NCBI RefSeq assembly: GCF_020164585.1 | Contig: NZ_JAIQZF010000002.1 | Location: forward strand, 248,001-312,000 | Source of the DNA: Psychroflexus curvus | Lineage (GTDB): Bacteria > Bacteroidota > Bacteroidia > Flavobacteriales > Flavobacteriaceae | Length of the DNA: 64,000 nucleotides | Reading direction: 5' to 3' | In this document: one piece after another, positions 1 to 64,000 of the stretch | Layout: the number at the start of each line of letters is the position of its first letter | Position numbering within the stretch: the first letter of the stretch is position 1 | Program-made: the position numbers and the translations under genes | The notes under the pieces: generated by a model | The model's input: the letters and a program-made list of their open reading frames with translations, nothing else | The model's database searches: none | Told to the model about the DNA's origin: nothing

Positions 1-2404
1 CAGAAGATAATTTTTCCCGTAATCGGTCGGTGATGATCGGGAAAGAGAAGGGAGTGGGTTTCTGGCAGGATTTCCAAACGATTTCCTGAGTGGCTATGCG
101 CTCCAGGGCTTTTTGTAAGCGGCCCTGTTCCAAAGAGTGCTCAAAGGTTTCTGTAAAGGCCTGTTGATACAGGGGATTGTCTGGGTCAAAATCCTTGAAA
201 ACATCAAAAATCAACTGCGAACTGGATTGCAGGTGTTTGTTTTTAATGAGTTTGTTGGGATAGCCTGTAAAGACTAAACCCGCAATCACGGCAATGTCTC
301 TAAATTTACGCTTTGCCATTTCTGTGGCGTTTAAACTTTTGTATAAATCATCCAAAAGATAGTCTGCCGTAAACAAATCGTTGTCCAGAACCGCTTGCAT
401 GTCCACAGCTTGGTCAGACAACAACTCAAATCCATAATCATTGAAAGCCAGCGAAAAGGAAATTGGCGATAACAAACTGATGCGGTAAGCCAGCAAACTT
501 CCCATAGCTTCATGTACAAATCGACCTTCAAACGGATAGAAAATATGATGAAAGCCATCCCGGGTTTTGAAGGTTTCAATTAAAAACTGATGAGGTTTCG
601 GCACAATCGATTCTAGATTTTGGCGTTCAAAAATAGGTTCCAGGGCCTTCAATTCCGGACTTTTTTCGTCAGCATCACTATTGTAAAGTTCCTCTCTCAG
701 AAGTTCACTCATTTGAGATGTCAATGTCAATCGACCACCCATCCAGCTTGGCACTTTAGAGGTTTTAGATTTCGATTTTCTTACTAACACCTGCATTTGC
801 TTGATTCTGACCAATTCCAGATTTCGGCCTGCAAACGTGAATACATCGCCGGGCTTTAATTTGGAAATGAACCATTCTTCTATAGAGCCTATAAAACCAC
901 CAGTTATGTATTTGACGGTAAGCACGGCATCACTTACGATTGTGCCAATTTGCAGGCGATGCCGCATAGCAATACCCTTTCTGTTGACTTTATAAAGTCC
1001 GTCGTCTTCAATTTCTACTTTTCTGTACTCGTCATAAGTTTGCAGAGCCTCACCTCCTTTGGTGATAAAATTGAGTGCCCAACTCCACTGATCTTCTGTA
1101 AGGGTTTGGAAACAAAACGTCGACTGAATTTCAGGCAAAATGTCTTTGGGGTAAAATCCGTCAGACACCGCCAAAGTGGTTAAGTACTGAACCAGCACAT
1201 CAAAGCTGTTGAGGTAAGGCAGACGATCTTCAACCACCTTGCTTTCCACTGCTTTTTGCAGGGCTGAAGCTTCAATCAACTCGATAGCGTGGGTAGGTAA
1301 AAAATAAATGACACTGGTTTTACCGGGCTGATGGCCACTTCTTCCGGCGCGTTGTAAGAAACGAGCAACACCTTTAGGACCACCAATTTGAATGATGGTT
1401 TCTACAGGCGCAAAGTCAACGCCAAGGTCTAAACTTGAGGTACAAACCACAGCTTTGAGGCTTTCATTCCGGATAGCGCCTTCTACCCAAAGCCTCGTGT
1501 CTTTGTTGATGCTCCCGTGATGCATAGCCAGTTCTCCAGCAAATTCAGGATGCTTTTCCAAAATCTTCTGAAACCAAATTTCACACTGAGATCTCGTATT
1601 TGTAAACAATAACGTGGTCTTTGAAGCTTTGATAATCGGTATGACGTCTTCCAGTAAATGCAATCCCAGATGACCCCGCCAGGGAAATTTATCCATGGTT
1701 TCAGGAATTATGCTTTGGACGTGGATATTCTTCTTTATATCCGCTTTGATCAACGTGGAATTGTCCAGCATTTTTGGATCAACGCCTAAAAGCACATCCC
1801 GCGCTTGTTCCAGATTGCCTATGGTGGCAGAAATACCCCAGACTCTCAGCTGAGGATTGATGGTTTTGAATCTGGAAAGTGCCAGCTCCATCTGCACGCC
1901 ACGTTTGGTGCCGAGGAGTTCATGCCACTCATCAACTACAATGGCCTGGCAATCTTTAAAGGTTTTAGGGTAGTCTTTGGAAGCAAGCAGGAGTTGAAGG
2001 CTTTCCGGAGTTGTGACCAAAAGATCGGGCATTTTACGTTTTTGCCTAGCCCGTTCTTTTTGAGGCGTATCTCCGGTCCGTATACCAATCGTCATATCGA
2101 GCTCCAGATCGGAGATGAGTTGCTCGGCAGCTTGTTGTATTTCAATGGAAAGTGCTCGAAGCGGGGTTATCCAAACGGCTTTTAAACTCGAGGTTTTTCG
2201 TTTTTGTAGAGTCTTTAGTTTTAAGATTTCAAGAAAAATAGGGACCCAGAGTGCGTAGGTTTTTCCACTACCCGTCGGAGCATTTAATAAGCCGTGTTTT
2301 CCTTTGGCATAAGCTTGCCAGGTCTCGGTTTGAAATTGAAAAGGCGTCCATCTTTTGGAAGCAAACCAATCTGCAAACAGTGAAATATCCGGGGACTTTG
2401 ACAT
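1..2404 (-). CDS. Ligase-associated DNA damage response DEXH-box helicase (3' end cut by window edge)
   Basis: The reverse strand is open from an ATG at 2404 to the left edge, about 801 codons. The start reads MSKSPDISLFADWF. A Walker A motif (APTGSGKT, residues 42-49), a DEWH box (about 158-161), an SATIGN motif and an arginine-finger motif RAGRSGHQPG (about 350) mark a superfamily 2 Lhr-like helicase. The family is usually a little over 800 residues, so only a few C-terminal residues should be missing. In Bacteroidota this helicase is normally co-located with an ATP-dependent DNA ligase, an exonuclease and a phosphoesterase, thought to form a DNA repair operon; those genes would lie beyond the left edge. 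The divergent neighbour at 2591 is unrelated. Confidence 0.9.
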   Translation of the reverse strand, partial: MSKSPDISLFADWFASKRWTPFQFQTETWQAYAKGKHGLLNAPTGSGKTYALWVPIFLEILKLKTLQKRKTSSLKAVWITPLRALSIEIQQAAEQLISDLELDMTIGIRTGDTPQKERARQKRKMPDLLVTTPESLQLLLASKDYPKTFKDCQAIVVDEWHELLGTKRGVQMELALSRFKTINPQLRVWGISATIGNLEQARDVLLGVDPKMLDNSTLIKADIKKNIHVQSIIPETMDKFPWRGHLGLHLLEDVIPIIKASKTTLLFTNTRSQCEIWFQKILEKHPEFAGELAMHHGSINKDTRLWVEGAIRNESLKAVVCTSSLDLGVDFAPVETIIQIGGPKGVARFLQRAGRSGHQPGKTSVIYFLPTHAIELIEASALQKAVESKVVEDRLPYLNSFDVLVQYLTTLAVSDGFYPKDILPEIQSTFCFQTLTEDQWSWALNFITKGGEALQTYDEYRKVEIEDDGLYKVNRKGIAMRHRLQIGTIVSDAVLTVKYITGGFIGSIEEWFISKLKPGDVFTFAGRNLELVRIKQMQVLVRKSKSKTSKVPSWMGGRLTLTSQMSELLREELYNSDADEKSPELKALEPIFERQNLESIVPKPHQFLIETFKTRDGFHHIFYPFEGRFVHEAMGSLLAYRISLLSPISFSLAFNDYGFELLSDQAVDMQAVLDNDLFTADYLLDDLYKSLNATEMAKRKFRDIAVIAGLVFTGYPNKLIKNKHLQSSSQLIFDVFKDFDPDNPLYQQAFTETFEHSLEQGRLQKALERIATQEIVWKSCQKPTPFSFPIITDRLREKLSS

Positions 2405-2590
2405 AGTTACAAACATAAGTATAATTGATCTTGCAATCTATAGGTCTGTGGCAGTGAAAAGCACATTAAAAAATTTTGTAGAATCTAAATCAGTATACCT
2501 AAATTTATATAATTTTGAAAAAATTTATTGAACAAGCTTAAAAAGCTTAATCACTAAATAATCTTAACCCTATTTTTAGTCTTTTACGTT

Positions 2591-3073
2591 ATGAAATATA
2601 TCATTCTTATTTTCAGTTTATTTATTGCTCAGGAGCAAATGGCACAAAGCGATATCGAAACCTTGCCAGAATTTACTATCTATACTTTGGAAGGGGAGTC
2701 CTTTACTCAGGATAATATCAAAAAGGACAGCCCTAGTTATTTTATATATTATGATCCTTCCTGTGGACATTGTGTGAGAGCTTTTAAACGGCTAAATTTA
2801 AAGTCAGAGCAACTCAAAAAAGCAGATGTCCAGATTTATACAGTTTCTGCAGGCACAAAACAGCAAACGCTCAGGTTTTTTGAAGAAATCGCCCCACGGC
2901 TCAAAACCCTTGAAAATCTCCACATTTTAAAAGACAGAGATTATGCCCTGGCTGACATCTTTTTTGTTAGACTATTCCCAAGTGGGTATTTATACGATAA
3001 GGAGAACAAGCTCATCAAATCTTATGAAGGCGAAGCTGAGGCGGTTCTTTTTTTAAACGATTTGCCTGAATAG
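2591..3073 (+). CDS. Secreted thioredoxin-like protein (CGHC motif)
   Basis: This 160-residue protein has an N-terminal hydrophobic signal peptide (about residues 1-19, ending near AQS). A thioredoxin-type redox motif C-G-H-C (Cys58, Cys61) sits in the context YYDPSCGHCVRAF, followed by a thioredoxin-like fold ending with the cis-proline region (LFPSGYLYD). It is expected to act outside the cytoplasm as a thiol-disulfide oxidoreductase or a redox-active relative of TlpA/AhpC proteins. It is transcribed alone, and the next gene is 337 bases away. The substrate cannot be told from sequence. Confidence 0.75.
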   Translation: MKYIILIFSLFIAQEQMAQSDIETLPEFTIYTLEGESFTQDNIKKDSPSYFIYYDPSCGHCVRAFKRLNLKSEQLKKADVQIYTVSAGTKQQTLRFFEEIAPRLKTLENLHILKDRDYALADIFFVRLFPSGYLYDKENKLIKSYEGEAEAVLFLNDLPE

Positions 3074-3207
3074 AGCTAAAGCCTAAGCCTAAGCTTTCGT
3101 TGTTCTGTGATGTATTTGAAAGTATGCCCAAGAAAAGCAGACAAGTAAGTATTTATGCTTTTAAAAATTTAATTGAAGTTTAGAAAAAAATAGAAGTATC
3201 TTAAGTC

Positions 3208-3243
3208 AACCCTGTAAGAGTTCTCAACTCTTACAGGGTTTTT
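3208..3243 (+). terminator. Perfect 15-bp hairpin followed by T run (repeat family member)
   Basis: Arms 3208-3222 and 3226-3240 are perfectly complementary (left arm AACCCTGTAAGAGTT) with a three-base loop and six T residues at the end of the right arm and beyond. It would terminate transcription of the thioredoxin-like gene. A degraded relative lies at 10021-10058, on the other side of the bacteriocin locus, so this is probably a dispersed repeat as well as a terminator. The rest of 3074-3410 is AT-rich with nothing recognisable. Confidence 0.7.
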
Positions 3244-3410
3244 GATTATTAACTACTCGACTTCTTCTAAATCTTTTTATTTTATTAAAATTTAAAAATA
3301 TATTTAGTTCAGTTACATTCAAAAAACGAATGAAATAATCCAATTTGGATTTAAGTTGTCGATAAAGTTATAATATCTAATTATTATATAGTTTTTCTTT
3401 ATTTAAAAAA

Positions 3411-4547
3411 GTGAACTTCAGTTCAGACCCAGTTCATACACAGGAAAACTTAATCAATAAGTATTCTACCAAAACCAACTTGGTATACATTATTGTGTTG
3501 CTTAGCCTTGTCGGGTTGTTGATTTCTCTGCCTTTTATTAGAATTGATATCACTGCACAAAGCAGAGGTATTGTCAGGAGTGAAATGGAAGATGTTCCGC
3601 TTTTTTCTGTAGTAAGTGGAAGGGTTGAATACATCAATTTAAGAAATAACCAACGCGTTAACCAAGGTGATACTCTTCTTGTCGTAGCCAAAGACATTAT
3701 CGATGCCCAAAAAAAAATTCAAGAACAATTAAAGGACACTGACAGCTTGCTTTATGAGGATTATAATCACGCCATTAGTTTCCGAAAGGATTCTATTATA
3801 ACTACAACCGTTCTAGAAGATTATATCCAATATGAAGCAAATCTTAATGAATTAAAAAACAGAGAAGAACAGTCACGTGTTAATTTTAGTCGGTATAAAA
3901 TTCTTTATGAAAAAGGAGTGATTGCTAAAATGGAATATGAACACTATTTATACAAACTCCGCCAAGACCAGAGAGCCCTATCTGCTTTGAAAAAGAGGCA
4001 AATAGCTGACTGGGAATTACAGAAAAGAAATCTCCTTGAAAAACTTCAACAACAAAAAGGAAGTTTAGAAAGACTAGAGGCGGAAGAAGAGAACTACTTT
4101 ATTACCGCTCCCGAAAAGGGAAGTATAGATCGCTTTGTGGGATTGCAACAACAGTCTTTTATAATGCCACAACAAACTATAGCTTACCTGTCTCCAGACA
4201 AAAAATTAATTGTTGAAAATAGGGTAAGCCCACAAAATATCGGCCTTCTTAAAATAGGACAAGAAGTGAAATTTCAGCTGGACGCCTTCAATTATAACCA
4301 ATGGGGGCTTCTAACTGGTAAAGTGTATGACATCGCCCAAAATGTGACTATCGAAAACGAACAAGTCTATTTTAGAGTTCGTTCAGAGCTAGACGAGACG
4401 ACCTTAAGCCTTAAAAATGGGTATACCGCTTCTGTCAGTAAAGGAATGACCCTGACCTCCAGATTCATTATTACAGAAAGAAGTCTTTACGACTTGATAT
4501 TTGATAAAGTAGATGATTGGCTTAACCCGAAATTAATGACACAGTAG
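3411..4547 (+). CDS. HlyD-family membrane fusion protein of peptide exporter
   Basis: The 378-residue protein has one transmembrane segment (about residues 24-43), a biotinyl-lipoyl-like domain (about 60-90), a long coiled-coil region (about 95-225) and a C-terminal beta-barrel region. This is the architecture of HlyD-type adaptor proteins that connect a peptidase-containing ABC transporter to an outer-membrane channel. The chosen start is GTG at 3411, because no ATG precedes the hydrophobic segment in frame. Its stop codon directly abuts the ATG of the C39 transporter gene at 4548, so the two are surely co-transcribed. Together with the downstream double-glycine peptides it points to bacteriocin or signal-peptide export. 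The outer-membrane channel is not in this window. Confidence 0.9.
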   Translation: MNFSSDPVHTQENLINKYSTKTNLVYIIVLLSLVGLLISLPFIRIDITAQSRGIVRSEMEDVPLFSVVSGRVEYINLRNNQRVNQGDTLLVVAKDIIDAQKKIQEQLKDTDSLLYEDYNHAISFRKDSIITTTVLEDYIQYEANLNELKNREEQSRVNFSRYKILYEKGVIAKMEYEHYLYKLRQDQRALSALKKRQIADWELQKRNLLEKLQQQKGSLERLEAEEENYFITAPEKGSIDRFVGLQQQSFIMPQQTIAYLSPDKKLIVENRVSPQNIGLLKIGQEVKFQLDAFNYNQWGLLTGKVYDIAQNVTIENEQVYFRVRSELDETTLSLKNGYTASVSKGMTLTSRFIITERSLYDLIFDKVDDWLNPKLMTQ

Positions 4548-6707
4548 ATGGCTTCCGTACAAATTAAACAACACGATATAAAAGACTGTGGGGCCGCTTG
4601 TTTAGCTTCTATTGGTAACCATTATAATGTCAATCTGCCCATAGCTAGAATAAGACAAATTGCTCATACCGATAAACGCGGCACCAATGTTTTGGGTATG
4701 ATAGAAGCTGCCGAGAAAATGGGCTTTACCGCAAAAGGGGTTAAAGGAGGGTTAGATGCTTTAGACCAAATTCCATTACCTGCTGTTGCTCACGTTGTTT
4801 TAAAAAATCAACTGCAGCATTATGTGGTTATCTATAAAGTGTCGCTGAAAGGGGAAGGGAAACTAAAAGTCATGGATCCTGGTAACGGTAAGTTTAAAAC
4901 CTATACCGCAAAGGAGTTTCAGGAAATATGGAGCGGCGTACTTATTTTATTTGCCAAAAGCAACGACTTCAAAACCTACAATGAACAGATTTCGCCCATC
5001 AAGCGGTTTTATGACTTAATACAACCACATAAATCTATTCTTTTCCAGGCTTTATTTGGGGCTATTGTATTTACGCTTCTTGGATTAGCTATGTCTATTT
5101 ATATCCAAAAAATAACGGACTATGTATTGGTTGAAGGCAATAGGAATTTACTGAATCTACTGAGTTTAGGGATGATAGGAATTATACTGCTTAGGCTTTT
5201 TGTAGGCGCATCTAAAAGTATAATTGTCCTTAAAACTGGACAAATCATAGATACCAAGCTTATTTTGGGTTACTACAAGCACTTGCTTAAACTTCCCCAA
5301 ACCTTTTTTGATACCATGCAAATTGGGGAAATCACTTCCCGAGTAAGCGATGCCGTAAAAATAAGAGCCTTTATAAACGATGTCGCCATAGATATGATAG
5401 TCAATATCTTTATTGTGATTTTTTCCTTTGGGTTGATGTTTACCTTTTACTGGAAACTGGCAGTGGTTATTTTGCTAGTCATCCCACTCTACATTATCAT
5501 TTATTTCATCATGAACTATTTCAACAAAAAAGTTGAAAGACGAATGATGGAAAATGCGGCTTCATTGGAAACTCAACTTGTAGAAAGTTTAAGCAATGTA
5601 AGAACCGTAAAAGAATTCGGCATAGAAGGCTATTCCAATATTAAAACTGAAAACCGATTTGTAAAACTATTATTTACCACTTATAAATCCGGATTGAACA
5701 ATATATTTGCTGGGAGCTCCACTCAGTTTATTGCGTCTGTGTTTACGGTAATTTTAATGTGGGTGGGTGCAGGTTATGTGATTGACCAAGAAATCACCCC
5801 AGGAGAATTGTTCTCATTTTATGCTTTAATTGGTTACTTTACGGGGCCTATTGCTTCCCTAATTGGCATGAACAAAACCATACAAAATGCGTTAATAGCT
5901 GCAGACCGTCTCTTCGAAATCATGGATTTGGAACGCGAAGAGATTACGCATAAATCCCATTTGCCAAAAGAAGAGATTGGCGATATTCGTTTTGAAAATG
6001 TAAGCTTTAGATACGGCTCCAGAGTACAAGTCTTTGAAAATTTCTCATGCCACTTCCCTAAAAATCACACCACTGCCATTGTGGGCGAAAGCGGTTGTGG
6101 TAAAACGACGCTTATCTCTTTGATACAAGCTTTATATCCTTTGCAGGAAGGAAAAATTTATATAGGAAATTTTGACCTTAATTATGTAAGCAAAGAATCC
6201 CTTAGAAGGAGTATAGGTGTTATCCCGCAAGAACTCAAACTATTTACAGGAACAATTATAGAAAACATTGCTTTAGGAGAAGAATTCCCCGACATGCAAC
6301 GTATTCTAACGCTGTCTAAAGAGCTAGGCATAAATGAATTTGTAGAAAAATTGCCCATGGGTTTTGAAACTCAGGTGGGCGAAAATGGAGCTATGCTTTC
6401 TGGAGGGCAGAAACAACGTATAGCTATTGCACGGGCCTTATATAAAGATCCTGCTATTTTGCTTATGGACGAAGCTACTTCTGCTTTAGATACGAGTGCG
6501 GAAAAAGTGGTGCAAACAACTATTGAAAATTTTAAAACTGATAATAAAACCGTAATAGTAATTGCTCATCGCTTAAGCACTATAAAAAATGCAGACCGTA
6601 TTTTGGTAATGAAAGATGGAGCAATAAAAGAAGAAGGAAGCCACCAGGAACTCATAAACCAAAAAGGCTTGTATTATGAGCTATGGGAAAAACAGAGTTT
6701 GGTTTAA
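4548..6707 (+). CDS. Peptidase-containing ABC transporter (C39 peptidase, double-glycine peptide exporter)
   Basis: The 719-residue protein starts with a C39 cysteine-peptidase domain: catalytic Cys14 in the motif QHDIKDCGAAC, His91 and Asp110. A six-helix membrane domain (about 155-440) follows, then an ATPase domain with Walker A GESGCGKTT (near 513), signature LSGGQKQR (near 616), Walker B plus DEATSALD (near 640) and the H-loop histidine (near 674). Such transporters cut the leader after Gly-Gly and export the mature peptide. Three candidate substrates lie 0.8-3 kb downstream. All catalytic residues are present, so it should be active. Confidence 0.95.
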   Translation: MASVQIKQHDIKDCGAACLASIGNHYNVNLPIARIRQIAHTDKRGTNVLGMIEAAEKMGFTAKGVKGGLDALDQIPLPAVAHVVLKNQLQHYVVIYKVSLKGEGKLKVMDPGNGKFKTYTAKEFQEIWSGVLILFAKSNDFKTYNEQISPIKRFYDLIQPHKSILFQALFGAIVFTLLGLAMSIYIQKITDYVLVEGNRNLLNLLSLGMIGIILLRLFVGASKSIIVLKTGQIIDTKLILGYYKHLLKLPQTFFDTMQIGEITSRVSDAVKIRAFINDVAIDMIVNIFIVIFSFGLMFTFYWKLAVVILLVIPLYIIIYFIMNYFNKKVERRMMENAASLETQLVESLSNVRTVKEFGIEGYSNIKTENRFVKLLFTTYKSGLNNIFAGSSTQFIASVFTVILMWVGAGYVIDQEITPGELFSFYALIGYFTGPIASLIGMNKTIQNALIAADRLFEIMDLEREEITHKSHLPKEEIGDIRFENVSFRYGSRVQVFENFSCHFPKNHTTAIVGESGCGKTTLISLIQALYPLQEGKIYIGNFDLNYVSKESLRRSIGVIPQELKLFTGTIIENIALGEEFPDMQRILTLSKELGINEFVEKLPMGFETQVGENGAMLSGGQKQRIAIARALYKDPAILLMDEATSALDTSAEKVVQTTIENFKTDNKTVIVIAHRLSTIKNADRILVMKDGAIKEEGSHQELINQKGLYYELWEKQSLV

Positions 6708-6867
6708 GTAACTACCAATGACGTTGTTATTAAATTACTGATAAATTGATGCTTAATGTTTAAAATCAAAACGCTCCTCTTCCATCAGAGGGAAGAAACT
6801 TGTTTGCTAATAAATTTTGTAATTCTTAAAAAACATCATTGAAAGTGATCTGACCTTTTTGTTGGAT

Positions 6868-6946
6868 TGGATTGTATCATGACCAAACTTATCGATAAAA
6901 AAAAGTACTGTATGATGAGCTTTGGGAAAAGCAAAGCTTAGTTTGA
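6868..6946 (+). pseudogene. 3' relic of a second C39/ABC transporter gene
   Basis: Codons 6908-6946 read LYDELWEKQSLV and stop, almost identical to the last residues of the intact transporter (LYYELWEKQSLV, 6669-6707). Upstream, 6888-6902 reads LIDKK, matching LINQK in the intact gene but in another frame, with a slip in the run of eight A. The relic is about 240 bases downstream of the intact gene. It implies that a tandem transporter copy once existed and was deleted, or that this cluster arose by recombination between two. It overlaps the 3' end of the reverse-strand XRE gene by nine bases. Confidence 0.75.
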
Positions 6947-7333
6947 GGTGCGAAATTGCTCAAGGCTTAAACGCAATTCTTTGATGAGATGATCTTTATC
7001 CTTTATGCGTTCTTCGTATAAATTTATGATTTTCAAAAGTTGTGTTTTATCGTCTTGGGGAGGGTCTGGTGTTCTTTTTAGGTATGCTGAAAGGTATTCT
7101 TTATTGGTAGGGGTGGGTTGGTTTTTAGAACCTAAGCCTAATAAATCTTCGAGTTCTACTTCAAGAATCTCAGCAATTTTAAATAAACGTTCTACACTGA
7201 GTTTGGTTTGATTACGCTCAATTTTGGAATAGGCCGCCTGACTAATATCTAAGCAAATAGACATATACTCATGTGAATAATCCTTATATCTCCTTACGCG
7301 TTCAATATTTTTTAACACATCTTTGATTTCCAT
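6938..7333 (-). CDS. XRE-family helix-turn-helix regulator
   Basis: A protein of 131 residues beginning MEIKDVLKNIERVRR. An XRE/Cro-C1 type helix-turn-helix covers about residues 5-65, with the typical YSKIERNQTKLSVERLFKIAEILEV core. The C-terminal region is charged and probably helical. The open frame extends upstream to 7390, but those 19 residues are hydrophobic and unlike the family, so the ATG at 7333 is preferred. It is divergent from the first bacteriocin precursor gene (7483) and separated from it by 149 bases that contain three phased AAGTRAT repeats. A role in controlling the precursor genes or itself is inferred, not shown. Confidence 0.85.
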   Translation of the reverse strand: MEIKDVLKNIERVRRYKDYSHEYMSICLDISQAAYSKIERNQTKLSVERLFKIAEILEVELEDLLGLGSKNQPTPTNKEYLSAYLKRTPDPPQDDKTQLLKIINLYEERIKDKDHLIKELRLSLEQFRTSN

Positions 7334-7381
7334 AAGTGATAAGGTTTTTATTAAAAGTAATAAAATAATCTGTAAAGTAAT
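7334..7381. promoter_or_regulatory. Three phased AAGT(G/A)AT repeats: operator-like
   Basis: AAGTGAT (7334-7340), AAGTAAT (7355-7361) and AAGTAAT (7375-7381) lie in direct orientation with start-to-start spacing of 21 and 20 bases, that is two helical turns. The first directly abuts the start codon of the XRE gene (7331-7333). This is the pattern expected for binding of a regulator on one DNA face, most simply XRE autoregulation and control of the divergent precursor genes. The sites are short and the region is AT-rich, so chance is not excluded. Confidence 0.4.
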
Positions 7382-7482
7382 GAAAAACAATGCGTTAACT
7401 TATTAATTTTATAATATCAAAATATCTCGAGAAAAACTTTTGATGCGATTAAAACAATTTATTAACTTAAATCTTAGAAATC

Positions 7483-7686
7483 ATGAATTTAAAAAACTTA
7501 AATGTGATTGAGCTGAGTGCTCAGGAGTCTATTTCAATTGATGGTGGTGGGGTAGGAGGATTACTGAAATTATTGAAATATGGAAAAAAATATGGAAAAA
7601 AGCTACTCGAAGTTGCTGGAGTATATGATGCTATAAGTGATTTTAAAGAGGGTTGGAATTCAGTTGATTGTGATTGTAATTGTTAA
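7483..7686 (+). CDS. Double-glycine leader peptide 1 (bacteriocin-like precursor)
   Basis: A 67-residue peptide. Residues 1-22 form a typical C39 leader (hydrophobic residues with ELSAQES, ending I-D-G-G at 21-22). The predicted mature part is 45 residues: Gly-rich start (GVGG), a cationic stretch (KYGKKYGKK, 32-40), an amphipathic segment and a Cys-rich tail DCDCNC (62-67). It lies behind the C39 transporter and 16 bases ahead of a second such peptide, as in two-peptide class II bacteriocins. A secreted signal or toxin role is inferred. Cleavage could also occur one residue later, because three glycines follow each other. Confidence 0.8.
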   Translation: MNLKNLNVIELSAQESISIDGGGVGGLLKLLKYGKKYGKKLLEVAGVYDAISDFKEGWNSVDCDCNC

Positions 7687-7702
7687 CATAAAACCAGATA
7701 TC

Positions 7703-7885
7703 ATGCAAAATATTAATTATAAAGAACTTGAAATAGATGAACTATTAATTATTAATGGAGGTGGTCTTTTTAAAGATTTTGGAAAATGGTGTAAAGAAAC
7801 ATGGTGCTCCATTAAAGATTTTGAACTTGAGTATCCAGAAAAATCTCCTGGAATGACTTGGAATGAATATAACGGGAAGTTTTAA
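7703..7885 (+). CDS. Double-glycine leader peptide 2 (bacteriocin-like precursor)
   Basis: A 60-residue peptide with a 20-residue leader ending I-N-G-G (residues 17-20) and a mature part of 40 residues starting GLFKDFGKW, with Cys30 and Cys35 that could form a disulfide. The frame is open upstream to 7637, but that extension overlaps precursor 1 and has no leader character, so the ATG at 7703 is chosen. It follows precursor 1 closely and overlaps the CPBP gene by 23 bases. It may be the partner peptide of precursor 1. Confidence 0.8.
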   Translation: MQNINYKELEIDELLIINGGGLFKDFGKWCKETWCSIKDFELEYPEKSPGMTWNEYNGKF

Positions 7886-8363
7886 TTTTTTAAGAATTTA
7901 CAATAAATTAGATAGGAAGTTTAAGCTTCCTATCTTTTTTGTTGTCTTTATTTTAGATTTTATTTATCATTCAATCGTTTCATTGTTTATTACTCTTTAT
8001 GATCCTACAATTTTAGAATCATTCGAAGAAGGTACTTCTCTTATTGAAATATTTTTATTATCAGTATTAATAGGTCCCTTAGTTGAAACTTTTCTTTTTC
8101 AATATTTAATAATTGAAATATTATATGCCTTTAAAAAAATAAAACTTGAAGTTATTTTAATTGTTTCAGCATTAGCCTTCAGCCTCATTCATACTTATAA
8201 TTTTATTTATATCATAGTAACATTTACTTCTGGTTTGATATACGCTTCCTACTATTTATACTTAAAAAAATTTAAGAGAAGATTTCCTTTTATTCAAGTT
8301 TGGGCGCTGCACACATTATATAATTTAATAGTATTCATATTAGATGATGTTTTAAATTTTTAA
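7863..8363 (+). CDS. CPBP-family intramembrane protease-like protein, candidate immunity protein
   Basis: The 166-residue protein is strongly hydrophobic with about five membrane segments. CPBP (Abi/Rce1-like) motifs are visible: motif 1 as V-E-T-F-L-F-Q (in place of E-E-x-x-x-R), motif 2 F-S-L-I-H, and motif 3 H-T-L-Y-N. CPBP proteins next to class II bacteriocin genes often give self-immunity, and here the gene overlaps precursor 2 by 23 bases, which suggests translational coupling. The changed motif 1 (second Glu to Thr, Arg to Gln) leaves open whether it is proteolytically active; Glu-Thr variants do occur in the family. Confidence 0.75.
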   Translation: MNITGSFNFLRIYNKLDRKFKLPIFFVVFILDFIYHSIVSLFITLYDPTILESFEEGTSLIEIFLLSVLIGPLVETFLFQYLIIEILYAFKKIKLEVILIVSALAFSLIHTYNFIYIIVTFTSGLIYASYYLYLKKFKRRFPFIQVWALHTLYNLIVFILDDVLNF

Positions 8364-8442
8364 TGTAAGTTAAATATATATAGTTTTGATTTTGGATTAA
8401 ATAGTAACCAAATTTACTTAGTATTCATTAAAAACTAATCTT

Positions 8443-8601
8443 ATGAAGATGACTAAAACCCAATAAAAATATCTCTTTTTTGTTTTAGGTTGTGCAATCG
8501 GAATTCCACTTGTTTTTTTTCTTGTTTCGTTTTTTTTTTTTTTGGATTATATAGTATTTTACCTACATGTCTTGAAGCTTTCTTCTCCTAAATTATTATA
8601 G
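8443..8601 (+). pseudogene. Broken small membrane protein ORF (in-frame stop after codon 7)
   Basis: ATG at 8443 reads MKMTKTQ and then TAA (8464-8466). The same frame then continues open with a hydrophobic stretch KYLFFVLGCAIG... to a TAG at 8599-8601. Without the stop it would be a 52-residue membrane protein like its neighbours. A run of 14 T (8530-8543) lies within it. It is probably a decayed member of the tiny-membrane-protein set; a sequencing error is possible. Confidence 0.4.
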
Positions 8602-8602
8602 C

Positions 8603-8740
8603 ATGAAAACAACATCAATTTTTAACAAGAAGTTACTTTATTATGCCTTAGCTATTTTAGCACTCGTTATTTTTTATATCATCTTTAGTGACTGGGAAAA
8701 TTTTAAAGCTGGTCTCACGGGTAATCCTCCAGTTTTTTAA
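8603..8740 (+). CDS. Tiny membrane protein (45 aa) with DWENFKAGL motif
   Basis: ATG at 8603 opens a 45-residue frame: short basic N-terminus, one transmembrane helix (about residues 11-28) and a C-terminal tail SDWENFKAGLTGNPPVF. It is too short for standard gene callers but lies one base after the preceding frame and 20 bases before a hairpin terminator. The tail resembles the tail NHPEDVISGFNS of the small protein at 9314. It could be a bacteriocin immunity or accessory peptide; no function is established. Confidence 0.55.
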   Translation: MKTTSIFNKKLLYYALAILALVIFYIIFSDWENFKAGLTGNPPVF

Positions 8741-8760
8741 TTCCATAAATCTTAAATTCT

Positions 8761-8788
8761 AGCACATAACTTTTTCAAGTTATGTGCT
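8761..8788 (+). terminator. 12-bp hairpin in duplicated unit, copy 1
   Basis: Arms 8761-8772 (AGCACATAACTT) and 8777-8788 are perfectly complementary with a TTTC loop, followed by an AT-rich tail (TATTTAATTT). It is likely a terminator for the 45-residue ORF upstream. It is repeated exactly at 9270-9297. An ATG follows 16 bases after the hairpin in both copies. Confidence 0.55.
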
Positions 8789-8804
8789 TATTTAATTTAT
8801 TAGC

Positions 8805-8923
8805 ATGAAAAATATTTTATACTATTAGCATTATTATTAACTATGTTAATTAATGACGCTCAAAATCATCCCAAAGACTTTATATCTGGATTCAATTCAA
8901 TTGAAAATCCTTACGAAAAATAA
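8805..8923 (+). pseudogene. Frameshifted copy of the small membrane protein at 9314
   Basis: ATG at 8805 reads MKNILYY and stops at 8826-8828. The continuation in another frame reads LLALLLTMLINDAQNHPKDFISGFNS to a stop at 8921-8923, clearly homologous to the intact protein at 9314-9475. Bases missing after the TACTAT codons relative to copy 2 caused the frameshift. Confidence 0.7.
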
Positions 8924-8999
8924 TCTAAGAACAATTAATATCCAAAATGATGATACATAATTCAAGAGTGTTGAGGTAAAAATTCTTATCTATTTGATT

Positions 9000-9097
9000 A
9001 TGTATGTTCTTAAAGATTTAGACTCGTTTAAAAATCTTTTAGCTTGTTTGGTTTTATAACTAGTATCGGGTATGTATTTAGAGAGATAAGTAATTAG
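9000..9097 (+). pseudogene. Possible decayed tiny membrane ORF
   Basis: ATG at 9000 gives MYVLKDLDSFKNLLACLVL and a stop at 9057. Shifting one base back near 9050 continues as FITSIGYVFREISN to a stop at 9095. Joined, it would look like the other tiny membrane proteins here. This rests only on shape and position and is weak. Confidence 0.2.
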
Positions 9098-9125
9098 AAT
9101 CAGTAATATTTTTAATAAAATTTAT

Positions 9126-9227
9126 ATGTTTAAGAAATCGGAAAGTTTTCTAATTTTATTATCAATTCTGTTAATAACCTTATTGAAAATCTATACGTTA
9201 GGTAAGTATGTGGGCCGATATTTATAG
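9126..9227 (+). CDS. Tiny membrane peptide (33 aa) with YTLGKYVG motif
   Basis: ATG at 9126 encodes a 33-residue peptide: basic start MFKKSE, one hydrophobic helix (8-20) and the end KIYTLGKYVGRYL. The motif Y-x-[FIL]-G-x-x-[ILV]-G (residues 23-30) is shared with the ORFs at 9472 and 9845 and with precursor 3 at 9591. That shared motif is the main reason to think it is real, since it is very short. It may interact with the peptide in the membrane, possibly as immunity; this is inference. Confidence 0.5.
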   Translation: MFKKSESFLILLSILLITLLKIYTLGKYVGRYL

Positions 9228-9263
9228 GGTCTACAATTTTAAATTATTAATGAAATCGAACAG

Positions 9264-9452
9264 AATTCTAGCACATAACTTTTTCAAGTTATGTGCTTAT
9301 TTAATTTATAAGCATGAAAAACATCTTATACTATTTAATACTACTAGCACTATTAATAGCTATGTTTATCAATGATGCTCAAAATCATCCTGAAGACGTC
9401 ATATCTGGATTTAATTCAATTGAAAATCTTTACGTAAAATTATCTAAGGACA
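9264..9452 (+). repeat. Copy 2 of the duplicated hairpin plus small-gene unit
   Basis: Diverged direct duplicate of 8755-8931. It contains the same hairpin (9270-9297) and the intact version of the small gene. Confidence 0.7.
9270..9297 (+). terminator. 12-bp hairpin in duplicated unit, copy 2
   Basis: Identical to the hairpin at 8761-8788: arms AGCACATAACTT and its complement, TTTC loop, then TATTTAATTT. Confidence 0.55.
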
Positions 9453-9475
9453 TAATTCAAATTAAAAAATTATGA
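9314..9475 (+). CDS. Small membrane protein (53 aa) with NHPEDVISGFNS motif
   Basis: ATG at 9314 encodes 53 residues: an N-terminal hydrophobic helix (about 4-19) and a soluble tail with NDAQNHPEDVISGFNSIENLY. A frameshifted copy lies at 8805. The stop codon overlaps the ATG of the next small ORF (9472) in an ATGA arrangement, which suggests translational coupling. The tail resembles that of the protein at 8603. A role with the bacteriocin peptides is suggested by position only. Confidence 0.65.
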   Translation: MKNILYYLILLALLIAMFINDAQNHPEDVISGFNSIENLYVKLSKDIIQIKKL

Positions 9476-9609
9476 CAAGAGAACAGATTAAACCATTAAT
9501 TTATCTAGGATTAAGCATTCTAGGGATATTATTATATTTAAATATAGTGGATATATCATATGATTTTGGCAAAGAACTGGGGGGCTATTTATGTTCTCTC
9601 CAAAATTAA
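9472..9609 (+). CDS. Tiny membrane protein (45 aa) with YDFGKELG motif
   Basis: ATG at 9472 overlaps the previous stop and encodes 45 residues: one membrane helix (about 9-25) followed by VDISYDFGKELGGYL. The motif Y30-x-F-G-x-x-L-G37 matches that in the ORFs at 9126 and 9845 and in precursor 3. Its last 19 bases overlap the start of precursor 3 (9591), so the two are probably coupled, which fits an immunity or chaperone partner for that peptide. Confidence 0.6.
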   Translation: MTREQIKPLIYLGLSILGILLYLNIVDISYDFGKELGGYLCSLQN

Positions 9610-9782
9610 AATGTGTTTATAAATCAAATGTAACTGAGCTTACTCAGCAAGAACAAAGGAATATTAATGGAGGTGCTTGGTGGATAGTTGTAGCAGCTTG
9701 CATAACTGCAGTTAATGAATTAGGTGATATTGCCTACAATATAGGAAACGACATAGGTGAGTCTATGGTAAAAAATCAATAG
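9591..9782 (+). CDS. Double-glycine leader peptide 3 (bacteriocin-like precursor)
   Basis: A 63-residue peptide. The leader (residues 1-28) ends I-N-G-G and contains the typical ELTQQEQRNINGG pattern. The predicted mature peptide is 35 residues: AWWIVVAACITAVNEL, then GDIAYNIGNDIGESM with a GxxxG motif (residues 52-56), then KNQ. Hydrophobic start plus GxxxG is typical of class II bacteriocins, where GxxxG mediates helix pairing. The likely exporter is the C39 transporter at 4548. Confidence 0.8.
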   Translation: MFSPKLKCVYKSNVTELTQQEQRNINGGAWWIVVAACITAVNELGDIAYNIGNDIGESMVKNQ

Positions 9783-9844
9783 TTTTATTATACCGTAATA
9801 ATAAAAAGTTACAACGGTATGTTTTAACATTAATAAATTTAATT

Positions 9845-9976
9845 ATGGAAGTAAAATTTGATTCGATTTATGAAACTGTTCTATTTTATATTTTTGTTCT
9901 GATAATTTTTATAAATTCGATCGGTAACATTATGTATGAATTAGGAAGAACATTGGGGAAAGCCTTAATAGATTAG
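9845..9976 (+). CDS. Tiny membrane protein (43 aa) with YELGRTLG motif
   Basis: ATG at 9845 encodes 43 residues: one membrane helix (about 11-27) and the tail SIGNIMYELGRTLGKALID. Y31-x-L-G-x-x-L-G38 aligns with the motif of precursor 3 and of two other tiny ORFs. It lies 62 bases after precursor 3; the spacer holds a weak inverted repeat (ATACCGT at 9790, ACGGTAT at 9814). Confidence 0.55.
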   Translation: MEVKFDSIYETVLFYIFVLIIFINSIGNIMYELGRTLGKALID

Positions 9977-10020
9977 TTTTTAACTATATCACCCTAGTTA
10001 TTACTTTTTTAAAACTTTAT

Positions 10021-10058
10021 GTCAACTCTGCGAGAGTTTTAAACCCTTACAGGGTTTT
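10021..10058 (+). repeat. Degraded relative of the 3208-3243 hairpin element
   Basis: GTCAACTCTGCGAGAGTTTT followed by AAACCCTTACAGGGTTTTCA aligns along its whole length with 3205-3244, in the same orientation. It can form two small hairpins (10024-10038 and 10042-10056) and could terminate transcription at the end of the bacteriocin locus. The remainder of 9977-10362 shows no gene. Confidence 0.55.
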
Positions 10059-10362
10059 CATGGTCGAAAAACTCCCATTACGGGTGAAATTTTCTTGTAT
10101 GGCATTACTCCATGCCATAAAATCCAAATTGACCACCTAAAATAAGCCTTTCCGCTATCATAACATTCTATCAAAATTGGCTTTTGTTAAATTCATTCGA
10201 CTTAATTTTGAAATTCAATAAAATGTTTGATAAATATCAAGAGTCGATATGATTTTTACTGAACATGAATGTTATATCGCAGTGTTCTTTTTGACTTTGG
10301 CTTTTTCCATTTGTATTGAAGAACTCAACTATTTGAAAACACACTAGATTTAAAACGAAACT

Positions 10363-11397
10363 ATGAAAGGAGTATTACTAGTCAATTTAGGTTCGCCCAA
10401 ATCCACCGATCCCAAAGATGTGAAAACCTACCTGGGAGAGTTTTTGATGGACGAACGCGTTATCGATGTCCCCAAGTTTTTCAGAACGATTCTGGTTAAG
10501 GGTATTGTGTTAAACACAAGGCCCAAAAAATCTGCGGAAGCCTATTCAAAAATATGGTGGGATGAAGGATCACCGCTTATCGTCCTGTCGGAGCGTCTTC
10601 AAAAGGGAGTAGATGAGCAAACAAGTGTTCCTATCTCACTAGCCATGCGTTATGGACAACCAAACATAAAATCGGGCTTACAGGAATTGCATGACCAAGG
10701 TGTGGATGAGGTGTTACTAGTCCCTTTATATCCTCAGTTTGCTATGGCAACGACTGAAACTATTTTGGTGTTAGCGGAAGAACTAAGACGCGAGCATTTC
10801 CCTGAAATGTCCTTCACCACTTTACCTCCGTTTTATAACCATCCCGATTACGTCACAGTTTTATCCCGGAGTATAGGCGAAAAACTGGATGAATTTGATT
10901 ACGATCATTTGTTGTTCAGTTATCATGGGGTTCCCGAAAGACATATCCGGAAAAGCGATATTACCAATTCCCATTGTAAAATCGATGGGTCTTGCTGCCA
11001 AACGCCATCCAAAGCACATCAGTTTTGCTACAGACATCAGTGTTTTGAAACCACACGCGGAGTAGCTAAAACATTAGGCCTTAAAGAAGGGACTTATAGC
11101 ACCTCGTTTCAATCCCGTTTAGGATTTGATCCCTGGTTAAGACCTTACACCGACAGAACCGTTGAGAAATTAGGGCTGGAAGGTACCAAAAAATTAGCAG
11201 TCGTTTCCCCTGCCTTTGTTTCAGATTGTTTAGAAACTTTAGAAGAAATCAATATGGAAGCCCGTGAGATTTTTGAAGAGTCTGGAGGGGATGAGTTTAT
11301 GTTTATTCCATGTCTGAATGATCGGAAAGACTGGGTAAAAACCATGAGCCGATGGATAGATGAATGGGCTCACCAGGACGAAAAGGTAAACGCATAA
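10363..11397 (+). CDS. hemH: Ferrochelatase
   Basis: A 344-residue protein that inserts ferrous iron into protoporphyrin IX, the last step of heme synthesis. It has the N-terminal LLVNLGSP motif, the catalytic histidine in FSYHGVPERHIRKSD (near residue 187) and the acidic C-terminal motif VSDCLETLEEI. Length is normal for bacterial ferrochelatases. It opens a run of genes that also contains hemJ and hemB, with hemE further on. The next gene starts four bases after its stop. Confidence 0.95.
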   Translation: MKGVLLVNLGSPKSTDPKDVKTYLGEFLMDERVIDVPKFFRTILVKGIVLNTRPKKSAEAYSKIWWDEGSPLIVLSERLQKGVDEQTSVPISLAMRYGQPNIKSGLQELHDQGVDEVLLVPLYPQFAMATTETILVLAEELRREHFPEMSFTTLPPFYNHPDYVTVLSRSIGEKLDEFDYDHLLFSYHGVPERHIRKSDITNSHCKIDGSCCQTPSKAHQFCYRHQCFETTRGVAKTLGLKEGTYSTSFQSRLGFDPWLRPYTDRTVEKLGLEGTKKLAVVSPAFVSDCLETLEEINMEAREIFEESGGDEFMFIPCLNDRKDWVKTMSRWIDEWAHQDEKVNA

Positions 11398-11401
11398 CTT
11401 A

Positions 11402-12775
11402 ATGAACAAAGCCAATTCAGATCAATTAGGTAATCAACCTATTGGCAAGCTTTTGATAAAGCAGGCTGTTCCTGCATCTATAGGTATTCTGGTCATGTCC
11501 ATCAATATTTTGGTGGACACTATTTTTGTAGGAAACTGGATTGGTTCTACAGCGATTGCCGCGATTAATGTCGTTTTGCCTGTTTCCTTTTTTATCGCTG
11601 CCCTGGGGATGGCTATTGGGATTGGCGGGTCTTCTATCATCTCTAGAGCACTTGGATCAAACAACGATAAGAAAGCCTTAAAGACTTTTGGAAATCAAAT
11701 CACCATCACGCTTTTGGTAACCATTACCATGGTGGTGATTGGATTAACCTTCATCAACGAATTGATTCCTGCTTTTGGGGGAAAGGGTGAAATATTTGAT
11801 CCTGCCAAAATTTATTACAGAGTGGTTCTTTATGGAGTTCCAATTCTGGCTTTGGCAATGATGGGAAATACCGTGATACGAGCGGAGGGCAAGCCAAAAT
11901 TTGCCATGGTGGCTATGATTATACCATCGGTTGGTAACCTGATTATGGATTACGTCTTCATCAATGTTTTAGATTATGGAATGCTGGGAGCAGCCTGGGC
12001 GACGACAGGTTCCTACATTTTGTGCCTGGGCTATATTATTTGGTTTTTCCTTTCTAAAAATTCAGAATTGAAGATTCGATTTTCTGATTTTGGAATTGAT
12101 CTTTCCATACTGAAAGAGATGGGGGCTTTAGGATTTGTAACGCTTTCTCGTCAGGCTGTGGTAAGTGTGACTTATTTGCTTTTAAATAATATTCTCTTTG
12201 ATATTGGAGGTGAATCCTCGGTAGCTGTTTATGCTATTGTAGCAAGAATGCTTATGTTTGCTTTGTTTCCTGTGCTTGGAGTTACCCAGGGTTTTCTTCC
12301 CATTGCGGGATATAATTATGGAGCCGATCAGTATCAGCGCGTTAGGGAAAGCATCAATAAAGCTATTATTTATGCTTCGGGAGTTGCGATTATAGTGTTT
12401 GCAGTTATCATGATTTTTCCGGAAGCAATTGTCTCTGTTTTCACCCAAGATGAACAAGTGCTGAGAGATACGCCGAGTGCCATGCGCTGGGTGTTTGCTG
12501 CAATTCCCATTATTTCTATTCAGTTGATAGGAAGTGCTTATTTTCAAGCCATTGGCAAAGCAGTTCCTGCGTTTTTGCTGACAATTTCCCGACAGGGTTT
12601 TGCTTTTATCCCACTGATTTTAATTTTACCAAACTATTTTGGTGAACTCGGGGTCTGGTTATCCTTCCCCTTAGCCGATCTTTTATCTACTATTGTGACA
12701 GGTTATTTCCTGAGAAAGGAAGTCAAATCAACCTTGATAACAAATGAGAAGGCTTCAGAAGTCGAAACGGCTTAG
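11402..12775 (+). CDS. MATE-family efflux transporter
   Basis: A 457-residue integral membrane protein with about 12 hydrophobic segments in two repeated halves, starting with QPIGKLLIKQAVPASIGILVMSINILVDTIFVG, typical of MATE exporters (cation- or proton-coupled drug and metabolite efflux). It lies four bases after hemH and is followed by hemJ, so it is likely part of the same transcript. The substrate is unknown; a link to porphyrin export is only a guess from position. Confidence 0.9.
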   Translation: MNKANSDQLGNQPIGKLLIKQAVPASIGILVMSINILVDTIFVGNWIGSTAIAAINVVLPVSFFIAALGMAIGIGGSSIISRALGSNNDKKALKTFGNQITITLLVTITMVVIGLTFINELIPAFGGKGEIFDPAKIYYRVVLYGVPILALAMMGNTVIRAEGKPKFAMVAMIIPSVGNLIMDYVFINVLDYGMLGAAWATTGSYILCLGYIIWFFLSKNSELKIRFSDFGIDLSILKEMGALGFVTLSRQAVVSVTYLLLNNILFDIGGESSVAVYAIVARMLMFALFPVLGVTQGFLPIAGYNYGADQYQRVRESINKAIIYASGVAIIVFAVIMIFPEAIVSVFTQDEQVLRDTPSAMRWVFAAIPIISIQLIGSAYFQAIGKAVPAFLLTISRQGFAFIPLILILPNYFGELGVWLSFPLADLLSTIVTGYFLRKEVKSTLITNEKASEVETA

Positions 12776-12842
12776 CAGAAATTAAGTTGAAATAAGTCTT
12801 TTTGTAATGTTTATCTTTGATTTATAAATTCAATAGTTTTAA

Positions 12843-13388
12843 GTGGAATACAATTATATAAAATCGCTTCACCTCATTTTTGTAATCACCTGGTTTGCAG
12901 GATTGTTTTATATCCCAAGGCTTTTCATCTACCATATCGAAGCCAGGCAAAAACAAAAACCAGACTGTGATATCCTGAGTGAACAGCTTAAAATCATGGA
13001 AAAGCGATTGTGGTATATCATTACCTGGCCTTCTGCTATCCTGGCGACTATTTTTGCTGTATGGCTATTGGTTTTAGTCCCAGGTTGGCTAGAGCAAGCC
13101 TGGATGCATGTGAAGTTAGCTTTTGTAGGATTGCTTTTTGCTTATCATATCAAAAATCATTTTATTTTTAAACAATTTCAAAAAGGGGATATCAGATGGA
13201 CTTCCAATGGCATGCGCCTTTGGAATGAAGGAGCGACCCTTATTTTGTTTGCCATTGTGTTTTTGGTAATTCTAAAAAGTGCCATCAGTTGGATTTGGGG
13301 CTTGGTGGGTTTGATTGGTCTTGGAATTGTGCTGATGCTCGGTATCAAATTATACAAACGGCTTAGGAATCGAAATCCCACTTCATGA
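12843..13388 (+). CDS. hemJ: Protoporphyrinogen oxidase, HemJ type
   Basis: A 181-residue membrane protein with four or five helices of the HemJ/UPF0093 family, which oxidises protoporphyrinogen IX. The N-terminal signature HLIFVITWFAGLFYIPRLFIYH includes the conserved His10. A conserved MHVKLAFV segment occurs mid-protein. The start is GTG at 12843. Its last four bases overlap the ATG of the histidine kinase gene. The surrounding hem genes support the assignment. Confidence 0.88.
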   Translation: MEYNYIKSLHLIFVITWFAGLFYIPRLFIYHIEARQKQKPDCDILSEQLKIMEKRLWYIITWPSAILATIFAVWLLVLVPGWLEQAWMHVKLAFVGLLFAYHIKNHFIFKQFQKGDIRWTSNGMRLWNEGATLILFAIVFLVILKSAISWIWGLVGLIGLGIVLMLGIKLYKRLRNRNPTS

Positions 13389-14854
13389 TGTTCAATTACA
13401 GGCGATCATTACGTACCCGAATTTTTATCTCCATGATAGCGCTTGTAGTTGGGGCTTCCATTTTGATAGCAGGGGTGACTATTTATCAATTTACCGAAGA
13501 AGCTAAAGAATTACACCTGGAAAAACTCAACCGGAAAGAGAATGCCATTCGGGCAAACATCAATTATGTGTTGAGAACCACAACCTATCCTGTGGACACA
13601 GAGAATTTACGGCTTATTTTTAAAGAAAAAATTTATGAAATACAGGACATTCACAATACTGAAATCAATATCTACGATTTAGACGGCTACCTGTTGAAGT
13701 CTTCTTTTGCAACTTTTTATATGGACTCTGTCCAAACCCGTATGGCTCCTGAAAAAGTGGAGATTTTAGAAAATTCTGCTGACAAAAAATACATTGAGAA
13801 CTTTAAAATCAACGATCAAAACTACCAGTCATCATACACCTATATTTTAGATAATTATTTTAAACCCATCGGCATTTTGAATTTGCCCTATATTGAAGAT
13901 GACGGGTTTCTGCAAAAGGAGCTCAGAGATTTTCTCATCCTTTTGTCTCAGGTTTATTTGTTTATGTTGATTGCAGCTATCGTTTTAGCTTACTTTTTGT
14001 CTAAATACATTACGAGTTCACTTCAGACCATCAGTAAAAAAATAACCAAAACAAGGTTTGATCAAGCCAATCCTAAAATATCCTACAGAGAAATCAGCTA
14101 CGAAATCAAACCACTGGTCAAAGCGTATAATGAAATGATAGACGAGTTGGAGGAAAGTGCCGTAAAGCTTGCTAGAAACGAGCGTGAAGAAGCCTGGAGG
14201 CAGATGGCAAGACAAGTGGCTCATGAAATCAAAAACCCGTTAACACCTATGCGTTTAAGCATGCAAAGCTTTGAGCGTAGCTTCGATCCGGACGATCCTA
14301 ACATCCATTCCAGAGTCAAAGAATTTTCGAAAACTATTATTCAGCAAATAGATAACTTAAGCGCTATTGCAGGTGCGTTTTCAGACTTTGCCAAAATGCC
14401 TGCACAGCAAAAAGAGAGTTTAAATGCTGTTGAAATTATCAAATTAGCTTTAGATATCTTCAATGATAATAAGATTCAGTTTTATCCTGAAAAGGATAAC
14501 ATTCAGATAAAATTTGATAGAAGTCAGCTCATAAGAATCATCACCAACTTGGTGAAAAATGCGATTCAGGCGACAGAACACCTCAACAATCCTGTCATTT
14601 CAGTAAGTGTTTTAACTGAAGGTGACGAGGTTATCATCAAGGTTGAGGACAATGGGGCAGGAATTCCAAAAGACATGCAGGAGCGGATTTTCGAACCTAG
14701 ATTTACCACCAAAACCAGCGGAATGGGGCTAGGACTTGGGATGGTGAAAAATATAGTTGAAACTTATAAAGGAGATATAAAACTGACCTCAAAACCTGAG
14801 GAAGGCACTATCTTTACATTAAAATTTCCAAAAACCAACACACATGACATTTGA
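13385..14854 (+). CDS. Sensor histidine kinase, NtrY-like
   Basis: The 489-residue protein has two transmembrane helices (about 10-30 and 183-204) bordering an extracytoplasmic sensor region, a HAMP-like linker, a dimerisation domain with the phosphoacceptor in VAHEIKNPLTPMRL (near residue 279) and an ATPase domain with the N box (NLVKNAIQA), DNGAGI and GLGLGMVKNI. No response regulator gene adjoins it. It is embedded in the hem operon, overlapping hemJ by four bases and the enoyl-CoA hydratase gene by 11. Its signal is unknown. Confidence 0.9.
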   Translation: MMFNYRRSLRTRIFISMIALVVGASILIAGVTIYQFTEEAKELHLEKLNRKENAIRANINYVLRTTTYPVDTENLRLIFKEKIYEIQDIHNTEINIYDLDGYLLKSSFATFYMDSVQTRMAPEKVEILENSADKKYIENFKINDQNYQSSYTYILDNYFKPIGILNLPYIEDDGFLQKELRDFLILLSQVYLFMLIAAIVLAYFLSKYITSSLQTISKKITKTRFDQANPKISYREISYEIKPLVKAYNEMIDELEESAVKLARNEREEAWRQMARQVAHEIKNPLTPMRLSMQSFERSFDPDDPNIHSRVKEFSKTIIQQIDNLSAIAGAFSDFAKMPAQQKESLNAVEIIKLALDIFNDNKIQFYPEKDNIQIKFDRSQLIRIITNLVKNAIQATEHLNNPVISVSVLTEGDEVIIKVEDNGAGIPKDMQERIFEPRFTTKTSGMGLGLGMVKNIVETYKGDIKLTSKPEEGTIFTLKFPKTNTHDI

Positions 14855-15620
14855 AAATTTACAGGTTAATATCGAAAATCGCATAGCGACCGTTTACATC
14901 GACAGGCCTAAAAAATTGAATGCGCTTAACAGAGCCACCATCGAAGAACTACACCAGGCTTTTAAATCTCTTCGGGACGATAAAGACGCAGCCGTTATTA
15001 TTCTGACTGGTACCGGTGAAAAAGCTTTTGTAGCAGGAGCAGATATTTCTGAATTTTCTGAATACAGTGTCGGTCAAGGGAAAGACCTCGCTGCTAAAGG
15101 CCAGGAACAGGTGTTTGATTATATCGCCAATTTCCCAAAACCTGTGATTGCAGCCGTGAACGGTTTTGCACTGGGTGGTGGACTGGAATTAGCGATGTCT
15201 GCACATTTCAGAATTGCAAGTGATAATGCCAGATTGGGCCTTCCTGAAACCTCTTTAGGAGTGATTCCTGGTTATGGCGGAACTCAGCGTTTACCACAAT
15301 TGGTGGGTAAAGGTCGGGCTATGGAAATGATCATGACCGCCGGAATGATAGATGCGCAAACCGCAAAAGACTATGGTTTGGTGAATCATGTTACCACATT
15401 AGAGGAATTAATTCCGCTTGCTGAAAAGTTGGCCAACAAGATTTTAAACAACTCAATGCAGGCCATTTCTGCTGCTATTGAAGCTGTTAATGATAATTAT
15501 AAAAATGGCATCGACGGATTTGAGACCGAAATCAATAATTTCGGAAAATCCTTCGGTACCGAAGACTTTAAAGAAGGGACACAAGCCTTTTTAAACAAAA
15601 AAAAGCCAAATTTCAACTAA
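14844..15620 (+). CDS. Enoyl-CoA hydratase/isomerase family protein
   Basis: A 258-residue crotonase-fold protein. The oxyanion-hole segment KAFVAGADISEF and the motif GFALGGGLELAMSAHFRIAS are present, and the catalytic glutamates are in the GLPETSLGVIPGYGGTQRL segment. It most likely hydrates short or medium 2-enoyl-CoA in fatty acid degradation. It overlaps the kinase gene by 11 bases and is one base before hemB. Exact substrate is not determined by sequence. Confidence 0.9.
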   Translation: MTFENLQVNIENRIATVYIDRPKKLNALNRATIEELHQAFKSLRDDKDAAVIILTGTGEKAFVAGADISEFSEYSVGQGKDLAAKGQEQVFDYIANFPKPVIAAVNGFALGGGLELAMSAHFRIASDNARLGLPETSLGVIPGYGGTQRLPQLVGKGRAMEMIMTAGMIDAQTAKDYGLVNHVTTLEELIPLAEKLANKILNNSMQAISAAIEAVNDNYKNGIDGFETEINNFGKSFGTEDFKEGTQAFLNKKKPNFN

Positions 15621-15621
15621 T

Positions 15622-16608
15622 ATGTTTCCATTACAAAGACACCGACGCTTAAGACAAAGCGAAGCCATAAGAGCATTAACGAGAGAGCATTATCTGAGTC
15701 CAAATGACTTTATCGTGCCACTTTTTGTAGTGGAAGGCAAAGGCGTGAAAGATGAAATTGCCTCTATGCCGAATTATTTCAGATTCAGTTTAGACCTGTT
15801 ATCTAAAGAAGTCAAAGAACTCTGGCAAATGGGCTTAAAGTCGGTTTTACTTTTTGTAAAAGTTGACGAAAAGCTAAAAGACAATAGAGGAGAGGAAGCG
15901 GTCAACCCCAACGGACTGATGCAAATGGCTATCAAAACGGTTAAAGATGCGGTGCCGGAAATGCTGGTCATGACCGATGTAGCTTTGGACCCTTATTCAA
16001 TTTATGGTCACGATGGCATTGTAGATCAGGGTAAAATCGTCAACGACAGAACCAATTCTTTTCTTGCCCAAATGGCATTGAGCCATGCTCAGGCTGGAGC
16101 CGATTTTGTTGCTCCCAGCGATATGATGGACGGCAGAATTTTGGAGATACGAAGTGTTTTGGAAGATGCGCATTTCACCGATGTGGGAATCATGAGCTAT
16201 TCAGCTAAATTTGCTTCAGCGTTTTATGGACCCTTTAGAGATGCTCTGGACTCTGCTCCTGTAGATATAAAGGATATTCCAAAAGATAAAAAAACCTATC
16301 AAATGGATCCTGCCAATAGAAGTGAGGCTTTAAAAGAAGCCTTTACCGATATTGATGAAGGGGCTGATATCGTCATGGTGAAACCAGGCTTATGCTATCT
16401 CGACATCGTGAGAGATTTAGCTAATGAAGTGGAAGTTCCTGTGGCGGTTTATCAGGTGAGTGGCGAGTATGCCATGATCAAAGCAGCATCAGAAAAAGGC
16501 TGGCTGGATCACGATGCAGTGATGTTAGAACAATTGACAGCCATCAAAAGAGCGGGAGCAACAATGATTGCCAGTTATTTTGCAAAGGATGCCGTTAAAT
16601 TGCTTTAA
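15622..16608 (+). CDS. hemB: Porphobilinogen synthase (delta-aminolevulinate dehydratase)
   Basis: The 328-residue enzyme joins two 5-aminolevulinate molecules. Schiff-base lysines are visible in YSAKFASAFYGPF (near residue 196) and MVKPGLCYLD (near 254). The metal region reads TDVALDPYSIYGHDGI, with Asp instead of the Cys ligands of the zinc type, so a magnesium-type enzyme is expected. It ends the first block of heme genes. Confidence 0.95.
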   Translation: MFPLQRHRRLRQSEAIRALTREHYLSPNDFIVPLFVVEGKGVKDEIASMPNYFRFSLDLLSKEVKELWQMGLKSVLLFVKVDEKLKDNRGEEAVNPNGLMQMAIKTVKDAVPEMLVMTDVALDPYSIYGHDGIVDQGKIVNDRTNSFLAQMALSHAQAGADFVAPSDMMDGRILEIRSVLEDAHFTDVGIMSYSAKFASAFYGPFRDALDSAPVDIKDIPKDKKTYQMDPANRSEALKEAFTDIDEGADIVMVKPGLCYLDIVRDLANEVEVPVAVYQVSGEYAMIKAASEKGWLDHDAVMLEQLTAIKRAGATMIASYFAKDAVKLL

Positions 16609-16728
16609 GCAGTTAGTTTTGTCAGGTAAAATTTTAGCTGGTTAAAAAAAAAGCGATGTTTAGATTTGTGTTTATGTAGTATTGGCAAGCATTTGATAAA
16701 AACAGAAAACTTTTAATTATCTTTGGGT

Positions 16729-16932
16729 ATGCAAGTTGAAAGAACAAATAATGAAATAGTAATTCGAGTATCTTCGGATACCGATTTAATTGGTCTCCAA
16801 AGGATTTTAGATTATTTAAAATTTCGCGAAACAGCCTCAAAAAGTAAAGCTTCTCAAGAACAAATCGACAAACTATCATCAGAATCTAAATCATCGTGGT
16901 GGGAAAAAAATAAAAGTCGATTTGTAAAGTGA
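16729..16932 (+). CDS. Antitoxin-like small protein of PIN toxin pair
   Basis: About 67 residues starting MQVERTNNEIVIRV. The N-terminal part looks like a beta strand plus helix DNA-binding or dimerisation module; the C-terminal half is charged and ends SSWWEKNKSRFVK. A TTG start two codons upstream is possible, but ATG at 16729 is preferred. Four bases overlap with the PIN gene downstream, as is usual for antitoxin-toxin pairs. Annotation rests mainly on this arrangement. Confidence 0.7.
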   Translation: MQVERTNNEIVIRVSSDTDLIGLQRILDYLKFRETASKSKASQEQIDKLSSESKSSWWEKNKSRFVK

Positions 16933-17369
16933 AAATAGTTGTCGATACAAATATTATTTTCAGTGGGCTTTTAAGTCCAAATGGGAAAATAAGCGACCTT
17001 TTGTTAAACTCTTCAGATAAATTTGATTTTTATACACCAACTTATCTACTCGATGAATTAAAAAATCATAAATTAAAACTATTGAAAATTTCTGGATTTT
17101 CTGAAAATGAATTGGAGTTCATGAAAAGAAATATCTTCAAAAAAATCGAGTTGATTGATTTAGAATATATAAGCGATTCAACATGGATAAAAGCCATAGA
17201 ATTGACAAAAAATGTTGATGAATATGACGCCCCGTTTGTTGCTCTAGCTTTAGGGTTGGAATCTGCTATTTGGACGGGAGACAAAAAATTAGCTAAGGAG
17301 TTAAAAAATAAAGGTATTGATTGGGTTTTAACAACTGATATTATAGCAGAAATAAGAGATGATAGATAA
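16929..17369 (+). CDS. PIN-domain toxin (VapC-like)
   Basis: A 146-residue PIN-domain protein, starting with GTG at 16929. The acidic residues of a PIN ribonuclease are visible: Asp6 in VVDTNIIFSGL, an acidic residue in LLDELKNHK, Asp in EYDAPFVALAL and Asp in IWTGDKKLAKEL. It should cleave RNA when free of its partner upstream. It separates hemB from hemE and probably inserted as a module. Confidence 0.82.
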   Translation: MKIVVDTNIIFSGLLSPNGKISDLLLNSSDKFDFYTPTYLLDELKNHKLKLLKISGFSENELEFMKRNIFKKIELIDLEYISDSTWIKAIELTKNVDEYDAPFVALALGLESAIWTGDKKLAKELKNKGIDWVLTTDIIAEIRDDR

Positions 17370-17532
17370 GATGTTCTTCCCGGTTAAGCGGTATTAAGAC
17401 AATCAACTAAAAACTAAATCTAATTTTTTAGGGATACATAGAAATTAAAAATCTGTGATGCTCTATTTGTAATTTTTTTGAAAATACTAAAATCCTAAAT
17501 AGAATTAATAATAGAACACCAATTCAGAATAC

Positions 17533-18555
17533 ATGATAAAAAACGACTTATTTCTAAAAGCCTTAAAAGGAGAGAGCGTAGAAAGACCACCGGTGTGGAT
17601 GATGAGACAGGCAGGAAGATACCTGCCGGATTTCATGAAACTGAAGGCAAAATACGACTTCTTCACCCGCTGCAGAACTCCGGAACTCGCGACTGAAATT
17701 ACAGTGATGCCCATCCATCAGGTAGGGACAGATGCGGCGATATTGTTTAGTGATATTTTGGTGGTTCCACAGGCCATGAACATAGAAGTGGAGATGAGAC
17801 CAGGGGTTGGACCCTGGTTGCCAAACCCCATCCGAGATAGAAAAACTCTGGATCAGGTGATTGTCCCTGATGTTTATGAAGAACTCGGCTACGTCTATGA
17901 AGCTATCAAAATGACCAAAAAGGAACTCAACGATGAGGTGCCGCTTATAGGTTTTGCAGGCTCGCCATGGACGATTTTTTGTTATTGTGTGCAAGGTCAA
18001 GGCTCCAAAAACTTCGATAAAGCTAAAGAATTCTGTTTCACCGAACCTCAAATGGCTCACGAGCTGCTTCAAAAAATCACGGACACGACTATTGCTTATT
18101 TAAAAGGAAAAGTGGAAGCAGGAGTGGACGCCGTACAGGTGTTTGATTCCTGGGGAGGCATGCTTTCGCCTTTAGATTATCAGGAATTTTCCTGGCCTTA
18201 TATTCAGCAAATCATCGATGCGCTGAAGGACGACATACCAGTCATTGCTTTCGGGAAAGGCTGCTGGTTTGCATTGGATACCATGGCCAATTCTGGCGCT
18301 TCGGCGCTTGGTGTGGACTGGACCTGTTCTGCCAAATATGCCAGACAATTTTCTGGAGGGAAAATCACCTTACAGGGTAATTTTGATCCTTCGCGACTCT
18401 TTTCTCCGCCAAAAGACATTAAAAAAATGGTGCATCAGATGATTGATGAATTCGGGAAAGACCGGTATATCGTCAATTTAGGTCACGGCATTTTACCCAA
18501 TATTCCCGTTGAAAACGCCAAGGCTTTTGTGGATGCGGTAAAGGAATACAAATAA
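17533..18555 (+). CDS. hemE: Uroporphyrinogen decarboxylase
   Basis: A 340-residue enzyme that decarboxylates uroporphyrinogen III to coproporphyrinogen III. Diagnostic motifs are [17 protein letters not shown] near the N-terminus and [16 protein letters not shown] mid-protein. Length fits the family. It has its own upstream gap (163 bases after the PIN gene) and a strong hairpin terminator 36 bases after its stop. Confidence 0.95.
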
Positions 18556-18591
18556 AGTAACGCCAAAGAGGTGTAGCCCTTAGAAACTACA

Positions 18592-18624
18592 AGACCTGTG
18601 AGGTTTCTAAAACCTCACAGGTCT
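18592..18624 (+). terminator. Perfect 15-bp hairpin after hemE
   Basis: Arms 18592-18606 (AGACCTGTGAGGTTT) and 18610-18624 are exactly complementary with a CTA loop, followed by ATTTCTTT. Stem and loop sizes are the same as in the hairpin at 3208-3240 and the sequence is related (CCTGT-RAG core), so it is probably the same repeat family acting as a terminator, possibly for both directions. Confidence 0.65.
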
Positions 18625-18759
18625 ATTTCTTTCCATTATTGTAATTTTTTTTGATTTTGCCACTGCTAAGCTTAAGCCTTTGCGACATCCAGCTTCAGGC
18701 TTTCGATGACTTCTTGTGGCGTCTTGGGCTTTACGATTCTACTGAAGTATGTATGCAGT

Positions 18760-19041
18760 TTATTTAAATAGTTCTGAATGTGAGCCGATTCTAATTAATT
18801 TAATTACATCAGGAGATTCCACTTGAAACCATATAATCAATAGGTCTGGTTGAATATGACACTCCCAATTGTCTTTGTATTTCCCCTTTAATTTATGAGG
18901 TAGCATAAATTTGGGAATTTCAGAAACTCCTCCTAGTTCCAGCTTTTTCAAAACTGCAACTACCGCCTTGAAATCTTTTTGTGCTTTTTTTATTTTTTTA
19001 AGATCCTTTTTGAATTTGGTAGTAGGCTCTAAATGATACAT
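18760..19041 (-). CDS. YafQ/RelE-family mRNA interferase toxin
   Basis: A 93-residue protein with the family core: N-terminal basic helices (TTKFKKDLKKIKK), the segment PHKLKGKYKDNWECHIQPDLLIIWF and the end IRIGSHSELF, with the C-terminal histidine typical of YafQ. It should cut mRNA on the ribosome. It follows its antitoxin gene by three bases. Confidence 0.9.
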   Translation of the reverse strand: MYHLEPTTKFKKDLKKIKKAQKDFKAVVAVLKKLELGGVSEIPKFMLPHKLKGKYKDNWECHIQPDLLIIWFQVESPDVIKLIRIGSHSELFK

Positions 19042-19044
19042 TGA

Positions 19045-19272
19045 CTATAGTTTTTCAAGCCAATCATCAAGGCTCTCTATCCTTTCAAGATTTCCGCTAC
19101 GCGCTTCTTCAACAGCGGCTTTAGTAGCGTCATTGGGGATATTCTCAACATCTTGGTATAGCAAATTTTCTATATAATTGTTAAGGCTCCTATTGTCGGC
19201 TTTGGCCTTCTCTTTTAAAGCTTCCAGAAGATCACTATTTAATCGAATCGCGGTTTGGACTTTTGAACTCAT
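19045..19272 (-). CDS. RelB/DinJ-type antitoxin
   Basis: A 75-residue protein with an N-terminal ribbon-helix-helix region (TAIRLNSDLLEALKEKAKADNRSLNNYIENLL) for DNA binding and an acidic C-terminal part (VEEARSGNLERIESLDDWLEKL) expected to cover the toxin. It directly precedes the YafQ-like toxin gene and most likely represses the pair. Confidence 0.85.
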   Translation of the reverse strand: MSSKVQTAIRLNSDLLEALKEKAKADNRSLNNYIENLLYQDVENIPNDATKAAVEEARSGNLERIESLDDWLEKL

Positions 19273-19415
19273 AGTAAATTATTATTGAATAAATAACAAA
19301 GTGTTATACAAATATAATCATATCATATGAATTGCTATCTTGGTTTAAGTTGTGTTTGCTTATGAAGGTAAGCACTTGACTTTTGCATGTAGATCTAAAT
19401 CCACCTAAGGCTTTG

Positions 19416-19757
19416 TTATTCTTCTTCCCAGTCAAGCACTTTTATCGGCATTTGAGTTTTATAATTCAAATCGATATTCTGAAGTTCTGAAACTTCTTTT
19501 CTAAACCAGTTAGAAAAATCAGACGTATCATTTTTAAAATTTTCCAAAAAGTCATCGCTTTCAGCTTCGGTGTAAACTACCACAGAATATCCATCATCTG
19601 ATTTTTGTAAAAACCAGCTTTCTTTCTTGACTCCAATCCTCTTATGCATTTGACTGAACTCATCATTTTTTGAAGTATTTATTTCTTCAGCAAAACTTAG
19701 CCATTTATCAATTTTGTGTTCTAAAATCGGAAAACTATATGCAAATTTTTTCATCAT
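19416..19757 (-). CDS. Hypothetical protein, DUF6176-like
   Basis: A 113-residue soluble protein without signal peptide. The pattern of a helix rich in acidic residues, then R-I-G-V-K-K-E-S-W-F-L-Q, then a strand YSVVVYTEAES resembles small alpha-beta barrel dimers such as DUF6176. Function is unknown. It is not tightly linked to neighbours. Confidence 0.55.
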   Translation of the reverse strand: MMKKFAYSFPILEHKIDKWLSFAEEINTSKNDEFSQMHKRIGVKKESWFLQKSDDGYSVVVYTEAESDDFLENFKNDTSDFSNWFRKEVSELQNIDLNYKTQMPIKVLDWEEE

Positions 19758-19849
19758 ATGAATATTTTAATCCTAAAAGGAAAAGCATAATCCAATGCCA
19801 ATAACTACTTCTATAGCTATCGAAATCGGAAGAGGGAAACGCTCAAATT

Positions 19850-21247
19850 CTACTTTTTGTTTTCCTTATACAACTTAGCAAAATGCTTGTAGAAATAAGG
19901 TATGGTTTCGATGCCTTTGAGATAGTTCCAAACCCCGAAATGCTCGTTGGGCGAGTGGATGGCATCCGAGTTGAGGCCAAATCCCATAAGCACAGTTTTG
20001 CTGCTGAGGTACTTTTCGAATAAAGACACGATAGGAATGCTGCCACCGCTTCGCTGAGGCACTGCTTTTTTGCCAAAGGCCTCCTGGAAAGCGAGATCTG
20101 CCGCCTGATACTCGATCCCATCAATAGGGGTGACATAGCCCTGGCCGCCATGATGAGGTTTGACTTTCACCTTCACGCTTTTGGGCGCAATGTTTTCGAA
20201 ATGCGTTTTGAACAGTTCTGTAATTTCTCTCCAGTCCTGGTGAGGCACCAAACGCATGGAAATCTTGGCAAAAGCTTTGCTCGGGATCACCGTTTTGGCA
20301 CCTTCACCTATGTAACCGCCCCAGATACCGTTGACGTCCAGGGTAGGCCTAATGGAATTGCGTTCGTTTGTGGTATAGCCTTTTTCACCATGAACATCGG
20401 TGATGCCAATATGTTTTTTATAGTCATCCAGATCAAACGGCGCTTCGGCCATTTTCTCCCGTTCTTCATGGCTTAGTTCTTCGACTTTATCGTAGAAACC
20501 AGGAATAGTGATGTGGTTATCTTCATCGTGAAGGGACGCGATCATTTGGGATAAAATATTGATAGGATTGGCCACGGCACCGCCGTATAAACCTGAGTGC
20601 AAATCACGGTTGGGACTTTCCACCTCCACTTCCACATAGCTCATTCCTCTAAGACCAGTAGTAATGGAAGGCACCTCTTTGCTTATCATACCTGTGTCTG
20701 AAATCAAAATGACATCGTTGGCAAGTTTTTCTATGTTGTTTTCCAGAAACCATTCCAGACTCACACTGCCTACTTCTTCTTCGCCTTCTATCATAAATTT
20801 GATGTTGCAGGGCAACTCCTCATTTTGAATCATGACTTCCAGAGCTTTCACATGCATGTACATTTGTCCCTTGTCGTCACAAGCTCCCCGAGCAAATATG
20901 GCGCCATCCGGATGGATTTCAGTAGTTTGGATCACCGGCTCAAAAGGAGGGCTGTTCCATAAATCCATAGGGTCTGGAGGCTGCACATCGTAGTGACCGT
21001 AGACCAGCACCGTAGGTAAGGATTCGTCTATTATTTTTTCGGCATAAACAATAGGGAAGCCAGGAGTTTCGCAAATCTCTACCTTGTCGCAACCCGCAGC
21101 TTCCAAATTGATTTTCACGGCACCGGCGGTCATCAAAACTTCTTTTTTGAAGCTGGGGTCAGCACTCACCGATGGAAGCTTAAGAAGCTCTATAAGTTCA
21201 TCTATAAAACGTTGTTTATGCTTTTCGATATAAGGTCTAGTATCCAT
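19850..21247 (-). CDS. M20-family dipeptidase
   Basis: A 465-residue zinc peptidase of the M20 (CNDP/ArgE/DapE) family. Metal ligands and catalytic residues are visible: His85 and Asp87 in VYGHYDVQPP, Asp124 in RGACDDKGQ, Glu156-Glu157 in EGEEEVGS, Asp184 in LISDTG and a C-terminal His in DAIHSPNEHF. There is no signal peptide, so it should act in the cytoplasm on di- or short peptides. The gene is monocistronic. Confidence 0.92.
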   Translation of the reverse strand: MDTRPYIEKHKQRFIDELIELLKLPSVSADPSFKKEVLMTAGAVKINLEAAGCDKVEICETPGFPIVYAEKIIDESLPTVLVYGHYDVQPPDPMDLWNSPPFEPVIQTTEIHPDGAIFARGACDDKGQMYMHVKALEVMIQNEELPCNIKFMIEGEEEVGSVSLEWFLENNIEKLANDVILISDTGMISKEVPSITTGLRGMSYVEVEVESPNRDLHSGLYGGAVANPINILSQMIASLHDEDNHITIPGFYDKVEELSHEEREKMAEAPFDLDDYKKHIGITDVHGEKGYTTNERNSIRPTLDVNGIWGGYIGEGAKTVIPSKAFAKISMRLVPHQDWREITELFKTHFENIAPKSVKVKVKPHHGGQGYVTPIDGIEYQAADLAFQEAFGKKAVPQRSGGSIPIVSLFEKYLSSKTVLMGFGLNSDAIHSPNEHFGVWNYLKGIETIPYFYKHFAKLYKENKK

Positions 21248-21295
21248 AGTTTTTATTTAGTTTTCACAATATAAAATATTTTCCCGAAACATAAT

Positions 21296-21324
21296 TTGAA
21301 AGTTGTATTTATTCCATATATTTG
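21296..21324 (+). promoter_or_regulatory. Bacteroidota-type promoter of tRNA-Leu
   Basis: TTG at 21296-21298, an 18-base spacer and TATATTTG at 21317-21324, matching the Bacteroidota consensus TTG-N(17-20)-TAnnTTTG. It lies just 18 bases before the tRNA 5' end. Confidence 0.65.
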
Positions 21325-21341
21325 CAATCGCAAAAAATAAT

Positions 21342-21423
21342 GCGGGCGTGGTGGAATTGGTAGACACGCTAGACTTAGGATCTAGTGCCGCAAGGTGTGA
21401 GAGTTCGAGTCTCTCCGCCCGTA
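21342..21423 (+). tRNA. tRNA-Leu (anticodon UAG)
   Basis: The 82-base sequence folds as a class II tRNA. The acceptor stem GCGGGCG pairs with CGCCCGT (21416-21422) with one terminal wobble pair. The D-loop is AATTGGTAGA, the anticodon loop CTTAGGA gives UAG, and there is a long variable arm. The T-loop has TTCGAGT, and no CCA is encoded. Its 3' end is the attachment site of the island that follows. Confidence 0.95.
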
Positions 21424-21426
21424 CTT
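21412..21426. other. attL-like direct repeat at the 3' end of tRNA-Leu
   Basis: TCTCCGCCCGTACTT occurs here and again at 33453-33467, just upstream of the integrase start. It covers the T-arm and acceptor 3' strand of the tRNA, the classic target of tyrosine integrases. The bases on either side differ, so identity is 15 bp. Confidence 0.75.
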
Positions 21427-21430
21427 GTAA

Positions 21431-21469
21431 AAACCCAACTAGCTTGATAATCAGCTAGTTGGGTTTTTT
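21431..21469 (+). terminator. Terminator after tRNA-Leu
   Basis: Arms 21431-21444 (AAACCCAACTAGCT) and 21453-21466 are exactly complementary with an 8-base loop, followed by more T. It lies just inside the island, so it replaces the original terminator, which was moved to the far end (33470-33499). Confidence 0.85.
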
Positions 21470-21567
21470 AATTTAATATTTTTCCCCCAATTATCACCCC
21501 TTTTTTACTTATTTACTGATTTGAAGCCTATTGAATCTAGATAAATCTAGTTGAGGATTAAGAGAAG

Positions 21568-22137
21568 TTAGCTTAAAACAAGCCTAATCGCTGGCACAGC
21601 AAATTTATCGGTATACTTAGACAGTATTTTTAATTCAATTTTCTTTACTTTTTCCCAACCATGATTTCCAAAAATCCACCCAGAGTTCTCATCTGTTGGA
21701 TACGCACCTACCGACGGTTCAATGGTGTCATAAATATACCTTTTCTCTGTGTCTTTTCCTTTATGGTAATTGAATTCGGACTTATTAACTTCCACCACAA
21801 GCCACTGAAAAACTATAAATAATCCATTTTCAGGGAACTTTAATTTCAAATTTGAAATGTCAATTTTAGTATTACACCTACCTTTATTTGCTATCCCTTT
21901 AATTTCTCCGTCAAAGAATAGATTCCCAGGTTGCCCATCTTTATCGGGTTCTTGCAATATTAATTCGAATTCAGAATCAGGTGTGGCACTTTCAGTATAG
22001 ATATTTATCTCCCTCAAATACCTATCATTAGATTCAACTTCAATAAACTTCGCAATTAGAGGTGTATCATGACTAAATCCGTAAAAATACTTTATATCGG
22101 ATTCTTTAAAATTAGTTGGATATACATTCTTAGACAT
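21568..22137 (-). CDS. Hypothetical island protein
   Basis: A 189-residue soluble protein rich in beta-strand and aromatic residues (INIYTESATPDSEFELILQ, GLFIVFQWLVVEV, SGWIFGNHGWEKV), suggestive of a jelly-roll or similar beta-sandwich. No catalytic motif is evident and no family was recognised. It is 63 bases downstream of the GIY-YIG nuclease gene on the same strand, so it may belong to that transcript. Confidence 0.6.
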   Translation of the reverse strand: MSKNVYPTNFKESDIKYFYGFSHDTPLIAKFIEVESNDRYLREINIYTESATPDSEFELILQEPDKDGQPGNLFFDGEIKGIANKGRCNTKIDISNLKLKFPENGLFIVFQWLVVEVNKSEFNYHKGKDTEKRYIYDTIEPSVGAYPTDENSGWIFGNHGWEKVKKIELKILSKYTDKFAVPAIRLVLS

Positions 22138-22200
22138 AATGTTTTTAAAGTATAGTAGGATGTGTTATTTAAATCATTTCATAGTAAAAAATTTATTACT

Positions 22201-23397
22201 TCAATTGCTTGATATTCTTTCGTTTTCAAAGTCATAATTATAATTTACAATTTCACCTGATATAAATAGACCTATTGCTCTTTCGATTATATCATAGGGT
22301 ACTACAAACCATTCTCTTGGTGTTACTCTATTTTTGTTTTTGTCGTAAATGTCTATTTGAAGTTGAGCGTGTTTAAAGAACCGATGTATTAAGTTTTCAA
22401 ATTTTTGTGTGTTTACATTTACACATTTGAAACTTGCTATAAGCTCAACATCTGCGTTTAGATAAGTAGCTTCTTTGTTTGCGTTTACAAGTCTTTTCTG
22501 AACTGGAACTGTTGAAAACCCTATCTTATGAAGGTTTTTTATCTTACTGATTTCTGAATTATCTGATTTTGATTTCAAAACATAAATCCAACCTGTTTCT
22601 TGGTCCTCGCTTTCTAATTGGTCTGCATTTGTAAACAATTCTTCTTCACTGTCTTTTTCTAAATCAGTTACTATACGACCATTATTGTATAGTTGTTTAC
22701 CCAAGGAACGATATAACATATTGCTGTAGGTGCCATTATCAAAGATTGTTCTTGTACGGACATCCTTTCTGATTCTATTGCCTAATTCTCTTTTTGCATC
22801 TGAAATATCACCAACTTCTAAATACAATAAAACACCGTCTAGTATGTAAAATTTACCTTCAACTAGATTTTTTTCAACATTCTTGAATGGTTTTAAGTCT
22901 CTTAATCCTAGTTTTATTTCTTTATGTATTTTCTTAAATAGCTTATCGTAAGGCTCAAATTCTCTATCAGACATCGGTTTGCGTTGAGATATAAAATCAG
23001 AATCTTTTCGTTCTTTTGGGGTGTGCTTAAATTCAAATATACTCTCATCAACATCTTCTTCTCCTAAAATATCGAAATCATCATTTAAAATATCATCTAT
23101 GGATTCAGGTTTTTTAGGTTCAAATAAAACATTATGCCTATCTGCATCCTTTAAAGCAAATTTCTTTTTGTCATTATGACGAAAGCCTTTTAATCTTAAA
23201 TAAAGACGCATTTCAGTTATACCATTTCCTTGTTCTGGTTCACGATTGTGTTCATCGATAAAATTATTGACTTCTTCAAAAGATTCTATTAAACGTGTAT
23301 CTGCTGTTTTTGCTTGTGATTTTGTGCTTCTATCATCTAAAATCCCTAAATCATCATCTTCAAAAATATCGTCTATGCTTAGTTTTTTGTTAGGCAT
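22201..23397 (-). CDS. GIY-YIG nuclease family protein (T5orf172 type)
   Basis: The 398-residue protein has an acidic N-terminal half without recognised domain and a C-terminal GIY-YIG nuclease domain of the T5orf172 type (about 265-385). The GIY-like strand is GWIYVLKS, the YIG-like strand LHKIGFS with its following arginine, and the metal-binding glutamate lies in KFENLIHRFF. The gene overlaps the end of the helicase gene by eight bases, implying coupled translation and a joint complex, probably for DNA cleavage. Confidence 0.85.
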   Translation of the reverse strand: MPNKKLSIDDIFEDDDLGILDDRSTKSQAKTADTRLIESFEEVNNFIDEHNREPEQGNGITEMRLYLRLKGFRHNDKKKFALKDADRHNVLFEPKKPESIDDILNDDFDILGEEDVDESIFEFKHTPKERKDSDFISQRKPMSDREFEPYDKLFKKIHKEIKLGLRDLKPFKNVEKNLVEGKFYILDGVLLYLEVGDISDAKRELGNRIRKDVRTRTIFDNGTYSNMLYRSLGKQLYNNGRIVTDLEKDSEEELFTNADQLESEDQETGWIYVLKSKSDNSEISKIKNLHKIGFSTVPVQKRLVNANKEATYLNADVELIASFKCVNVNTQKFENLIHRFFKHAQLQIDIYDKNKNRVTPREWFVVPYDIIERAIGLFISGEIVNYNYDFENERISSN

Positions 23398-25360
23398 TTT
23401 GATTTCGTTTGCGTTTTAATTCTTTGATAAAGATAATGGCTTCTGCCATTCTTTTTTCCTTTGGGTCTAAGGATTTTATGTCTGGATTTTTACCTGTTTT
23501 TTGTACCCATGCTTTAATTTTAGGCCACAAAATTACAGCTTCTTCTTCGGTTATTTGAATTCTTGAAGCATCTATGGTTTCCTGAATGGTTCTTAACACT
23601 TTTGTAGTAACTGATTTAGATAATATTTCAAAGGCTTTCTGAAATGGATTGATGCTGTCTATTAAATCAATATTAATATCGTCTATATTGACAAAGGTAT
23701 CTGCCATTTTAATAAACTTTCTATTACCCTGTTCTTCTATTGTACCATTTTTTATTACTGAATCTGTAACGATGTGTTGTCTCACTTCTTCTACTTCATC
23801 ATCAGACAGCTCAGGATAGGTTTCTCTAATTATTTTAGGAATTAAAACCTGATTAATGACTTCTGGTTCGATGCTATCACTCGGCATAGCCTTAATCATA
23901 TCGTTATCTTGTAAAATCTTCGCTTTCAAATCATTTAAATCTGATTCTATGATTTGTTCTACTTTGGCTGTTGAGGGTTCTTTAAACCCCCTTATATGGA
24001 TTGTGTTTTCTTCTTCATTTACTTGATTTGTTGATGAGTTTCCTTCCTCGTATTCATTTTCATCATCTTCTGAGTATTTAGCCTTAAACTTAAAATTGGG
24101 TGCTAAAACTTGTTCCATTAAAAGTGAAGCTGTAATAGCCTTCAGCATATTGTTCACCGAAATTTTTACCTCATCATCTTGTGCATCTGGTTGGGCAATC
24201 AGATTTGTGAATTGAGCATGTTTTTTGTTTTCACTATCTCTTGTTGCTCGACCAATAATCTGAATAATTTCGGTTAGTGAACCCCTATAACCCACTGTTA
24301 ATGCTTGTTCACAATAAGGCCAGTCAAAGCCTTCTTTTGCCATACCCAAAGCAATAATCATATCAATATCATCTGCTGAGTTGATATTTCTCAAATAGTT
24401 TTGAATCTTATCTCTTGCTTTTTGGTCATCATAGACTAAATCGGCTATTTTTATATGCTTACCTGTTTTATTAGACTTAACATATAAGACACCTGTTTCA
24501 GGGTCTTGATAATCTAATTCGCCAATAGTTTCTATAATTGCACTTACTTCTTCATTTTTTTTCTTGGTAGATTCACCTGAATTAACACTGGGAATATGAA
24601 TGATGGTTTTTTTATTTTCATCTAAAACTTCATGTATTGCCGTAGTGTATTTTCGCTGGTAAAAATGATATCCAATACCTAATGATTTTAGGTATTCATA
24701 ACCATTCAATTGTTCATAGTAATCGTACTTTACTTTTATAAATTTAGCCTCTACTTCGGGTAATAAAATAGGTACACTATCACCTCTAAAATATGAGCCA
24801 GTCATAGCTACGATATGAGCGGTTGATTTTGCCATTATAGAACTTAACACACTACCTAATCTATTGGTTCCTTCTGCGGATACGTGATGAAATTCATCGA
24901 TAGCTATTACAGTACCATTTAATTCCTTTTCGTCTATGGCATCAAAAGCGAAGCGAAGTGTAGCATGTGTACAAATTAATATTTCTTCATTGTTTTTCAT
25001 AAACTTAATGAAGGCATCTACCTTTGATTTATCACTTCCAGGCGTACATAAATTATATTTAGGACTGGGATTCCAATCTTCAAAAAAGCCAAACTTTTTC
25101 AATTCGGTTGGCGCAAACGAACTACCAATAGAACGTTCAGGAACAGCTACAATTACTTTCTTCAAGTCTTGATTACGTAACTTATCTAGACCTATAAACA
25201 TCAACGCTCTGGATTTACCCGAAGCAGGTGGTGCTTTAATTAACAAGTATTGAGCAGAGCGAGCTTCATAAGCTCTCTCCTGCATTTCACGCATACCCAT
25301 TTCGTTTGTCTTTTTGCTTTTACCTGTTTGTTTATAGGTTACGTTTACTAAATCTGGCAT
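23390..25360 (-). CDS. DEAD/DEAH-box superfamily 2 helicase of restriction-like module
   Basis: The 656-residue protein has motif I in KAPPASGKSRALMF (about 43-56), a DEFHH box, the motif III-like MTGSYFRGDS, and in the second RecA domain GMAKEGFDWPYCEQALTVG and motif VI IIGRATRD. The C-terminal region (about 430-656) is charged, without recognised domain. The fold resembles the R subunit of type I or III restriction enzymes but lacks its own nuclease; the GIY-YIG protein encoded next to it probably supplies cleavage. Confidence 0.85.
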   Translation of the reverse strand: MPDLVNVTYKQTGKSKKTNEMGMREMQERAYEARSAQYLLIKAPPASGKSRALMFIGLDKLRNQDLKKVIVAVPERSIGSSFAPTELKKFGFFEDWNPSPKYNLCTPGSDKSKVDAFIKFMKNNEEILICTHATLRFAFDAIDEKELNGTVIAIDEFHHVSAEGTNRLGSVLSSIMAKSTAHIVAMTGSYFRGDSVPILLPEVEAKFIKVKYDYYEQLNGYEYLKSLGIGYHFYQRKYTTAIHEVLDENKKTIIHIPSVNSGESTKKKNEEVSAIIETIGELDYQDPETGVLYVKSNKTGKHIKIADLVYDDQKARDKIQNYLRNINSADDIDMIIALGMAKEGFDWPYCEQALTVGYRGSLTEIIQIIGRATRDSENKKHAQFTNLIAQPDAQDDEVKISVNNMLKAITASLLMEQVLAPNFKFKAKYSEDDENEYEEGNSSTNQVNEEENTIHIRGFKEPSTAKVEQIIESDLNDLKAKILQDNDMIKAMPSDSIEPEVINQVLIPKIIRETYPELSDDEVEEVRQHIVTDSVIKNGTIEEQGNRKFIKMADTFVNIDDINIDLIDSINPFQKAFEILSKSVTTKVLRTIQETIDASRIQITEEEAVILWPKIKAWVQKTGKNPDIKSLDPKEKRMAEAIIFIKELKRKRNQNA

Positions 25361-25501
25361 TGGTTTGTTTTTATTGAGAAAGTATAACTAAAAAAATGTA
25401 TAGGTTAACTAACAATTTATTTTTAAATATCTGTTTATTAGTCACTTATTTGTGTTTTTATATGAAGAAATAACTAAGAAAAATATCTAAATTAGGTTTT
25501 A

Positions 25502-25562
25502 GTTAAACTTACTATATATCTATAATAATGTAATGTATTATTTTTTGAATAGTAAGTTTAAC
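25502..25562. repeat. 14-bp inverted repeat between helicase and toxin cassette
   Basis: GTTAAACTTACTAT (25502-25515) is exactly complementary to 25549-25562, with a 33-base spacer that itself contains AATAAT and ATTATT. It lies in the 246-base gap between the ADP-ribosyltransferase-like gene and the helicase gene. It could be an operator for the helicase transcript or end the upstream transcript; there is no clear T run. Confidence 0.5.
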
Positions 25563-25606
25563 ATGAAATATCTTCGTGTAAGCTACTCTAGTTTCTATTT
25601 TTATAA

Positions 25607-26176
25607 TTAAACTGCGTAACCGTCGATATACTCATCCGGATAAACGATTTTATAATTTCTAAAGTTTATATTATTAAATTCTAATACACAGATTTGAATT
25701 TCTGGCTTATATGATAAATAATGAAATGGTTTATCTGGTTCAAAAATAATTCTATAATTTGGTTGAAAATTCTTTGACTTTGAGTTTATACCGTAGGCTC
25801 TTATAACACTATACTCGGGAAATATATTTTTAGATTTCATAAATCGAATTACTCTACTTACAGTAGTTTGAGTAGTAAGTATACCTTTTTCTTTCATGTA
25901 ATCTATACTATCTCCAAAATCTTTCAAGTGCTTAGTATTTCCAACTAAATCAAAACAATTATCATCATTCAAATCTATAATTGCTTCGCATATAATATAA
26001 GAATTACCACAATGTGATTCTCCCCACCAATGCGCATTCTCTATAAAAGAATCCCAAAAGTAATAACCATCACCGAGCCATGAATTTTTCCAATTACAAG
26101 GGAAAGGGCCGTCGCTTTCTACTTCATCTGGGTTTTCTTTGTCTTTTAAGGTTTGATAAATTTTGGTATTTTTCAA
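25607..26176 (-). CDS. Putative ADP-ribosyltransferase-like toxin of chaperone-linked cassette
   Basis: A 189-residue soluble protein. The N-terminal half has a pattern typical of ART-fold enzymes: a strand with KIYQTLKD, then W-L-G-D-G-Y-Y-F-W (33-41) followed by a helix SFIENAHWWGES, comparable to the LGxGxYF segment of ARTs. A late strand EIQICVLE (159-166) could carry the catalytic glutamate. It starts one base after the SecB-like gene. By analogy with the E. coli CmdTAC defence system, where an ART toxin modifies mRNA, this is the proposed toxin. The ART fold is inferred from pattern only; another nuclease-type toxin is possible. Confidence 0.5.
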   Translation of the reverse strand: MKNTKIYQTLKDKENPDEVESDGPFPCNWKNSWLGDGYYFWDSFIENAHWWGESHCGNSYIICEAIIDLNDDNCFDLVGNTKHLKDFGDSIDYMKEKGILTTQTTVSRVIRFMKSKNIFPEYSVIRAYGINSKSKNFQPNYRIIFEPDKPFHYLSYKPEIQICVLEFNNINFRNYKIVYPDEYIDGYAV

Positions 26177-26177
26177 A

Positions 26178-26609
26178 CTACTGCTCTTTGATTACTTTCG
26201 TATTATCTTTAAGCGGCTTTTCTAATGCTGATAGATTTAAGGTAGGCAGCATAATTTGCGGTACGTTAGCCTGGTTTGTAACCATACTTACATAGGCTCG
26301 CATGTATGGGAATAAAATAGCAATACTGTTTCTATAGAAAAATTCAGGAACATCATCAATATTATTAACGTCTTCAAATTTAAAAACACCCACACATTTA
26401 ACTTGCACAAAAGGTGCTGTATCTTTTTCTTTTGAAGAAAAAGCTGAAAAGATAAAATGTAACGTATATTTTTTTTCATTTTCTATAAACTCACCACTAG
26501 GATTAAAATCTACAAACAAATTATCACTAGTACGATGATTCATATCGATATGAACCTGGTTGAAGTTATATTTTTCAATTGAGAAGCTTGCTCTTTTTGT
26601 GTTTTCCAT
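26178..26609 (-). CDS. SecB-like chaperone
   Basis: A 143-residue protein whose C-terminal half matches the SecB fold: FYRNSIAILFPYMRAYVSMVTNQ (91-113) followed by VPQIMLPTLNL (116-126), equivalent to the conserved LFPYaRe...FPqlnLaPvNF of SecB. SecB is mainly a proteobacterial export chaperone; in other phyla solitary SecB-like genes are often part of toxin-antitoxin-chaperone modules. Three bases after the small upstream ORF and one before the ART-like gene, it fits that role. Confidence 0.8.
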   Translation of the reverse strand: MENTKRASFSIEKYNFNQVHIDMNHRTSDNLFVDFNPSGEFIENEKKYTLHFIFSAFSSKEKDTAPFVQVKCVGVFKFEDVNNIDDVPEFFYRNSIAILFPYMRAYVSMVTNQANVPQIMLPTLNLSALEKPLKDNTKVIKEQ

Positions 26610-26612
26610 ACT

Positions 26613-26858
26613 TTAAGTTTTAGATAAAAAAAAATCCGAACTAAAGTTCGGATTTTCAAAGTTATTAATCAAATCTTCGGGGGGTAAATTATTTTGTAAT
26701 ATACCAACATCTATTAACTGTTTGGATACTTCAATAAAGGTTTCAACATTTGGGCTTTCAACTTTGTCGTACTTTTTAGTTTTTTCCCAATCATCCTTTA
26801 CTTGCTCCGGCGATGTATTTTCAAAATACATCTTCAATCTTTCAAGTATAGTTTCCAT
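26613..26858 (-). CDS. Candidate antitoxin of chaperone-linked cassette
   Basis: An 81-residue protein, mostly helical, with LERLKMYFENTSPEQVKDDWEKTKKYD followed by a variable part. The C-terminal tail (61-81, with NNFENPNFSSDFFL) is hydrophobic-aromatic and could be a chaperone-addiction tail bound by the SecB-like protein. There is no known DNA-binding domain. It is first in the three-gene operon, just after a clear promoter. Confidence 0.55.
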   Translation of the reverse strand: METILERLKMYFENTSPEQVKDDWEKTKKYDKVESPNVETFIEVSKQLIDVGILQNNLPPEDLINNFENPNFSSDFFLSKT

Positions 26859-26889
26859 TGTAATTTATTTTTGAGCTTAACTCAGTATG

Positions 26890-26919
26890 CAAATGTAGCA
26901 TATAAAGCTAGTTTAGCAA
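26890..26919 (-). promoter_or_regulatory. Bacteroidota-type promoter of toxin-antitoxin-chaperone cassette
   Basis: On the reverse strand TTG (26919-26917), a 19-base spacer and TACATTTG (26897-26890) match TTG-N(17-20)-TAnnTTTG. The start codon of the first gene is 32 bases further on. So the cassette has its own promoter, separate from the methyltransferase gene. Confidence 0.65.
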
Positions 26920-26954
26920 AAGATTTAAATATTATTTAATAGGTAAGAATAAAC

Positions 26955-27063
26955 CTTGCTTAATTCGTTTTTATATCTTGCCTAATATATGCAAAATATT
27001 GTAATTCAATTGCATATATCCTTTTGAGAAACCTTGCTTAATGTGTTTCTAAGCTTGCTTAAA
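26955..27063. promoter_or_regulatory. Four CTTGC(T/C)TAA(T/A) repeats upstream of the cassette promoter
   Basis: CTTGCTTAAT (26955-26964), CTTGCCTAAT (26977-26986), CTTGCTTAAT (27033-27042) and CTTGCTTAAA (27054-27063) are direct repeats. They form two pairs, each spaced 21-22 bases, that is two helical turns, located upstream of the -33 element. This is the layout of a regulator binding array. The binding protein is unknown; candidates are cassette proteins or an island regulator. Confidence 0.5.
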
Positions 27064-27119
27064 TCCATTTTTACATCATTTATTATTATTTCACAGAAGG
27101 ACATTGGTGTCCCTTTGTA

Positions 27120-29813
27120 CTAATTCACTTTCTTCTTCCTAGTCCTTTTCAGTTTTTGAAACAAAGTATCCTTAGCTACCATCTTTTCATATTCTTTAAA
27201 TAAATACTCTAACCGTTGAGTATCGTTCTCAAAAGGTTGTAAGCGGTAACAACGCTCTACGGCTTCGTCTAGGTCTTTATGGGCTTGGCGTAAACCTTTG
27301 GGCATTTTATCGGGGTCGTACAGCTCTGCCATGGTTTTTTCGGGATGCTTTTCTCGCTCTTCTAACACCGCATATACATTTTCTTCTATATTGGCTTTTT
27401 TGACTCTGCTGATTTCTGGGAAAGGGAAAGTGTTGTAAACCATATTGACAGAATATCTTATATCATTTCTCATTCTACCTGAAATAGCTTTAGCCCACAA
27501 AATGTGTAATTTACTTATGAGTATACCAAATATGTAAATATCGGCATCATATATTGTTAAAAGCCCATTACTTGCAACTGTTTCTTTTCTTAAAAAATCT
27601 ACAGGTAAATATTCTCTTCTTAGAGAACTTGTGAATGGTAAAGCTAACGCTACTCCCTCTTCATATTTTCTGTAAAAAAATCTATGTGGTACTGATGAAG
27701 CTTTTTTAGCATCTCGTCCACCATTTATACGATACTGATAGCACTTATCTATTCTATCTTTAATTTTTTCAATTGATTTAGCTTCTTCAATTTCATCATC
27801 ATTTATCCATAAACAATACCTTTCGTAACCGTTTAAAAAATCATTACCTCCTAAATATGGTTTGATAAATTTTGATGACTTTTCATCTTTCTTTTCAAGA
27901 TCCATTTTATCAGATAATGTTAATACAAGGTGACCACCATCAATACCGCTACTCCCTAATGCCATTTTAGGAAAAGATGAAATTGGGTCGTTCCTTTTCT
28001 CAATAAATATGGTGGGGGCTCCAGTAAGATAGGGGTTTATATTATCAACTTCACTTAAAGTACCTATGTTATATATTTTTTTATTACCATTTGATTTATT
28101 TTGTAAACCTATAATAACAACAGAAACACCTGCGTTTGATTTTGCATTATTTGACCAATTAAATGTAGTATGAGCAAACCCAATTTCAATTTCATTATTA
28201 AAAATATACGGCCACAATAAAGACACCTGTTCTCCTTGGCATATTGAATTAGTTGACACAAAAGAAGTCCTCGAGTTAGAGTTTTTTATATAATCAGCAC
28301 CTTTTTTAAACCAACAACTTATGTAATCTAATCTCTTTACATTACCTAAACCTTTAAAAACAGACGACATATCTTCTTTTTGTTCTTTTTCCCATCCTTT
28401 ATAACCTAAATAAGGCGGATTTCCTAACAAATAAATTTCATCGTCTTTATGTTTAGGGCAAACTTTTTCCCAATCGACACGAGTAGCGTTGGCGAGGGTA
28501 ATGTTTCCCGAAGCTTTTAAAGGTAAAATAGGGTTGGACTTGCCGAGTTCGAGTTGGTTTTCAAAATACTTGTTCATTTGGTGTTCGGCGAGCCAAAGTG
28601 AAAGTTTAGCGATTTCGTGGGCAAAGTCGTCTATCTCTATACCATAAAACTGGGTAAGCTGAATGTTGGAATAAATAAAGCTTTGTTGGTTTTCGGTATC
28701 TAATAAAGCTTGCCAGATTTCAATTTCTAGTTTGCGTAATTCTTTGTAAGCAATAATCAGGAAATTACCACTGCCACAAGCAGGGTCAAATATTTTGAGT
28801 TTGCTAATGCGGTCTAATAGTTTCCGTAGTTTCTTAGAGTTGCCTTTGGCTTTTTCTAATTCTTCATATAAATCATCTAAAAACAAAGGTTTTATCACCT
28901 TCATGATATTGGGTACAGAAGTGTAGTGCATTCCTAAATTTCCCCGTTGGTCGGGATTGACAACTGCTTGAATCATGGACCCAAAAATATCGGGGTTGAT
29001 GTGGCTCCAATCTAACTCCCCGCTTTCTTCTAGTATATTCCTAGCTTGTTTATTGAATTTTGGAATGCTGATAACATCCTGAAATAAACCGCCATTGACA
29101 TAAGGAAATTGGCTGATGTAACTTGCCTGCTTGCTATTGTCTTTGGTGTTTAAGGCTTTAAAAAGTTTGTCTAAATACAAGTGTACATCGCTCCCATCTT
29201 TTTGGGTGTGTTGCATCAAGTTATTGGTAAACATGCCCTTTATGGGGAAGATATCTGTATCTTCTGCGAAAAAGCAAAATAACAATCGAGAGAAAAATAG
29301 GTTAAGTTCTCCTACGCCGTTTTCTAGTATTTCAGGGTTTTCTTCAATTAAAATATCATACAACTTTGCCATACGGTAGGAAGCTTTTCTGTCGGCTTCA
29401 TTTTCGTTACTGGCGGTATAAACTTCTTGTCCTGCCCAGGGTAAGAAAAACGTATGATTTTTAGGTAAGTCTTTTATGCTAACCTGCAGGTTTTTGTTGG
29501 TGCGAGTATCCTTAGCGGCAATCTCATTGTAGTTGGTAATGATGATAAAACGTGGGTTGTGTTTTAGGTTTTCATCTTTGCTATAATCGTCTACCAATGC
29601 CATTAAGTTATCGCTATCTACTTCTTTAAAAAAGAGTTTCTTTTTGTAGAGGATTTCATCTTTATTTTTGGCTAGGTTGAAATCGCCTTTTTGAAGTCGG
29701 GTAATGGAAGTTTTGGAAATGCCGTAGGCACGTAATAAGTCGTATATAAAACGTTGTGTATTGAAGTTGTTAACGAGTTCTTGTACTTTATCGTGAATTT
29801 CGGTTGAGGTCAT
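27120..29813 (-). CDS. Class I SAM-dependent DNA methyltransferase (MmeI/type IIG-like)
   Basis: An 897-residue protein with SAM-binding motif I FDPACGSGNFLI (near residue 342) and catalytic motif IV NPPYLGYKG (near 463), as in N6-adenine methyltransferases of MmeI-like and type IIG enzymes. A large N-terminal helical region and a C-terminal target-recognition region (about 600-830, ending with HxLWAKAISGRMRNDIRYS...FPFPE) are present. No PD-(D/E)XK nuclease motif was seen at the N-terminus, so it may only methylate, with the helicase and GIY-YIG proteins as the restriction side. Confidence 0.88.
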   Translation of the reverse strand: MTSTEIHDKVQELVNNFNTQRFIYDLLRAYGISKTSITRLQKGDFNLAKNKDEILYKKKLFFKEVDSDNLMALVDDYSKDENLKHNPRFIIITNYNEIAAKDTRTNKNLQVSIKDLPKNHTFFLPWAGQEVYTASNENEADRKASYRMAKLYDILIEENPEILENGVGELNLFFSRLLFCFFAEDTDIFPIKGMFTNNLMQHTQKDGSDVHLYLDKLFKALNTKDNSKQASYISQFPYVNGGLFQDVISIPKFNKQARNILEESGELDWSHINPDIFGSMIQAVVNPDQRGNLGMHYTSVPNIMKVIKPLFLDDLYEELEKAKGNSKKLRKLLDRISKLKIFDPACGSGNFLIIAYKELRKLEIEIWQALLDTENQQSFIYSNIQLTQFYGIEIDDFAHEIAKLSLWLAEHQMNKYFENQLELGKSNPILPLKASGNITLANATRVDWEKVCPKHKDDEIYLLGNPPYLGYKGWEKEQKEDMSSVFKGLGNVKRLDYISCWFKKGADYIKNSNSRTSFVSTNSICQGEQVSLLWPYIFNNEIEIGFAHTTFNWSNNAKSNAGVSVVIIGLQNKSNGNKKIYNIGTLSEVDNINPYLTGAPTIFIEKRNDPISSFPKMALGSSGIDGGHLVLTLSDKMDLEKKDEKSSKFIKPYLGGNDFLNGYERYCLWINDDEIEEAKSIEKIKDRIDKCYQYRINGGRDAKKASSVPHRFFYRKYEEGVALALPFTSSLRREYLPVDFLRKETVASNGLLTIYDADIYIFGILISKLHILWAKAISGRMRNDIRYSVNMVYNTFPFPEISRVKKANIEENVYAVLEEREKHPEKTMAELYDPDKMPKGLRQAHKDLDEAVERCYRLQPFENDTQRLEYLFKEYEKMVAKDTLFQKLKRTRKKKVN

Positions 29814-30201
29814 ACTATATAATTCATAGTTAGTTTAGTCCAAGGGCAATACTAAACTTCCATTTAGATGTTATAAAAGTAAATACTTTAATCAGAAATC
29901 ATCATAGTTTTAAAAATAAATGGAAATTTTCACCTCAAAATAATTATTTGAAATCCAGATAATTTCAATCAGATTAGTATTAATATACCAATGCTTGTAT
30001 ATACGCTGAAGGACAATTCTTTACTTTTTATAAAATTAATCTGCTTAACTTGAAGTCTAAAAAATCATCTATAAAGTGTTTAAAATTGAGTAACTAACTT
30101 ATTTGATAACATTGATATTTTATTTAAGCTTTGTATAAAATAGCAGTTATGGACAGGTGATAACAACGCAAATTTGAAAAATACTCACTGCCCATGTACT
30201 A
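29814..30201. other. Gene-free stretch in island
   Basis: This AT-rich region, 388 bases, lies between the methyltransferase start and the end of the Rep-like gene. No ORF with protein-like composition, no convincing hairpin and no promoter of the TTG/TAnnTTTG type was found by eye. It probably contains the methyltransferase promoter. Confidence 0.5.
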
Positions 30202-31389
30202 CTATATAGAATCAAACAAATCACCTCTATTGCCTTGATTGGGGTTGTTAGCAATAGTTTCAATAGAATTCAAAATCTTTTGAGCTTCAAGGTCATCAAT
30301 TTTGAATTTTTCCTTAATCAAAAGTAGAAGCTTTTCATCAACACTGTAATATTTAGTGCTAGATTTTTTTTGGATAAAGCCATTGGGTTTCTCGATTTTA
30401 TTAGGTTTTATAAACGATTTTGTATGTTTTTCAGGAATAATGTCGAAAATATTAAAAATCAAATCTTTTGATTTAAGCTGAAAAAGCGCAAGAAGATAAT
30501 CCTTGTCAAATAATTTTAGTAGGTCAACATTAATCTCATGGTAAGACTTACCTTTAATTGTATATTCATTTTCTATTTCTCGATACATTTCAATTTTCTG
30601 ATTTGAAAAATTAAATATGTCTTTAATTGAATCAAATTCCTTGACTTTACGCTTACATTTATTTAGATAGTATTTTGTAATTGTAGGCTTTGTCATATCA
30701 AATTTTGAGAAATAAACAAGATTACGGCTACCACGAAAAGAGTCTAAATTATTAAAAACAAGTTCAAATCTAAATATATCTCTGGAAGTATCTAAGCCTT
30801 GTTTTTTTAGATAATTTAAAATATAAAAGTCTTTAGAGTCTTCAATCGCCTTCTTTTTATCTTCAAGTCTTAGAACTAAATCACGTTTATTTTTATCAAT
30901 ATTCCTAAAATAGAAACTCTCGTGATTATTAGGGGTGTACATATTTTCTCTGTAAATCTCATCTCCCATATAAACGTGGTGATTTGTAGGCTGAACGATT
31001 TTACTATTTTGGATATGACTCAAAACAGAATTAAAAATGGTTGAACCCACAAAATCTCTTGCAATTTCCATTTTACTGGGTTGGACTTCAAAGTCTAATG
31101 AGATTAGGAATTTGAAGACCTGCATTATTTCATCCTGGTGATAGTATAAGCTATATTTATTGAATCTTATATGACTTACTTTATCTCTCCGTTTAAAGCT
31201 GTAGTCAAATTTTGCAATCTCTTTACTACCGTACATGAGCAAAAGGTTCTCACTATAATTGTTATCTATTTGAGTACTTTTAGTAAGTTTAAGGCTCTTG
31301 TCATATTTGTCAAGTTGAATTTTAAAATTTATTAAAGAGTCTTCAAATCTCAGGGTCAGTCTTAGCTTATCTATTATTACATTTTCCAT
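30202..31389 (-). CDS. Rep-like protein (replication initiation factor type), putative
   Basis: A 395-residue basic protein. The pattern of strands with SHIRFNKYSLYYHQ, the segment PSKMEIARDFVGS (about 104-116), VLRLEDKKKAIED and IFRFELVFNNLDS resembles plasmid and phage replication initiators of the RstA/Rep_trans type, but a catalytic tyrosine cannot be named with certainty. It lies inside the integrative island, where such proteins start rolling-circle replication of the excised form. The long C-terminal part is unrecognised. Confidence 0.45.
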   Translation of the reverse strand: MENVIIDKLRLTLRFEDSLINFKIQLDKYDKSLKLTKSTQIDNNYSENLLLMYGSKEIAKFDYSFKRRDKVSHIRFNKYSLYYHQDEIMQVFKFLISLDFEVQPSKMEIARDFVGSTIFNSVLSHIQNSKIVQPTNHHVYMGDEIYRENMYTPNNHESFYFRNIDKNKRDLVLRLEDKKKAIEDSKDFYILNYLKKQGLDTSRDIFRFELVFNNLDSFRGSRNLVYFSKFDMTKPTITKYYLNKCKRKVKEFDSIKDIFNFSNQKIEMYREIENEYTIKGKSYHEINVDLLKLFDKDYLLALFQLKSKDLIFNIFDIIPEKHTKSFIKPNKIEKPNGFIQKKSSTKYYSVDEKLLLLIKEKFKIDDLEAQKILNSIETIANNPNQGNRGDLFDSI

Positions 31390-31702
31390 TTTTGAGCGTT
31401 GTTTTTATTATATATTAAAATGCTATCCGCTCGTCGTATGTTTTTTTAATGAAAAAGCTATGAGGGTTGAAATTTGTTTATCTAAATGATTTGATTCTGA
31501 TAAGAATTAAGGTATTATAAACCTTTAATTGAAATTTACTAGGTAATTGTTATATGTAGTAAATATTATTTAATCACTTAATAGAAGTGTATTATAGTGA
31601 GTGATTTAGGTACTTGAAGCTTTTAGAGTCGGCTAATTTTTTTAAAAAAATAAACTTATCTAATTATTCTGATATAACAATCAATAACATAAAATTATTG
31701 AT
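31390..31702. other. Divergent intergenic region of island
   Basis: This 313-base AT-rich stretch separates the Rep-like gene (reverse) and the HTH gene (forward), so it should hold both promoters. Apart from the palindrome abutting the HTH start (31680-31702) nothing is recognisable. Confidence 0.5.
31680..31702. promoter_or_regulatory. Palindrome abutting start of HTH gene
   Basis: ATCAATAA (31680-31687) and TTATTGAT (31695-31702) are exact inverted repeats with a 7-base spacer, immediately before the ATG at 31703. This is a plausible operator for autoregulation by the HTH protein, or an mRNA hairpin blocking translation. Confidence 0.45.
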
Positions 31703-31993
31703 ATGAGTAAAGGATTTACAGGTTTTGGATTAACCGAGGATGAGTTTAGAGAAATGATTCGTGAGGTAATAGTAGACGAGTTAGGTGTGTTTATTGAAAA
31801 AATGCAAGAAGTTAAATTACAGCCTACTTCAAGGAAAGAAATGCTTACCAGACAGGAAGTGATTGATGAATACAAAATAGGGTCGACCAGATTGTACAAT
31901 CTTAAAAAAGAAAATAAACTAGTCCCCAAAAATTTTGAAGAGGGAAGAAGAGATTACTATTTTAGAGAAGATTTAGACAAGCATTTCAAATGA
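31703..31993 (+). CDS. Helix-turn-helix, excisionase-like protein
   Basis: A 96-residue protein with a helical N-terminus and a C-terminal MerR/AlpA-like helix-turn-helix: TRQEVIDEYKIGSTRLYNLKKENKLVPKNFEEGRRDYYFREDLDKHF. Such small proteins in integrative elements act as recombination directionality factors or regulators. It converges with the integrase gene: the two stop codons are directly adjacent, with no gap. Confidence 0.7.
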   Translation: MSKGFTGFGLTEDEFREMIREVIVDELGVFIEKMQEVKLQPTSRKEMLTRQEVIDEYKIGSTRLYNLKKENKLVPKNFEEGRRDYYFREDLDKHFK

Positions 31994-33295
31994 TTATTTT
32001 ATTGTTGTTCTATTCCAAAACTGTTTTAATTTTTCTGCATACTCACGTGGTGTTATTTTAATATATTTCAAAAATTCCGTTTCAGTTTTGTGTCCAGTAA
32101 TTTTCATTATTGTGAGCGAGTCAATCTTACCGTAGAGGTTGGTAGCAAAGGATCTACGACAGATATGTGAAGAAATTAACTCATACTTTGGATACTTATC
32201 TTTTCTCTTACGTGATAAAATATCAACAACCTCTCCTTTATCATTTTTCTTTTCGACCATAACCCTTTTTGCTCCCTCAATAATTTCATCAATCCCTGCT
32301 TTTTTTGAAACTTTTTTAATGTAATCATTGAATTTTTGGTCAGATATTTCTCTAGGGAAATCCCCATCCCTGCTTTTTAAAATCTCCTCGACTTGTGGAT
32401 GGATTGGAATTATTACTGGAAAATCTGTCTTTTTAGTTTTCCAATTTATAAAGCCATCATCTATGTTTTTCTTTTTTAGTTTTAATAAATCTGAAACTCT
32501 TAAACCAGTCCGTAAACCAATTATAAACCAGTCTCGAGCATTTTTCAAGTGGTCATGTTTTAAGTTTTGGTTGTAAATCTTATTTATTTCATCATCATTC
32601 AGATAGGTGTCAACAGTATCATTATCTGGTGAAAAAAAATCTCTACTTTCTACATCTTTATGAACAGATATGTCTTGTCTTTTTGCATTTCTACAAAACA
32701 ACTTTATGTCATCAATATAACCACCAATTGTTTTGTTGCCGAGCATATGCTCAGTCTCTAAAAAGATTATAAAATCACTGTGAAATGATAAATCGATTTT
32801 TTTCAAAAGCACTCTTTGCCCTTTGTATTTCTCGAAGTCAATAATTTTATTCTTAGTTGAGCGATAATGTTGTCTAGTCTTCTCTTTGATACTCTTTCCA
32901 TCTCTTGTTTTTCTAGTCTTAGAATCTTCTATATATTTATCAATAAAATTAGTGAGGTAAAGCTTTTCATTCTCTTGGTATTCATTATCTTCATGATTTA
33001 AGATAAAAGCTAATTTGCGTTTGAGCCATTTGCTGTCAACTATTGCTGCTTCTAGTTTAGCATTCTCAAATTCTTTTTTTACGTGAGTGTCAAGGTTGCG
33101 TAGCTTTTCATTAAGTAGCTTGTAATCGACTTTTTTTGTCTTAAGAATTTCCTCTTTGGTTTTGCTCCACCTATCTTTAGGAACTTGAATTTTTGTTGAC
33201 AAACTACAATCGAATTTGGCGCCTTGTTTAAATCGATAGTATATGGTTGAAAATTCCTTTTTACTATCTTTTATTATAAACTTACCTGATGCCAT
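31994..33295 (-). CDS. Tyrosine-type site-specific integrase
   Basis: A 433-residue integrase of the Bacteroidota phage_int_SAM type: N-terminal arm-binding region (1-100), core-binding SAM-like domain (about 105-210) and catalytic domain with the arginine in GLRTGLRVSDLL, H-x-x-R in SHICRRSF, H in ITGHKTET and the tyrosine in EFLKYI. It starts 157 bases from the right direct repeat of the island and presumably integrates at tRNA-Leu. Confidence 0.93.
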   Translation of the reverse strand: MASGKFIIKDSKKEFSTIYYRFKQGAKFDCSLSTKIQVPKDRWSKTKEEILKTKKVDYKLLNEKLRNLDTHVKKEFENAKLEAAIVDSKWLKRKLAFILNHEDNEYQENEKLYLTNFIDKYIEDSKTRKTRDGKSIKEKTRQHYRSTKNKIIDFEKYKGQRVLLKKIDLSFHSDFIIFLETEHMLGNKTIGGYIDDIKLFCRNAKRQDISVHKDVESRDFFSPDNDTVDTYLNDDEINKIYNQNLKHDHLKNARDWFIIGLRTGLRVSDLLKLKKKNIDDGFINWKTKKTDFPVIIPIHPQVEEILKSRDGDFPREISDQKFNDYIKKVSKKAGIDEIIEGAKRVMVEKKNDKGEVVDILSRKRKDKYPKYELISSHICRRSFATNLYGKIDSLTIMKITGHKTETEFLKYIKITPREYAEKLKQFWNRTTIK

Positions 33296-33452
33296 TTTGA
33301 ATAATTTCCCCCAAATATACCCCCAATTTTAGAGTTTCAAATGAATTTGGATGAAATTTATTGAAACATGAAAGTCAACGATATACTATAAACACAATGT
33401 TTTCGGGTATGTTTTGTATCATTTTGTTTCGTTTAAAATTAGAGTTTTACTT

Positions 33453-33467
33453 TCTCCGCCCGTACTT
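33453..33467. other. attR-like direct repeat
   Basis: This is an exact copy of 21412-21426 (TCTCCGCCCGTACTT). To its right the original tRNA-Leu downstream region begins: a terminator hairpin and then the interrupted tRNA copies. Confidence 0.75.
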
Positions 33468-33469
33468 TG

Positions 33470-33499
33470 AAAGAGCTTCTCATTTGAGAGGCTCTTTTT
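33470..33499 (+). terminator. Terminator originally behind tRNA-Leu
   Basis: AAAGAGC plus imperfect TTCTC/GAGAG and GCTCTTT form a hairpin followed by a T run. It recurs in units 2 and 3. Confidence 0.7.
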
Positions 33500-33597
33500 T
33501 TTTGATTTTGAAAATAAAGGTGTAAGTGTTCTCTGAATACCTTCCTGAAGTTTCAGGATTTGTGAGGAGGTTTTTTGAATTCGCCAGTAAATGTGGA

Positions 33598-33724
33598 GGG
33601 CGTGGTGCCCGCCCGAACGTACCTTTTCGGTACGGGCGGGGAATTGGTAGACACGCTAGACTTAGGATCTAGTGCCGCAAGGTGTGAGAGTTCGTTCCGA
33701 TAGCTATCGGAACTCCTGCCCGTA
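33598..33724 (+). pseudogene. Interrupted tRNA-Leu relic 1
   Basis: The anticodon arm and variable arm are identical to the intact tRNA-Leu(UAG). A 33-base hairpin-forming sequence is inserted after GGGCGTGGTG, destroying the D-stem context, and the T-arm carries the perfect 18-bp palindrome TTCCGATAGCTATCGGAA (33695-33712) in place of the T-loop bases. The new 5' part ACGGGCG can still pair with a 3' acceptor strand. It is probably not functional. Confidence 0.75.
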
Positions 33725-33857
33725 CTTTGAAAGAGCTTCTCATTTGAGAGGCTCTTTTTTTTTGATTTTGAAAATAAAGGTGTAAGTGTTCTCTGAATAC
33801 CTTCCTGAAGTTTCAGGATTTGTGAGGAGGTTTTTTGGATTCGCCAGTAAATGTTGA

Positions 33858-33983
33858 GGGCGTGGTGCCCACCCGAACGTGCCTTTTCGGTACGGGCGGG
33901 GAATTGGTAGACACGCTAGACTTAGGATCTAGTGCCGCAAGGTGTGAGAGTTCGTTCCGATGGCTATCGGAACTCCCGCCGTA
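33858..33983 (+). pseudogene. Interrupted tRNA-Leu relic 2
   Basis: As relic 1, with the palindrome changed at one base (TTCCGATGGCTATCGGAA, 33955-33972) and one C missing from the acceptor 3' strand, so the acceptor stem is also damaged. Confidence 0.75.
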
Positions 33984-34140
33984 CTTTTAAAGAGCTTCTC
34001 ATTTGAGAGGCTCTTTTTTTTGTTTAAAAAGATTGCTGGTTTTTTTGATTTTGAAAATAAACGTGTAAGTGTTCTCTGAATACCTTCCTGAAGTTTCAGG
34101 ATTTGTGAGGAGGTTTTCTGAATTCGCCAGTAAATGTTGA

Positions 34141-34266
34141 GGGCGTGGTGCCCGCCCGAACGTGCCTTTTCGGTACGGGCGGGGAATTGGTAGACACGCT
34201 AGACTTAGGATCTAGTGCCGCAAGGTGTGAGAGTTCGTTCCGATAGCTATCGGAACTCCGCCCGTA
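34141..34266 (+). pseudogene. Interrupted tRNA-Leu relic 3
   Basis: As relic 1, with the palindrome perfect (34238-34255) and an acceptor 3' strand CGCCCGT identical to the intact tRNA. Confidence 0.75.
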
Positions 34267-34271
34267 CTTTT

Positions 34272-34305
34272 AAAACCAGCAATCTTTTGAGATTGCTGGT
34301 TTTTT
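34272..34305. terminator. Strong hairpin after tRNA relic array
   Basis: Arms 34272-34285 (AAAACCAGCAATCT) and 34290-34303 are perfectly complementary, with a TTTG loop and a T run. It could also end the reverse transcript of the response regulator operon. Confidence 0.8.
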
Positions 34306-34460
34306 TATTAAAAGAGTCTTAGAGTTTATACTGAGCTTTTGTTGAAGTACCCGTACTTTAAAAGAGTTTCTCATCTGAGAGGTTTTTTTTAAATAAATTA
34401 GATCTGAGTTACTCTCCGATAGCTTTTCAATAAAAAAGTCTTGTCTAAAACCACCCAAAC

Positions 34461-34823
34461 TCACTTTAATAGACGCTTGATGCGTAAAACCAACTCATTA
34501 GGGGAAAAGGGTTTACTGATAAAATCATCTACTCCAAACTCAAAGGCTTTTTCTATGGTAGTTTCTTCTTCACCCAGAGAGGACAAAATAACTACAGGAG
34601 TCTGTGGAGAATTAGTTTTGATGTGTTGTACAACTTCAAGTCCAGATTTAAAAGGCAACATAATATCTGTAATGACTAAACGTGGCTTTATTTTATCAAA
34701 GCGTTTGATAGCATCGGCACCATCTTTAGATATTACAATTTCAAAATTATTTTTTTTGAGGACGAAATCAATTATTCTTAAGGTTAATTCGTCATCCTCA
34801 ACCACTAAAACTTTAGACTTCAT
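34461..34823 (-). CDS. Single-domain response regulator
   Basis: A 120-residue receiver domain without output domain. Conserved residues are present: Asp10 and Asp11, the phosphorylation site Asp53 in VITDIMLP, Ser82 in place of Thr and Lys104 in SKPFSPNEL. It is the last gene of the polysaccharide operon, two bases after the DUF4838 gene, so it presumably modulates synthesis or export through protein contact, with an unlinked kinase. Confidence 0.92.
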   Translation of the reverse strand: MKSKVLVVEDDELTLRIIDFVLKKNNFEIVISKDGADAIKRFDKIKPRLVITDIMLPFKSGLEVVQHIKTNSPQTPVVILSSLGEEETTIEKAFEFGVDDFISKPFSPNELVLRIKRLLK

Positions 34824-34825
34824 TA

Positions 34826-37024
34826 CTAGTAGATTTCTATTTCGTCAATCATAAACATCGCTTGTTTATTTTTTCGTTTTCTCCAGGAAGGTAAGTTTTT
34901 TCGATTGGTGATTACTAGTATAAATTTACTAAAATTATTTAAATCCTGATCATTAAAGGTTTTCGAAATAATTTTAATTTTATAATTTTCAATAGGCTGG
35001 GGGAAATTTATGGTATCTATTTTTATTTTTTGATCATCTTTTACGCCAAAAAGCGTGACCTCTTTAGGCGTGAAAATCCAATGTCTTTGATCTTCTAAAA
35101 AGTTTATTCTGATGTTCTTTAAAGGTGTTTTTTCTATAACAATCTGAATTTCCGCATCATTGCCATACCATCCTAGCCAGTTAATATTAAAATCCTTATA
35201 CCCTCGAACTCCATCGGTTAAGCCGTAAGCCCCTTTTTTATTATAAGACTTGCTGGGTGAGGTCAATAGCCTGATTTCTGCTTCTTTAGCACTCGGACCT
35301 ATATTGGCATAGCTGGCTATTTCTGTCCAGTTTTGGAAATATGCATCGGGACTCAAACCCATTTCAGCTATTTCGTAAACGCCTTTATTATTCAAGTAAT
35401 TTTTAAAATCTTCTACCCTCTTGGTTAGGTTTGGTTGAATTTTGTAGCCTTCTTCAGAAGACTTTTTGACAAACATACCGTGTCGATCTTTTCCAAAATA
35501 TTTTGATTGCTGAAAAAAGGTATATTCCAGAGAGAAACGTAAATCCTTTACTCGATTACTCATTACCGGATCATTGCTAACAGCAGCTTCAGCCTTCAAA
35601 ATAATTTGATTGTATTCAGCCATCCTTTCAGGACTTAGAAAAGTCTCAATTTGCTCGACCGGGTTATCATAAATATTCAAATAGGAATGTGAATCAATTT
35701 GATTTGATGTGAGCAGTTTATAATATGTCAAGACATATTCCCCTGCTTTGCCATAATACATGTCTATAAAATTTTTGATTTCTTCGTCCAGATTCATCTC
35801 AGTATTCAGCATCAAATTGGCGAGTAAATATTGTCTTAATTCATAAAAATGAGAAGGAATGTCTGCAGAACCCTGACTAAACACGCCCTTTACTCCGGCA
35901 GATTTAAGATAATCATAGTTTTTCTGAAACGTGTGGATATTAGGGAAAGCTGAAAAATAATCTGTAAACTGTACCGTATAATCCCAGAAAAAAAGATTTT
36001 CTGTTGTCTCTTTCCATTTTTTTAGAATTGACCTCATACGGGCACTTCTTGGGTCTTCTGCAAAGCTTCTGCCACGATTTAAACTGATTGGACAATACAT
36101 AGTGTAAAGATTGTGCACAAGATGTAAGTCTTTTGGAGGCTTAGCGGTGTGTAGATAGGCCAAAGTCATTAGCTTGTTTGCGGGGAACTGTTTTGCCAAC
36201 TCGTTTATGAAAACATAATGGGCACCACGCTTCTGGCCATGCTTTTGATTTAATTGTTCACATTCGTGGCATTGACAATAGATGGTATCATCGTTCTGAC
36301 TTACCGAAAAGAATTCAGCATTTGGATTTTGTTGAATAATGTTTCCTAGTTCGGTTTTGAAGATTGCTTTGGTCTTCTTGTTTGTGTAGCAAATAGAACC
36401 TGGATTTCTTTTACCTTCATATAAAGCAAAAAGTTCTGGTTGATCTTCATAATAAGCTTTTGGCGGCATCAGTTTATAAAAACTATGCCCCCAAACACCA
36501 AAATCTCTATCAATCTGATCTAATTGATACCAGTTCCTGAATTTTTCATCCCAATTTCCAGGATAGTATAAATAGCGGTAGTCAAAATCAGGTTCAGATT
36601 TTTTGTAAAATTGGCTAGGGAAACTACGGTGCTCTTTTGATTTCAAAAACCAGTCTTTTTCGGTAATTTTTGTAATTCCTATTTTTTCCAGGAAAAAGGC
36701 TATGCCGCGTTGTAAAGCTTTTTGGCTACCTCCGCTTATCCTGATATTGTCTTCATCAGAATAAATTTCAAAAGTGATTTCGTTTAATGTTTTGGTATTG
36801 ATGCTTAGCAGAATTTGATGTTTTTTTTCCTCTGAAGACACTTCAATGGTTTTACCTAAGACTTCTGTCAGATAATGGGTTAGATCTTCTGAAGTTTGTT
36901 TCGTAGTTTTTGTGTGATGTAAGCTGACTTGAAATTCGTTAGAATTGTAAATAGAAATAGTTTGTGAACTTAAAGTCAATGTCACATTTAACATCATAAA
37001 CAGTAAAAAATTTCGTGCCTGCAT
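34826..37024 (-). CDS. Secreted DUF4838 protein, putative polysaccharide-active enzyme
   Basis: The 732-residue protein has a signal peptide (about 1-20). An N-terminal domain resembling the non-catalytic domain of GH20/GH84-like enzymes (about 25-130) is followed by a large DUF4838 domain (about 150-480, with WGHSFYKLMPPKAYYEDQPELFALYEGKR and CQCHECEQLN) and a C-terminal beta-sandwich that may bind carbohydrate. The fold suggests a glycoside hydrolase or deacetylase-like role on the exported polymer; the reaction is not known. It is translated right behind the YaiO-like gene. Confidence 0.75.
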   Translation of the reverse strand: MQARNFLLFMMLNVTLTLSSQTISIYNSNEFQVSLHHTKTTKQTSEDLTHYLTEVLGKTIEVSSEEKKHQILLSINTKTLNEITFEIYSDEDNIRISGGSQKALQRGIAFFLEKIGITKITEKDWFLKSKEHRSFPSQFYKKSEPDFDYRYLYYPGNWDEKFRNWYQLDQIDRDFGVWGHSFYKLMPPKAYYEDQPELFALYEGKRNPGSICYTNKKTKAIFKTELGNIIQQNPNAEFFSVSQNDDTIYCQCHECEQLNQKHGQKRGAHYVFINELAKQFPANKLMTLAYLHTAKPPKDLHLVHNLYTMYCPISLNRGRSFAEDPRSARMRSILKKWKETTENLFFWDYTVQFTDYFSAFPNIHTFQKNYDYLKSAGVKGVFSQGSADIPSHFYELRQYLLANLMLNTEMNLDEEIKNFIDMYYGKAGEYVLTYYKLLTSNQIDSHSYLNIYDNPVEQIETFLSPERMAEYNQIILKAEAAVSNDPVMSNRVKDLRFSLEYTFFQQSKYFGKDRHGMFVKKSSEEGYKIQPNLTKRVEDFKNYLNNKGVYEIAEMGLSPDAYFQNWTEIASYANIGPSAKEAEIRLLTSPSKSYNKKGAYGLTDGVRGYKDFNINWLGWYGNDAEIQIVIEKTPLKNIRINFLEDQRHWIFTPKEVTLFGVKDDQKIKIDTINFPQPIENYKIKIISKTFNDQDLNNFSKFILVITNRKNLPSWRKRKNKQAMFMIDEIEIY

Positions 37025-38296
37025 TTAGTTGAACTTATATTGAAAACTTAAAAATAAATCGTATTCATTTTGAAAACGATCTGGTAAAAATTCTTGGTTA
37101 TTGTATCCTCCTTGAATACCAACCAAATACTTTTGGTTTATCATTCTGAAATATCCCAAATTGACTCGATAAGATTCAGTAGATACTCGACTTTGAAATT
37201 GTCCTAAAGTAGAGCGTTCATCTGGCGAATTTCCGTATCCTAAATTCATAGAGATATAATCAAATCTGCTGTCTAAATAATAACGTGTTGTTAGCGTAAA
37301 AGCTGGATAATATGTATCCCTATTTTCGGTCATGAAATATGACCTCAAATAAATCCAGAAAGAACCTGCATATTTATTAAGCCCGAGTGCGGCTGTGTAA
37401 AATTGACGGTCGTCAAAGGTTTGAGTATATCGCCCACCAATATCTGCTCCCCATCCTTTATTAAAATATACAAAATGAGAAAATCTAAATCGCCAAGTTG
37501 GAAATACTTGATCTTCACTATAAGAGCCGCCAATATAGCTATAGCTTTTCTTGCCTGTGAAATAATAAGATTTTAATTCATATTGTAAGCCAGTACTATT
37601 GCTTCCTACAGCAGATTGTCGATCTGCATAATTTACCTGAGCTATAAGCGATCCCCATTTTCTTTGTCGAATGTACTGAAAGCCCGATAAATGCCAGGGC
37701 CCTACGTTTTCTCTGTCGAAATTCGTAAGACTGTAAGTAATCCCAGCGATATCATAATCAAAACGGAGTTCTAGATCTACTAAGCGCCTATCTAAATCAT
37801 TGTTATCAGGAAATCTTGGTTGAATTTCTTTTATGAACGTGTATTCGCCTTGTAAATCTTCCAGAGGCTGAAATGTGGAAAGTTTTTTAAAATAAAAACT
37901 GTCTTCATCTGGATGATGCTTTATTGCTGCTTCACTAACCTCTTTTGCTTTTTGGTAATTTTCAGCCTGGAATTCTAAATTGAACAAATATGAAAAGGCG
38001 GCTTCGTAGTTTTTATTTTGATTGATGACATGTTCATAATTTTTGCGAGCTTTGTCAATTTCGCCTGTCATTTCCTGTGCTCTGCCCAACACTAAATTGT
38101 AGTCGAGATAATCAGGGGCAATCTTCAATGCTTTCTGCGCATTGATTTTGACTTGTTCGTATTCTTTTTCTTTTAATAAATCAATAGTTTCATATAAAAG
38201 AGAATCGACATTGATTTCTTGACCTATGATATTGTTCTGGCATATTACAGCAACAAAAACCAACCAGAAAATTTTAAGATTGAATATGTTTTTCAT
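37025..38296 (-). CDS. YaiO-family outer-membrane beta-barrel protein with TPR repeats
   Basis: The 423-residue protein has a signal peptide (about 1-25), TPR-like repeats (about 30-150: LLKEKEYEQVKINAQKALKIAPDY and following) and a C-terminal beta-barrel (about 180-423) with alternating hydrophobic strands and a terminal aromatic (FQYKFN). This is the YaiO architecture. In E. coli yaiO is encoded next to a glycosyltransferase gene (yaiP); here also a GT2 gene is directly upstream. A polymer exporter like PgaA is likely. Confidence 0.82.
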   Translation of the reverse strand: MKNIFNLKIFWLVFVAVICQNNIIGQEINVDSLLYETIDLLKEKEYEQVKINAQKALKIAPDYLDYNLVLGRAQEMTGEIDKARKNYEHVINQNKNYEAAFSYLFNLEFQAENYQKAKEVSEAAIKHHPDEDSFYFKKLSTFQPLEDLQGEYTFIKEIQPRFPDNNDLDRRLVDLELRFDYDIAGITYSLTNFDRENVGPWHLSGFQYIRQRKWGSLIAQVNYADRQSAVGSNSTGLQYELKSYYFTGKKSYSYIGGSYSEDQVFPTWRFRFSHFVYFNKGWGADIGGRYTQTFDDRQFYTAALGLNKYAGSFWIYLRSYFMTENRDTYYPAFTLTTRYYLDSRFDYISMNLGYGNSPDERSTLGQFQSRVSTESYRVNLGYFRMINQKYLVGIQGGYNNQEFLPDRFQNEYDLFLSFQYKFN

Positions 38297-38302
38297 ACTA
38301 TT

Positions 38303-39736
38303 TTAAATTTGATGGTTTGTGTTAAAACCTTTACGCGTCATTTCGCCCCATTTAAGTTCTTTTTTACTAATAAACAGCCAATACCCTTTTAAATAAGCAA
38401 AAGTATTTATGGGATGATATACAATAGGTTCTACCATAGAAATGCTTATTAAAATTAAAATTTCCTTTAAGTTATTGTAATTTTTAAATAAAAACTCATC
38501 TATTAAAATAGAAATTAAAGTGATGCTCTGGAAGAAAAGAAAAATGGCTAGTGTAGAGTATAACAGGAAATAAAGGTTAATATCTAGAAAAATTAAAGAA
38601 ATGATAATTATAATTAGACCTAAAAGTTCTAGGATTGGCACAAAAAATTCAAAAAAAACAAAATAAGGAAAGACCAACATGCCAGTTATCCCATATTTAG
38701 GGTTGAAAAAAACTTTCCGGTGAATTTTTAAGGATTGGATCAAACCTCTTGACCATCTAGAGCGTTGCCTTATTAGTATTTTTGCAGAAGCTGGGACTTC
38801 TGTCCAGCAGAGCGATTCAGCAAAATATCTAATCGAGAACTTTTCCTTTTGTTCGTGCATCAATTTTCGCAATCTTATAACAAGATCTAAGTCTTCTCCA
38901 AGCGAATCATGCCAGTAACCACCCACTTCAAAGAATGCTTTTTTCTCAAACATACCCAGTCCGCCAGAAACCAGAAGGAGACCATTCATTCGGCTCCATG
39001 CCATTCTACCAAACAAAAACGAACGCACATATTCCAGCTCTTGAAATCTTGGAAACATTTCTCTAGGAAACCTTACTTCTTTTAAGAGCCCTTCTTTTAC
39101 GATACAGCTGTTGGAAATTCGGATTCCTGCGCCAGTAGCAATGACACGGTTTTTTTCGCTCATGAAGGGATAAACAAGCTTTATAATGGCGTCTTTTTTT
39201 AAAATGCAATCTACATCGGTACATAAAAAAATGGGATATTTACACGAGTTTACCCCCGCATTTGAAGCATCTGCTTTAGAACCAGCGTTTATTTTATCTA
39301 CAACCAAAAGTTTGTCATAAATAGGATTTGTAGATTTATAATGTCCGCGAACAGTATTGGTTTTGACTTTTTCTTCGTAATAAAAATCTACTTTTTTTAA
39401 CTCAAAATGTGTGATGAGTTTTTCCAGAGTATCATCTTTGCTGCCATCGTTTACAATAACGACTTCAAACTTAGGATAAAGCAGGGACAGTAAAGACTTC
39501 ACATTATAAACGATGTTAGCGCTTTCGTTGAACGCAGGTGCTATCACAGAAACGCCAAGCACCTGGTTGGACTTGAGCATCTTATTATTGGTCAAATCGT
39601 ATTTAACTCTAAGATTTTTATTGATTGCCAAATATGAATAAATTGCCAACACCAAATAAAATGATAGGTAAATGAGCATGAATACCAGAATAAAGTATTC
39701 AAACCAGGTTACAAAATCAGAGAAATAGTCTATCAT
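38303..39736 (-). CDS. Processive family 2 glycosyltransferase
   Basis: The 477-residue membrane protein has an N-terminal membrane helix (about 12-36), a GT-A domain with VIVNDGSKDDT, TDVDC (D-x-D) and GEDLDLVIRLR, the processive motif QRSRWSRG (Q-x-x-R-W), and four or so C-terminal membrane helices. It resembles PgaC/BcsA-type polymer synthases. It overlaps the HEAT-repeat gene by four bases and is seven bases before the YaiO-like gene. The polymer (for example poly-N-acetylglucosamine or another glucan) cannot be told. Confidence 0.92.
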   Translation of the reverse strand: MIDYFSDFVTWFEYFILVFMLIYLSFYLVLAIYSYLAINKNLRVKYDLTNNKMLKSNQVLGVSVIAPAFNESANIVYNVKSLLSLLYPKFEVVIVNDGSKDDTLEKLITHFELKKVDFYYEEKVKTNTVRGHYKSTNPIYDKLLVVDKINAGSKADASNAGVNSCKYPIFLCTDVDCILKKDAIIKLVYPFMSEKNRVIATGAGIRISNSCIVKEGLLKEVRFPREMFPRFQELEYVRSFLFGRMAWSRMNGLLLVSGGLGMFEKKAFFEVGGYWHDSLGEDLDLVIRLRKLMHEQKEKFSIRYFAESLCWTEVPASAKILIRQRSRWSRGLIQSLKIHRKVFFNPKYGITGMLVFPYFVFFEFFVPILELLGLIIIIISLIFLDINLYFLLYSTLAIFLFFQSITLISILIDEFLFKNYNNLKEILILISISMVEPIVYHPINTFAYLKGYWLFISKKELKWGEMTRKGFNTNHQI

Positions 39737-40800
39737 TTAAGGAGGGGTTCGTCAATGTGTTTCTTTATGTTTTTTATGTTCTGATTGTTGAATGCCAAAT
39801 AAGACATAAACGCCGGATCAATAGATTTGACTGCTCTTCCAATTTCAAGTTCATTTCCAGAGTTTTCCAATAAAAGACTCTTTAGAAAATCCAGATGTTT
39901 ATTATTGCCTATTTTACTAAGGGTTACGATAATTAAAGTTTGATTAGCTTCTGTTTCCTCAGTATAACGCATAATTATTTCATCTGCTTTTTCAAAGAGA
40001 AACAAATCGCCTAAAGCTAAGTAGGCCAATTTTCTTACCAAAGTGTTTTCATGATATATACAGTCTGTAATTTCAGATTCCAAATCTGAGGCGTTATAAT
40101 AAACCGCCAGATGGAGACCAACTCTCACAATAAAATCATTTTCAGAAAGTAAGAAATGTTTGAGTAATTTTGGGCGTTTAAGTTTTCGCGTTTTACAGAT
40201 ACCGAGTATTTCTATTTCTTCAGCGAATGCGAATTCATAATCTAAATTAACCAAATATGAAAAATCTTTCTCCGACAATATGATATAAGCCATCAATGCA
40301 TTTGCACTCAATTTTTGATTATCATGGTATATATATTTTCGAATATGATTGATAGCAGGTTTGTAATCCAAGATTTCTAATTGGTAGATTCCTTTTTTTT
40401 TGAAATAAATCATTGGAAATTTTAAAAAACGACAGCTGTGTTCATTCAAAGCAAAAGCTTCGTAAATCGTATGGAAACTATTATTTTCTATGCCTTTTAA
40501 ATTAATTTTGAACTCAATAAGAGAACTAATCAGCAATTCTTTAAACCAATAGCTATTGTAAGAAACCTCATCTTTCAATTTTTCTATTTCCAGATTTAAT
40601 CCAACTTCTGAGAACTCTCCAAAAATAACCTTAGGTAGAAAAGCATTAATTTTTCTTTTATCTTTTTTATTTTGAATGTTTCTCATCGTTATGGTGAATC
40701 TATTAATGAATAACAAAACAATCACACTCAAAAAGAGAGTAAGCAGTATAGGTATGAAGTAAGGTATAATAAAGGTCTCAATAAAAACATTTTTTTTCAT
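39733..40800 (-). CDS. Membrane-anchored HEAT-repeat-like protein
   Basis: The 355-residue protein has one N-terminal membrane helix (about 12-31) and a cytoplasmic part made of repeated alpha-helical pairs (LLISSLIEFKINLKG, YDLESEITDCIYHENTLVRKLAYLALGDL, and others), typical of HEAT repeats. It is the first gene of the operon and overlaps the glycosyltransferase start by four bases. It is likely a scaffold or regulator of the synthase. Confidence 0.75.
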   Translation of the reverse strand: MKKNVFIETFIIPYFIPILLTLFLSVIVLLFINRFTITMRNIQNKKDKRKINAFLPKVIFGEFSEVGLNLEIEKLKDEVSYNSYWFKELLISSLIEFKINLKGIENNSFHTIYEAFALNEHSCRFLKFPMIYFKKKGIYQLEILDYKPAINHIRKYIYHDNQKLSANALMAYIILSEKDFSYLVNLDYEFAFAEEIEILGICKTRKLKRPKLLKHFLLSENDFIVRVGLHLAVYYNASDLESEITDCIYHENTLVRKLAYLALGDLFLFEKADEIIMRYTEETEANQTLIIVTLSKIGNNKHLDFLKSLLLENSGNELEIGRAVKSIDPAFMSYLAFNNQNIKNIKKHIDEPLLK

Positions 40801-41445
40801 AGAGTAACTTTATAAAAATTGCTAATATATTCAATTAATTGTGCAAAATCGCTACAAAGTTTTAACTTTTTATTCAATTTACAACTTATAGTTAATATTA
40901 ATTATCAATAAGCAAATTATTTTCAACCAACAATAGTAACGCCGAGTGGTGGCTATTGTAATTTTTGAGCTTAATTTTTAATAATATAGCGAGGTTAATA
41001 ATGTGAATCGACTGATTTTCAATATACCTAAAGGAATTAATATTGGTTATTGTAAATTACCGGAATTCTCTATGCTCTAATATGGCTATCATTTTTTAAT
41101 TGTATAAATAAGTCTGTTTATATCTAAATTTCAAGAGCGTTTTTATTGTGAATACCTAAATGTGTAAACAAATACTGTTGTAACTGTCGGTATATCTTTT
41201 AGTACTGCTTATAATTTAATCCTTTTACTTTTTTTGTTACTCCTACGACCAATCCTTTACAACTACTTATGTGCTGCTCTTATTCGAGATAAGTTTTAAG
41301 ATAATGATGAGAACATATGTTGATTTACTTAGATATTATTATAAGGATTCTTTGTTAAAAATCACATGTAAGGATATTTTTTCACAAAGAAACCTTAATT
41401 TTACGAAGAATATTCTTACATTGAAATTTCTAATAATTGTAGTAC
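40801..41445. other. Long divergent intergenic region
   Basis: This 645-base region separates the polysaccharide operon (reverse) and the amidase gene (forward). It must contain both promoters, but no clear TTG/TAnnTTTG pair was found. A weak inverted repeat, ACAATAG with CTATTGT, lies around 40930-40960. No protein-like ORF is present. Confidence 0.5.
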
Positions 41446-42042
41446 ATGAAGTTTTTTTGCTTTTTAGTCGTTTTGTGTGTGGGATTTAATTTTGCAACGG
41501 CAGACCCTACCAATCCAACCAAAATCAAAGTGGTTATTGATGCCGGGCATGGGGGCTCAGACACTGGTGCACAAAGCAATTCTATTTTAGAAAAACAAAT
41601 TGTTGCAGATGTATCTTCTCAACTCAAAGAACTTTGTACTGATAAAAATATAGAAATCATTTTATTGAGAACTGGAGATGAATTTATGTCGCTTCAGGAC
41701 AGGGTGGACAAAATTCAATCCCTTTCCCCGGATCTAGTAATCTCTCTTCATGCTAATTATTCAAAAAACAGAGAGAGAAATGGAGTAGAAGTTTTTGTCG
41801 CTGAAAATGACTTTACCATGGAATCTTCCTATTTCGGTACCAAAATACTGGAATCTTTTAAGCGTAAATACTTCAAAACATCAGCGTTACAATCCGCTAA
41901 CTTTTTTCTTTTAAAAAATCTCAATTGTCCAGCAGTTACTATCGAACTTGGATTCTTATCCAATGCTGAAGACATGAAGTACCTCAATTCAGAATTTGGT
42001 CAGAAATTTCTGGCTCAACAAATTGTTTCTTCTTTAGACTAA
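41446..42042 (+). CDS. N-acetylmuramoyl-L-alanine amidase
   Basis: A 198-residue exported amidase_3 enzyme that cleaves the bond between muramic acid and the peptide of peptidoglycan. A signal peptide covers about residues 1-19. Zinc ligands are His35 (VIDAGHGG), Glu49 and His102 (ISLHAN), and the catalytic Glu167 is in TIELGFLSN. There is no LysM, SPOR or regulatory helix, so it is a minimal form. It precedes the flavoprotein gene by 38 bases. Confidence 0.92.
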   Translation: MKFFCFLVVLCVGFNFATADPTNPTKIKVVIDAGHGGSDTGAQSNSILEKQIVADVSSQLKELCTDKNIEIILLRTGDEFMSLQDRVDKIQSLSPDLVISLHANYSKNRERNGVEVFVAENDFTMESSYFGTKILESFKRKYFKTSALQSANFFLLKNLNCPAVTIELGFLSNAEDMKYLNSEFGQKFLAQQIVSSLD

Positions 42043-42080
42043 TTCAACAGCAATAGCATGTATTCCATTACTTTTGCATT

Positions 42081-43346
42081 ATGGAAGTAATGGAAACAGA
42101 TGTAGTTATTATTGGTGGAGGAGCAGCAGGCTTTTTTGCAGGCATAAATCTTGCTGCATCAAATTCAGCAGTAAGCGTGCTTATTCTGGAAAAAAGCAAG
42201 CAGGTTTTAAGCAAAGTAAAAATTTCTGGTGGTGGGCGTTGCAATGTCACTCATGCCGAATTTGATCCTACAGCTTTAGCAAATAATTACCCCAGAGGGT
42301 ATAAAGAACTTTTAGGACCTTTCCATAAATTTATGACGGGAGATATGTTTAGTTGGCTCGAAGAACGCGGAATAGAACTGAAAATCGAAGATGATCAACG
42401 TGTGTTTCCAGTATCAGATTCTTCGCAAACCATCATTGACTGTTTTGAAAATGAAGCCAAAAGACTAGGTGTTGTGGTGAAAACCAATGCAGGTATAGAT
42501 AAAATCAAGAAATTGGAAGGGCAGGATTATTCCTGGGAGCTTAAGGGTAAGGAGGTTCATGCAATAGCCAAAAGGGTGATTATAGCCTCCGGTAGCAGTC
42601 CAAAAATGTGGCGACTTATAGAATCTCTCGGTCATGATATTATTGAGCCAGTTCCTTCATTATTTACATTTAATGTGAAAGATAAACGGATAGAAAACCT
42701 CTCTGGAATAAGCCTGGATGCAGAAGTTGAAGTCTTTACTACCAAGGACAGAGGCGTGTCTAAGCAAAAGCTGCAAAGCCTTCACTCATCTGGTCCGCTT
42801 TTGATCACCCATTGGGGACTAAGTGGCCCTTGTATTTTGAAGCTTTCGGCTTGGGGGGCTAGAATTTTTCAGGAATTAAATCATCAATTTCAATTGAGAG
42901 TGAACTGGCTTCCCAGCCATAATATAGAGTCTTTGAAAACTCTTTTTGAAGAATTGAAAACTACCCAACCCAAGCAATTTCTTTATTCCAATCCAATAGA
43001 AGGCCTGCCCAAGCGATTCTGGCAAAGCCTTTTAGAGCATATTGATATAGATCAGCAATTGAATTGGTCTAATATCAGTAAACCACAAATTCAATCCTTA
43101 GCTGAGGAACTCTGCGCTGGTGAATTTCATGTAAATGGTAAGAGCACCTTCAAAGATGAATTTGTCACTGCAGGAGGTGTCAATCTCAAGGAAATTGATT
43201 TCAAAACTTTTCAGAGTAAAGTGCGCAGTAATTTATTTTTTGCAGGGGAAGTTCTTGACATTGATGCTGTGACTGGGGGCTTCAATTTTCAAAGTGCATG
43301 GACAAGTGCTTACATATGTGCAAAGCATGTGAGCGGGACTTTGTAA
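42081..43346 (+). CDS. NAD(P)/FAD-dependent oxidoreductase, HI0933/YhiN family
   Basis: The 421-residue flavoprotein has an N-terminal dinucleotide-binding motif VVIIGGGAAGFFAG, the family signature KISGGGRCNVTH and the C-terminal LFFAGEVLDIDAVTGGFNFQSAWTSA. The physiological reaction of this family is unsettled. Confidence 0.9.
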   Translation: MEVMETDVVIIGGGAAGFFAGINLAASNSAVSVLILEKSKQVLSKVKISGGGRCNVTHAEFDPTALANNYPRGYKELLGPFHKFMTGDMFSWLEERGIELKIEDDQRVFPVSDSSQTIIDCFENEAKRLGVVVKTNAGIDKIKKLEGQDYSWELKGKEVHAIAKRVIIASGSSPKMWRLIESLGHDIIEPVPSLFTFNVKDKRIENLSGISLDAEVEVFTTKDRGVSKQKLQSLHSSGPLLITHWGLSGPCILKLSAWGARIFQELNHQFQLRVNWLPSHNIESLKTLFEELKTTQPKQFLYSNPIEGLPKRFWQSLLEHIDIDQQLNWSNISKPQIQSLAEELCAGEFHVNGKSTFKDEFVTAGGVNLKEIDFKTFQSKVRSNLFFAGEVLDIDAVTGGFNFQSAWTSAYICAKHVSGTL

Positions 43347-43424
43347 TGTTAAACTTCTGTTTAGATTACAGCTGCGACTTTTATTTCTGTTAAATTGATT
43401 ATATTAATTTAAAATCCTAACACA

Positions 43425-44009
43425 ATGAAAAAGAAAATCTTTATTTGCGGAGCTTTATCAATGACTTTATTAAGTACGAGTTGCCTGGGTTCCTTCAGTG
43501 CTTTCAATTCATTAAGAGACTGGAACGATGGAGTGACAAGCAACAAATTTTTAGACAATTTAATTTTTTGGGCCTTAAATATTGTCCCTGTTTATGGACT
43601 TTTTATAACAGGTGATGTTTTATTATTTAATGTCATGGAGTTTTGGACCGGAAACAATCCCATAGCTATGGCAGAAGGTGAGAAAGATACTCAATACGCT
43701 ACAATAGAAGGGCAGGATGTAAAAATGACGGCTACAAAAAATCATTTTGCTATTGAAGTACTTTCGGGTGAAAACAAAGGTGAAATTCTGGAGATGGTCT
43801 ATACACCAGAAAACAAAACCTGGAACGCTATTGATGAGAATGGTGAACTAAAGAAATTAGCCTCGATGGAAGATGGGTTCTACATGGTTTATACTCCCGC
43901 AGGAGAAGCTATACAGATGGATCCGATGGCCTCAAAAGAACAAAATATAGCCATTCTTAAAGGTAAGGTTGCAGATTATGAAACCTCTATGTGGGCAGAT
44001 GCTAAATAA
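43425..44009 (+). CDS. DUF3332 lipoprotein
   Basis: A 194-residue protein with a lipoprotein signal (LLSTSC, lipidated Cys near residue 20), the motif SFSAFNSLRDWNDGVTSNKFLDNLIFWAL, and a hydrophobic stretch (about 47-68) that may cross or sit in the membrane. The C-terminal half is beta-rich. This matches the DUF3332 family. Function unknown. Confidence 0.85.
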   Translation: MKKKIFICGALSMTLLSTSCLGSFSAFNSLRDWNDGVTSNKFLDNLIFWALNIVPVYGLFITGDVLLFNVMEFWTGNNPIAMAEGEKDTQYATIEGQDVKMTATKNHFAIEVLSGENKGEILEMVYTPENKTWNAIDENGELKKLASMEDGFYMVYTPAGEAIQMDPMASKEQNIAILKGKVADYETSMWADAK

Positions 44010-44033
44010 ATTAAATTGCTGAATTCTGATTAT

Positions 44034-44066
44034 AAAACCGCTTAATTGATATGAAGCGGTTTTTTG
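44034..44066 (+). terminator. Terminator after DUF3332 gene
   Basis: AAAACCGCTT (44034-44043) and AAGCGGTTTT (44054-44063) are complementary with a 10-base loop and a T run. Confidence 0.85.
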
Positions 44067-44139
44067 AATATTAACATTTGTTAGTTTCAATCCTAGGTTA
44101 TTTTTAGGTAGTTTTCTGTCGTATTTGATAAAAAATAAT

Positions 44140-46737
44140 ATGAAATCAAAATCACTTCTAGTGTTTTTGTTTGTACTCGGAACATATTCATCTGTGAGTG
44201 CACAAACAGAAATCAAGCTTATAAAAACTTACTTAGCACAGGAACAAGTACAAAAAAAAATGTCTTCTGATGATTTTTCAGATATTAATGTCAGTTCCAT
44301 ACATTTCTCTAAAAGTACCAGCCTGAATCATGTTTATGTTCAACAGGCTTATCAAGGTATTCCTATTTTCAATGCTATCGGAAATTTTGCCATCAAAAAT
44401 AATGAGGTAATGTATGCCAGTTATGATTTTGAATCTGATCTAAACTCCAAAATCACTACACAAAATCCATCTTTATCTCCTCAAGAAGCCCTTAATGCAG
44501 TTACAACACAGTTGGGAATTGAAAAACCAACGCAAATTTCTGTTTTAAAATCTAATTCTAAAAACAATCTGGTTCTTTCAACATCTGGAATCTCTGCTGA
44601 AGATATTCCGGTGAAGTTGGTATACCATAAATCTAAAGATGGTATTTTGAATTTGGCCTGGGATATGTCTGTCCATCTTATAGACGGATCTCATTGGTGG
44701 AGCTTGAGGGTAGATGCCCTCAATGGAAGAATTTTGGAGAAAAATGACTGGATTTTAAACTGTAATTTTGATCATTCAACTTTAACCAATAGAAAACTAA
44801 GAATCCCTTATACACCAGAAACACTTTCAGAAAAAGCTTCTGCAGCTATTGAAGGCGCTATGTACAATGTGTTTCCTTATCCCATAGAGTCACCAAATCA
44901 TGGACCAAGACAAATTGTCTTAAGCCCGGAAGATGCTAAGTACTCCCCTTTCGGATGGCATGATACCGATGGAGTCGATGGAGCTGAATTTACAATTACC
45001 AAGGGAAATAATGTCTTTGCTTATGAGGACATAGCAAACGAGAATATTGCTGGTTATTCACCTGATGGGGGGAAAGCCTTAAATTTTGATTTCACTTTAG
45101 ACTTTAATCAACCACCTCAATTGAATCAGGCAGCAGCAATCACTAATTTATTCTATTGGAATAATATTGTTCATGACATGTGGGGTCATTACGGATTCGA
45201 TGAATCCTCTGGTAATTTTCAACAAACCAATTACACTGGAAAAGGTGAGGACAATGATTATGTGAGAGCCGAGGCTCAGGATGGTAATGGTCTTAACAAT
45301 GCTAATTTTGCGACACCTCCAGACGGTTTTCCTCCACGTATGCAGATGTTTTTGTGGTCTCCTTCCGGCCCATTGGAGGAGCCTTTATCCATAGACATTC
45401 CGGAAACTCTGGCAGGTGCTTATGATGGTGTTGCTGCTACTTTTGGACCTTCACTTCCATTAGGACCTGTTTCAGTTGAGTTTGCTCTGGCTCAGGATGG
45501 TGATTCAGCTACAGATCCATTTGATGCTTGTGAGGACCTAATCAATGCAGGAGAACTGAATGAAAAAGTGGTTTTAATAAGGAGAGGTTCATGTACATTC
45601 GTAAGTAAAATTGAAAAAGCCGAGGCGGCTGGTGCTATAGCTGTGATTATGGTCAATAATGTTGGGGGTGAGCCAATTATTATGGGAGGTGAAGATACCG
45701 GTATTACTATACCTTCTATCATGGTAAGTCAGGCTGATGGTGAAGCCATAATTCAGGCTCTTCAAAATGATGAAATAGTTTCTGGCACATTGGTCAATAA
45801 CGGCCCTTATGAGGTCGATGGAGATTTCGATAATGGTATTATTGCTCATGAATATGCTCATGGTATATCCACTCGCCTAACTGGTGGTGCTTCTGCGGCC
45901 GATTGCTTAACCAATGTAGAACAGATGGGTGAAGGCTGGAGCGACTGGGTAAGCCTTATGATGACGATTTCTAAAGAGGATTTAGCAACTCAAGGTAGAG
46001 GTATTGGGACGTTTGCTATATCTCAACCAATTGAGGGGAGTGGTATAAGACCGTTTCGATATTCTACAGATACAGATATTAACCCTGCAACCTATGCTCT
46101 GACCAACAATCCTGATTTAAGCGAACCTCATGGGATTGGTTTTGTATGGGCGACGATGCTTTGGGATCTAAATTGGGCACTTATAGATCGGTATGGATTT
46201 GATTCCAATCTTTATACTGGAACAGGAGGAAATAATATCAATATGCAATTGGTCATAGACGGGATGAAATTACAGCCTTGTAAACCTGGCTTCATCGATG
46301 GGCGTGATGCTATATTAGAAGCAGACAGGCTTGCCAATGATGGAGCAAACCAGTGTTTGATTTGGGAAGTGTTTGCAAATCGAGGTCTGGGTTGGAGTGC
46401 TAAACAAGGCGATACAGATAACAGAGAAGACCAGGTGGAAGCTTTTAATCTCCCGCCAGGCAGTGAGTTGAGCTGTTCTTTATCCAGTGATGGTTTTGGA
46501 TTCGATAGTTTTGGAATCTCTCCAAACCCAGCCAGAGAAAGCTTTAGATTGAATTTAGCAAACACAGATCTTTCAAATGTTACAGTTGATATTTATGATA
46601 TGAATGGAAGACTGGTCATTTCTGAAGTTTCTGATCACAATCAAAAAGTAAACCTTCAAGCTTTATCTCCCGGAATGTATATTGTTGTTGTAGAGTCTGA
46701 AAGCAAGATGTACACCAAAAAATTAATTATTAAGTAA
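44140..46737 (+). CDS. M36 metallopeptidase (fungalysin-like) with PA domain and T9SS sorting domain
   Basis: About 865 residues from the ATG at 44140 (a TTG start at 44125 would add five residues). Signal peptide (1-22, ending SVSAQ), FTP-like propeptide (about 25-200), M36 catalytic domain with the zinc motif HEYAHGIS (about 569), a PA domain inserted ahead of it (about 400-545, with CTFVSKIEKAEAAGAIAVIM), and a C-terminal type IX sorting domain (about 790-865, ISPNPARESFRL...GMYIVVVES). It is expected to be secreted through the type IX system and to degrade proteins for nutrition. A hairpin follows the gene. Confidence 0.93.
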   Translation: MKSKSLLVFLFVLGTYSSVSAQTEIKLIKTYLAQEQVQKKMSSDDFSDINVSSIHFSKSTSLNHVYVQQAYQGIPIFNAIGNFAIKNNEVMYASYDFESDLNSKITTQNPSLSPQEALNAVTTQLGIEKPTQISVLKSNSKNNLVLSTSGISAEDIPVKLVYHKSKDGILNLAWDMSVHLIDGSHWWSLRVDALNGRILEKNDWILNCNFDHSTLTNRKLRIPYTPETLSEKASAAIEGAMYNVFPYPIESPNHGPRQIVLSPEDAKYSPFGWHDTDGVDGAEFTITKGNNVFAYEDIANENIAGYSPDGGKALNFDFTLDFNQPPQLNQAAAITNLFYWNNIVHDMWGHYGFDESSGNFQQTNYTGKGEDNDYVRAEAQDGNGLNNANFATPPDGFPPRMQMFLWSPSGPLEEPLSIDIPETLAGAYDGVAATFGPSLPLGPVSVEFALAQDGDSATDPFDACEDLINAGELNEKVVLIRRGSCTFVSKIEKAEAAGAIAVIMVNNVGGEPIIMGGEDTGITIPSIMVSQADGEAIIQALQNDEIVSGTLVNNGPYEVDGDFDNGIIAHEYAHGISTRLTGGASAADCLTNVEQMGEGWSDWVSLMMTISKEDLATQGRGIGTFAISQPIEGSGIRPFRYSTDTDINPATYALTNNPDLSEPHGIGFVWATMLWDLNWALIDRYGFDSNLYTGTGGNNINMQLVIDGMKLQPCKPGFIDGRDAILEADRLANDGANQCLIWEVFANRGLGWSAKQGDTDNREDQVEAFNLPPGSELSCSLSSDGFGFDSFGISPNPARESFRLNLANTDLSNVTVDIYDMNGRLVISEVSDHNQKVNLQALSPGMYIVVVESESKMYTKKLIIK

Positions 46738-46760
46738 ACTAAATTTTCAATCACTGTAAA

Positions 46761-46786
46761 AGACTAAAGTCAGCTGACTTTGGTCT
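46761..46786 (+). terminator. Near-perfect palindrome after M36 gene
   Basis: AGACTAAAGTCAG (46761-46773) and CTGACTTTGGTCT (46774-46786) are complementary with one wobble pair and no spacer, so the folded RNA would have a small loop at the centre. Only a short T-rich tail follows, so termination may be weak. Confidence 0.55.
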
Positions 46787-46821
46787 TCCTGCTTTAGCTA
46801 ACTTTGCTCAAAACTATATTC

Positions 46822-47790
46822 ATGCTTAAGGTCAATAATCTCAGCTATTTTCACGAAAAAGGTACTGGTATATCAGACATCACTTTTGAATTAAAGACAG
46901 GAGATCATTTGGCTATTATTGGCGAGAGCGGTTGCGGAAAAAGTACTCTTGTCCAGTCTTTGTATGGTCTTTTTGATTTAGATAAAGGCTCGATTTACTG
47001 GAAAGATGAGGAAGTTCGTGGTCCTGCATTTAACCTGGTGCCAGGATTTTCGAAATTTAAACACTTATCTCAGGAATTCGATTTGATGCCTTTTACCACA
47101 TCAGAAGAAAACATTCAAAAGTTTCTATCAAGAGAGACTCCAGAGGAAAATGAAAAGCGAAGTGATGAACTCATAGCGCTTTTTGATCTTGAAGCGGTAA
47201 AGCATCAAAAAGTAAAAACCTTAAGCGGAGGACAAAAGCAAAGAGTAGCTATTGCGCAGGCTTTGGCAAAACCGCCAGAGATGATTCTACTTGATGAACC
47301 TTTCAGCCATATCGATCAGTTTTTGAAACACAGACTGAGAAGGCGTCTGTTTCAATTTCTGAAAAAGGAAAACATCACCTGTATTTTCGCCACCCATGAT
47401 GCAGAGGATGTGCTGCCATTTTCTGATTTTACAATGATTTTAAAAAAAGGGGAAGCTATAGATTTCAGAACTACTCGTCACGTTTATAATCAGCCTAAAA
47501 ACAACTACTGTGCTTCGCTTTTTGGAGATATCAATACGTTGGATCCCAATGAATTCGGTATAAAATGGAATGAGGATAAGATTTTAGTTTACCCTCATGA
47601 AATTGGTATTGAAGAAAATTCTAAATTCAAAGGAATTATAAAATCAAGCTATTTTAAAGGTTCTCATTGCCTTGTGGAAATAGACTATAATTCTGAATGC
47701 ATTTTTGCAATTTCTGAAGTGGATTACAACGTTGGTGATAAGGTTTTTTTTCAGATAGACACAGAAAAAATCATGAAACGGCTTAATTGA
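46822..47790 (+). CDS. ABC transporter ATP-binding protein
   Basis: About 322 residues from the ATG at 46822 (a TTG lies six codons upstream). Walker A GESGCGKST, signature LSGGQKQRVAIAQAL, Walker B ILLDEPFSHID and H-loop FATHDAED are intact. The C-terminal part (about 225-322) looks like a TOBE-type domain, as in importers of polyamines, sulfate or iron. No permease or binding protein is encoded nearby. The 3' end overlaps the convergent lipoprotein gene by eight bases. Confidence 0.88.
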   Translation: MLKVNNLSYFHEKGTGISDITFELKTGDHLAIIGESGCGKSTLVQSLYGLFDLDKGSIYWKDEEVRGPAFNLVPGFSKFKHLSQEFDLMPFTTSEENIQKFLSRETPEENEKRSDELIALFDLEAVKHQKVKTLSGGQKQRVAIAQALAKPPEMILLDEPFSHIDQFLKHRLRRRLFQFLKKENITCIFATHDAEDVLPFSDFTMILKKGEAIDFRTTRHVYNQPKNNYCASLFGDINTLDPNEFGIKWNEDKILVYPHEIGIEENSKFKGIIKSSYFKGSHCLVEIDYNSECIFAISEVDYNVGDKVFFQIDTEKIMKRLN

Positions 47791-48208
47791 ATATTCGGAG
47801 GACCCCACTACTTTCTGTAACTCGGTAAGCAAAAAGAGGATACCTCAAATTTTCTACCAGAGGTTGCCCTGTGATAAGGCTATAGCTATTTGGAGGGTCG
47901 TCGCAGGTCGATTCAGCATTAAGTCCGTCTATAATAAGCCTGGAGCAGTCACTTGGAGTAAGGTTGGGATCTGCCGCATCCCAGGCTAGAAAGCTACTAC
48001 CTGAATTTACGATGATAAGCCCAAGATTGCCCTGGCCGGGCACATACACAGAATTGCCGCTAAAGTTGAGGTTGTTGAATTGTGGAAGACTAAGGTTGAC
48101 TTCATAATTCACATTGATGTTGAGCAAATTTGGGTTTCGCCTTAAATTGTCATCGCTTTCACAGCTTATCAAAAATGATAGGCCTATGAGAAGAAAAATA
48201 GCTTTCAT
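47783..48208 (-). CDS. Lipoprotein with Rieske-like region, ligands altered
   Basis: A 141-residue lipoprotein (SFLISC, lipidated Cys near 16). The C-terminal half DCSRLIIDGLNAESTCDDPPNSYSLITGQPLVENLRYPLFAYRV follows the outline of Rieske proteins, but the histidine-containing C-x-H...C-x-x-H ligands are not present, so no 2Fe-2S cluster is expected. It corresponds to a flavobacterial lipoprotein family of unknown role. Confidence 0.7.
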   Translation of the reverse strand: MKAIFLLIGLSFLISCESDDNLRRNPNLLNINVNYEVNLSLPQFNNLNFSGNSVYVPGQGNLGLIIVNSGSSFLAWDAADPNLTPSDCSRLIIDGLNAESTCDDPPNSYSLITGQPLVENLRYPLFAYRVTESSGVLRIFN

Positions 48209-48250
48209 ATTAATTTTTAGATGTTTATGACTTTGAAGCTACAAAAATAT

Positions 48251-48296
48251 TATATTTGTCATATAGAATCTCGAAACCCGCGGGATTCTTTTTTTG
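48251..48296 (+). promoter_or_regulatory. greA promoter and leader hairpin with T run
   Basis: TATATTTG (48251-48258) matches the -7 box TAnnTTTG; a TTTG lies at 48232. Just downstream, GAATCTCG (48266-48273) and CGGGATTC form a stem with one wobble pair, followed by seven T (48289-48295). As the hairpin lies between promoter and start codon, it looks like a transcription attenuator of greA. In E. coli greA is preceded by a comparable terminator-like leader (GraL). Confidence 0.55.
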
Positions 48297-48317
48297 TTAT
48301 ATATAAACGACAAGATT

Positions 48318-48794
48318 ATGAGTAAAGTATCTTATTATACAGAAGAAGGATTAAAAAAGCTTAGAGCAGAGCTTGACCAGTTAAGAGATGTAGAGCGCCC
48401 TAAAGCCTCACAAGATATTGCAGACGCCAGAGATAAAGGCGATCTTAGTGAAAATGCTGAATATGACGCCGCTAAAGAAGCGCAGGGTATGTTGGAGATG
48501 CGTATTTCCAAACTGGAAGAAGTTGTTGCCAATGCAAGAGTTATAGATGAGTCACAACTGGACACCTCCAAGGTGTTGATCCACAGTAAAGTGAGATTGA
48601 AGAACACTAAGATGAATAAGGAAATGACTTATAAGTTGGTTGCTCAAAGCGAAGCTGATTTGAAAGCCGGAAAGATATCTGTAGATTCTCCTATTGGGAA
48701 AGGTCTTCTTGGTAAAAAAGCAGGAGACACAGCAGAAATTGAAGTCCCTAACGGAATCATTACGTTCGAGATTCTTGAAGTTTTTAGAGATTAA
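48318..48794 (+). CDS. greA: Transcription elongation factor GreA
   Basis: 158 residues from ATG at 48318 (MSKVSYYTEEGLKKL). The N-terminal coiled-coil hairpin with the tip DARDKGDLSENAEYDAAKE carries the acidic residues that stimulate RNA cleavage in the polymerase secondary channel, and the C-terminal FKBP-like domain ends with GLLGKKAGDTAEIEVPNG. The frame extends upstream to 48294, but that part overlaps the leader hairpin, so the later ATG is preferred. Confidence 0.95.
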   Translation: MSKVSYYTEEGLKKLRAELDQLRDVERPKASQDIADARDKGDLSENAEYDAAKEAQGMLEMRISKLEEVVANARVIDESQLDTSKVLIHSKVRLKNTKMNKEMTYKLVAQSEADLKAGKISVDSPIGKGLLGKKAGDTAEIEVPNGIITFEILEVFRD

Positions 48795-48851
48795 ACTTCT
48801 GTGAATTAATACACTACCTGGTAAATCTGATTTTGTTATTAATTTTTTAAA

Positions 48852-50066
48852 ATGCTTAAATCTACTGGTGTCTTTGTTTTTGTGTTTTTTATTTCTTGTA
48901 TAAAGACTCATGCACAGGACACATTAGTTTTAAACACATCTGTTCAAAAACCATCTCTATTATCGGCTCATGTTTTTGGGATTTTCAGCAGCCGACTCGA
49001 GGGGCATTTTAAAAGCAAACCAGATCAGAACTCAAGCCTACAATTCGATTATTTAAGCGGGAATGTTTGGGGTCAGCCTGTAGAAAATTACATCCCTACC
49101 TCAAATACCATTAAAAATTTAGTCACTCCCTACGAGTGGCATAGACGAGAATTTTTCGTGGACAGGACAGATGAAAATTTCCTATCCAATACCGAGAATT
49201 TCAAAATTGCCTACGACGGGGTCATCAAAGGTTTGAAGGCTAAAGTGTATGTGCCTATAAATTCTAAAAATGCTATACAGGTCGAGTTGCGTTCTTTCCT
49301 TCTTACGAGAGGACGATTTCCTTTTACTGGACTCACGGGGGATGATTTTATTGAAGCTATTCACTCCAATATTGCCGGAGGGAAAGACCCTTTTCAGCGA
49401 AGAGAATTTGGCCTTAATCAGGCAGAAATCAACTATACCGACAGGCAAGGTCGTCAACTGCTAATTCATGAAAATGAAGGCTTTTTTGGAGGTGTGAAAT
49501 TGGATTACTACCATTATTTCGAAAACCTTTTACCCTACGAGATGCACTTCAACATCGGGTTGCATTCCGGGATTAATACTTCCCCTTTTAATAAGTCTAT
49601 AGATTTGGGTTTCACAGCCAATGTGTTTAAAAACATTGCCTTTAGGGATAATACGTATTTTCAACTTGGTTTAAGTCTGGGTTACCTCCACTTGAAGACG
49701 GCATCACTATCTGATAGGAATATAGAATTTGCAACCCGACCAGGTTTCCTGAATTTAGAAAGCGTTTTTACCTATAACATTCTAAACTCTAAACAGCAGA
49801 CCCATAGCTTTGGACTTGATTTTTATATCCAATCTGCTTATCACAAGCCTTCTGAATATGATTACAGCATTCTGTTCAGAAACGAACGGGCTGATCGGTC
49901 ATGGCATTATAGTGTTACCCAGTTATATCTGAATAATAATTACTGGACTTTTTTCTATGCCTTTACCGATAAAAATAGCTTCAGAGTGTATTTGCAGCAG
50001 GACTGGCTGGTTAACAATACTCCCGATTTACAGACAGGGGTGAGTTATGTCATCAGTTTTAGATAA
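48852..50066 (+). CDS. Outer-membrane beta-barrel protein, DUF3187-like
   Basis: A 404-residue protein with signal peptide (about 1-21, ending THAQ). The rest shows alternating amphipathic strands (AIQVELRSFLL, YFQLGLSLGYLHL, NYWTFFYAFTD, and ending GVSYVISFR with a terminal Phe-Arg), as in outer-membrane barrels, and resembles DUF3187. Ligand or role unknown. Confidence 0.7.
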   Translation: MLKSTGVFVFVFFISCIKTHAQDTLVLNTSVQKPSLLSAHVFGIFSSRLEGHFKSKPDQNSSLQFDYLSGNVWGQPVENYIPTSNTIKNLVTPYEWHRREFFVDRTDENFLSNTENFKIAYDGVIKGLKAKVYVPINSKNAIQVELRSFLLTRGRFPFTGLTGDDFIEAIHSNIAGGKDPFQRREFGLNQAEINYTDRQGRQLLIHENEGFFGGVKLDYYHYFENLLPYEMHFNIGLHSGINTSPFNKSIDLGFTANVFKNIAFRDNTYFQLGLSLGYLHLKTASLSDRNIEFATRPGFLNLESVFTYNILNSKQQTHSFGLDFYIQSAYHKPSEYDYSILFRNERADRSWHYSVTQLYLNNNYWTFFYAFTDKNSFRVYLQQDWLVNNTPDLQTGVSYVISFR

Positions 50067-50087
50067 GTGTTTGTGATGATTTAAGCT

Positions 50088-50240
50088 GACTTGAGTTGCG
50101 TTAGGGATTGTAGTGAAAAGCCCGTACTATGGTTTTGGAATAGAGCGGTTATTGTAAAAAAGCGACTGCAAAGAAGCTCTTTTTATAATATACAGATCTC
50201 CAAAACCATAGACGGACTTGTAGCGGAAAGACCGTAAACG
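50088..50240. repeat. Structured extragenic element with long inverted and direct repeats
   Basis: CTATGGTTTTGGA (50127-50139) is an exact inverted repeat of 50199-50211, extended outward imperfectly (AAGCCCGT against ACGGACTT). Two diverged direct repeats, TGTAGTGAAAAGCCCGTA (from about 50109) and TGTAGCGGAAAGACCGTA (from about 50219), flank it. It fills the gap between converging genes and may act as a bidirectional terminator. The layout resembles extragenic repeats I have seen in other Flavobacteriaceae genomes (from memory, not checked). Confidence 0.55.
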
Positions 50241-50242
50241 CC

Positions 50243-51055
50243 CTAAAGAGAATTAATTAAACTCGAGAAAAGCTTAACCAACTTAGGTTCCGCTTTGTTA
50301 GCAATAGAGATAATCTCTTCGATGTTGACAGGCTGCAGATTGTCGGGGTCGCACTCATCTGTCAAGACCGAAATGGCCGAAACTGGCAACTTGAGATGGT
50401 TGGCTACAATGACCTCTGGAACGGTGCTCATGCCCACAGCATCGGCGCCAATGATGCCCAGGTAGCGGTACTCTGCCCGGGTTTCCAGCTGTGGTCCCAC
50501 AACCGAGGCATAAACGCCTTCATGTAAAGTGATGTCGTTTTGTTGTGCAATGTCCTTGAATTTTGAATTCATATCCTTGTCATAAGGGGCCAGCATATCG
50601 ACAAAACGTTTGCCAAACTGGGAAACTCCTTTAAAAGCGAGCGGTGAACCACCCTGCAGATTGATGTGGTCTTCGATAAGCATCAAATCTCCCTTTTTAT
50701 AGTTCTTGTTGATGGCTCCAGAAGCATTGGACACCAAAAGTTTTTTGATGCCCAATTCCTTCATGATGCGTACCGGATAAGTGATGTCCTGCAGGGAATA
50801 GCCTTCGTAAAAGTGAAAACGCCCTTGCATCACCACTACTTTTTTACCAGCTAGGTTGCCAAAGATGAATTTTCCCTGGTGGAACTCTACCGTTGCCGTT
50901 GGGAAGTGCGGGATATGGTTGTAGCTAATCTCCTTTTCGATGTCGATTTGTTCAATCAGTTTTCCTAGTCCTGTACCGAGAATAATTCCGATTTCAGGGT
51001 TTAAAAATCCTTTTTCTTCAAGGTAACTTACTGTTTTGCTGAGTCTTTCTTTCAT
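50243..51055 (-). CDS. Purine-nucleoside phosphorylase (PNP family 2)
   Basis: A 270-residue trimeric-type PNP that splits purine nucleosides with phosphate. Motifs: GIILGTGLGKL, the phosphate-binding MQGRFHFYEGY, VSNASGAIN, and QLETRAEYRYLGIIGADAVGMSTVPEVIVANH. It is followed after eight bases (in reverse order) by the arsenosugar cluster genes on the same strand, so it may serve that pathway besides purine salvage. Confidence 0.93.
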   Translation of the reverse strand: MKERLSKTVSYLEEKGFLNPEIGIILGTGLGKLIEQIDIEKEISYNHIPHFPTATVEFHQGKFIFGNLAGKKVVVMQGRFHFYEGYSLQDITYPVRIMKELGIKKLLVSNASGAINKNYKKGDLMLIEDHINLQGGSPLAFKGVSQFGKRFVDMLAPYDKDMNSKFKDIAQQNDITLHEGVYASVVGPQLETRAEYRYLGIIGADAVGMSTVPEVIVANHLKLPVSAISVLTDECDPDNLQPVNIEEIISIANKAEPKLVKLFSSLINSL

Positions 51056-51063
51056 AGGTTTAT

Positions 51064-51687
51064 CTATAGTGTTTTTAAAATATGATCAGGGATATAGTGA
51101 TGAAATTCTGGATGTTTCGCCAAATCTTCCAGGGTGTCAATATCGGTTTTGGTTTTTAGAAAAGCCAGTTTTAAGCCTTTTAAATCCTCAATTGTTTTTT
51201 CTAAAACGCTCTCGGTGCTCCATGCCTTTTCTAGAAAGGCGTTTTTATAGAACCGAGTCATGCCCATGAGATAATAACCGCCGTCATTGGCAGGTCCAAA
51301 AACGATATCAGTTTGCTCTAACTCCTGAAATGCTTTGTCGATATCTGAAGTCTCCAGCTCAAATAAATCACTGCCTACGATACAAATTTTGGAATAGCCT
51401 TGTTCAAAACCCCACTCAAAAGCAGCTTGCATTTTTTGTCCCAGATGCCCGTTACTTTGGATTTCTTTCTGAAATAGGGTGTCATTCCAAAGGTCTTGGG
51501 TTTGGATTTCTTCGGAATAAAATACTGCCCGACTTGTGTTGGCGTTTCCAATGGTTTTAGCGGTGTGTTTAATTAGCTCCTTGTAAACTTCCAAGGCTTT
51601 TTCATCCCCTATGCTTTTGGCTAAGCGCGTTTTGCACTTACCAGGCTCAGGGTTTTTAGCAAAAACAATGACTAGTTTTTTCATCAA
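51064..51687 (-). CDS. DUF2064/TIGR04282 glycosyltransferase-like protein of arsenosugar cluster
   Basis: A 207-residue protein with the nucleotide-binding N-terminus VIVFAKNPEPGKCKTRLA, IVGSDLFEL and the signature FGPANDGGYYLMGM of the TIGR04282 family, which is commonly found in arsenosugar biosynthesis clusters. It overlaps the rhodanese gene by four bases. It probably transfers a sugar or resembles nucleotidyltransferases. Confidence 0.87.
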   Translation of the reverse strand: MMKKLVIVFAKNPEPGKCKTRLAKSIGDEKALEVYKELIKHTAKTIGNANTSRAVFYSEEIQTQDLWNDTLFQKEIQSNGHLGQKMQAAFEWGFEQGYSKICIVGSDLFELETSDIDKAFQELEQTDIVFGPANDGGYYLMGMTRFYKNAFLEKAWSTESVLEKTIEDLKGLKLAFLKTKTDIDTLEDLAKHPEFHHYIPDHILKTL

Positions 51688-52190
51688 TACACTTTTTTAC
51701 CTGCCTTTAGGTATTTACTCCAAAACCTGTCGTAAGCGTGCACTTTTTTTGTAATTTCCTGCTGATGATAGACTTGATGTCCCTTATTTACCCAATCGAA
51801 AATGCCTCCATATAAATTGAAGACGTTTTTGTAACCGGCTTTCTGAAGCTGTTCGCCTATATCTTCAGAACGTACCCCGATGGAACAATAGACAATAATG
51901 GTATCTTGGGTATTGATTTTATCCTGGATCGACTTCAGGTTAAAATCCTCGTATCCAGCAAAAATGGCATTTTGAAGATGGCTAATGCCATATTCTGTAG
52001 GCTGTCTCGTATCCAGCAATTTGATGTTATGATCAGAGTTTTTCAACTGAACCAATTCTTCAACGCTGATGTACTCCACCGTATTGGAGTTGTGCTTTTC
52101 AATGGCTTTGTCTATGCTTTGAGAAAAAGCAAGACAGGGAAGAGAAAGTATAAATAAGATTAATTTTAGTTTCATTTTAATCACTTTCAA
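51684..52190 (-). CDS. Exported rhodanese-like protein
   Basis: A 168-residue protein with a hydrophobic signal sequence (LKLILFILSLPCLAFSQ) and a single rhodanese domain (about 40-145). The active-site cysteine is in IIVYCSIGVRSEDIG and the domain ends GGIFDWVNKG. It could carry sulfur or bind arsenic, but substrate is unknown. It overlaps the glycosyltransferase-like gene downstream by four bases. Confidence 0.82.
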   Translation of the reverse strand: MKVIKMKLKLILFILSLPCLAFSQSIDKAIEKHNSNTVEYISVEELVQLKNSDHNIKLLDTRQPTEYGISHLQNAIFAGYEDFNLKSIQDKINTQDTIIVYCSIGVRSEDIGEQLQKAGYKNVFNLYGGIFDWVNKGHQVYHQQEITKKVHAYDRFWSKYLKAGKKVY

Positions 52191-52266
52191 TTGTTGAAAA
52201 GCAGAATTACAAAGTTAAGGGCTTGTTTCGAGTCTTATTAGTCATCGGTCATTTCTTACTGTTTAT

Positions 52267-53235
52267 TTAACAGCACCCGCCGCCATCATAATGAAATGTG
52301 GAGTCACTTATATAAATATCGTTTCTTCCTAAATCGGATAAGGCTTTTGCTGTTTTATCGCAAATGGCTAAGGGTTGGTTTTGCAATAAAACATGTCCTT
52401 TATCATCATCAAAGAAGGAATTGTCACCATAATAAATTGCCGCTTTTCCAGTAAAAATACAGGGGCCGTCTTCGAGCATTGGATCTTTGATAGCAGCTAC
52501 TTCTACAGATTCAATATAGATTAGATCGTTAGTGGGATAGTGTTTTGGATCTAAAATACGATAAGGTTTTCTGGCCCTTATTTCAATAGTCCCAAAACCA
52601 ACATCAGTAAGCGCTTTCACATAATCAGCTAAGGGTAAACTACCGCTCAGGCAAAGCGCTCTGAGTCTATCATCGTTTCTTAAGGTGTCATTCATATCCT
52701 GCTCACAGGTGGGATCGCTCATTACTAGTTTGCCGCTGGGCTTGAGTACCCGGTACATTTCTTCAATAGCTTTTTTGAGATCTTCGGCTTTGAAAATATT
52801 GAAAAGGCAATTTTGAGCAGCCACATCTATGCTATTATCTTTTACAGGGAGATGAAGCGCATCTCCTTTTTTGAGAGCAACGAAATCACTTTTGAACCAG
52901 GGGTTAACCTGCTCTGCTTCTTTAAAGTTTTTTCTGGAGGCCTCCAGCATTTCATCGACCATATCTACTCCAATCACTCCGTCTTTCTGGCGGTTGAAAT
53001 ACGCAAACTGAAGTAATTCCATTCCGCCACCAACGCCTACATACAGCATCTTTGGATTGTTGGATAAGTCCCTGGCATGAACTGTGCTTCCGCAGCCATA
53101 GTTCATTTCCTGCATGATTTTAGGAATTTTAAGCCCCGGTAATTCCCAGATGGGATTTGTGGTGCAACACAAGCCCACATCTGGAGTAAGTGCTGCGTCT
53201 TTGTAGACATCGTAAGTAGTTTCTAAGTAACCCAT
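52267..53235 (-). CDS. arsM: Arsenosugar biosynthesis arsenite methyltransferase
   Basis: A 322-residue SAM-dependent methyltransferase with motif I MLYVGVGGGMELLQ (about 64-77), the DVAAQNCLFNIF segment, and cysteines (Cys-Cys near 24, YGCGS near 47 and a C-terminal GGGCC) that can bind trivalent arsenic. The overall layout is that of the arsenosugar-linked ArsM subgroup. It follows arsS by 18 bases. Confidence 0.9.
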   Translation of the reverse strand: MGYLETTYDVYKDAALTPDVGLCCTTNPIWELPGLKIPKIMQEMNYGCGSTVHARDLSNNPKMLYVGVGGGMELLQFAYFNRQKDGVIGVDMVDEMLEASRKNFKEAEQVNPWFKSDFVALKKGDALHLPVKDNSIDVAAQNCLFNIFKAEDLKKAIEEMYRVLKPSGKLVMSDPTCEQDMNDTLRNDDRLRALCLSGSLPLADYVKALTDVGFGTIEIRARKPYRILDPKHYPTNDLIYIESVEVAAIKDPMLEDGPCIFTGKAAIYYGDNSFFDDDKGHVLLQNQPLAICDKTAKALSDLGRNDIYISDSTFHYDGGGCC

Positions 53236-53253
53236 TTTTCTTTATTAATTGAT

Positions 53254-54306
53254 TTAAACGACACTTCCCTGGCAGGAACTTCCTGCACCAGCAGTACACC
53301 CGTAGCAATGCTGTGAGACGCAGATGGACCTATCCTGAAGTAACTCTTCGTTATAGTCTTTGATGTGCTGAACCGGACTATCCACTCTCATTTCCAGCAT
53401 TTGATTGAAATCGCAGTCGTACAGCCAGCCGTCCCAGCTTATCGAAAGCGTATTTCGACACATCACATTTTTGACTGCTGCAGGATTGTAAGCATCTACC
53501 AGTTTGTACATATAGTCTTCATAATTGTCTGAGGCGATAAGATAGTCCAGGTATCTGGAGATTGGCAAATTGGTAATTGTAAATAAACTATTGAATTCGA
53601 TGCCGAAATCGTCTTTCAATGCTTTTTTGAAATCCTGTTCCAAAGCTTCCTGATTGGAAGGCAGGAAAGCTCCGGACGGGTTGTAAACCAAATCCAATTG
53701 AAGATGAGAATCTGGCAAACCATATCCAATAGCATTGAGGTCCTGCAAAGCTTTTATGGACTTGTCAAAAACTCCGCTTCCTCTTTGTTTATCAGTTTTT
53801 CCTTTGGTCCAGTGCGGCATAGAACTTACGATATGGACGTTGTGTTTTTTAAAAAATTCAGGCAGGTCATGATACTTTTTATTAGCTCTTATGATGGTGA
53901 GGTTGGACCTGACGATAAAATCTTTGACACCCAGCTTGGATGCTTCTTCCACAAACCATCTGAAATTCGGATTCATCTCTGGGGCACCACCAGTCAAGTC
54001 CAGCGTGTGGGCTTTGGTGGTTTTGATGACTTCCAGGCATTGCTGCATGGTTTTTTTAGTCATGATTTCTTTACGGTCTGGACCTGCATCCACGTGGCAA
54101 TGTTCACAAACCTGGTTACACATATAGCCCAGGTTGAGTTGGAGAATTTCAAGAGTTTTAGGTTTAAGCGGGAAATCGTTGATCTTTTCCAACTGATGCT
54201 TAAAAGTGGGAAGCTCTTCTTTGAAAATACCGTTGGAAAGGTATTTGAGCTGCTCTTCAGCTTTAGCCATCAATTTCTTTCTTGCCAGTAGAGATTTCGT
54301 TGCCAT
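53254..54306 (-). CDS. arsS: Arsenosugar biosynthesis radical SAM protein
   Basis: A 350-residue radical SAM enzyme with the cluster motif MCNQVCEHCH (C-x3-C-x2-C) near residue 70, GGAPEMNP, and a C-terminal Cys-rich region (CYGCTAGAGSSCQG). In known systems ArsS adds the 5'-deoxyadenosyl group to dimethylarsenite, making the precursor of arsenosugars. It directly precedes arsM. Confidence 0.92.
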   Translation of the reverse strand: MATKSLLARKKLMAKAEEQLKYLSNGIFKEELPTFKHQLEKINDFPLKPKTLEILQLNLGYMCNQVCEHCHVDAGPDRKEIMTKKTMQQCLEVIKTTKAHTLDLTGGAPEMNPNFRWFVEEASKLGVKDFIVRSNLTIIRANKKYHDLPEFFKKHNVHIVSSMPHWTKGKTDKQRGSGVFDKSIKALQDLNAIGYGLPDSHLQLDLVYNPSGAFLPSNQEALEQDFKKALKDDFGIEFNSLFTITNLPISRYLDYLIASDNYEDYMYKLVDAYNPAAVKNVMCRNTLSISWDGWLYDCDFNQMLEMRVDSPVQHIKDYNEELLQDRSICVSQHCYGCTAGAGSSCQGSVV

Positions 54307-54350
54307 TTTTAATATTTTTAAAGTTTAAACCGAGAATTAAGACCTTCATC

Positions 54351-54686
54351 TTAATGACTCAACTTATCGTATTTTTTCATCATTTGGGTAGCGTGAACCA
54401 GCGTAGCTCCAGACTCAATTGCTGCTCCAGTGTGTACAGCTTCCATCATTTCCTCCTTGGTAATACCGCGTTGGAGTCCGTCTTGAGTATAGGCGTCTAT
54501 ACAATAAGGACATTTTACAACGTGAGAAACGGCTAAAGCAATCAATGATTTTTCGCGTTCCGAAAGCGCTCCTTTTTCAAAAACTTTACCGTAATAATCA
54601 AAAAATTTATCTCCCAGGTCTTGACTCCAGTCAGTAATTTTTGGAAATTTTCTAAGGTCTTTTGGATCGTAATAAGAATCTGCCAT
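54351..54686 (-). CDS. AhpD-like protein of arsenosugar cluster
   Basis: 111 residues from the ATG at 54686 (MADSYYDPKDLRKFP). The carboxymuconolactone decarboxylase/AhpD fold has the redox motif KCPYCIDAYTQDGL. The frame is open up to 54779, but that stretch overlaps the neighbouring gene and lacks family likeness, so the internal start is chosen. It is a peroxidase-like protein recurrent in arsenosugar gene clusters. Confidence 0.85.
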   Translation of the reverse strand: MADSYYDPKDLRKFPKITDWSQDLGDKFFDYYGKVFEKGALSEREKSLIALAVSHVVKCPYCIDAYTQDGLQRGITKEEMMEAVHTGAAIESGATLVHATQMMKKYDKLSH

Positions 54687-54766
54687 ATATAATAGAATTA
54701 TGGGGCAATGTTGCCCTTGAGTTTTATAAAAATTAAATGAAAAGTAATAATGCTGTTCCTTAAACT

Positions 54767-55441
54767 CTAGAAAGCACAAGGTGGAGCTTTGTTGAGAAAA
54801 GAACCTGAAATGATTTTTTCTGCTAACAAAGAAGGGTTTTGGAAATGAAAATCAAAGAATTTATTAGCGCTTTTTAATATCAAAATAACATCAGTGTAGA
54901 GTTGTTTTGAGAAATTGATTAAACTTAAAAAGTCAAACGTATTGTCAACATCTTTTAACGTCGGTATAAAATTGATGTCAACTTTGGTTTTAAGTAATTG
55001 AATAACTTCTGAACTTATTTTTGAAGTAGTCCAGGATAGATTTAAAAATTCTGAATAATTGAAGTGTTGTTTCTGGATGGCCAGCATATAAAACCCACCA
55101 TCAAAAGATTTCCCTAAACAGGCTTTGCTGTTGTTTAGAGAATCTATACTTGCCTGAAAGTGTTTGAATTTTAATTGAGGGCTATCGCTACCGATGATGA
55201 TTAGGTTGTCGTAGCCTTTTGAAAACACTGAAGAAATAGAATTGCAAAACCGTTCACCAAAAGTATGTCCCTGTTGTTGGTGTTCATCAAAACTAAAAGT
55301 ATCGAGTCCTGTTTTGGAACACAGGTTTTTAAGTCGCTTTTCCTGGCTTTGAAAAAAAAGTCGATTGCCTTCAAAATCTTTATGAGAGCATTCAGCATCT
55401 ATAGATTTGGAGAAAATTAATAGGCCAGTGCGTTCTTTCAT
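54767..55441 (-). CDS. Second, divergent DUF2064 protein of arsenosugar cluster
   Basis: A 224-residue protein with the family segments IIIGSDSPQL and SFDGGFYMLAI, but the N-terminal nucleotide-binding loop (P-x-P-G-x-x-K-T-R-L in the paralog at 51064) is replaced by FSKSIDAECSHKDF. So it is either an inactive relative or uses another donor. It opens the cluster on the reverse strand. Confidence 0.78.
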   Translation of the reverse strand: MKERTGLLIFSKSIDAECSHKDFEGNRLFFQSQEKRLKNLCSKTGLDTFSFDEHQQQGHTFGERFCNSISSVFSKGYDNLIIIGSDSPQLKFKHFQASIDSLNNSKACLGKSFDGGFYMLAIQKQHFNYSEFLNLSWTTSKISSEVIQLLKTKVDINFIPTLKDVDNTFDFLSLINFSKQLYTDVILILKSANKFFDFHFQNPSLLAEKIISGSFLNKAPPCAF

Positions 55442-55544
55442 ACGTCTATAGTCTTACCTGAGGATAAAACCTTACTAGAGTTCAGCATATTTATGGTCTT
55501 AAAAAAAATGACTAAACGATTTTCGGCCATTTTTAAGGTTGACT

Positions 55545-55925
55545 TTATTTTCCAGGTCTTATGATGAGTGTGTTTGGATACTCAGATTTTACTTTTTCAA
55601 ATGCTCTGTCCGCCTGTATTCTGTTTCTGTAATTTCCTACCCAGACTTTGTAGTTTGGAGTTTGATAGATGATTTGAGAAGCAATATCGAGCTGTAGAGA
55701 TTCGAATTTTTCCTGAGTTTCGTTAGCTTGATCCAAGGATCCTGAAAATATTTGGAGCTTATACGTGCTTTTGAGTTCGTGGTTGGATTCTAGCTCATGT
55801 TTCACCTTAATAAGTTCTTTAATTGTTTGGAGTTCAGAAGTATTAAGTTTTTGAGCAAAACAAAAATTTGCTGGCAGAAAAATAGCAATCAATATAATAG
55901 CAAAAAATATATTTTTTAACATCAT
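55545..55925 (-). CDS. SPOR-domain exported protein
   Basis: A 126-residue protein with signal peptide (about 1-24) and a C-terminal SPOR domain (about 55-126: YKLQIFSGSLDQANETQEKF, YKVWVGNYRNRIQADRAFEKV). SPOR domains bind denuded peptidoglycan at division sites. Divergent from the actA gene by about 200 bases. Confidence 0.8.
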   Translation of the reverse strand: MMLKNIFFAIILIAIFLPANFCFAQKLNTSELQTIKELIKVKHELESNHELKSTYKLQIFSGSLDQANETQEKFESLQLDIASQIIYQTPNYKVWVGNYRNRIQADRAFEKVKSEYPNTLIIRPGK

Positions 55926-56121
55926 CTTGGTTTTGAAGCAAATGTACAGTTAAACCTAAAATAAAGCCTTCAAATTCTAATTTAGAAAGGTTATAAATTG
56001 TCATTTAACATATGTAGGTATTCCAGAAACATCTTTTAAGTGTTACTTTTGTAGTCAATTTTTTGATGCTCAAACCTATGTTTTTATGGGCGTCAGATTG
56101 AAAAAGGTTAATATATTTTAT

Positions 56122-57450
56122 ATGAAAAAGTCGATGGAACGCCCATTTATTCTGAAACATTTCTTTCTAGTGTTTCTTATTCTTTTCACTTTTACAACAT
56201 TTGGCCAAGACGCAGAAGGGTCTGATTCCCAAGAGGGATCAGGTGCCGAAGCAGTAGCTGTTGAGGGTGCAGATCCTGCAAAGGGGAAAGAATTATTTAA
56301 CTCGCTTTGTGCAGCTTGCCATAAGCGCTATAAAGATGCAGTTGGTCCTATGCTTCACGGTGTGACCGAACGAAGAGATATGGATTGGCTGTATAAATGG
56401 ATAAAAAACAGCCAGCAATTAATAAAATCTGGAGATTCTCAGGCAGTTCAATTGTATGAGGAGTGGAATAAAGTAGCCATGAATGCTTTTCCTCAGTTAA
56501 GCAATCAGGATATCGATAATATCCTGGCTTATGTCGAAGAGCCAAAGCCAGAACCTAAAGTAGATGTAGCTGCAGCTCCTGCTGGAGAGGCTCAAGGTGG
56601 TGGTGGGATTTCTACGGAAATTGTTCTTGGACTTTTAGCGATTGTACTACTTGTGCTTTCTGTTATCTTATATCTTGTCAACAAAACACTTAACCGGTTT
56701 GCTGAAGCCAACGGAATTCCTGTAAAAGCTGACAAGCCTAAAGGAAAACCAATCTGGGTGGCGTTTGCTGAGAATCAATTTTTGGTTTTGGTCGCTGTCG
56801 TTTTCTTACTTCTCGCGGTTGCCTGGGGTGGATATGGTTTCCTTATGCAAGTTGGTGTAGACCAGGGCTACGAACCGATTCAGCCTATACATTATTCACA
56901 TAGAATTCATGCTGGCGAAAACCAGATTGAATGTAAATATTGTCACTCTTCAGCTAGAGTGTCTAAGCATTCGGGTATTCCTTCGTTGAATGTATGTATG
57001 AACTGTCATAAACAGATTGCTGAAGTTTCGCCAGAAACAGCAACAGAAGATTATTCAAAAGAATTTTATGATGGTGAAATTCAAAAGCTTTACGAAGCCA
57101 CTGGATGGGACACCTCTACGCAATCATATACTGGAGAAACTAAACCTGTGAAATGGGTTCGTATACATAATTTACCTGATTTTGCTTACTTTAATCACTC
57201 ACAACACGTTTCGGTTGCGGGTATAGAATGTCAGCAGTGTCACGGTCCGGTTGAGGAAATGGAAATCATGTATCAGCATGCTCCATTAACGATGGGATGG
57301 TGTATCAACTGTCACCGTGAAACCAATATCAAGGTTGAAGGAAATGCTTACTACGAAAAAATACATGAAGAACTTTCCAAAAAGTATGATGTCGATCAGT
57401 TAACCGCTGCAGAGATGGGTGGATTGGAATGTGGAAAGTGTCATTATTAA
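56122..57450 (+). CDS. actA: Alternative complex III subunit ActA, multiheme cytochrome c
   Basis: About 442 residues from the ATG at 56122 (an ATG at 56086 would add 12). Signal peptide, an N-terminal cytochrome c domain (CAACH), a Gly/Ala-rich linker, membrane helices (about 165-185 and 216-240), then five more C-x-x-C-H motifs (CKYCH, CMNCH, CQQCH, CINCH, CGKCH). Six hemes in all, the pentaheme ActA fused to a monoheme domain as is usual in Bacteroidota. It passes electrons from the complex to oxidases. Confidence 0.9.
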   Translation: MKKSMERPFILKHFFLVFLILFTFTTFGQDAEGSDSQEGSGAEAVAVEGADPAKGKELFNSLCAACHKRYKDAVGPMLHGVTERRDMDWLYKWIKNSQQLIKSGDSQAVQLYEEWNKVAMNAFPQLSNQDIDNILAYVEEPKPEPKVDVAAAPAGEAQGGGGISTEIVLGLLAIVLLVLSVILYLVNKTLNRFAEANGIPVKADKPKGKPIWVAFAENQFLVLVAVVFLLLAVAWGGYGFLMQVGVDQGYEPIQPIHYSHRIHAGENQIECKYCHSSARVSKHSGIPSLNVCMNCHKQIAEVSPETATEDYSKEFYDGEIQKLYEATGWDTSTQSYTGETKPVKWVRIHNLPDFAYFNHSQHVSVAGIECQQCHGPVEEMEIMYQHAPLTMGWCINCHRETNIKVEGNAYYEKIHEELSKKYDVDQLTAAEMGGLECGKCHY

Positions 57451-57478
57451 TATTAATTTAGAAAAATTAAAGTTCAAT

Positions 57479-60400
57479 ATGTCATCAGAAAAGAAATATT
57501 GGAAAAGTGCCGAACAACTTGAGGAGAGCAGTCCTTTAGTTGAAGCGCTTGAACAAAATGAATTTGCAGAGCATATTCCTGCAGATGAGTTTTTGGGTGA
57601 TAAGGATAAATTAGAGAGTTCTCAAACTTCACGTAGAGACTTCTTAAAGTATGTTGGATTTAGTACAGCAGCTGCCTCTTTAGCAGCCTGTGAAGGTCCA
57701 GTTGTCAAGTCTATTCCTTACGTAGTCCAGCCAGAGCGCATCGTGCCAGGTGTTGCAGATTATTATGCAACTACCATTGCCAATGGGTTTGATTTTGCAA
57801 GTGTTCTTGTTAAAACGAGAGAAGGGCGACCTATTAAAATTGAAACTAATAAAGAATCTAACGGACTGTCTGCCGGTAAAGCTAGAGTCCATGCTTCAGT
57901 TTTGGATTTGTATGACATCAAGCGTCTTCAAAATCCACAAATTGATAATAGAGATGTCACCTGGACTGAATTCTTTTCGTCTTTAGAAACGGATTTAAAG
58001 GCTGGTTCAGATAAGAAGACTTATCTGTTGACGCAGACTTTTGCTTCTCCTTCTACTGATCAACTTATCAAAGAATTTCAAGAAAACTATCCGAATGTTG
58101 AACACATTGTTTATGATACAGTTTCTGATGAAGCTGCATTAGATGCGTTCGAGGCGAAGTATGGTTACAGAGCGCTTCCAAATTATGATTTTTCAAAATC
58201 TGAAATGATTGTCTCTGTTGGAGCAGATTTCTTAGGAGATTGGCAAGGTGGTGCCTTTGATTCTGGCTACAGCAAGAGTAGAGTGCCCAATAATGGAAAA
58301 ATGTCTCGTCACGTTCAGTTTGAGGCCAATATGACTTTAAGTGGTGCGAATGCAGACAAAAGAGTTCCTGTAAAACCATCCTTACAAAAACAAATTGTCG
58401 TTGAAGTGTATAACCAAATCGTTGGTATAGTAGCTTCAACAAACTTAAGCGATGCTCTAAAAGCTCATGTTGATAATGCAGTTGCTCAATTGAAAACTAA
58501 CTCCTCTGGAGCTGTTTTCGTTACTGGATTAGATTCTCTGGAAGCTCAGGCCATGGCTTTGGAAATCAACGAAAAACTTTCGAGTAAAGTCTTCGATTTG
58601 GAAAACCCACGCTTGATTCGTCAGGGTCGGAATTCTAAAATTCAGACCTTAATTTCTGAAATGAAAGCTGGTAAAGTCGGAGGGTTGATGATGGCCGGTG
58701 TAAATCCTGCTTATTCTCTTTCTAATGCTGATGAGTTTACATCTGCTTTAGAAAACGTGGAAACTACTGTCGATTTTTCTATGAAGAAAGACGAAACAGC
58801 TATACTTTGCAAATACATAGCCGCTATTCCACATTATCTTGAATCCTGGGGTGACATCAGGTTTACTAAAAAGGATTTTAGCTTAGTACAGCCTACTATA
58901 AAACCACTTTTCAATACCAGACAATTCGAGGATTGTTTGTTGAAATTGAACGGGAATTCAACTAAATTTTACGAGTACGTTAAAGATAATTTCAAGTCTA
59001 CATTCGACGGCTTATCCTGGAACCAGTCCCTTCATGATGGTAGTTTTATGTATGACATGAGCCTGCCTGCTGCTTCTGAAGTTTCTGCTATAGATATTTC
59101 TGCAGGAGCTAGAAAGCTGGTTGCCAAGAGTGATTCAGAAGGATTTGAGTTGACTTTATATACCAAAACATCAATGGGTGATGGCTCTCACGCCAACAAT
59201 CCATGGTTGCAGGAAATGCCAGACCCGGTGACAAGAACATCCTGGGATAATTATGTAACCATATCCAAAGCTGATGCTCAAGCCATGGGCTTAGAAAACA
59301 GCAATGTTGCCAATGGTGCCCTAAACGGGGATTATGTAGCGGTGACTATTGGCGATAAAACGATAGATAAATTACCTGTGATTATTCAGCCGGGGCAAGC
59401 GCCAGGTTCCATTGGTCTTGCTTTAGGTTATGGTAAAACAGAATCTATCCAGGAAGAGATGCAGGTAGGTGTGAATGCTTTCCCACTCTACCAGAATTTC
59501 GATGTCAATCAAACTGTAGGCTTAGAAAAAGTGAGCGGTGTTCATGAATTTGCTTGTGTCCAGCTTCATCATACCATGATGGGGAGGAGAGATATTGTAA
59601 AGGAGACATCACTGGAGATTTTCAACACAAAAGACAAGGATTATTACAATGCAACTCCTCAGGTATCCTTAAACCATCAGGAAGTTGACGTGACCAGCCC
59701 GGATGTAGATCTTTGGGACGAATTTGACCGTTCTATCGGACATCACTTTAATCTTTCGATAGACCTCAATGCATGTACCGGTTGTGGTGCCTGTGTGATT
59801 GCCTGTCATAGTGAGAACAATGTTCCTGTGGTTGGTAAAAGTGAAATTCGTAAGAGTAGGGATATGCACTGGTTAAGAATTGACCGCTACTATTCTTCTG
59901 AAGAAACCATTGAAGGAGATTATGAAAAGAAAGATGATATTTCTGGTTTAGGAAGTGCTATAGGTACTTATGGCGATCTGGAAGTAGCTTCAGCAGAAGA
60001 TGTTCAAGTTATTTTTCAGCCTGTAATGTGTCAGCACTGTAATCATGCTCCATGTGAGACGGTTTGTCCTGTTGCAGCATCTGCACACGGACGTCAGGGT
60101 CAAAACCACATGACATATAACCGTTGTGTAGGAACGAGGTATTGCGCTAACAACTGCCCTTATAAAGTAAGACGTTTCAACTGGTTTTTATATAACCAAA
60201 ATGACGAATTTGATTACCACATGAACAATGACCTTGGTCGTATGGTATTGAATCCGGATGTGACCGTAAGATCTCGTGGTGTGATGGAGAAATGTTCTAT
60301 GTGTATTCAAATGACACAGAAAACAATTCTTGACGCCAAACGTGATGGAAGAGTCATCGAAGATGGAGAATTCCAAACGGCATGTTCTTCTGCCTGTGAT

Positions 60401-60553
60401 AACGGGGCCATAGTTTTTGGTGACATCAACGATGAAGAAAGTGTTGTTTACAAAAAGACTAAAGATGATAGAATGTATCACTTGCTTGAGTACTTAGGAA
60501 CCAAGCCAAACGTGATGTATCATACTAAAGTTCGAAACACAACAGAAGCATAA
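57479..60553 (+). CDS. actB: Alternative complex III subunit ActB, molybdopterin-like/iron-sulfur protein
   Basis: About 1024 residues from the ATG at 57479. The Tat-type leader SQTSRRDFLKYVGFSTAAA lies some 45 residues in. An ActB1 part resembling molybdopterin oxidoreductases follows, then an ActB2 part with four ferredoxin-like Cys clusters (CTGCGACVIAC, CQHCNHAPCETVCP, CVGTRYCANNCP, CSMCIQ...CSSAC). It starts 28 bases after actA. Confidence 0.93.
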   Translation: MSSEKKYWKSAEQLEESSPLVEALEQNEFAEHIPADEFLGDKDKLESSQTSRRDFLKYVGFSTAAASLAACEGPVVKSIPYVVQPERIVPGVADYYATTIANGFDFASVLVKTREGRPIKIETNKESNGLSAGKARVHASVLDLYDIKRLQNPQIDNRDVTWTEFFSSLETDLKAGSDKKTYLLTQTFASPSTDQLIKEFQENYPNVEHIVYDTVSDEAALDAFEAKYGYRALPNYDFSKSEMIVSVGADFLGDWQGGAFDSGYSKSRVPNNGKMSRHVQFEANMTLSGANADKRVPVKPSLQKQIVVEVYNQIVGIVASTNLSDALKAHVDNAVAQLKTNSSGAVFVTGLDSLEAQAMALEINEKLSSKVFDLENPRLIRQGRNSKIQTLISEMKAGKVGGLMMAGVNPAYSLSNADEFTSALENVETTVDFSMKKDETAILCKYIAAIPHYLESWGDIRFTKKDFSLVQPTIKPLFNTRQFEDCLLKLNGNSTKFYEYVKDNFKSTFDGLSWNQSLHDGSFMYDMSLPAASEVSAIDISAGARKLVAKSDSEGFELTLYTKTSMGDGSHANNPWLQEMPDPVTRTSWDNYVTISKADAQAMGLENSNVANGALNGDYVAVTIGDKTIDKLPVIIQPGQAPGSIGLALGYGKTESIQEEMQVGVNAFPLYQNFDVNQTVGLEKVSGVHEFACVQLHHTMMGRRDIVKETSLEIFNTKDKDYYNATPQVSLNHQEVDVTSPDVDLWDEFDRSIGHHFNLSIDLNACTGCGACVIACHSENNVPVVGKSEIRKSRDMHWLRIDRYYSSEETIEGDYEKKDDISGLGSAIGTYGDLEVASAEDVQVIFQPVMCQHCNHAPCETVCPVAASAHGRQGQNHMTYNRCVGTRYCANNCPYKVRRFNWFLYNQNDEFDYHMNNDLGRMVLNPDVTVRSRGVMEKCSMCIQMTQKTILDAKRDGRVIEDGEFQTACSSACDNGAIVFGDINDEESVVYKKTKDDRMYHLLEYLGTKPNVMYHTKVRNTTEA

Positions 60554-60585
60554 TCAACTAACTAGGAATAAATTTAATATAAATT

Positions 60586-62052
60586 ATGTCTCATTACGAA
60601 TCGCCTATTAGAAAACCCTTAGTTACAGGAGATAAGTCTTACCATGACGTTACATTGGATGTGGTTAGACCTGTGGAGGGAAAGGCAAATAAATCATGGT
60701 GGGTTGTTTTTTCAATAGCACTCATCGCCTTTTTATGGGGTTTAGGCTGTATTGTCTATACTGTCTCAGAAGGAATTGGTACCTGGGGTCTTAACAAAAC
60801 TGTTGGCTGGGCCTGGGATATTACCAACTTTGTGTGGTGGGTAGGTATCGGTCACGCCGGTACCCTTATTTCTGCCGTGCTTTTGCTTTTCAGACAAAAA
60901 TGGAGAATGGCTATTAACCGCTCTGCAGAAGCTATGACGATTTTTTCTGTTATTCAGGCTGGTCTTTTTCCAATCATTCACATGGGGCGTCCATGGTTAG
61001 CGTATTGGGTGTTACCCATACCAAACCAGTTTGGATCGCTATGGGTTAACTTTAACTCTCCATTGCTTTGGGATGTATTTGCAATTTCCACTTATTTATC
61101 GGTTTCGCTGGTATTCTGGTGGACAGGTTTACTTCCTGATTTTGCGATGATAAGAGACAGAGCTGTAAAGCCTTTTCAAAAGCATATCTACGGTATTTTA
61201 TCCTTTGGATGGAGCGGTAGAGCAAAAGACTGGCAGCGTTTTGAGGAAGTTTCTCTGGTACTTGCCGGTTTAGCAACGCCTCTTGTATTATCGGTTCATA
61301 CGATTGTATCTTTTGACTTTGCTACGTCCGTCATCCCGGGATGGCATACCACTATATTTCCACCTTACTTTGTTGCAGGTGCTGTATTCTCTGGATTCGC
61401 GATGGTGAACACGCTTCTTATTATTATGAGAAAAGTATCTAATCTCGAAAACTATATCACCATTCAACATATTGAACTGATGAATATAGTGATCATGATT
61501 ACGGGGTCTATTGTGGGTGTTGCCTACATTACCGAGTTGTTTATGGCCTGGTATTCAGGTGTTGAATACGAACAATATGCCTTTTTAAATAGAGCTACAG
61601 GTCCTTATTGGTGGGCATACTGGTCAATGATGACCTGTAATGTGTTCTCACCACAGTTTATGTGGTTTCCAAAATTAAGAAGAAGTATTATGTTTTCTTT
61701 CTTTATTTCGATAGTCGTCAATATCGGAATGTGGTTTGAGCGTTTTGTTATTATCGTAACGTCACTTCATAGAGATTACATGCCTTCTGCCTGGACGATG
61801 TTCTCCCCAACTTTTGTGGATATCGGTATATTTGTAGGGACTATTGGTTTTTTCTTCGTGTTATTTTTATTATATGCAAGGACATTCCCTGTGATAGCAC
61901 AGGCAGAAGTGAAGTCTATACTTAAATCATCTGGAGAAAAATATAAGAAAATAAGAGCTGAAAAAGGTGACGATGCGAAATTGTATGATGAGCCAGAACA
62001 AGAACCTTTACCAGATTTTTCAGCACAATTTAATTCAAAATCTAACTCATAA
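60586..62052 (+). CDS. actC: Alternative complex III subunit ActC (NrfD/PsrC-like)
   Basis: A 488-residue integral membrane protein with about ten hydrophobic segments, of the NrfD family, likely containing the quinol-binding site. Segments such as VWWVGIGHAGTLISAVLLLF and PIIHMGRPWLAYWVLP are typical. The last A of its stop codon is the first base of the actD start. Confidence 0.93.
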   Translation: MSHYESPIRKPLVTGDKSYHDVTLDVVRPVEGKANKSWWVVFSIALIAFLWGLGCIVYTVSEGIGTWGLNKTVGWAWDITNFVWWVGIGHAGTLISAVLLLFRQKWRMAINRSAEAMTIFSVIQAGLFPIIHMGRPWLAYWVLPIPNQFGSLWVNFNSPLLWDVFAISTYLSVSLVFWWTGLLPDFAMIRDRAVKPFQKHIYGILSFGWSGRAKDWQRFEEVSLVLAGLATPLVLSVHTIVSFDFATSVIPGWHTTIFPPYFVAGAVFSGFAMVNTLLIIMRKVSNLENYITIQHIELMNIVIMITGSIVGVAYITELFMAWYSGVEYEQYAFLNRATGPYWWAYWSMMTCNVFSPQFMWFPKLRRSIMFSFFISIVVNIGMWFERFVIIVTSLHRDYMPSAWTMFSPTFVDIGIFVGTIGFFFVLFLLYARTFPVIAQAEVKSILKSSGEKYKKIRAEKGDDAKLYDEPEQEPLPDFSAQFNSKSNS

Positions 62053-62579
62053 TGGCATCAAAAGTTTTACATGCGATTTTTACAGACGATGATATATTGA
62101 TGCAAGCCGTTAAAGCTTTGCGTGAGAAAAAATATAGTATTGATGAAGTGTTTTGTCCATTTCCGGTTCACGGACTTGACAAAGCTATGGGCATTCCACA
62201 TACGAGATTGGCTATCACCTCCTTTCTTTATGGATTAGTTGGTCTTGCTGTAGCCACCTGGATGATGAATTTCATCATGATTGAAGACTGGCCACAAAAC
62301 ATTGGTGGTAAGCCAAGTTTCAGCTACCTTGAAAACATGCCTGCATTCGTGCCGATTATGTTTGAGATGACTGTTTTCTTTGCAGCTCACCTTATGGTTA
62401 TTACTTTTTATATGAGGAGTAAATTATGGCCATTTAAGAAAGCTGAAAACCCAGATGTGAGAACAACTGATGATAAGTTTTTGATGGAAATTTCAGTGAA
62501 TGAAACCAATGTACAAGCCATCGCAGAAGTTCTTCATGAGAATGGAGCTTCTGAAATAAAATTAATAGATAATAAATAA
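62052..62579 (+). CDS. actD: Alternative complex III subunit ActD (DUF3341)
   Basis: A 175-residue protein with two membrane helices (about 55-78 and 97-119) and the DUF3341 signature: EVFCPFPVHGLDKAMGIPHTRLA. It overlaps the actC stop by one base. Confidence 0.92.
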   Translation: MASKVLHAIFTDDDILMQAVKALREKKYSIDEVFCPFPVHGLDKAMGIPHTRLAITSFLYGLVGLAVATWMMNFIMIEDWPQNIGGKPSFSYLENMPAFVPIMFEMTVFFAAHLMVITFYMRSKLWPFKKAENPDVRTTDDKFLMEISVNETNVQAIAEVLHENGASEIKLIDNK

Positions 62580-62583
62580 ATTT

Positions 62584-63171
62584 ATGAAAAGTTTGTTTAC
62601 CATAGTTCTTATAGCTTTTAGCTTGACTTTTATCTCTTGTTCCGATAAAAGTGAACGTAACTATCAGTACTTTCCAAATATGTACGTTTCAGTTCCTTAT
62701 GATACTTATGGGGAATATGAAATCTTTCCACAGGAACAGGAGGCCTTAACAATAGCTGAGGGAACCATACCACGAGGATTTACTCCCTATGAGTATGAAG
62801 ACTCTCCTGAGGGTTATCAAACCGCAAAGGAAGAGCTAACAAATAAAGTTTCCTATACAGAAGAAAATTTAGCCAAAGGAAAAGAGCTTTATGACATCTA
62901 TTGTGCGACCTGCCACGGTGAAAATGGCAACGGAAAAGGCTACTTGGTTGAACGTGAGAAAATTCTTGGTGTACCTAGTTACGATGATCAAGGTAGAGCT
63001 ATCACAGAAGGTAGTGTTTACCATGTGATGTGGCATGGAATCAATACCATGGGTTCCTACGCTTCTCAAATGAACAATGAAGAGTTATGGCTAGTCGATC
63101 ATTACGTCATGAAGTTGAAAGCAGAATTGGAAGGTAAAGCACCTAGAGAATTCGAAACAGAATCAGAATAA
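62584..63171 (+). CDS. actE: Alternative complex III subunit ActE, monoheme cytochrome c lipoprotein
   Basis: A 195-residue lipoprotein (lipobox LTFISC, Cys near 19) with one heme motif CATCHGENGNGKG (about 108) and an axial Met in the region NTMGSYASQM. Confidence 0.92.
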   Translation: MKSLFTIVLIAFSLTFISCSDKSERNYQYFPNMYVSVPYDTYGEYEIFPQEQEALTIAEGTIPRGFTPYEYEDSPEGYQTAKEELTNKVSYTEENLAKGKELYDIYCATCHGENGNGKGYLVEREKILGVPSYDDQGRAITEGSVYHVMWHGINTMGSYASQMNNEELWLVDHYVMKLKAELEGKAPREFETESE

Positions 63172-63200
63172 AACTAATTATAATACATAGCTGAGATATT

Positions 63201-64000
63201 ATGTACACAATGTCAAGTAAAATAAAATCATTCTCCTTAATCCTTATCGTTTTAGGGGCTATAGGTTTGATTTACAGTTTCATCGATGCTCCCTCTTCGG
63301 TAGAGGAAGTTAAAGAAATGCTTCATACTGAGAATGCATCTCATGGTGCTGAAAGTGTTGCCATGCAAGGTGATCACGCTTCAGAAGATGCTCATGCGGA
63401 TGAACATGCTGAACACATTTACCATCAATTACAAAATAAACCCTGGGCAGCTCTATATGTTCCTGCTTTATTTTTATTTCTGATTTCGCTTGGTGTATTT
63501 GTGTTTTACGCCCTGCAAAACGCTGCTCAGGCAGGCTGGTCTCCAGTTTTGTTTAGAGTTATGGAAGGGATCGCTTCCTATTTAGTACCCGGAGGTATAA
63601 TTGTTTATATACTATTGCTTCTTTCTAGTTTGCATTTCAACCACTTGTTTGTTTGGATGGATCCTGAAGTTGTAGCTCACGATGAAATTATTCAAAATAA
63701 AACGGCTTATCTTAACACCCCATTCTTTCTTATCAGAGCAGCTATCTATATGATAGGCTGGGTTTTGTTCTCTAAATTGATTATCAAGAATTCCAGAAAG
63801 ATGGATGATGGTTTCGATTTGAGACTTCACAAACGCAATTTCAAGCTATCGGCCGGTTTCTTGGTTTTCTTTATCGTTACTGAGTCTATGATGTCATGGG
63901 ACTGGATCATGAGTATAGATACCCACTGGTTTAGTACTTTGTTTGGATGGTTTGTATTAGCTAGTATTTTGGTTTCAGCCGTTACTACAATTGCTTTAGT
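63201..64000 (+). CDS. actF: Alternative complex III subunit ActF (3' end cut by window edge)
   Basis: Open from ATG 63201 (a second ATG at 63210 is equally possible) to the right edge, about 266 codons. It starts with a membrane helix, a His-rich stretch (HASEDAHADEHAEHIYH), then NrfD-like helices with SSLHFNHLFVWMDPEV and ESMMSWDWIMSIDTHWFST. Position after actE fixes the assignment. Oxidase genes would be expected beyond the edge. Confidence 0.92.
   Translation, partial: MYTMSSKIKSFSLILIVLGAIGLIYSFIDAPSSVEEVKEMLHTENASHGAESVAMQGDHASEDAHADEHAEHIYHQLQNKPWAALYVPALFLFLISLGVFVFYALQNAAQAGWSPVLFRVMEGIASYLVPGGIIVYILLLLSSLHFNHLFVWMDPEVVAHDEIIQNKTAYLNTPFFLIRAAIYMIGWVLFSKLIIKNSRKMDDGFDLRLHKRNFKLSAGFLVFFIVTESMMSWDWIMSIDTHWFSTLFGWFVLASILVSAVTTIAL

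Follow-up and report, generated by a model that had tools for sequence, protein, structure and literature searches.

The question raised by this locus is why a peptide export cassette should carry, beside its peptide genes, several tiny membrane ORFs whose C-terminal residues resemble those of one of the peptides. The window analysed here is a stretch of 64,000 nucleotides from Psychroflexus curvus. In its initial annotation, tiny membrane proteins were found to share a motif with a bacteriocin precursor, and two readings were offered, namely, that membrane-anchored mimics bind the peptide through GxxxG helix pairing and give immunity, or that all are variant toxins and antidotes from one ancestor. 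Judged by its genes, window segment 3411-9976 is a class II-like bacteriocin cassette with a C39/HlyD exporter and GG-leader peptides, its antibacterial activity being putative (Table 1). The reading favoured here, at a probability of about 0.6, is that the tiny membrane ORFs encode cognate immunity proteins that would act as membrane-anchored toxin mimics; they are called mimics below.

Table 1. Features of the cassette and its flanks in the window (TM, transmembrane)
Feature	Positions	Strand	Remarks
Palindrome of the AACTCTTACAGGGTTTTT type, upstream copy	3225-3243		Flanks the cassette
Periplasmic adaptor (HlyD type) for peptide export	3411-4547	+	Pfam PF13437 (1e-14), PF16576
C39-peptidase ABC exporter	4548-6707	+	Peptidase_C39 (PF03412, 7e-35), ABC_membrane, ABC_tran
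Cro/C1-type HTH regulator	6938-7390	-	Divergent to the peptide genes; probably the cassette regulator
GG-leader precursor 1	7483-7686	+	Leader MNLKNLNVIELSAQESISIDGG; mature part ends in ...VYDAISDFKEGWNSVDCDCNC
GG-leader precursor 2	7703-7885	+	Leader MQNINYKELEIDELLIINGG, read from the ORF listed at 7637
CPBP/Rce1-like membrane protease	7863-8363	+	PF02517 (2.9e-8)
Small TM ORF 8603, candidate class B mimic	8603-8740	+	C-terminal FSDWENFKAGLTGN; [DN][WH]..F..G type
Broken upstream copy of the terminator plus TM ORF unit at 9264-9452	8755-8933	+	Direct repeats D1/D2, 86-96% identical
Small TM ORF 9126, class A motif	9126-9227	+	YTLGKYVG; 33 aa; conserved in P. sediminis
Small TM ORF 9314, class B-like	9314-9475	+	FINDAQNHPEDVISGFNSIENLY; DAQNHPEDVISGFNSIENLY; [DN][WH]..F..G type
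Small TM ORF 9472, candidate class A mimic of precursor 3	9472-9609	+	DISYDFGKELG against DIAYNIGNDIG
GG-leader precursor 3	9591-9782	+	Mature part AWWIVVAACITAVNELGDIAYNIGNDIGESMVKNQ, holds YNIGNDIG
Small TM ORF 9845, candidate class A mimic of precursor 3	9845-9976	+	IIFINSIGNIMYELGRTLGKALI against ITAVNELGDIAYNIGNDIGESMV; motif YELGRTLG
Palindrome of the AACTCTTACAGGGTTTTT type, downstream copy	10041-10059		Flanks the cassette

The window holds a C39-peptidase ABC exporter together with its adaptor, as in class II GG-leader loci, and the exporter presumably cleaves the GG leader and exports the peptides; against TIGR01193 it scored 519.9 bits, under the cutoff of 523.9. Short GG-leader precursors with a mature part of 20-60 aa are encoded by ORFs 7483, 7703 and 9591. 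Precursor 2 gave no family match in Pfam and NCBIfam searches, and precursor 3 reached 20.3 bits with TIGR03949 (lactobin A/cerein 7B family), through its leader part only and below the curated cutoff of 21.5, so that it is not counted as a member. The mature part of precursor 3 was modelled by AlphaFold as one helix (residues 19-61, mean pLDDT 77). The CPBP/Rce1-like protease is of a type known among bacteriocin immunity or maturation proteins. The palindrome that flanks the cassette on both sides occurs in two copies versus 0.1 expected; it may represent a terminator or REP-like element, or else a remnant left when the cassette moved.

Among the 584 ORFs of at least 25 aa in the six frames of the window, only four contain the motif Y-x-[FIL]-G-x-x-[ILV]-G, once each, namely, precursor 3 and ORFs 9126, 9472 (YDFGKELG) and 9845, the four reported initially. 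As had been described, the motif lies where the hydrophobic stretch ends on its outer side. Residue shuffles gave a mean of 0.165 occurrences (about 0.17) with a maximum of 2, and in 20,000 shuffles the motif never appeared in more than one of the four ORFs. A second motif class, absent from the initial annotation, is present in the same locus in ORFs 8603 and 9314. None of ORFs 8603, 9126, 9314, 9472 and 9845 had a significant NCBIfam match, nor had 8603, 9314 and 9845, the three searched, a significant Pfam match; the Pfam, NCBIfam and PDB searches yielded neither a described immunity family nor a relative of solved structure, and membership in a family of immunity proteins described by Pfam or NCBIfam models was accordingly rejected for the ORFs searched.

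To place these ORFs in a wider setting, neighbourhoods of related C39 exporters were collected from genomes of the family, of a Flavobacterium-like genus, of the phylum and of GTDB species, yielding 163 unique Bacteroidota loci with 349 predicted GG precursors, the precursor calling being heuristic. The homologous loci are partly non-independent, and near-identical ORFs were removed. Many of these loci have, downstream of a precursor, an ORF with one helix and no leader whose last residues are those of the mature peptide, e.g., peptide GYAIGKFHAHSENNK and membrane ORF GYAIGKFMAHWENSK or YATGYAIGKFHAHSENNK and YQGGYAIGKFMAHWENSK (L142), GYTVGKDLYHLMND and GYEFGKDIYHILNP or MAGYTVGKDLYHLMND and MIGYEFGKDIYHILNP (L084), GRACGEALYYATH and GRIVGEAFFYFTH or GAGRACGEALYYATH and FIGRIVGEAFFYFTH (L133), FEKGEAYGRSLAN and FEFGENYGRTLAK (L126), YYGSKEVGKAIYLLTH and YYSGKVIGKAIYYLVN (L212), TDWDGFKAGISGGI and KNWNDFISGISGGI (L077), and RFVSGLVMPFCNN and HFSNGLVSPFSDN (L081). 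The alignment of matched pairs mostly reaches the C-terminus of both partners, and DNA identity within the matched blocks is moderate (0.41-0.67). Commonly, the gene for peptide alpha is followed by that for a second short peptide, beta, and this by the mimic of alpha, an arrangement reminiscent of two-peptide bacteriocins that have a single immunity gene. A general absence of such ORFs beside homologous precursors elsewhere, the observation named at the outset as speaking against the family, was looked for, and this outcome did not occur: the pairs recur in many species.

Three comparisons were made of own-locus and foreign peptides. In test 1, membrane ORFs lying no more than 1 kb from a precursor (86 after removal of redundant ones) were compared with the peptides of their own locus and with foreign ones. 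Of the 86, 15 matched an own-locus peptide better at p <= 0.05 versus 4.3 expected, and 10 reached 0.0005, the lowest p that the permutations allow (combined p 1e-12). Test 2 was blind to hydrophobicity and took small ORFs on both strands within 1 kb of a precursor, with a score of at least 36 and p <= 0.05 required. Of 586 operon-strand ORFs 22 passed, compared with 1 of 618 opposite-strand ones (Fisher 1.3e-6), and at a score of at least 40 the counts were 15 and 0; of the 22 operon-strand positives, 17 are transmembrane and 21 lie downstream of the peptide, i.e., on the same strand as and beside the cognate peptide, as is usual for an immunity gene. Pairing each ORF with its nearest precursor was rejected as an unbiased rule, since it mispairs two-peptide loci, and was replaced in test 3 by comparing the best match among own peptides with the best among equally many foreign ones, for class A ORFs only and counting identities outside the two glycines. 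The combined p was 2.5e-7 (Fisher), with 8 of 22 ORFs at p <= 0.05. As far as sequence comparison can tell, the C-terminal match thus goes beyond GxxxG and is own-locus specific (p about 2e-7), so that the putative antidote carries sequence of the toxin in a pair-specific manner, as in wtf-like mimicry.

Within the window, the proposed kinship of the three class A membrane ORFs with precursor 3 holds for two of them. ORF 9845 matched precursor 3 at p 0.0005 in test 1 and at 0.043 in the strict test 3, and ORF 9472 at 0.007 against other-locus peptides in test 1 and at 0.065 in test 3; ORF 9126 shares the generic motif only, its match beyond the motif not being significant (p 0.22 in test 1, 0.81 in test 3). 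The class B ORFs resemble peptides of other species: among all collected precursors, the best match of 8603 is ITDWDGFKAGISGGI of another species (L077, score 58), its match to its own precursor 1 being not significant (p 0.34), and the best match of 9314 is the Chryseobacterium antibioticum peptide WEATHDPKDMQAGYNAVHGSYH (L150, score 49). Both ORFs look like mimics of peptides made by other strains, to judge from these matches, a significant cognate being absent from the window. The unit of terminator and TM ORF that includes 9314 is duplicated; the frame of the upstream copy ends after MKNILYY and the downstream copy (ORF 9314) is intact.

Some further ORFs of the survey stand apart from these pairs. 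In loci L118 (5383/5605) and L125 (5363/5571), another pairing type is seen, in which peptide SHLKDFVEGIACGLAFAGFLASVL is accompanied by a membrane ORF of about 58 aa with KHISSFLIGISCSLTVLFFIYI, and the segment common to both is not C-terminal in the membrane protein. At L223, a precursor-like ORF (3867, MKEGYWAILLTAVGMSCVGAAWVFDKGEAYGKHLAEK) without a GG leader matches the peptide of L224, and may be a glimpse of a peptide gene becoming a leaderless mimic. Candidates in L106 and L105 and some low-score matches were rejected as mimics, being extra precursors, composition effects or overlapping ORFs.

Class A TM ORFs number 44 in 28 loci, and every one of them is encoded on the operon strand. 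Their N-terminal side is net positive in 40 of 44, from which the positive-inside rule predicts an N-in helix and a periplasmic position for the copied end; an inner-membrane location is likewise predicted by the hydrophobic helix, the charge pattern and the single helix in AlphaFold models (for ORF 9845, residues 2-42 with the motif included, pLDDT 94). Between the first glycine of the motif and the C-terminus, the median distance is 11 residues. GxxxG is common to nearly all class A pairs, and relative to the first glycine identities are in excess at -10, -3, +1, +5 and +8, a pattern as from one helical face; helical periodicity of the pair-specific identities was strongest at 100 degrees and not significant (p 0.15). 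Class A mimics are found in 28 of the 150 loci of this exporter clade, so immunity in the remaining loci must come from elsewhere, and such mimics would be one among several solutions in the clade.

The sister species Psychroflexus sediminis DSM 19803, whose exporter protein is 95% identical to that of the window, was collected under two locus numbers (L039 = L147). All three class A membrane ORFs are intact there, with the motifs YTLGKYLG, YDFGKELG and YELGKTLG, and within the genus orthologues of 9845 and 9472 were found in P. sediminis only. Comparison with the window gave pN/pS values of about 0.04/0.09, 0.07/0.21 and 0.04/0.11 for ORFs 9126, 9472 and 9845, replacement differences thus being rarer per site than silent ones, though the few changes make this a weak measure. 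At the position of precursor 1, P. sediminis has a different peptide with an unchanged leader type. The leader and mature part of its precursor 3 are nearly identical to those of the window, and its start codon is out of frame through a one-base length difference in an A-run (L039 10891-10910); the peptide thus seems silenced while the three membrane ORFs survive. The A-run difference could reflect phase variation, recent inactivation or a sequencing error.

Mimics are also kept where the toxin or the exporter is missing. A profile built from nine class A mimics was run against 300 genomes from the Flavobacterium-like genus, 37 of which carry the exporter of this clade, and gave 22 matches below 1e-5, 13 of them within 5 kb of such an exporter. 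Two matches lie between genes for an M50 (site-2 protease-like) protein and an OYE-type oxidoreductase, a site that holds the whole cassette in more than 20 producers: L302 has two mimics and L307 one, neither with an exporter or precursor. Among 40 further exporter-less sites sampled, 33 were empty gaps of about 150-200 bp, and the remaining seven held mimics only (2, L309 and L328), an ABC permease/ATPase pair only (4) or precursors (1). In all, four exporter-less Flavobacterium genomes have mimic-only M50-OYE sites. Elsewhere, an intact mimic stands beside a truncated HlyD gene and a 191-aa exporter remnant (L301), an array of three different mimics accompanied by CPBP-like ORFs is separated by 0.8 Mb from the exporter of its genome (L305), and a mimic adjoins a CPBP-like gene in a genome in which the exporter of this clade was not detected (L300). 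L303, L304 and L306 adjoin exporters of another C39 clade, and L308 was set aside as a weak match that is probably unrelated. Retention by non-producers, as known for orphan immunity genes, is thus seen at L300, L302, L305, L307, L309 and L328. Mimics without toxin or exporter behave as immunity genes do and unlike toxins, which favours antidotes over toxins; by these genome comparisons the mimics are most likely antidotes, as several genomes keep them after loss of the peptide and the exporter.

The M50-OYE gap of Flavobacterium is in itself a hotspot that may be empty or occupied by a bacteriocin cassette, by mimics alone or by an ABC pair alone. The lone two-gene transporter (a permease of ~300 aa and an ATPase of 211 aa) was seen at L312, L314, L319 and L332 (about 3300-4880), and such a pair also adjoins complete cassettes (L074 8159-9690). 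A further means of immunity, of the LanFEG/BcrAB type, is its probable role.

Protection by the mimics would proceed as follows. Each mimic would span the membrane by one N-in helix, with positive charge at its N-terminus, and its C-terminal segment, a copy of that of the secreted peptide, would face the periplasm; for lack of a GG leader, the mimic would be neither cut nor exported and would stay in the inner membrane of the producer. The mature peptide would insert its own helix from the periplasm, and the mimic would pair with the inserted peptide via the common [FYW]xxGxxxG face and the tail, blocking pore formation or target engagement as a dominant-negative antidote. We infer the expression of the mimics, the immunity and the pairing step from sequence. 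That membrane-anchored mimics give immunity, as initially proposed, is supported by the recurring cognate pairs, their specificity and their retention without exporter or peptide, whereas pairing through GxxxG is put forward as a hypothesis (periodicity p 0.15). Immunity by mimicry has points against it, in that 9126 has no specific match to precursor 3 and orphan ORFs are possibly kept for another reason; the CPBP protease, present in this locus and in many others, could be an alternative source of immunity.

In an alternative last step, the mimic would sit in a membrane receptor site that the peptide needs and recognises by its C-terminal motif, blocking access and leaving the peptide unbound. 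The residue-by-residue match of the pairs, including the polar tail after the motif, would be explained equally well, and class II immunity has been discussed as acting on the peptide or via its membrane receptor (PMC8538875). No receptor is known, though, and no third gene is constant across the cassettes, so that this version is considered rather unlikely. Because the class A core is GxxxG, the classical motif of helix self-pairing, found in all class A pairs, direct pairing is favoured over receptor occupancy by about two to one within the confidence given to immunity by mimicry. It is very unlikely that the membrane ORFs encode toxins or second components of their own, e.g., leaderless bacteriocins or truncated descendants of precursors. 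The common C-termini, the leaderless ORF at L223 (3867) and a DNA identity that allows common descent would fit such an origin, but the mimics have lysine-rich N-in anchors and lack a GG leader for this exporter, and they persist without exporter or precursors, where a toxin minus its antidote would burden the cell; the occupied exporter-less hotspot sites held mimics alone twice, the ABC pair alone four times and precursors once. The suggestion that all are variant toxins is therefore left unsupported.

GxxxG with an aromatic residue is common in membrane helices, and 9126 and several other ORFs fit their own peptide no better than foreign ones, as would be expected of generic single-helix proteins that resemble the peptides by convergence or chance and have no functional link to them. 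The permutation nulls, which keep composition and motif, contradict this (p 1e-12 and 2.5e-7), as does the asymmetry of the mimics in strand and order, and convergence or chance resemblance is considered very improbable. A different peptide-related task, such as peptide sensing for regulation or chaperoning of export, would agree with the position of the mimics beside exporter and peptides and with those class B ORFs that have no cognate peptide in their locus. It is judged highly improbable, since arrays and exporter-less islands leave no peptide to export and the mimics show no consistent link with a kinase or regulator.

Literature searches of open-licence papers turned up no bacteriocin for which immunity is described as resting on a mimic of the toxin; bacteriocin immunity is of a known kind and the mimicry mechanism may be new. 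A comparable design is the holin/antiholin pair S105/S107 of phage lambda, in which a near-copy of the protein that forms the membrane lesion, with an altered N-terminus, serves as a dominant-negative partner; these are two starts of one gene and set the timing of lysis rather than immunity to a secreted peptide. The nearest working analogy, one without homology, is provided by the wtf poison-antidote drivers of fission yeast, in which the antidote carries the sequence of the poison, the C-terminal match matters and co-assembly neutralises (PMC11892871); that system is eukaryotic, and its antidote has the further role of directing the poison to the vacuole. Among Gram-positive bacteria, class IIb peptides characteristically contain GxxxG, and their immunity proteins have been suggested to act on the peptide or a receptor (PMC8538875, PMC6957408). 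LagC, CbnZ and LciM, immunity proteins of this class, are membrane proteins reported to share little beyond TM segments (PMC6957408). The mimics are like them in being small membrane proteins encoded beside GG-leader peptides with GxxxG motifs, and unlike them in having one helix and 33-54 aa and in ending as the cognate peptide ends, for which nothing similar was found described for class IIb. In Gram-negative Caulobacter, the Cdz system likewise combines type I-secreted glycine-zipper peptides (CdzC and CdzD) with a small inner-membrane immunity protein, CdzI (PMC5380434); it works through contact-dependent aggregates, and the part of its description drawn on here does not present CdzI as resembling CdzC/D. 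Bacteroidetocins are Bacteroidota GG-leader peptides exported by a C39 ABC transporter as well, and their four-gene loci have no identified immunity gene and the producers are self-inhibited (Coyne et al. 2019, PMC6671954), whereas the present loci carry cognate mimic genes.

Bacteriocin immunity is poorly understood, above all in Bacteroidota. A general principle may be at work in this phylum, for which we see about an even chance: the antidote would be a membrane-tethered copy of the C-terminal recognition segment of a secreted membrane-active peptide, the same residues would set specificity in toxin and antidote, cognate pairs could be read from sequence, and non-producers would collect arrays of copies as a defence repertoire. 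If true, this would supply a sequence rule linking toxin and antidote, by which immunity genes become discoverable by alignment and specificity codes become testable; it would explain the tiny membrane ORFs of non-producers, and poison-antidote systems whose antidote is itself a form of the poison would gain a bacterial counterpart.
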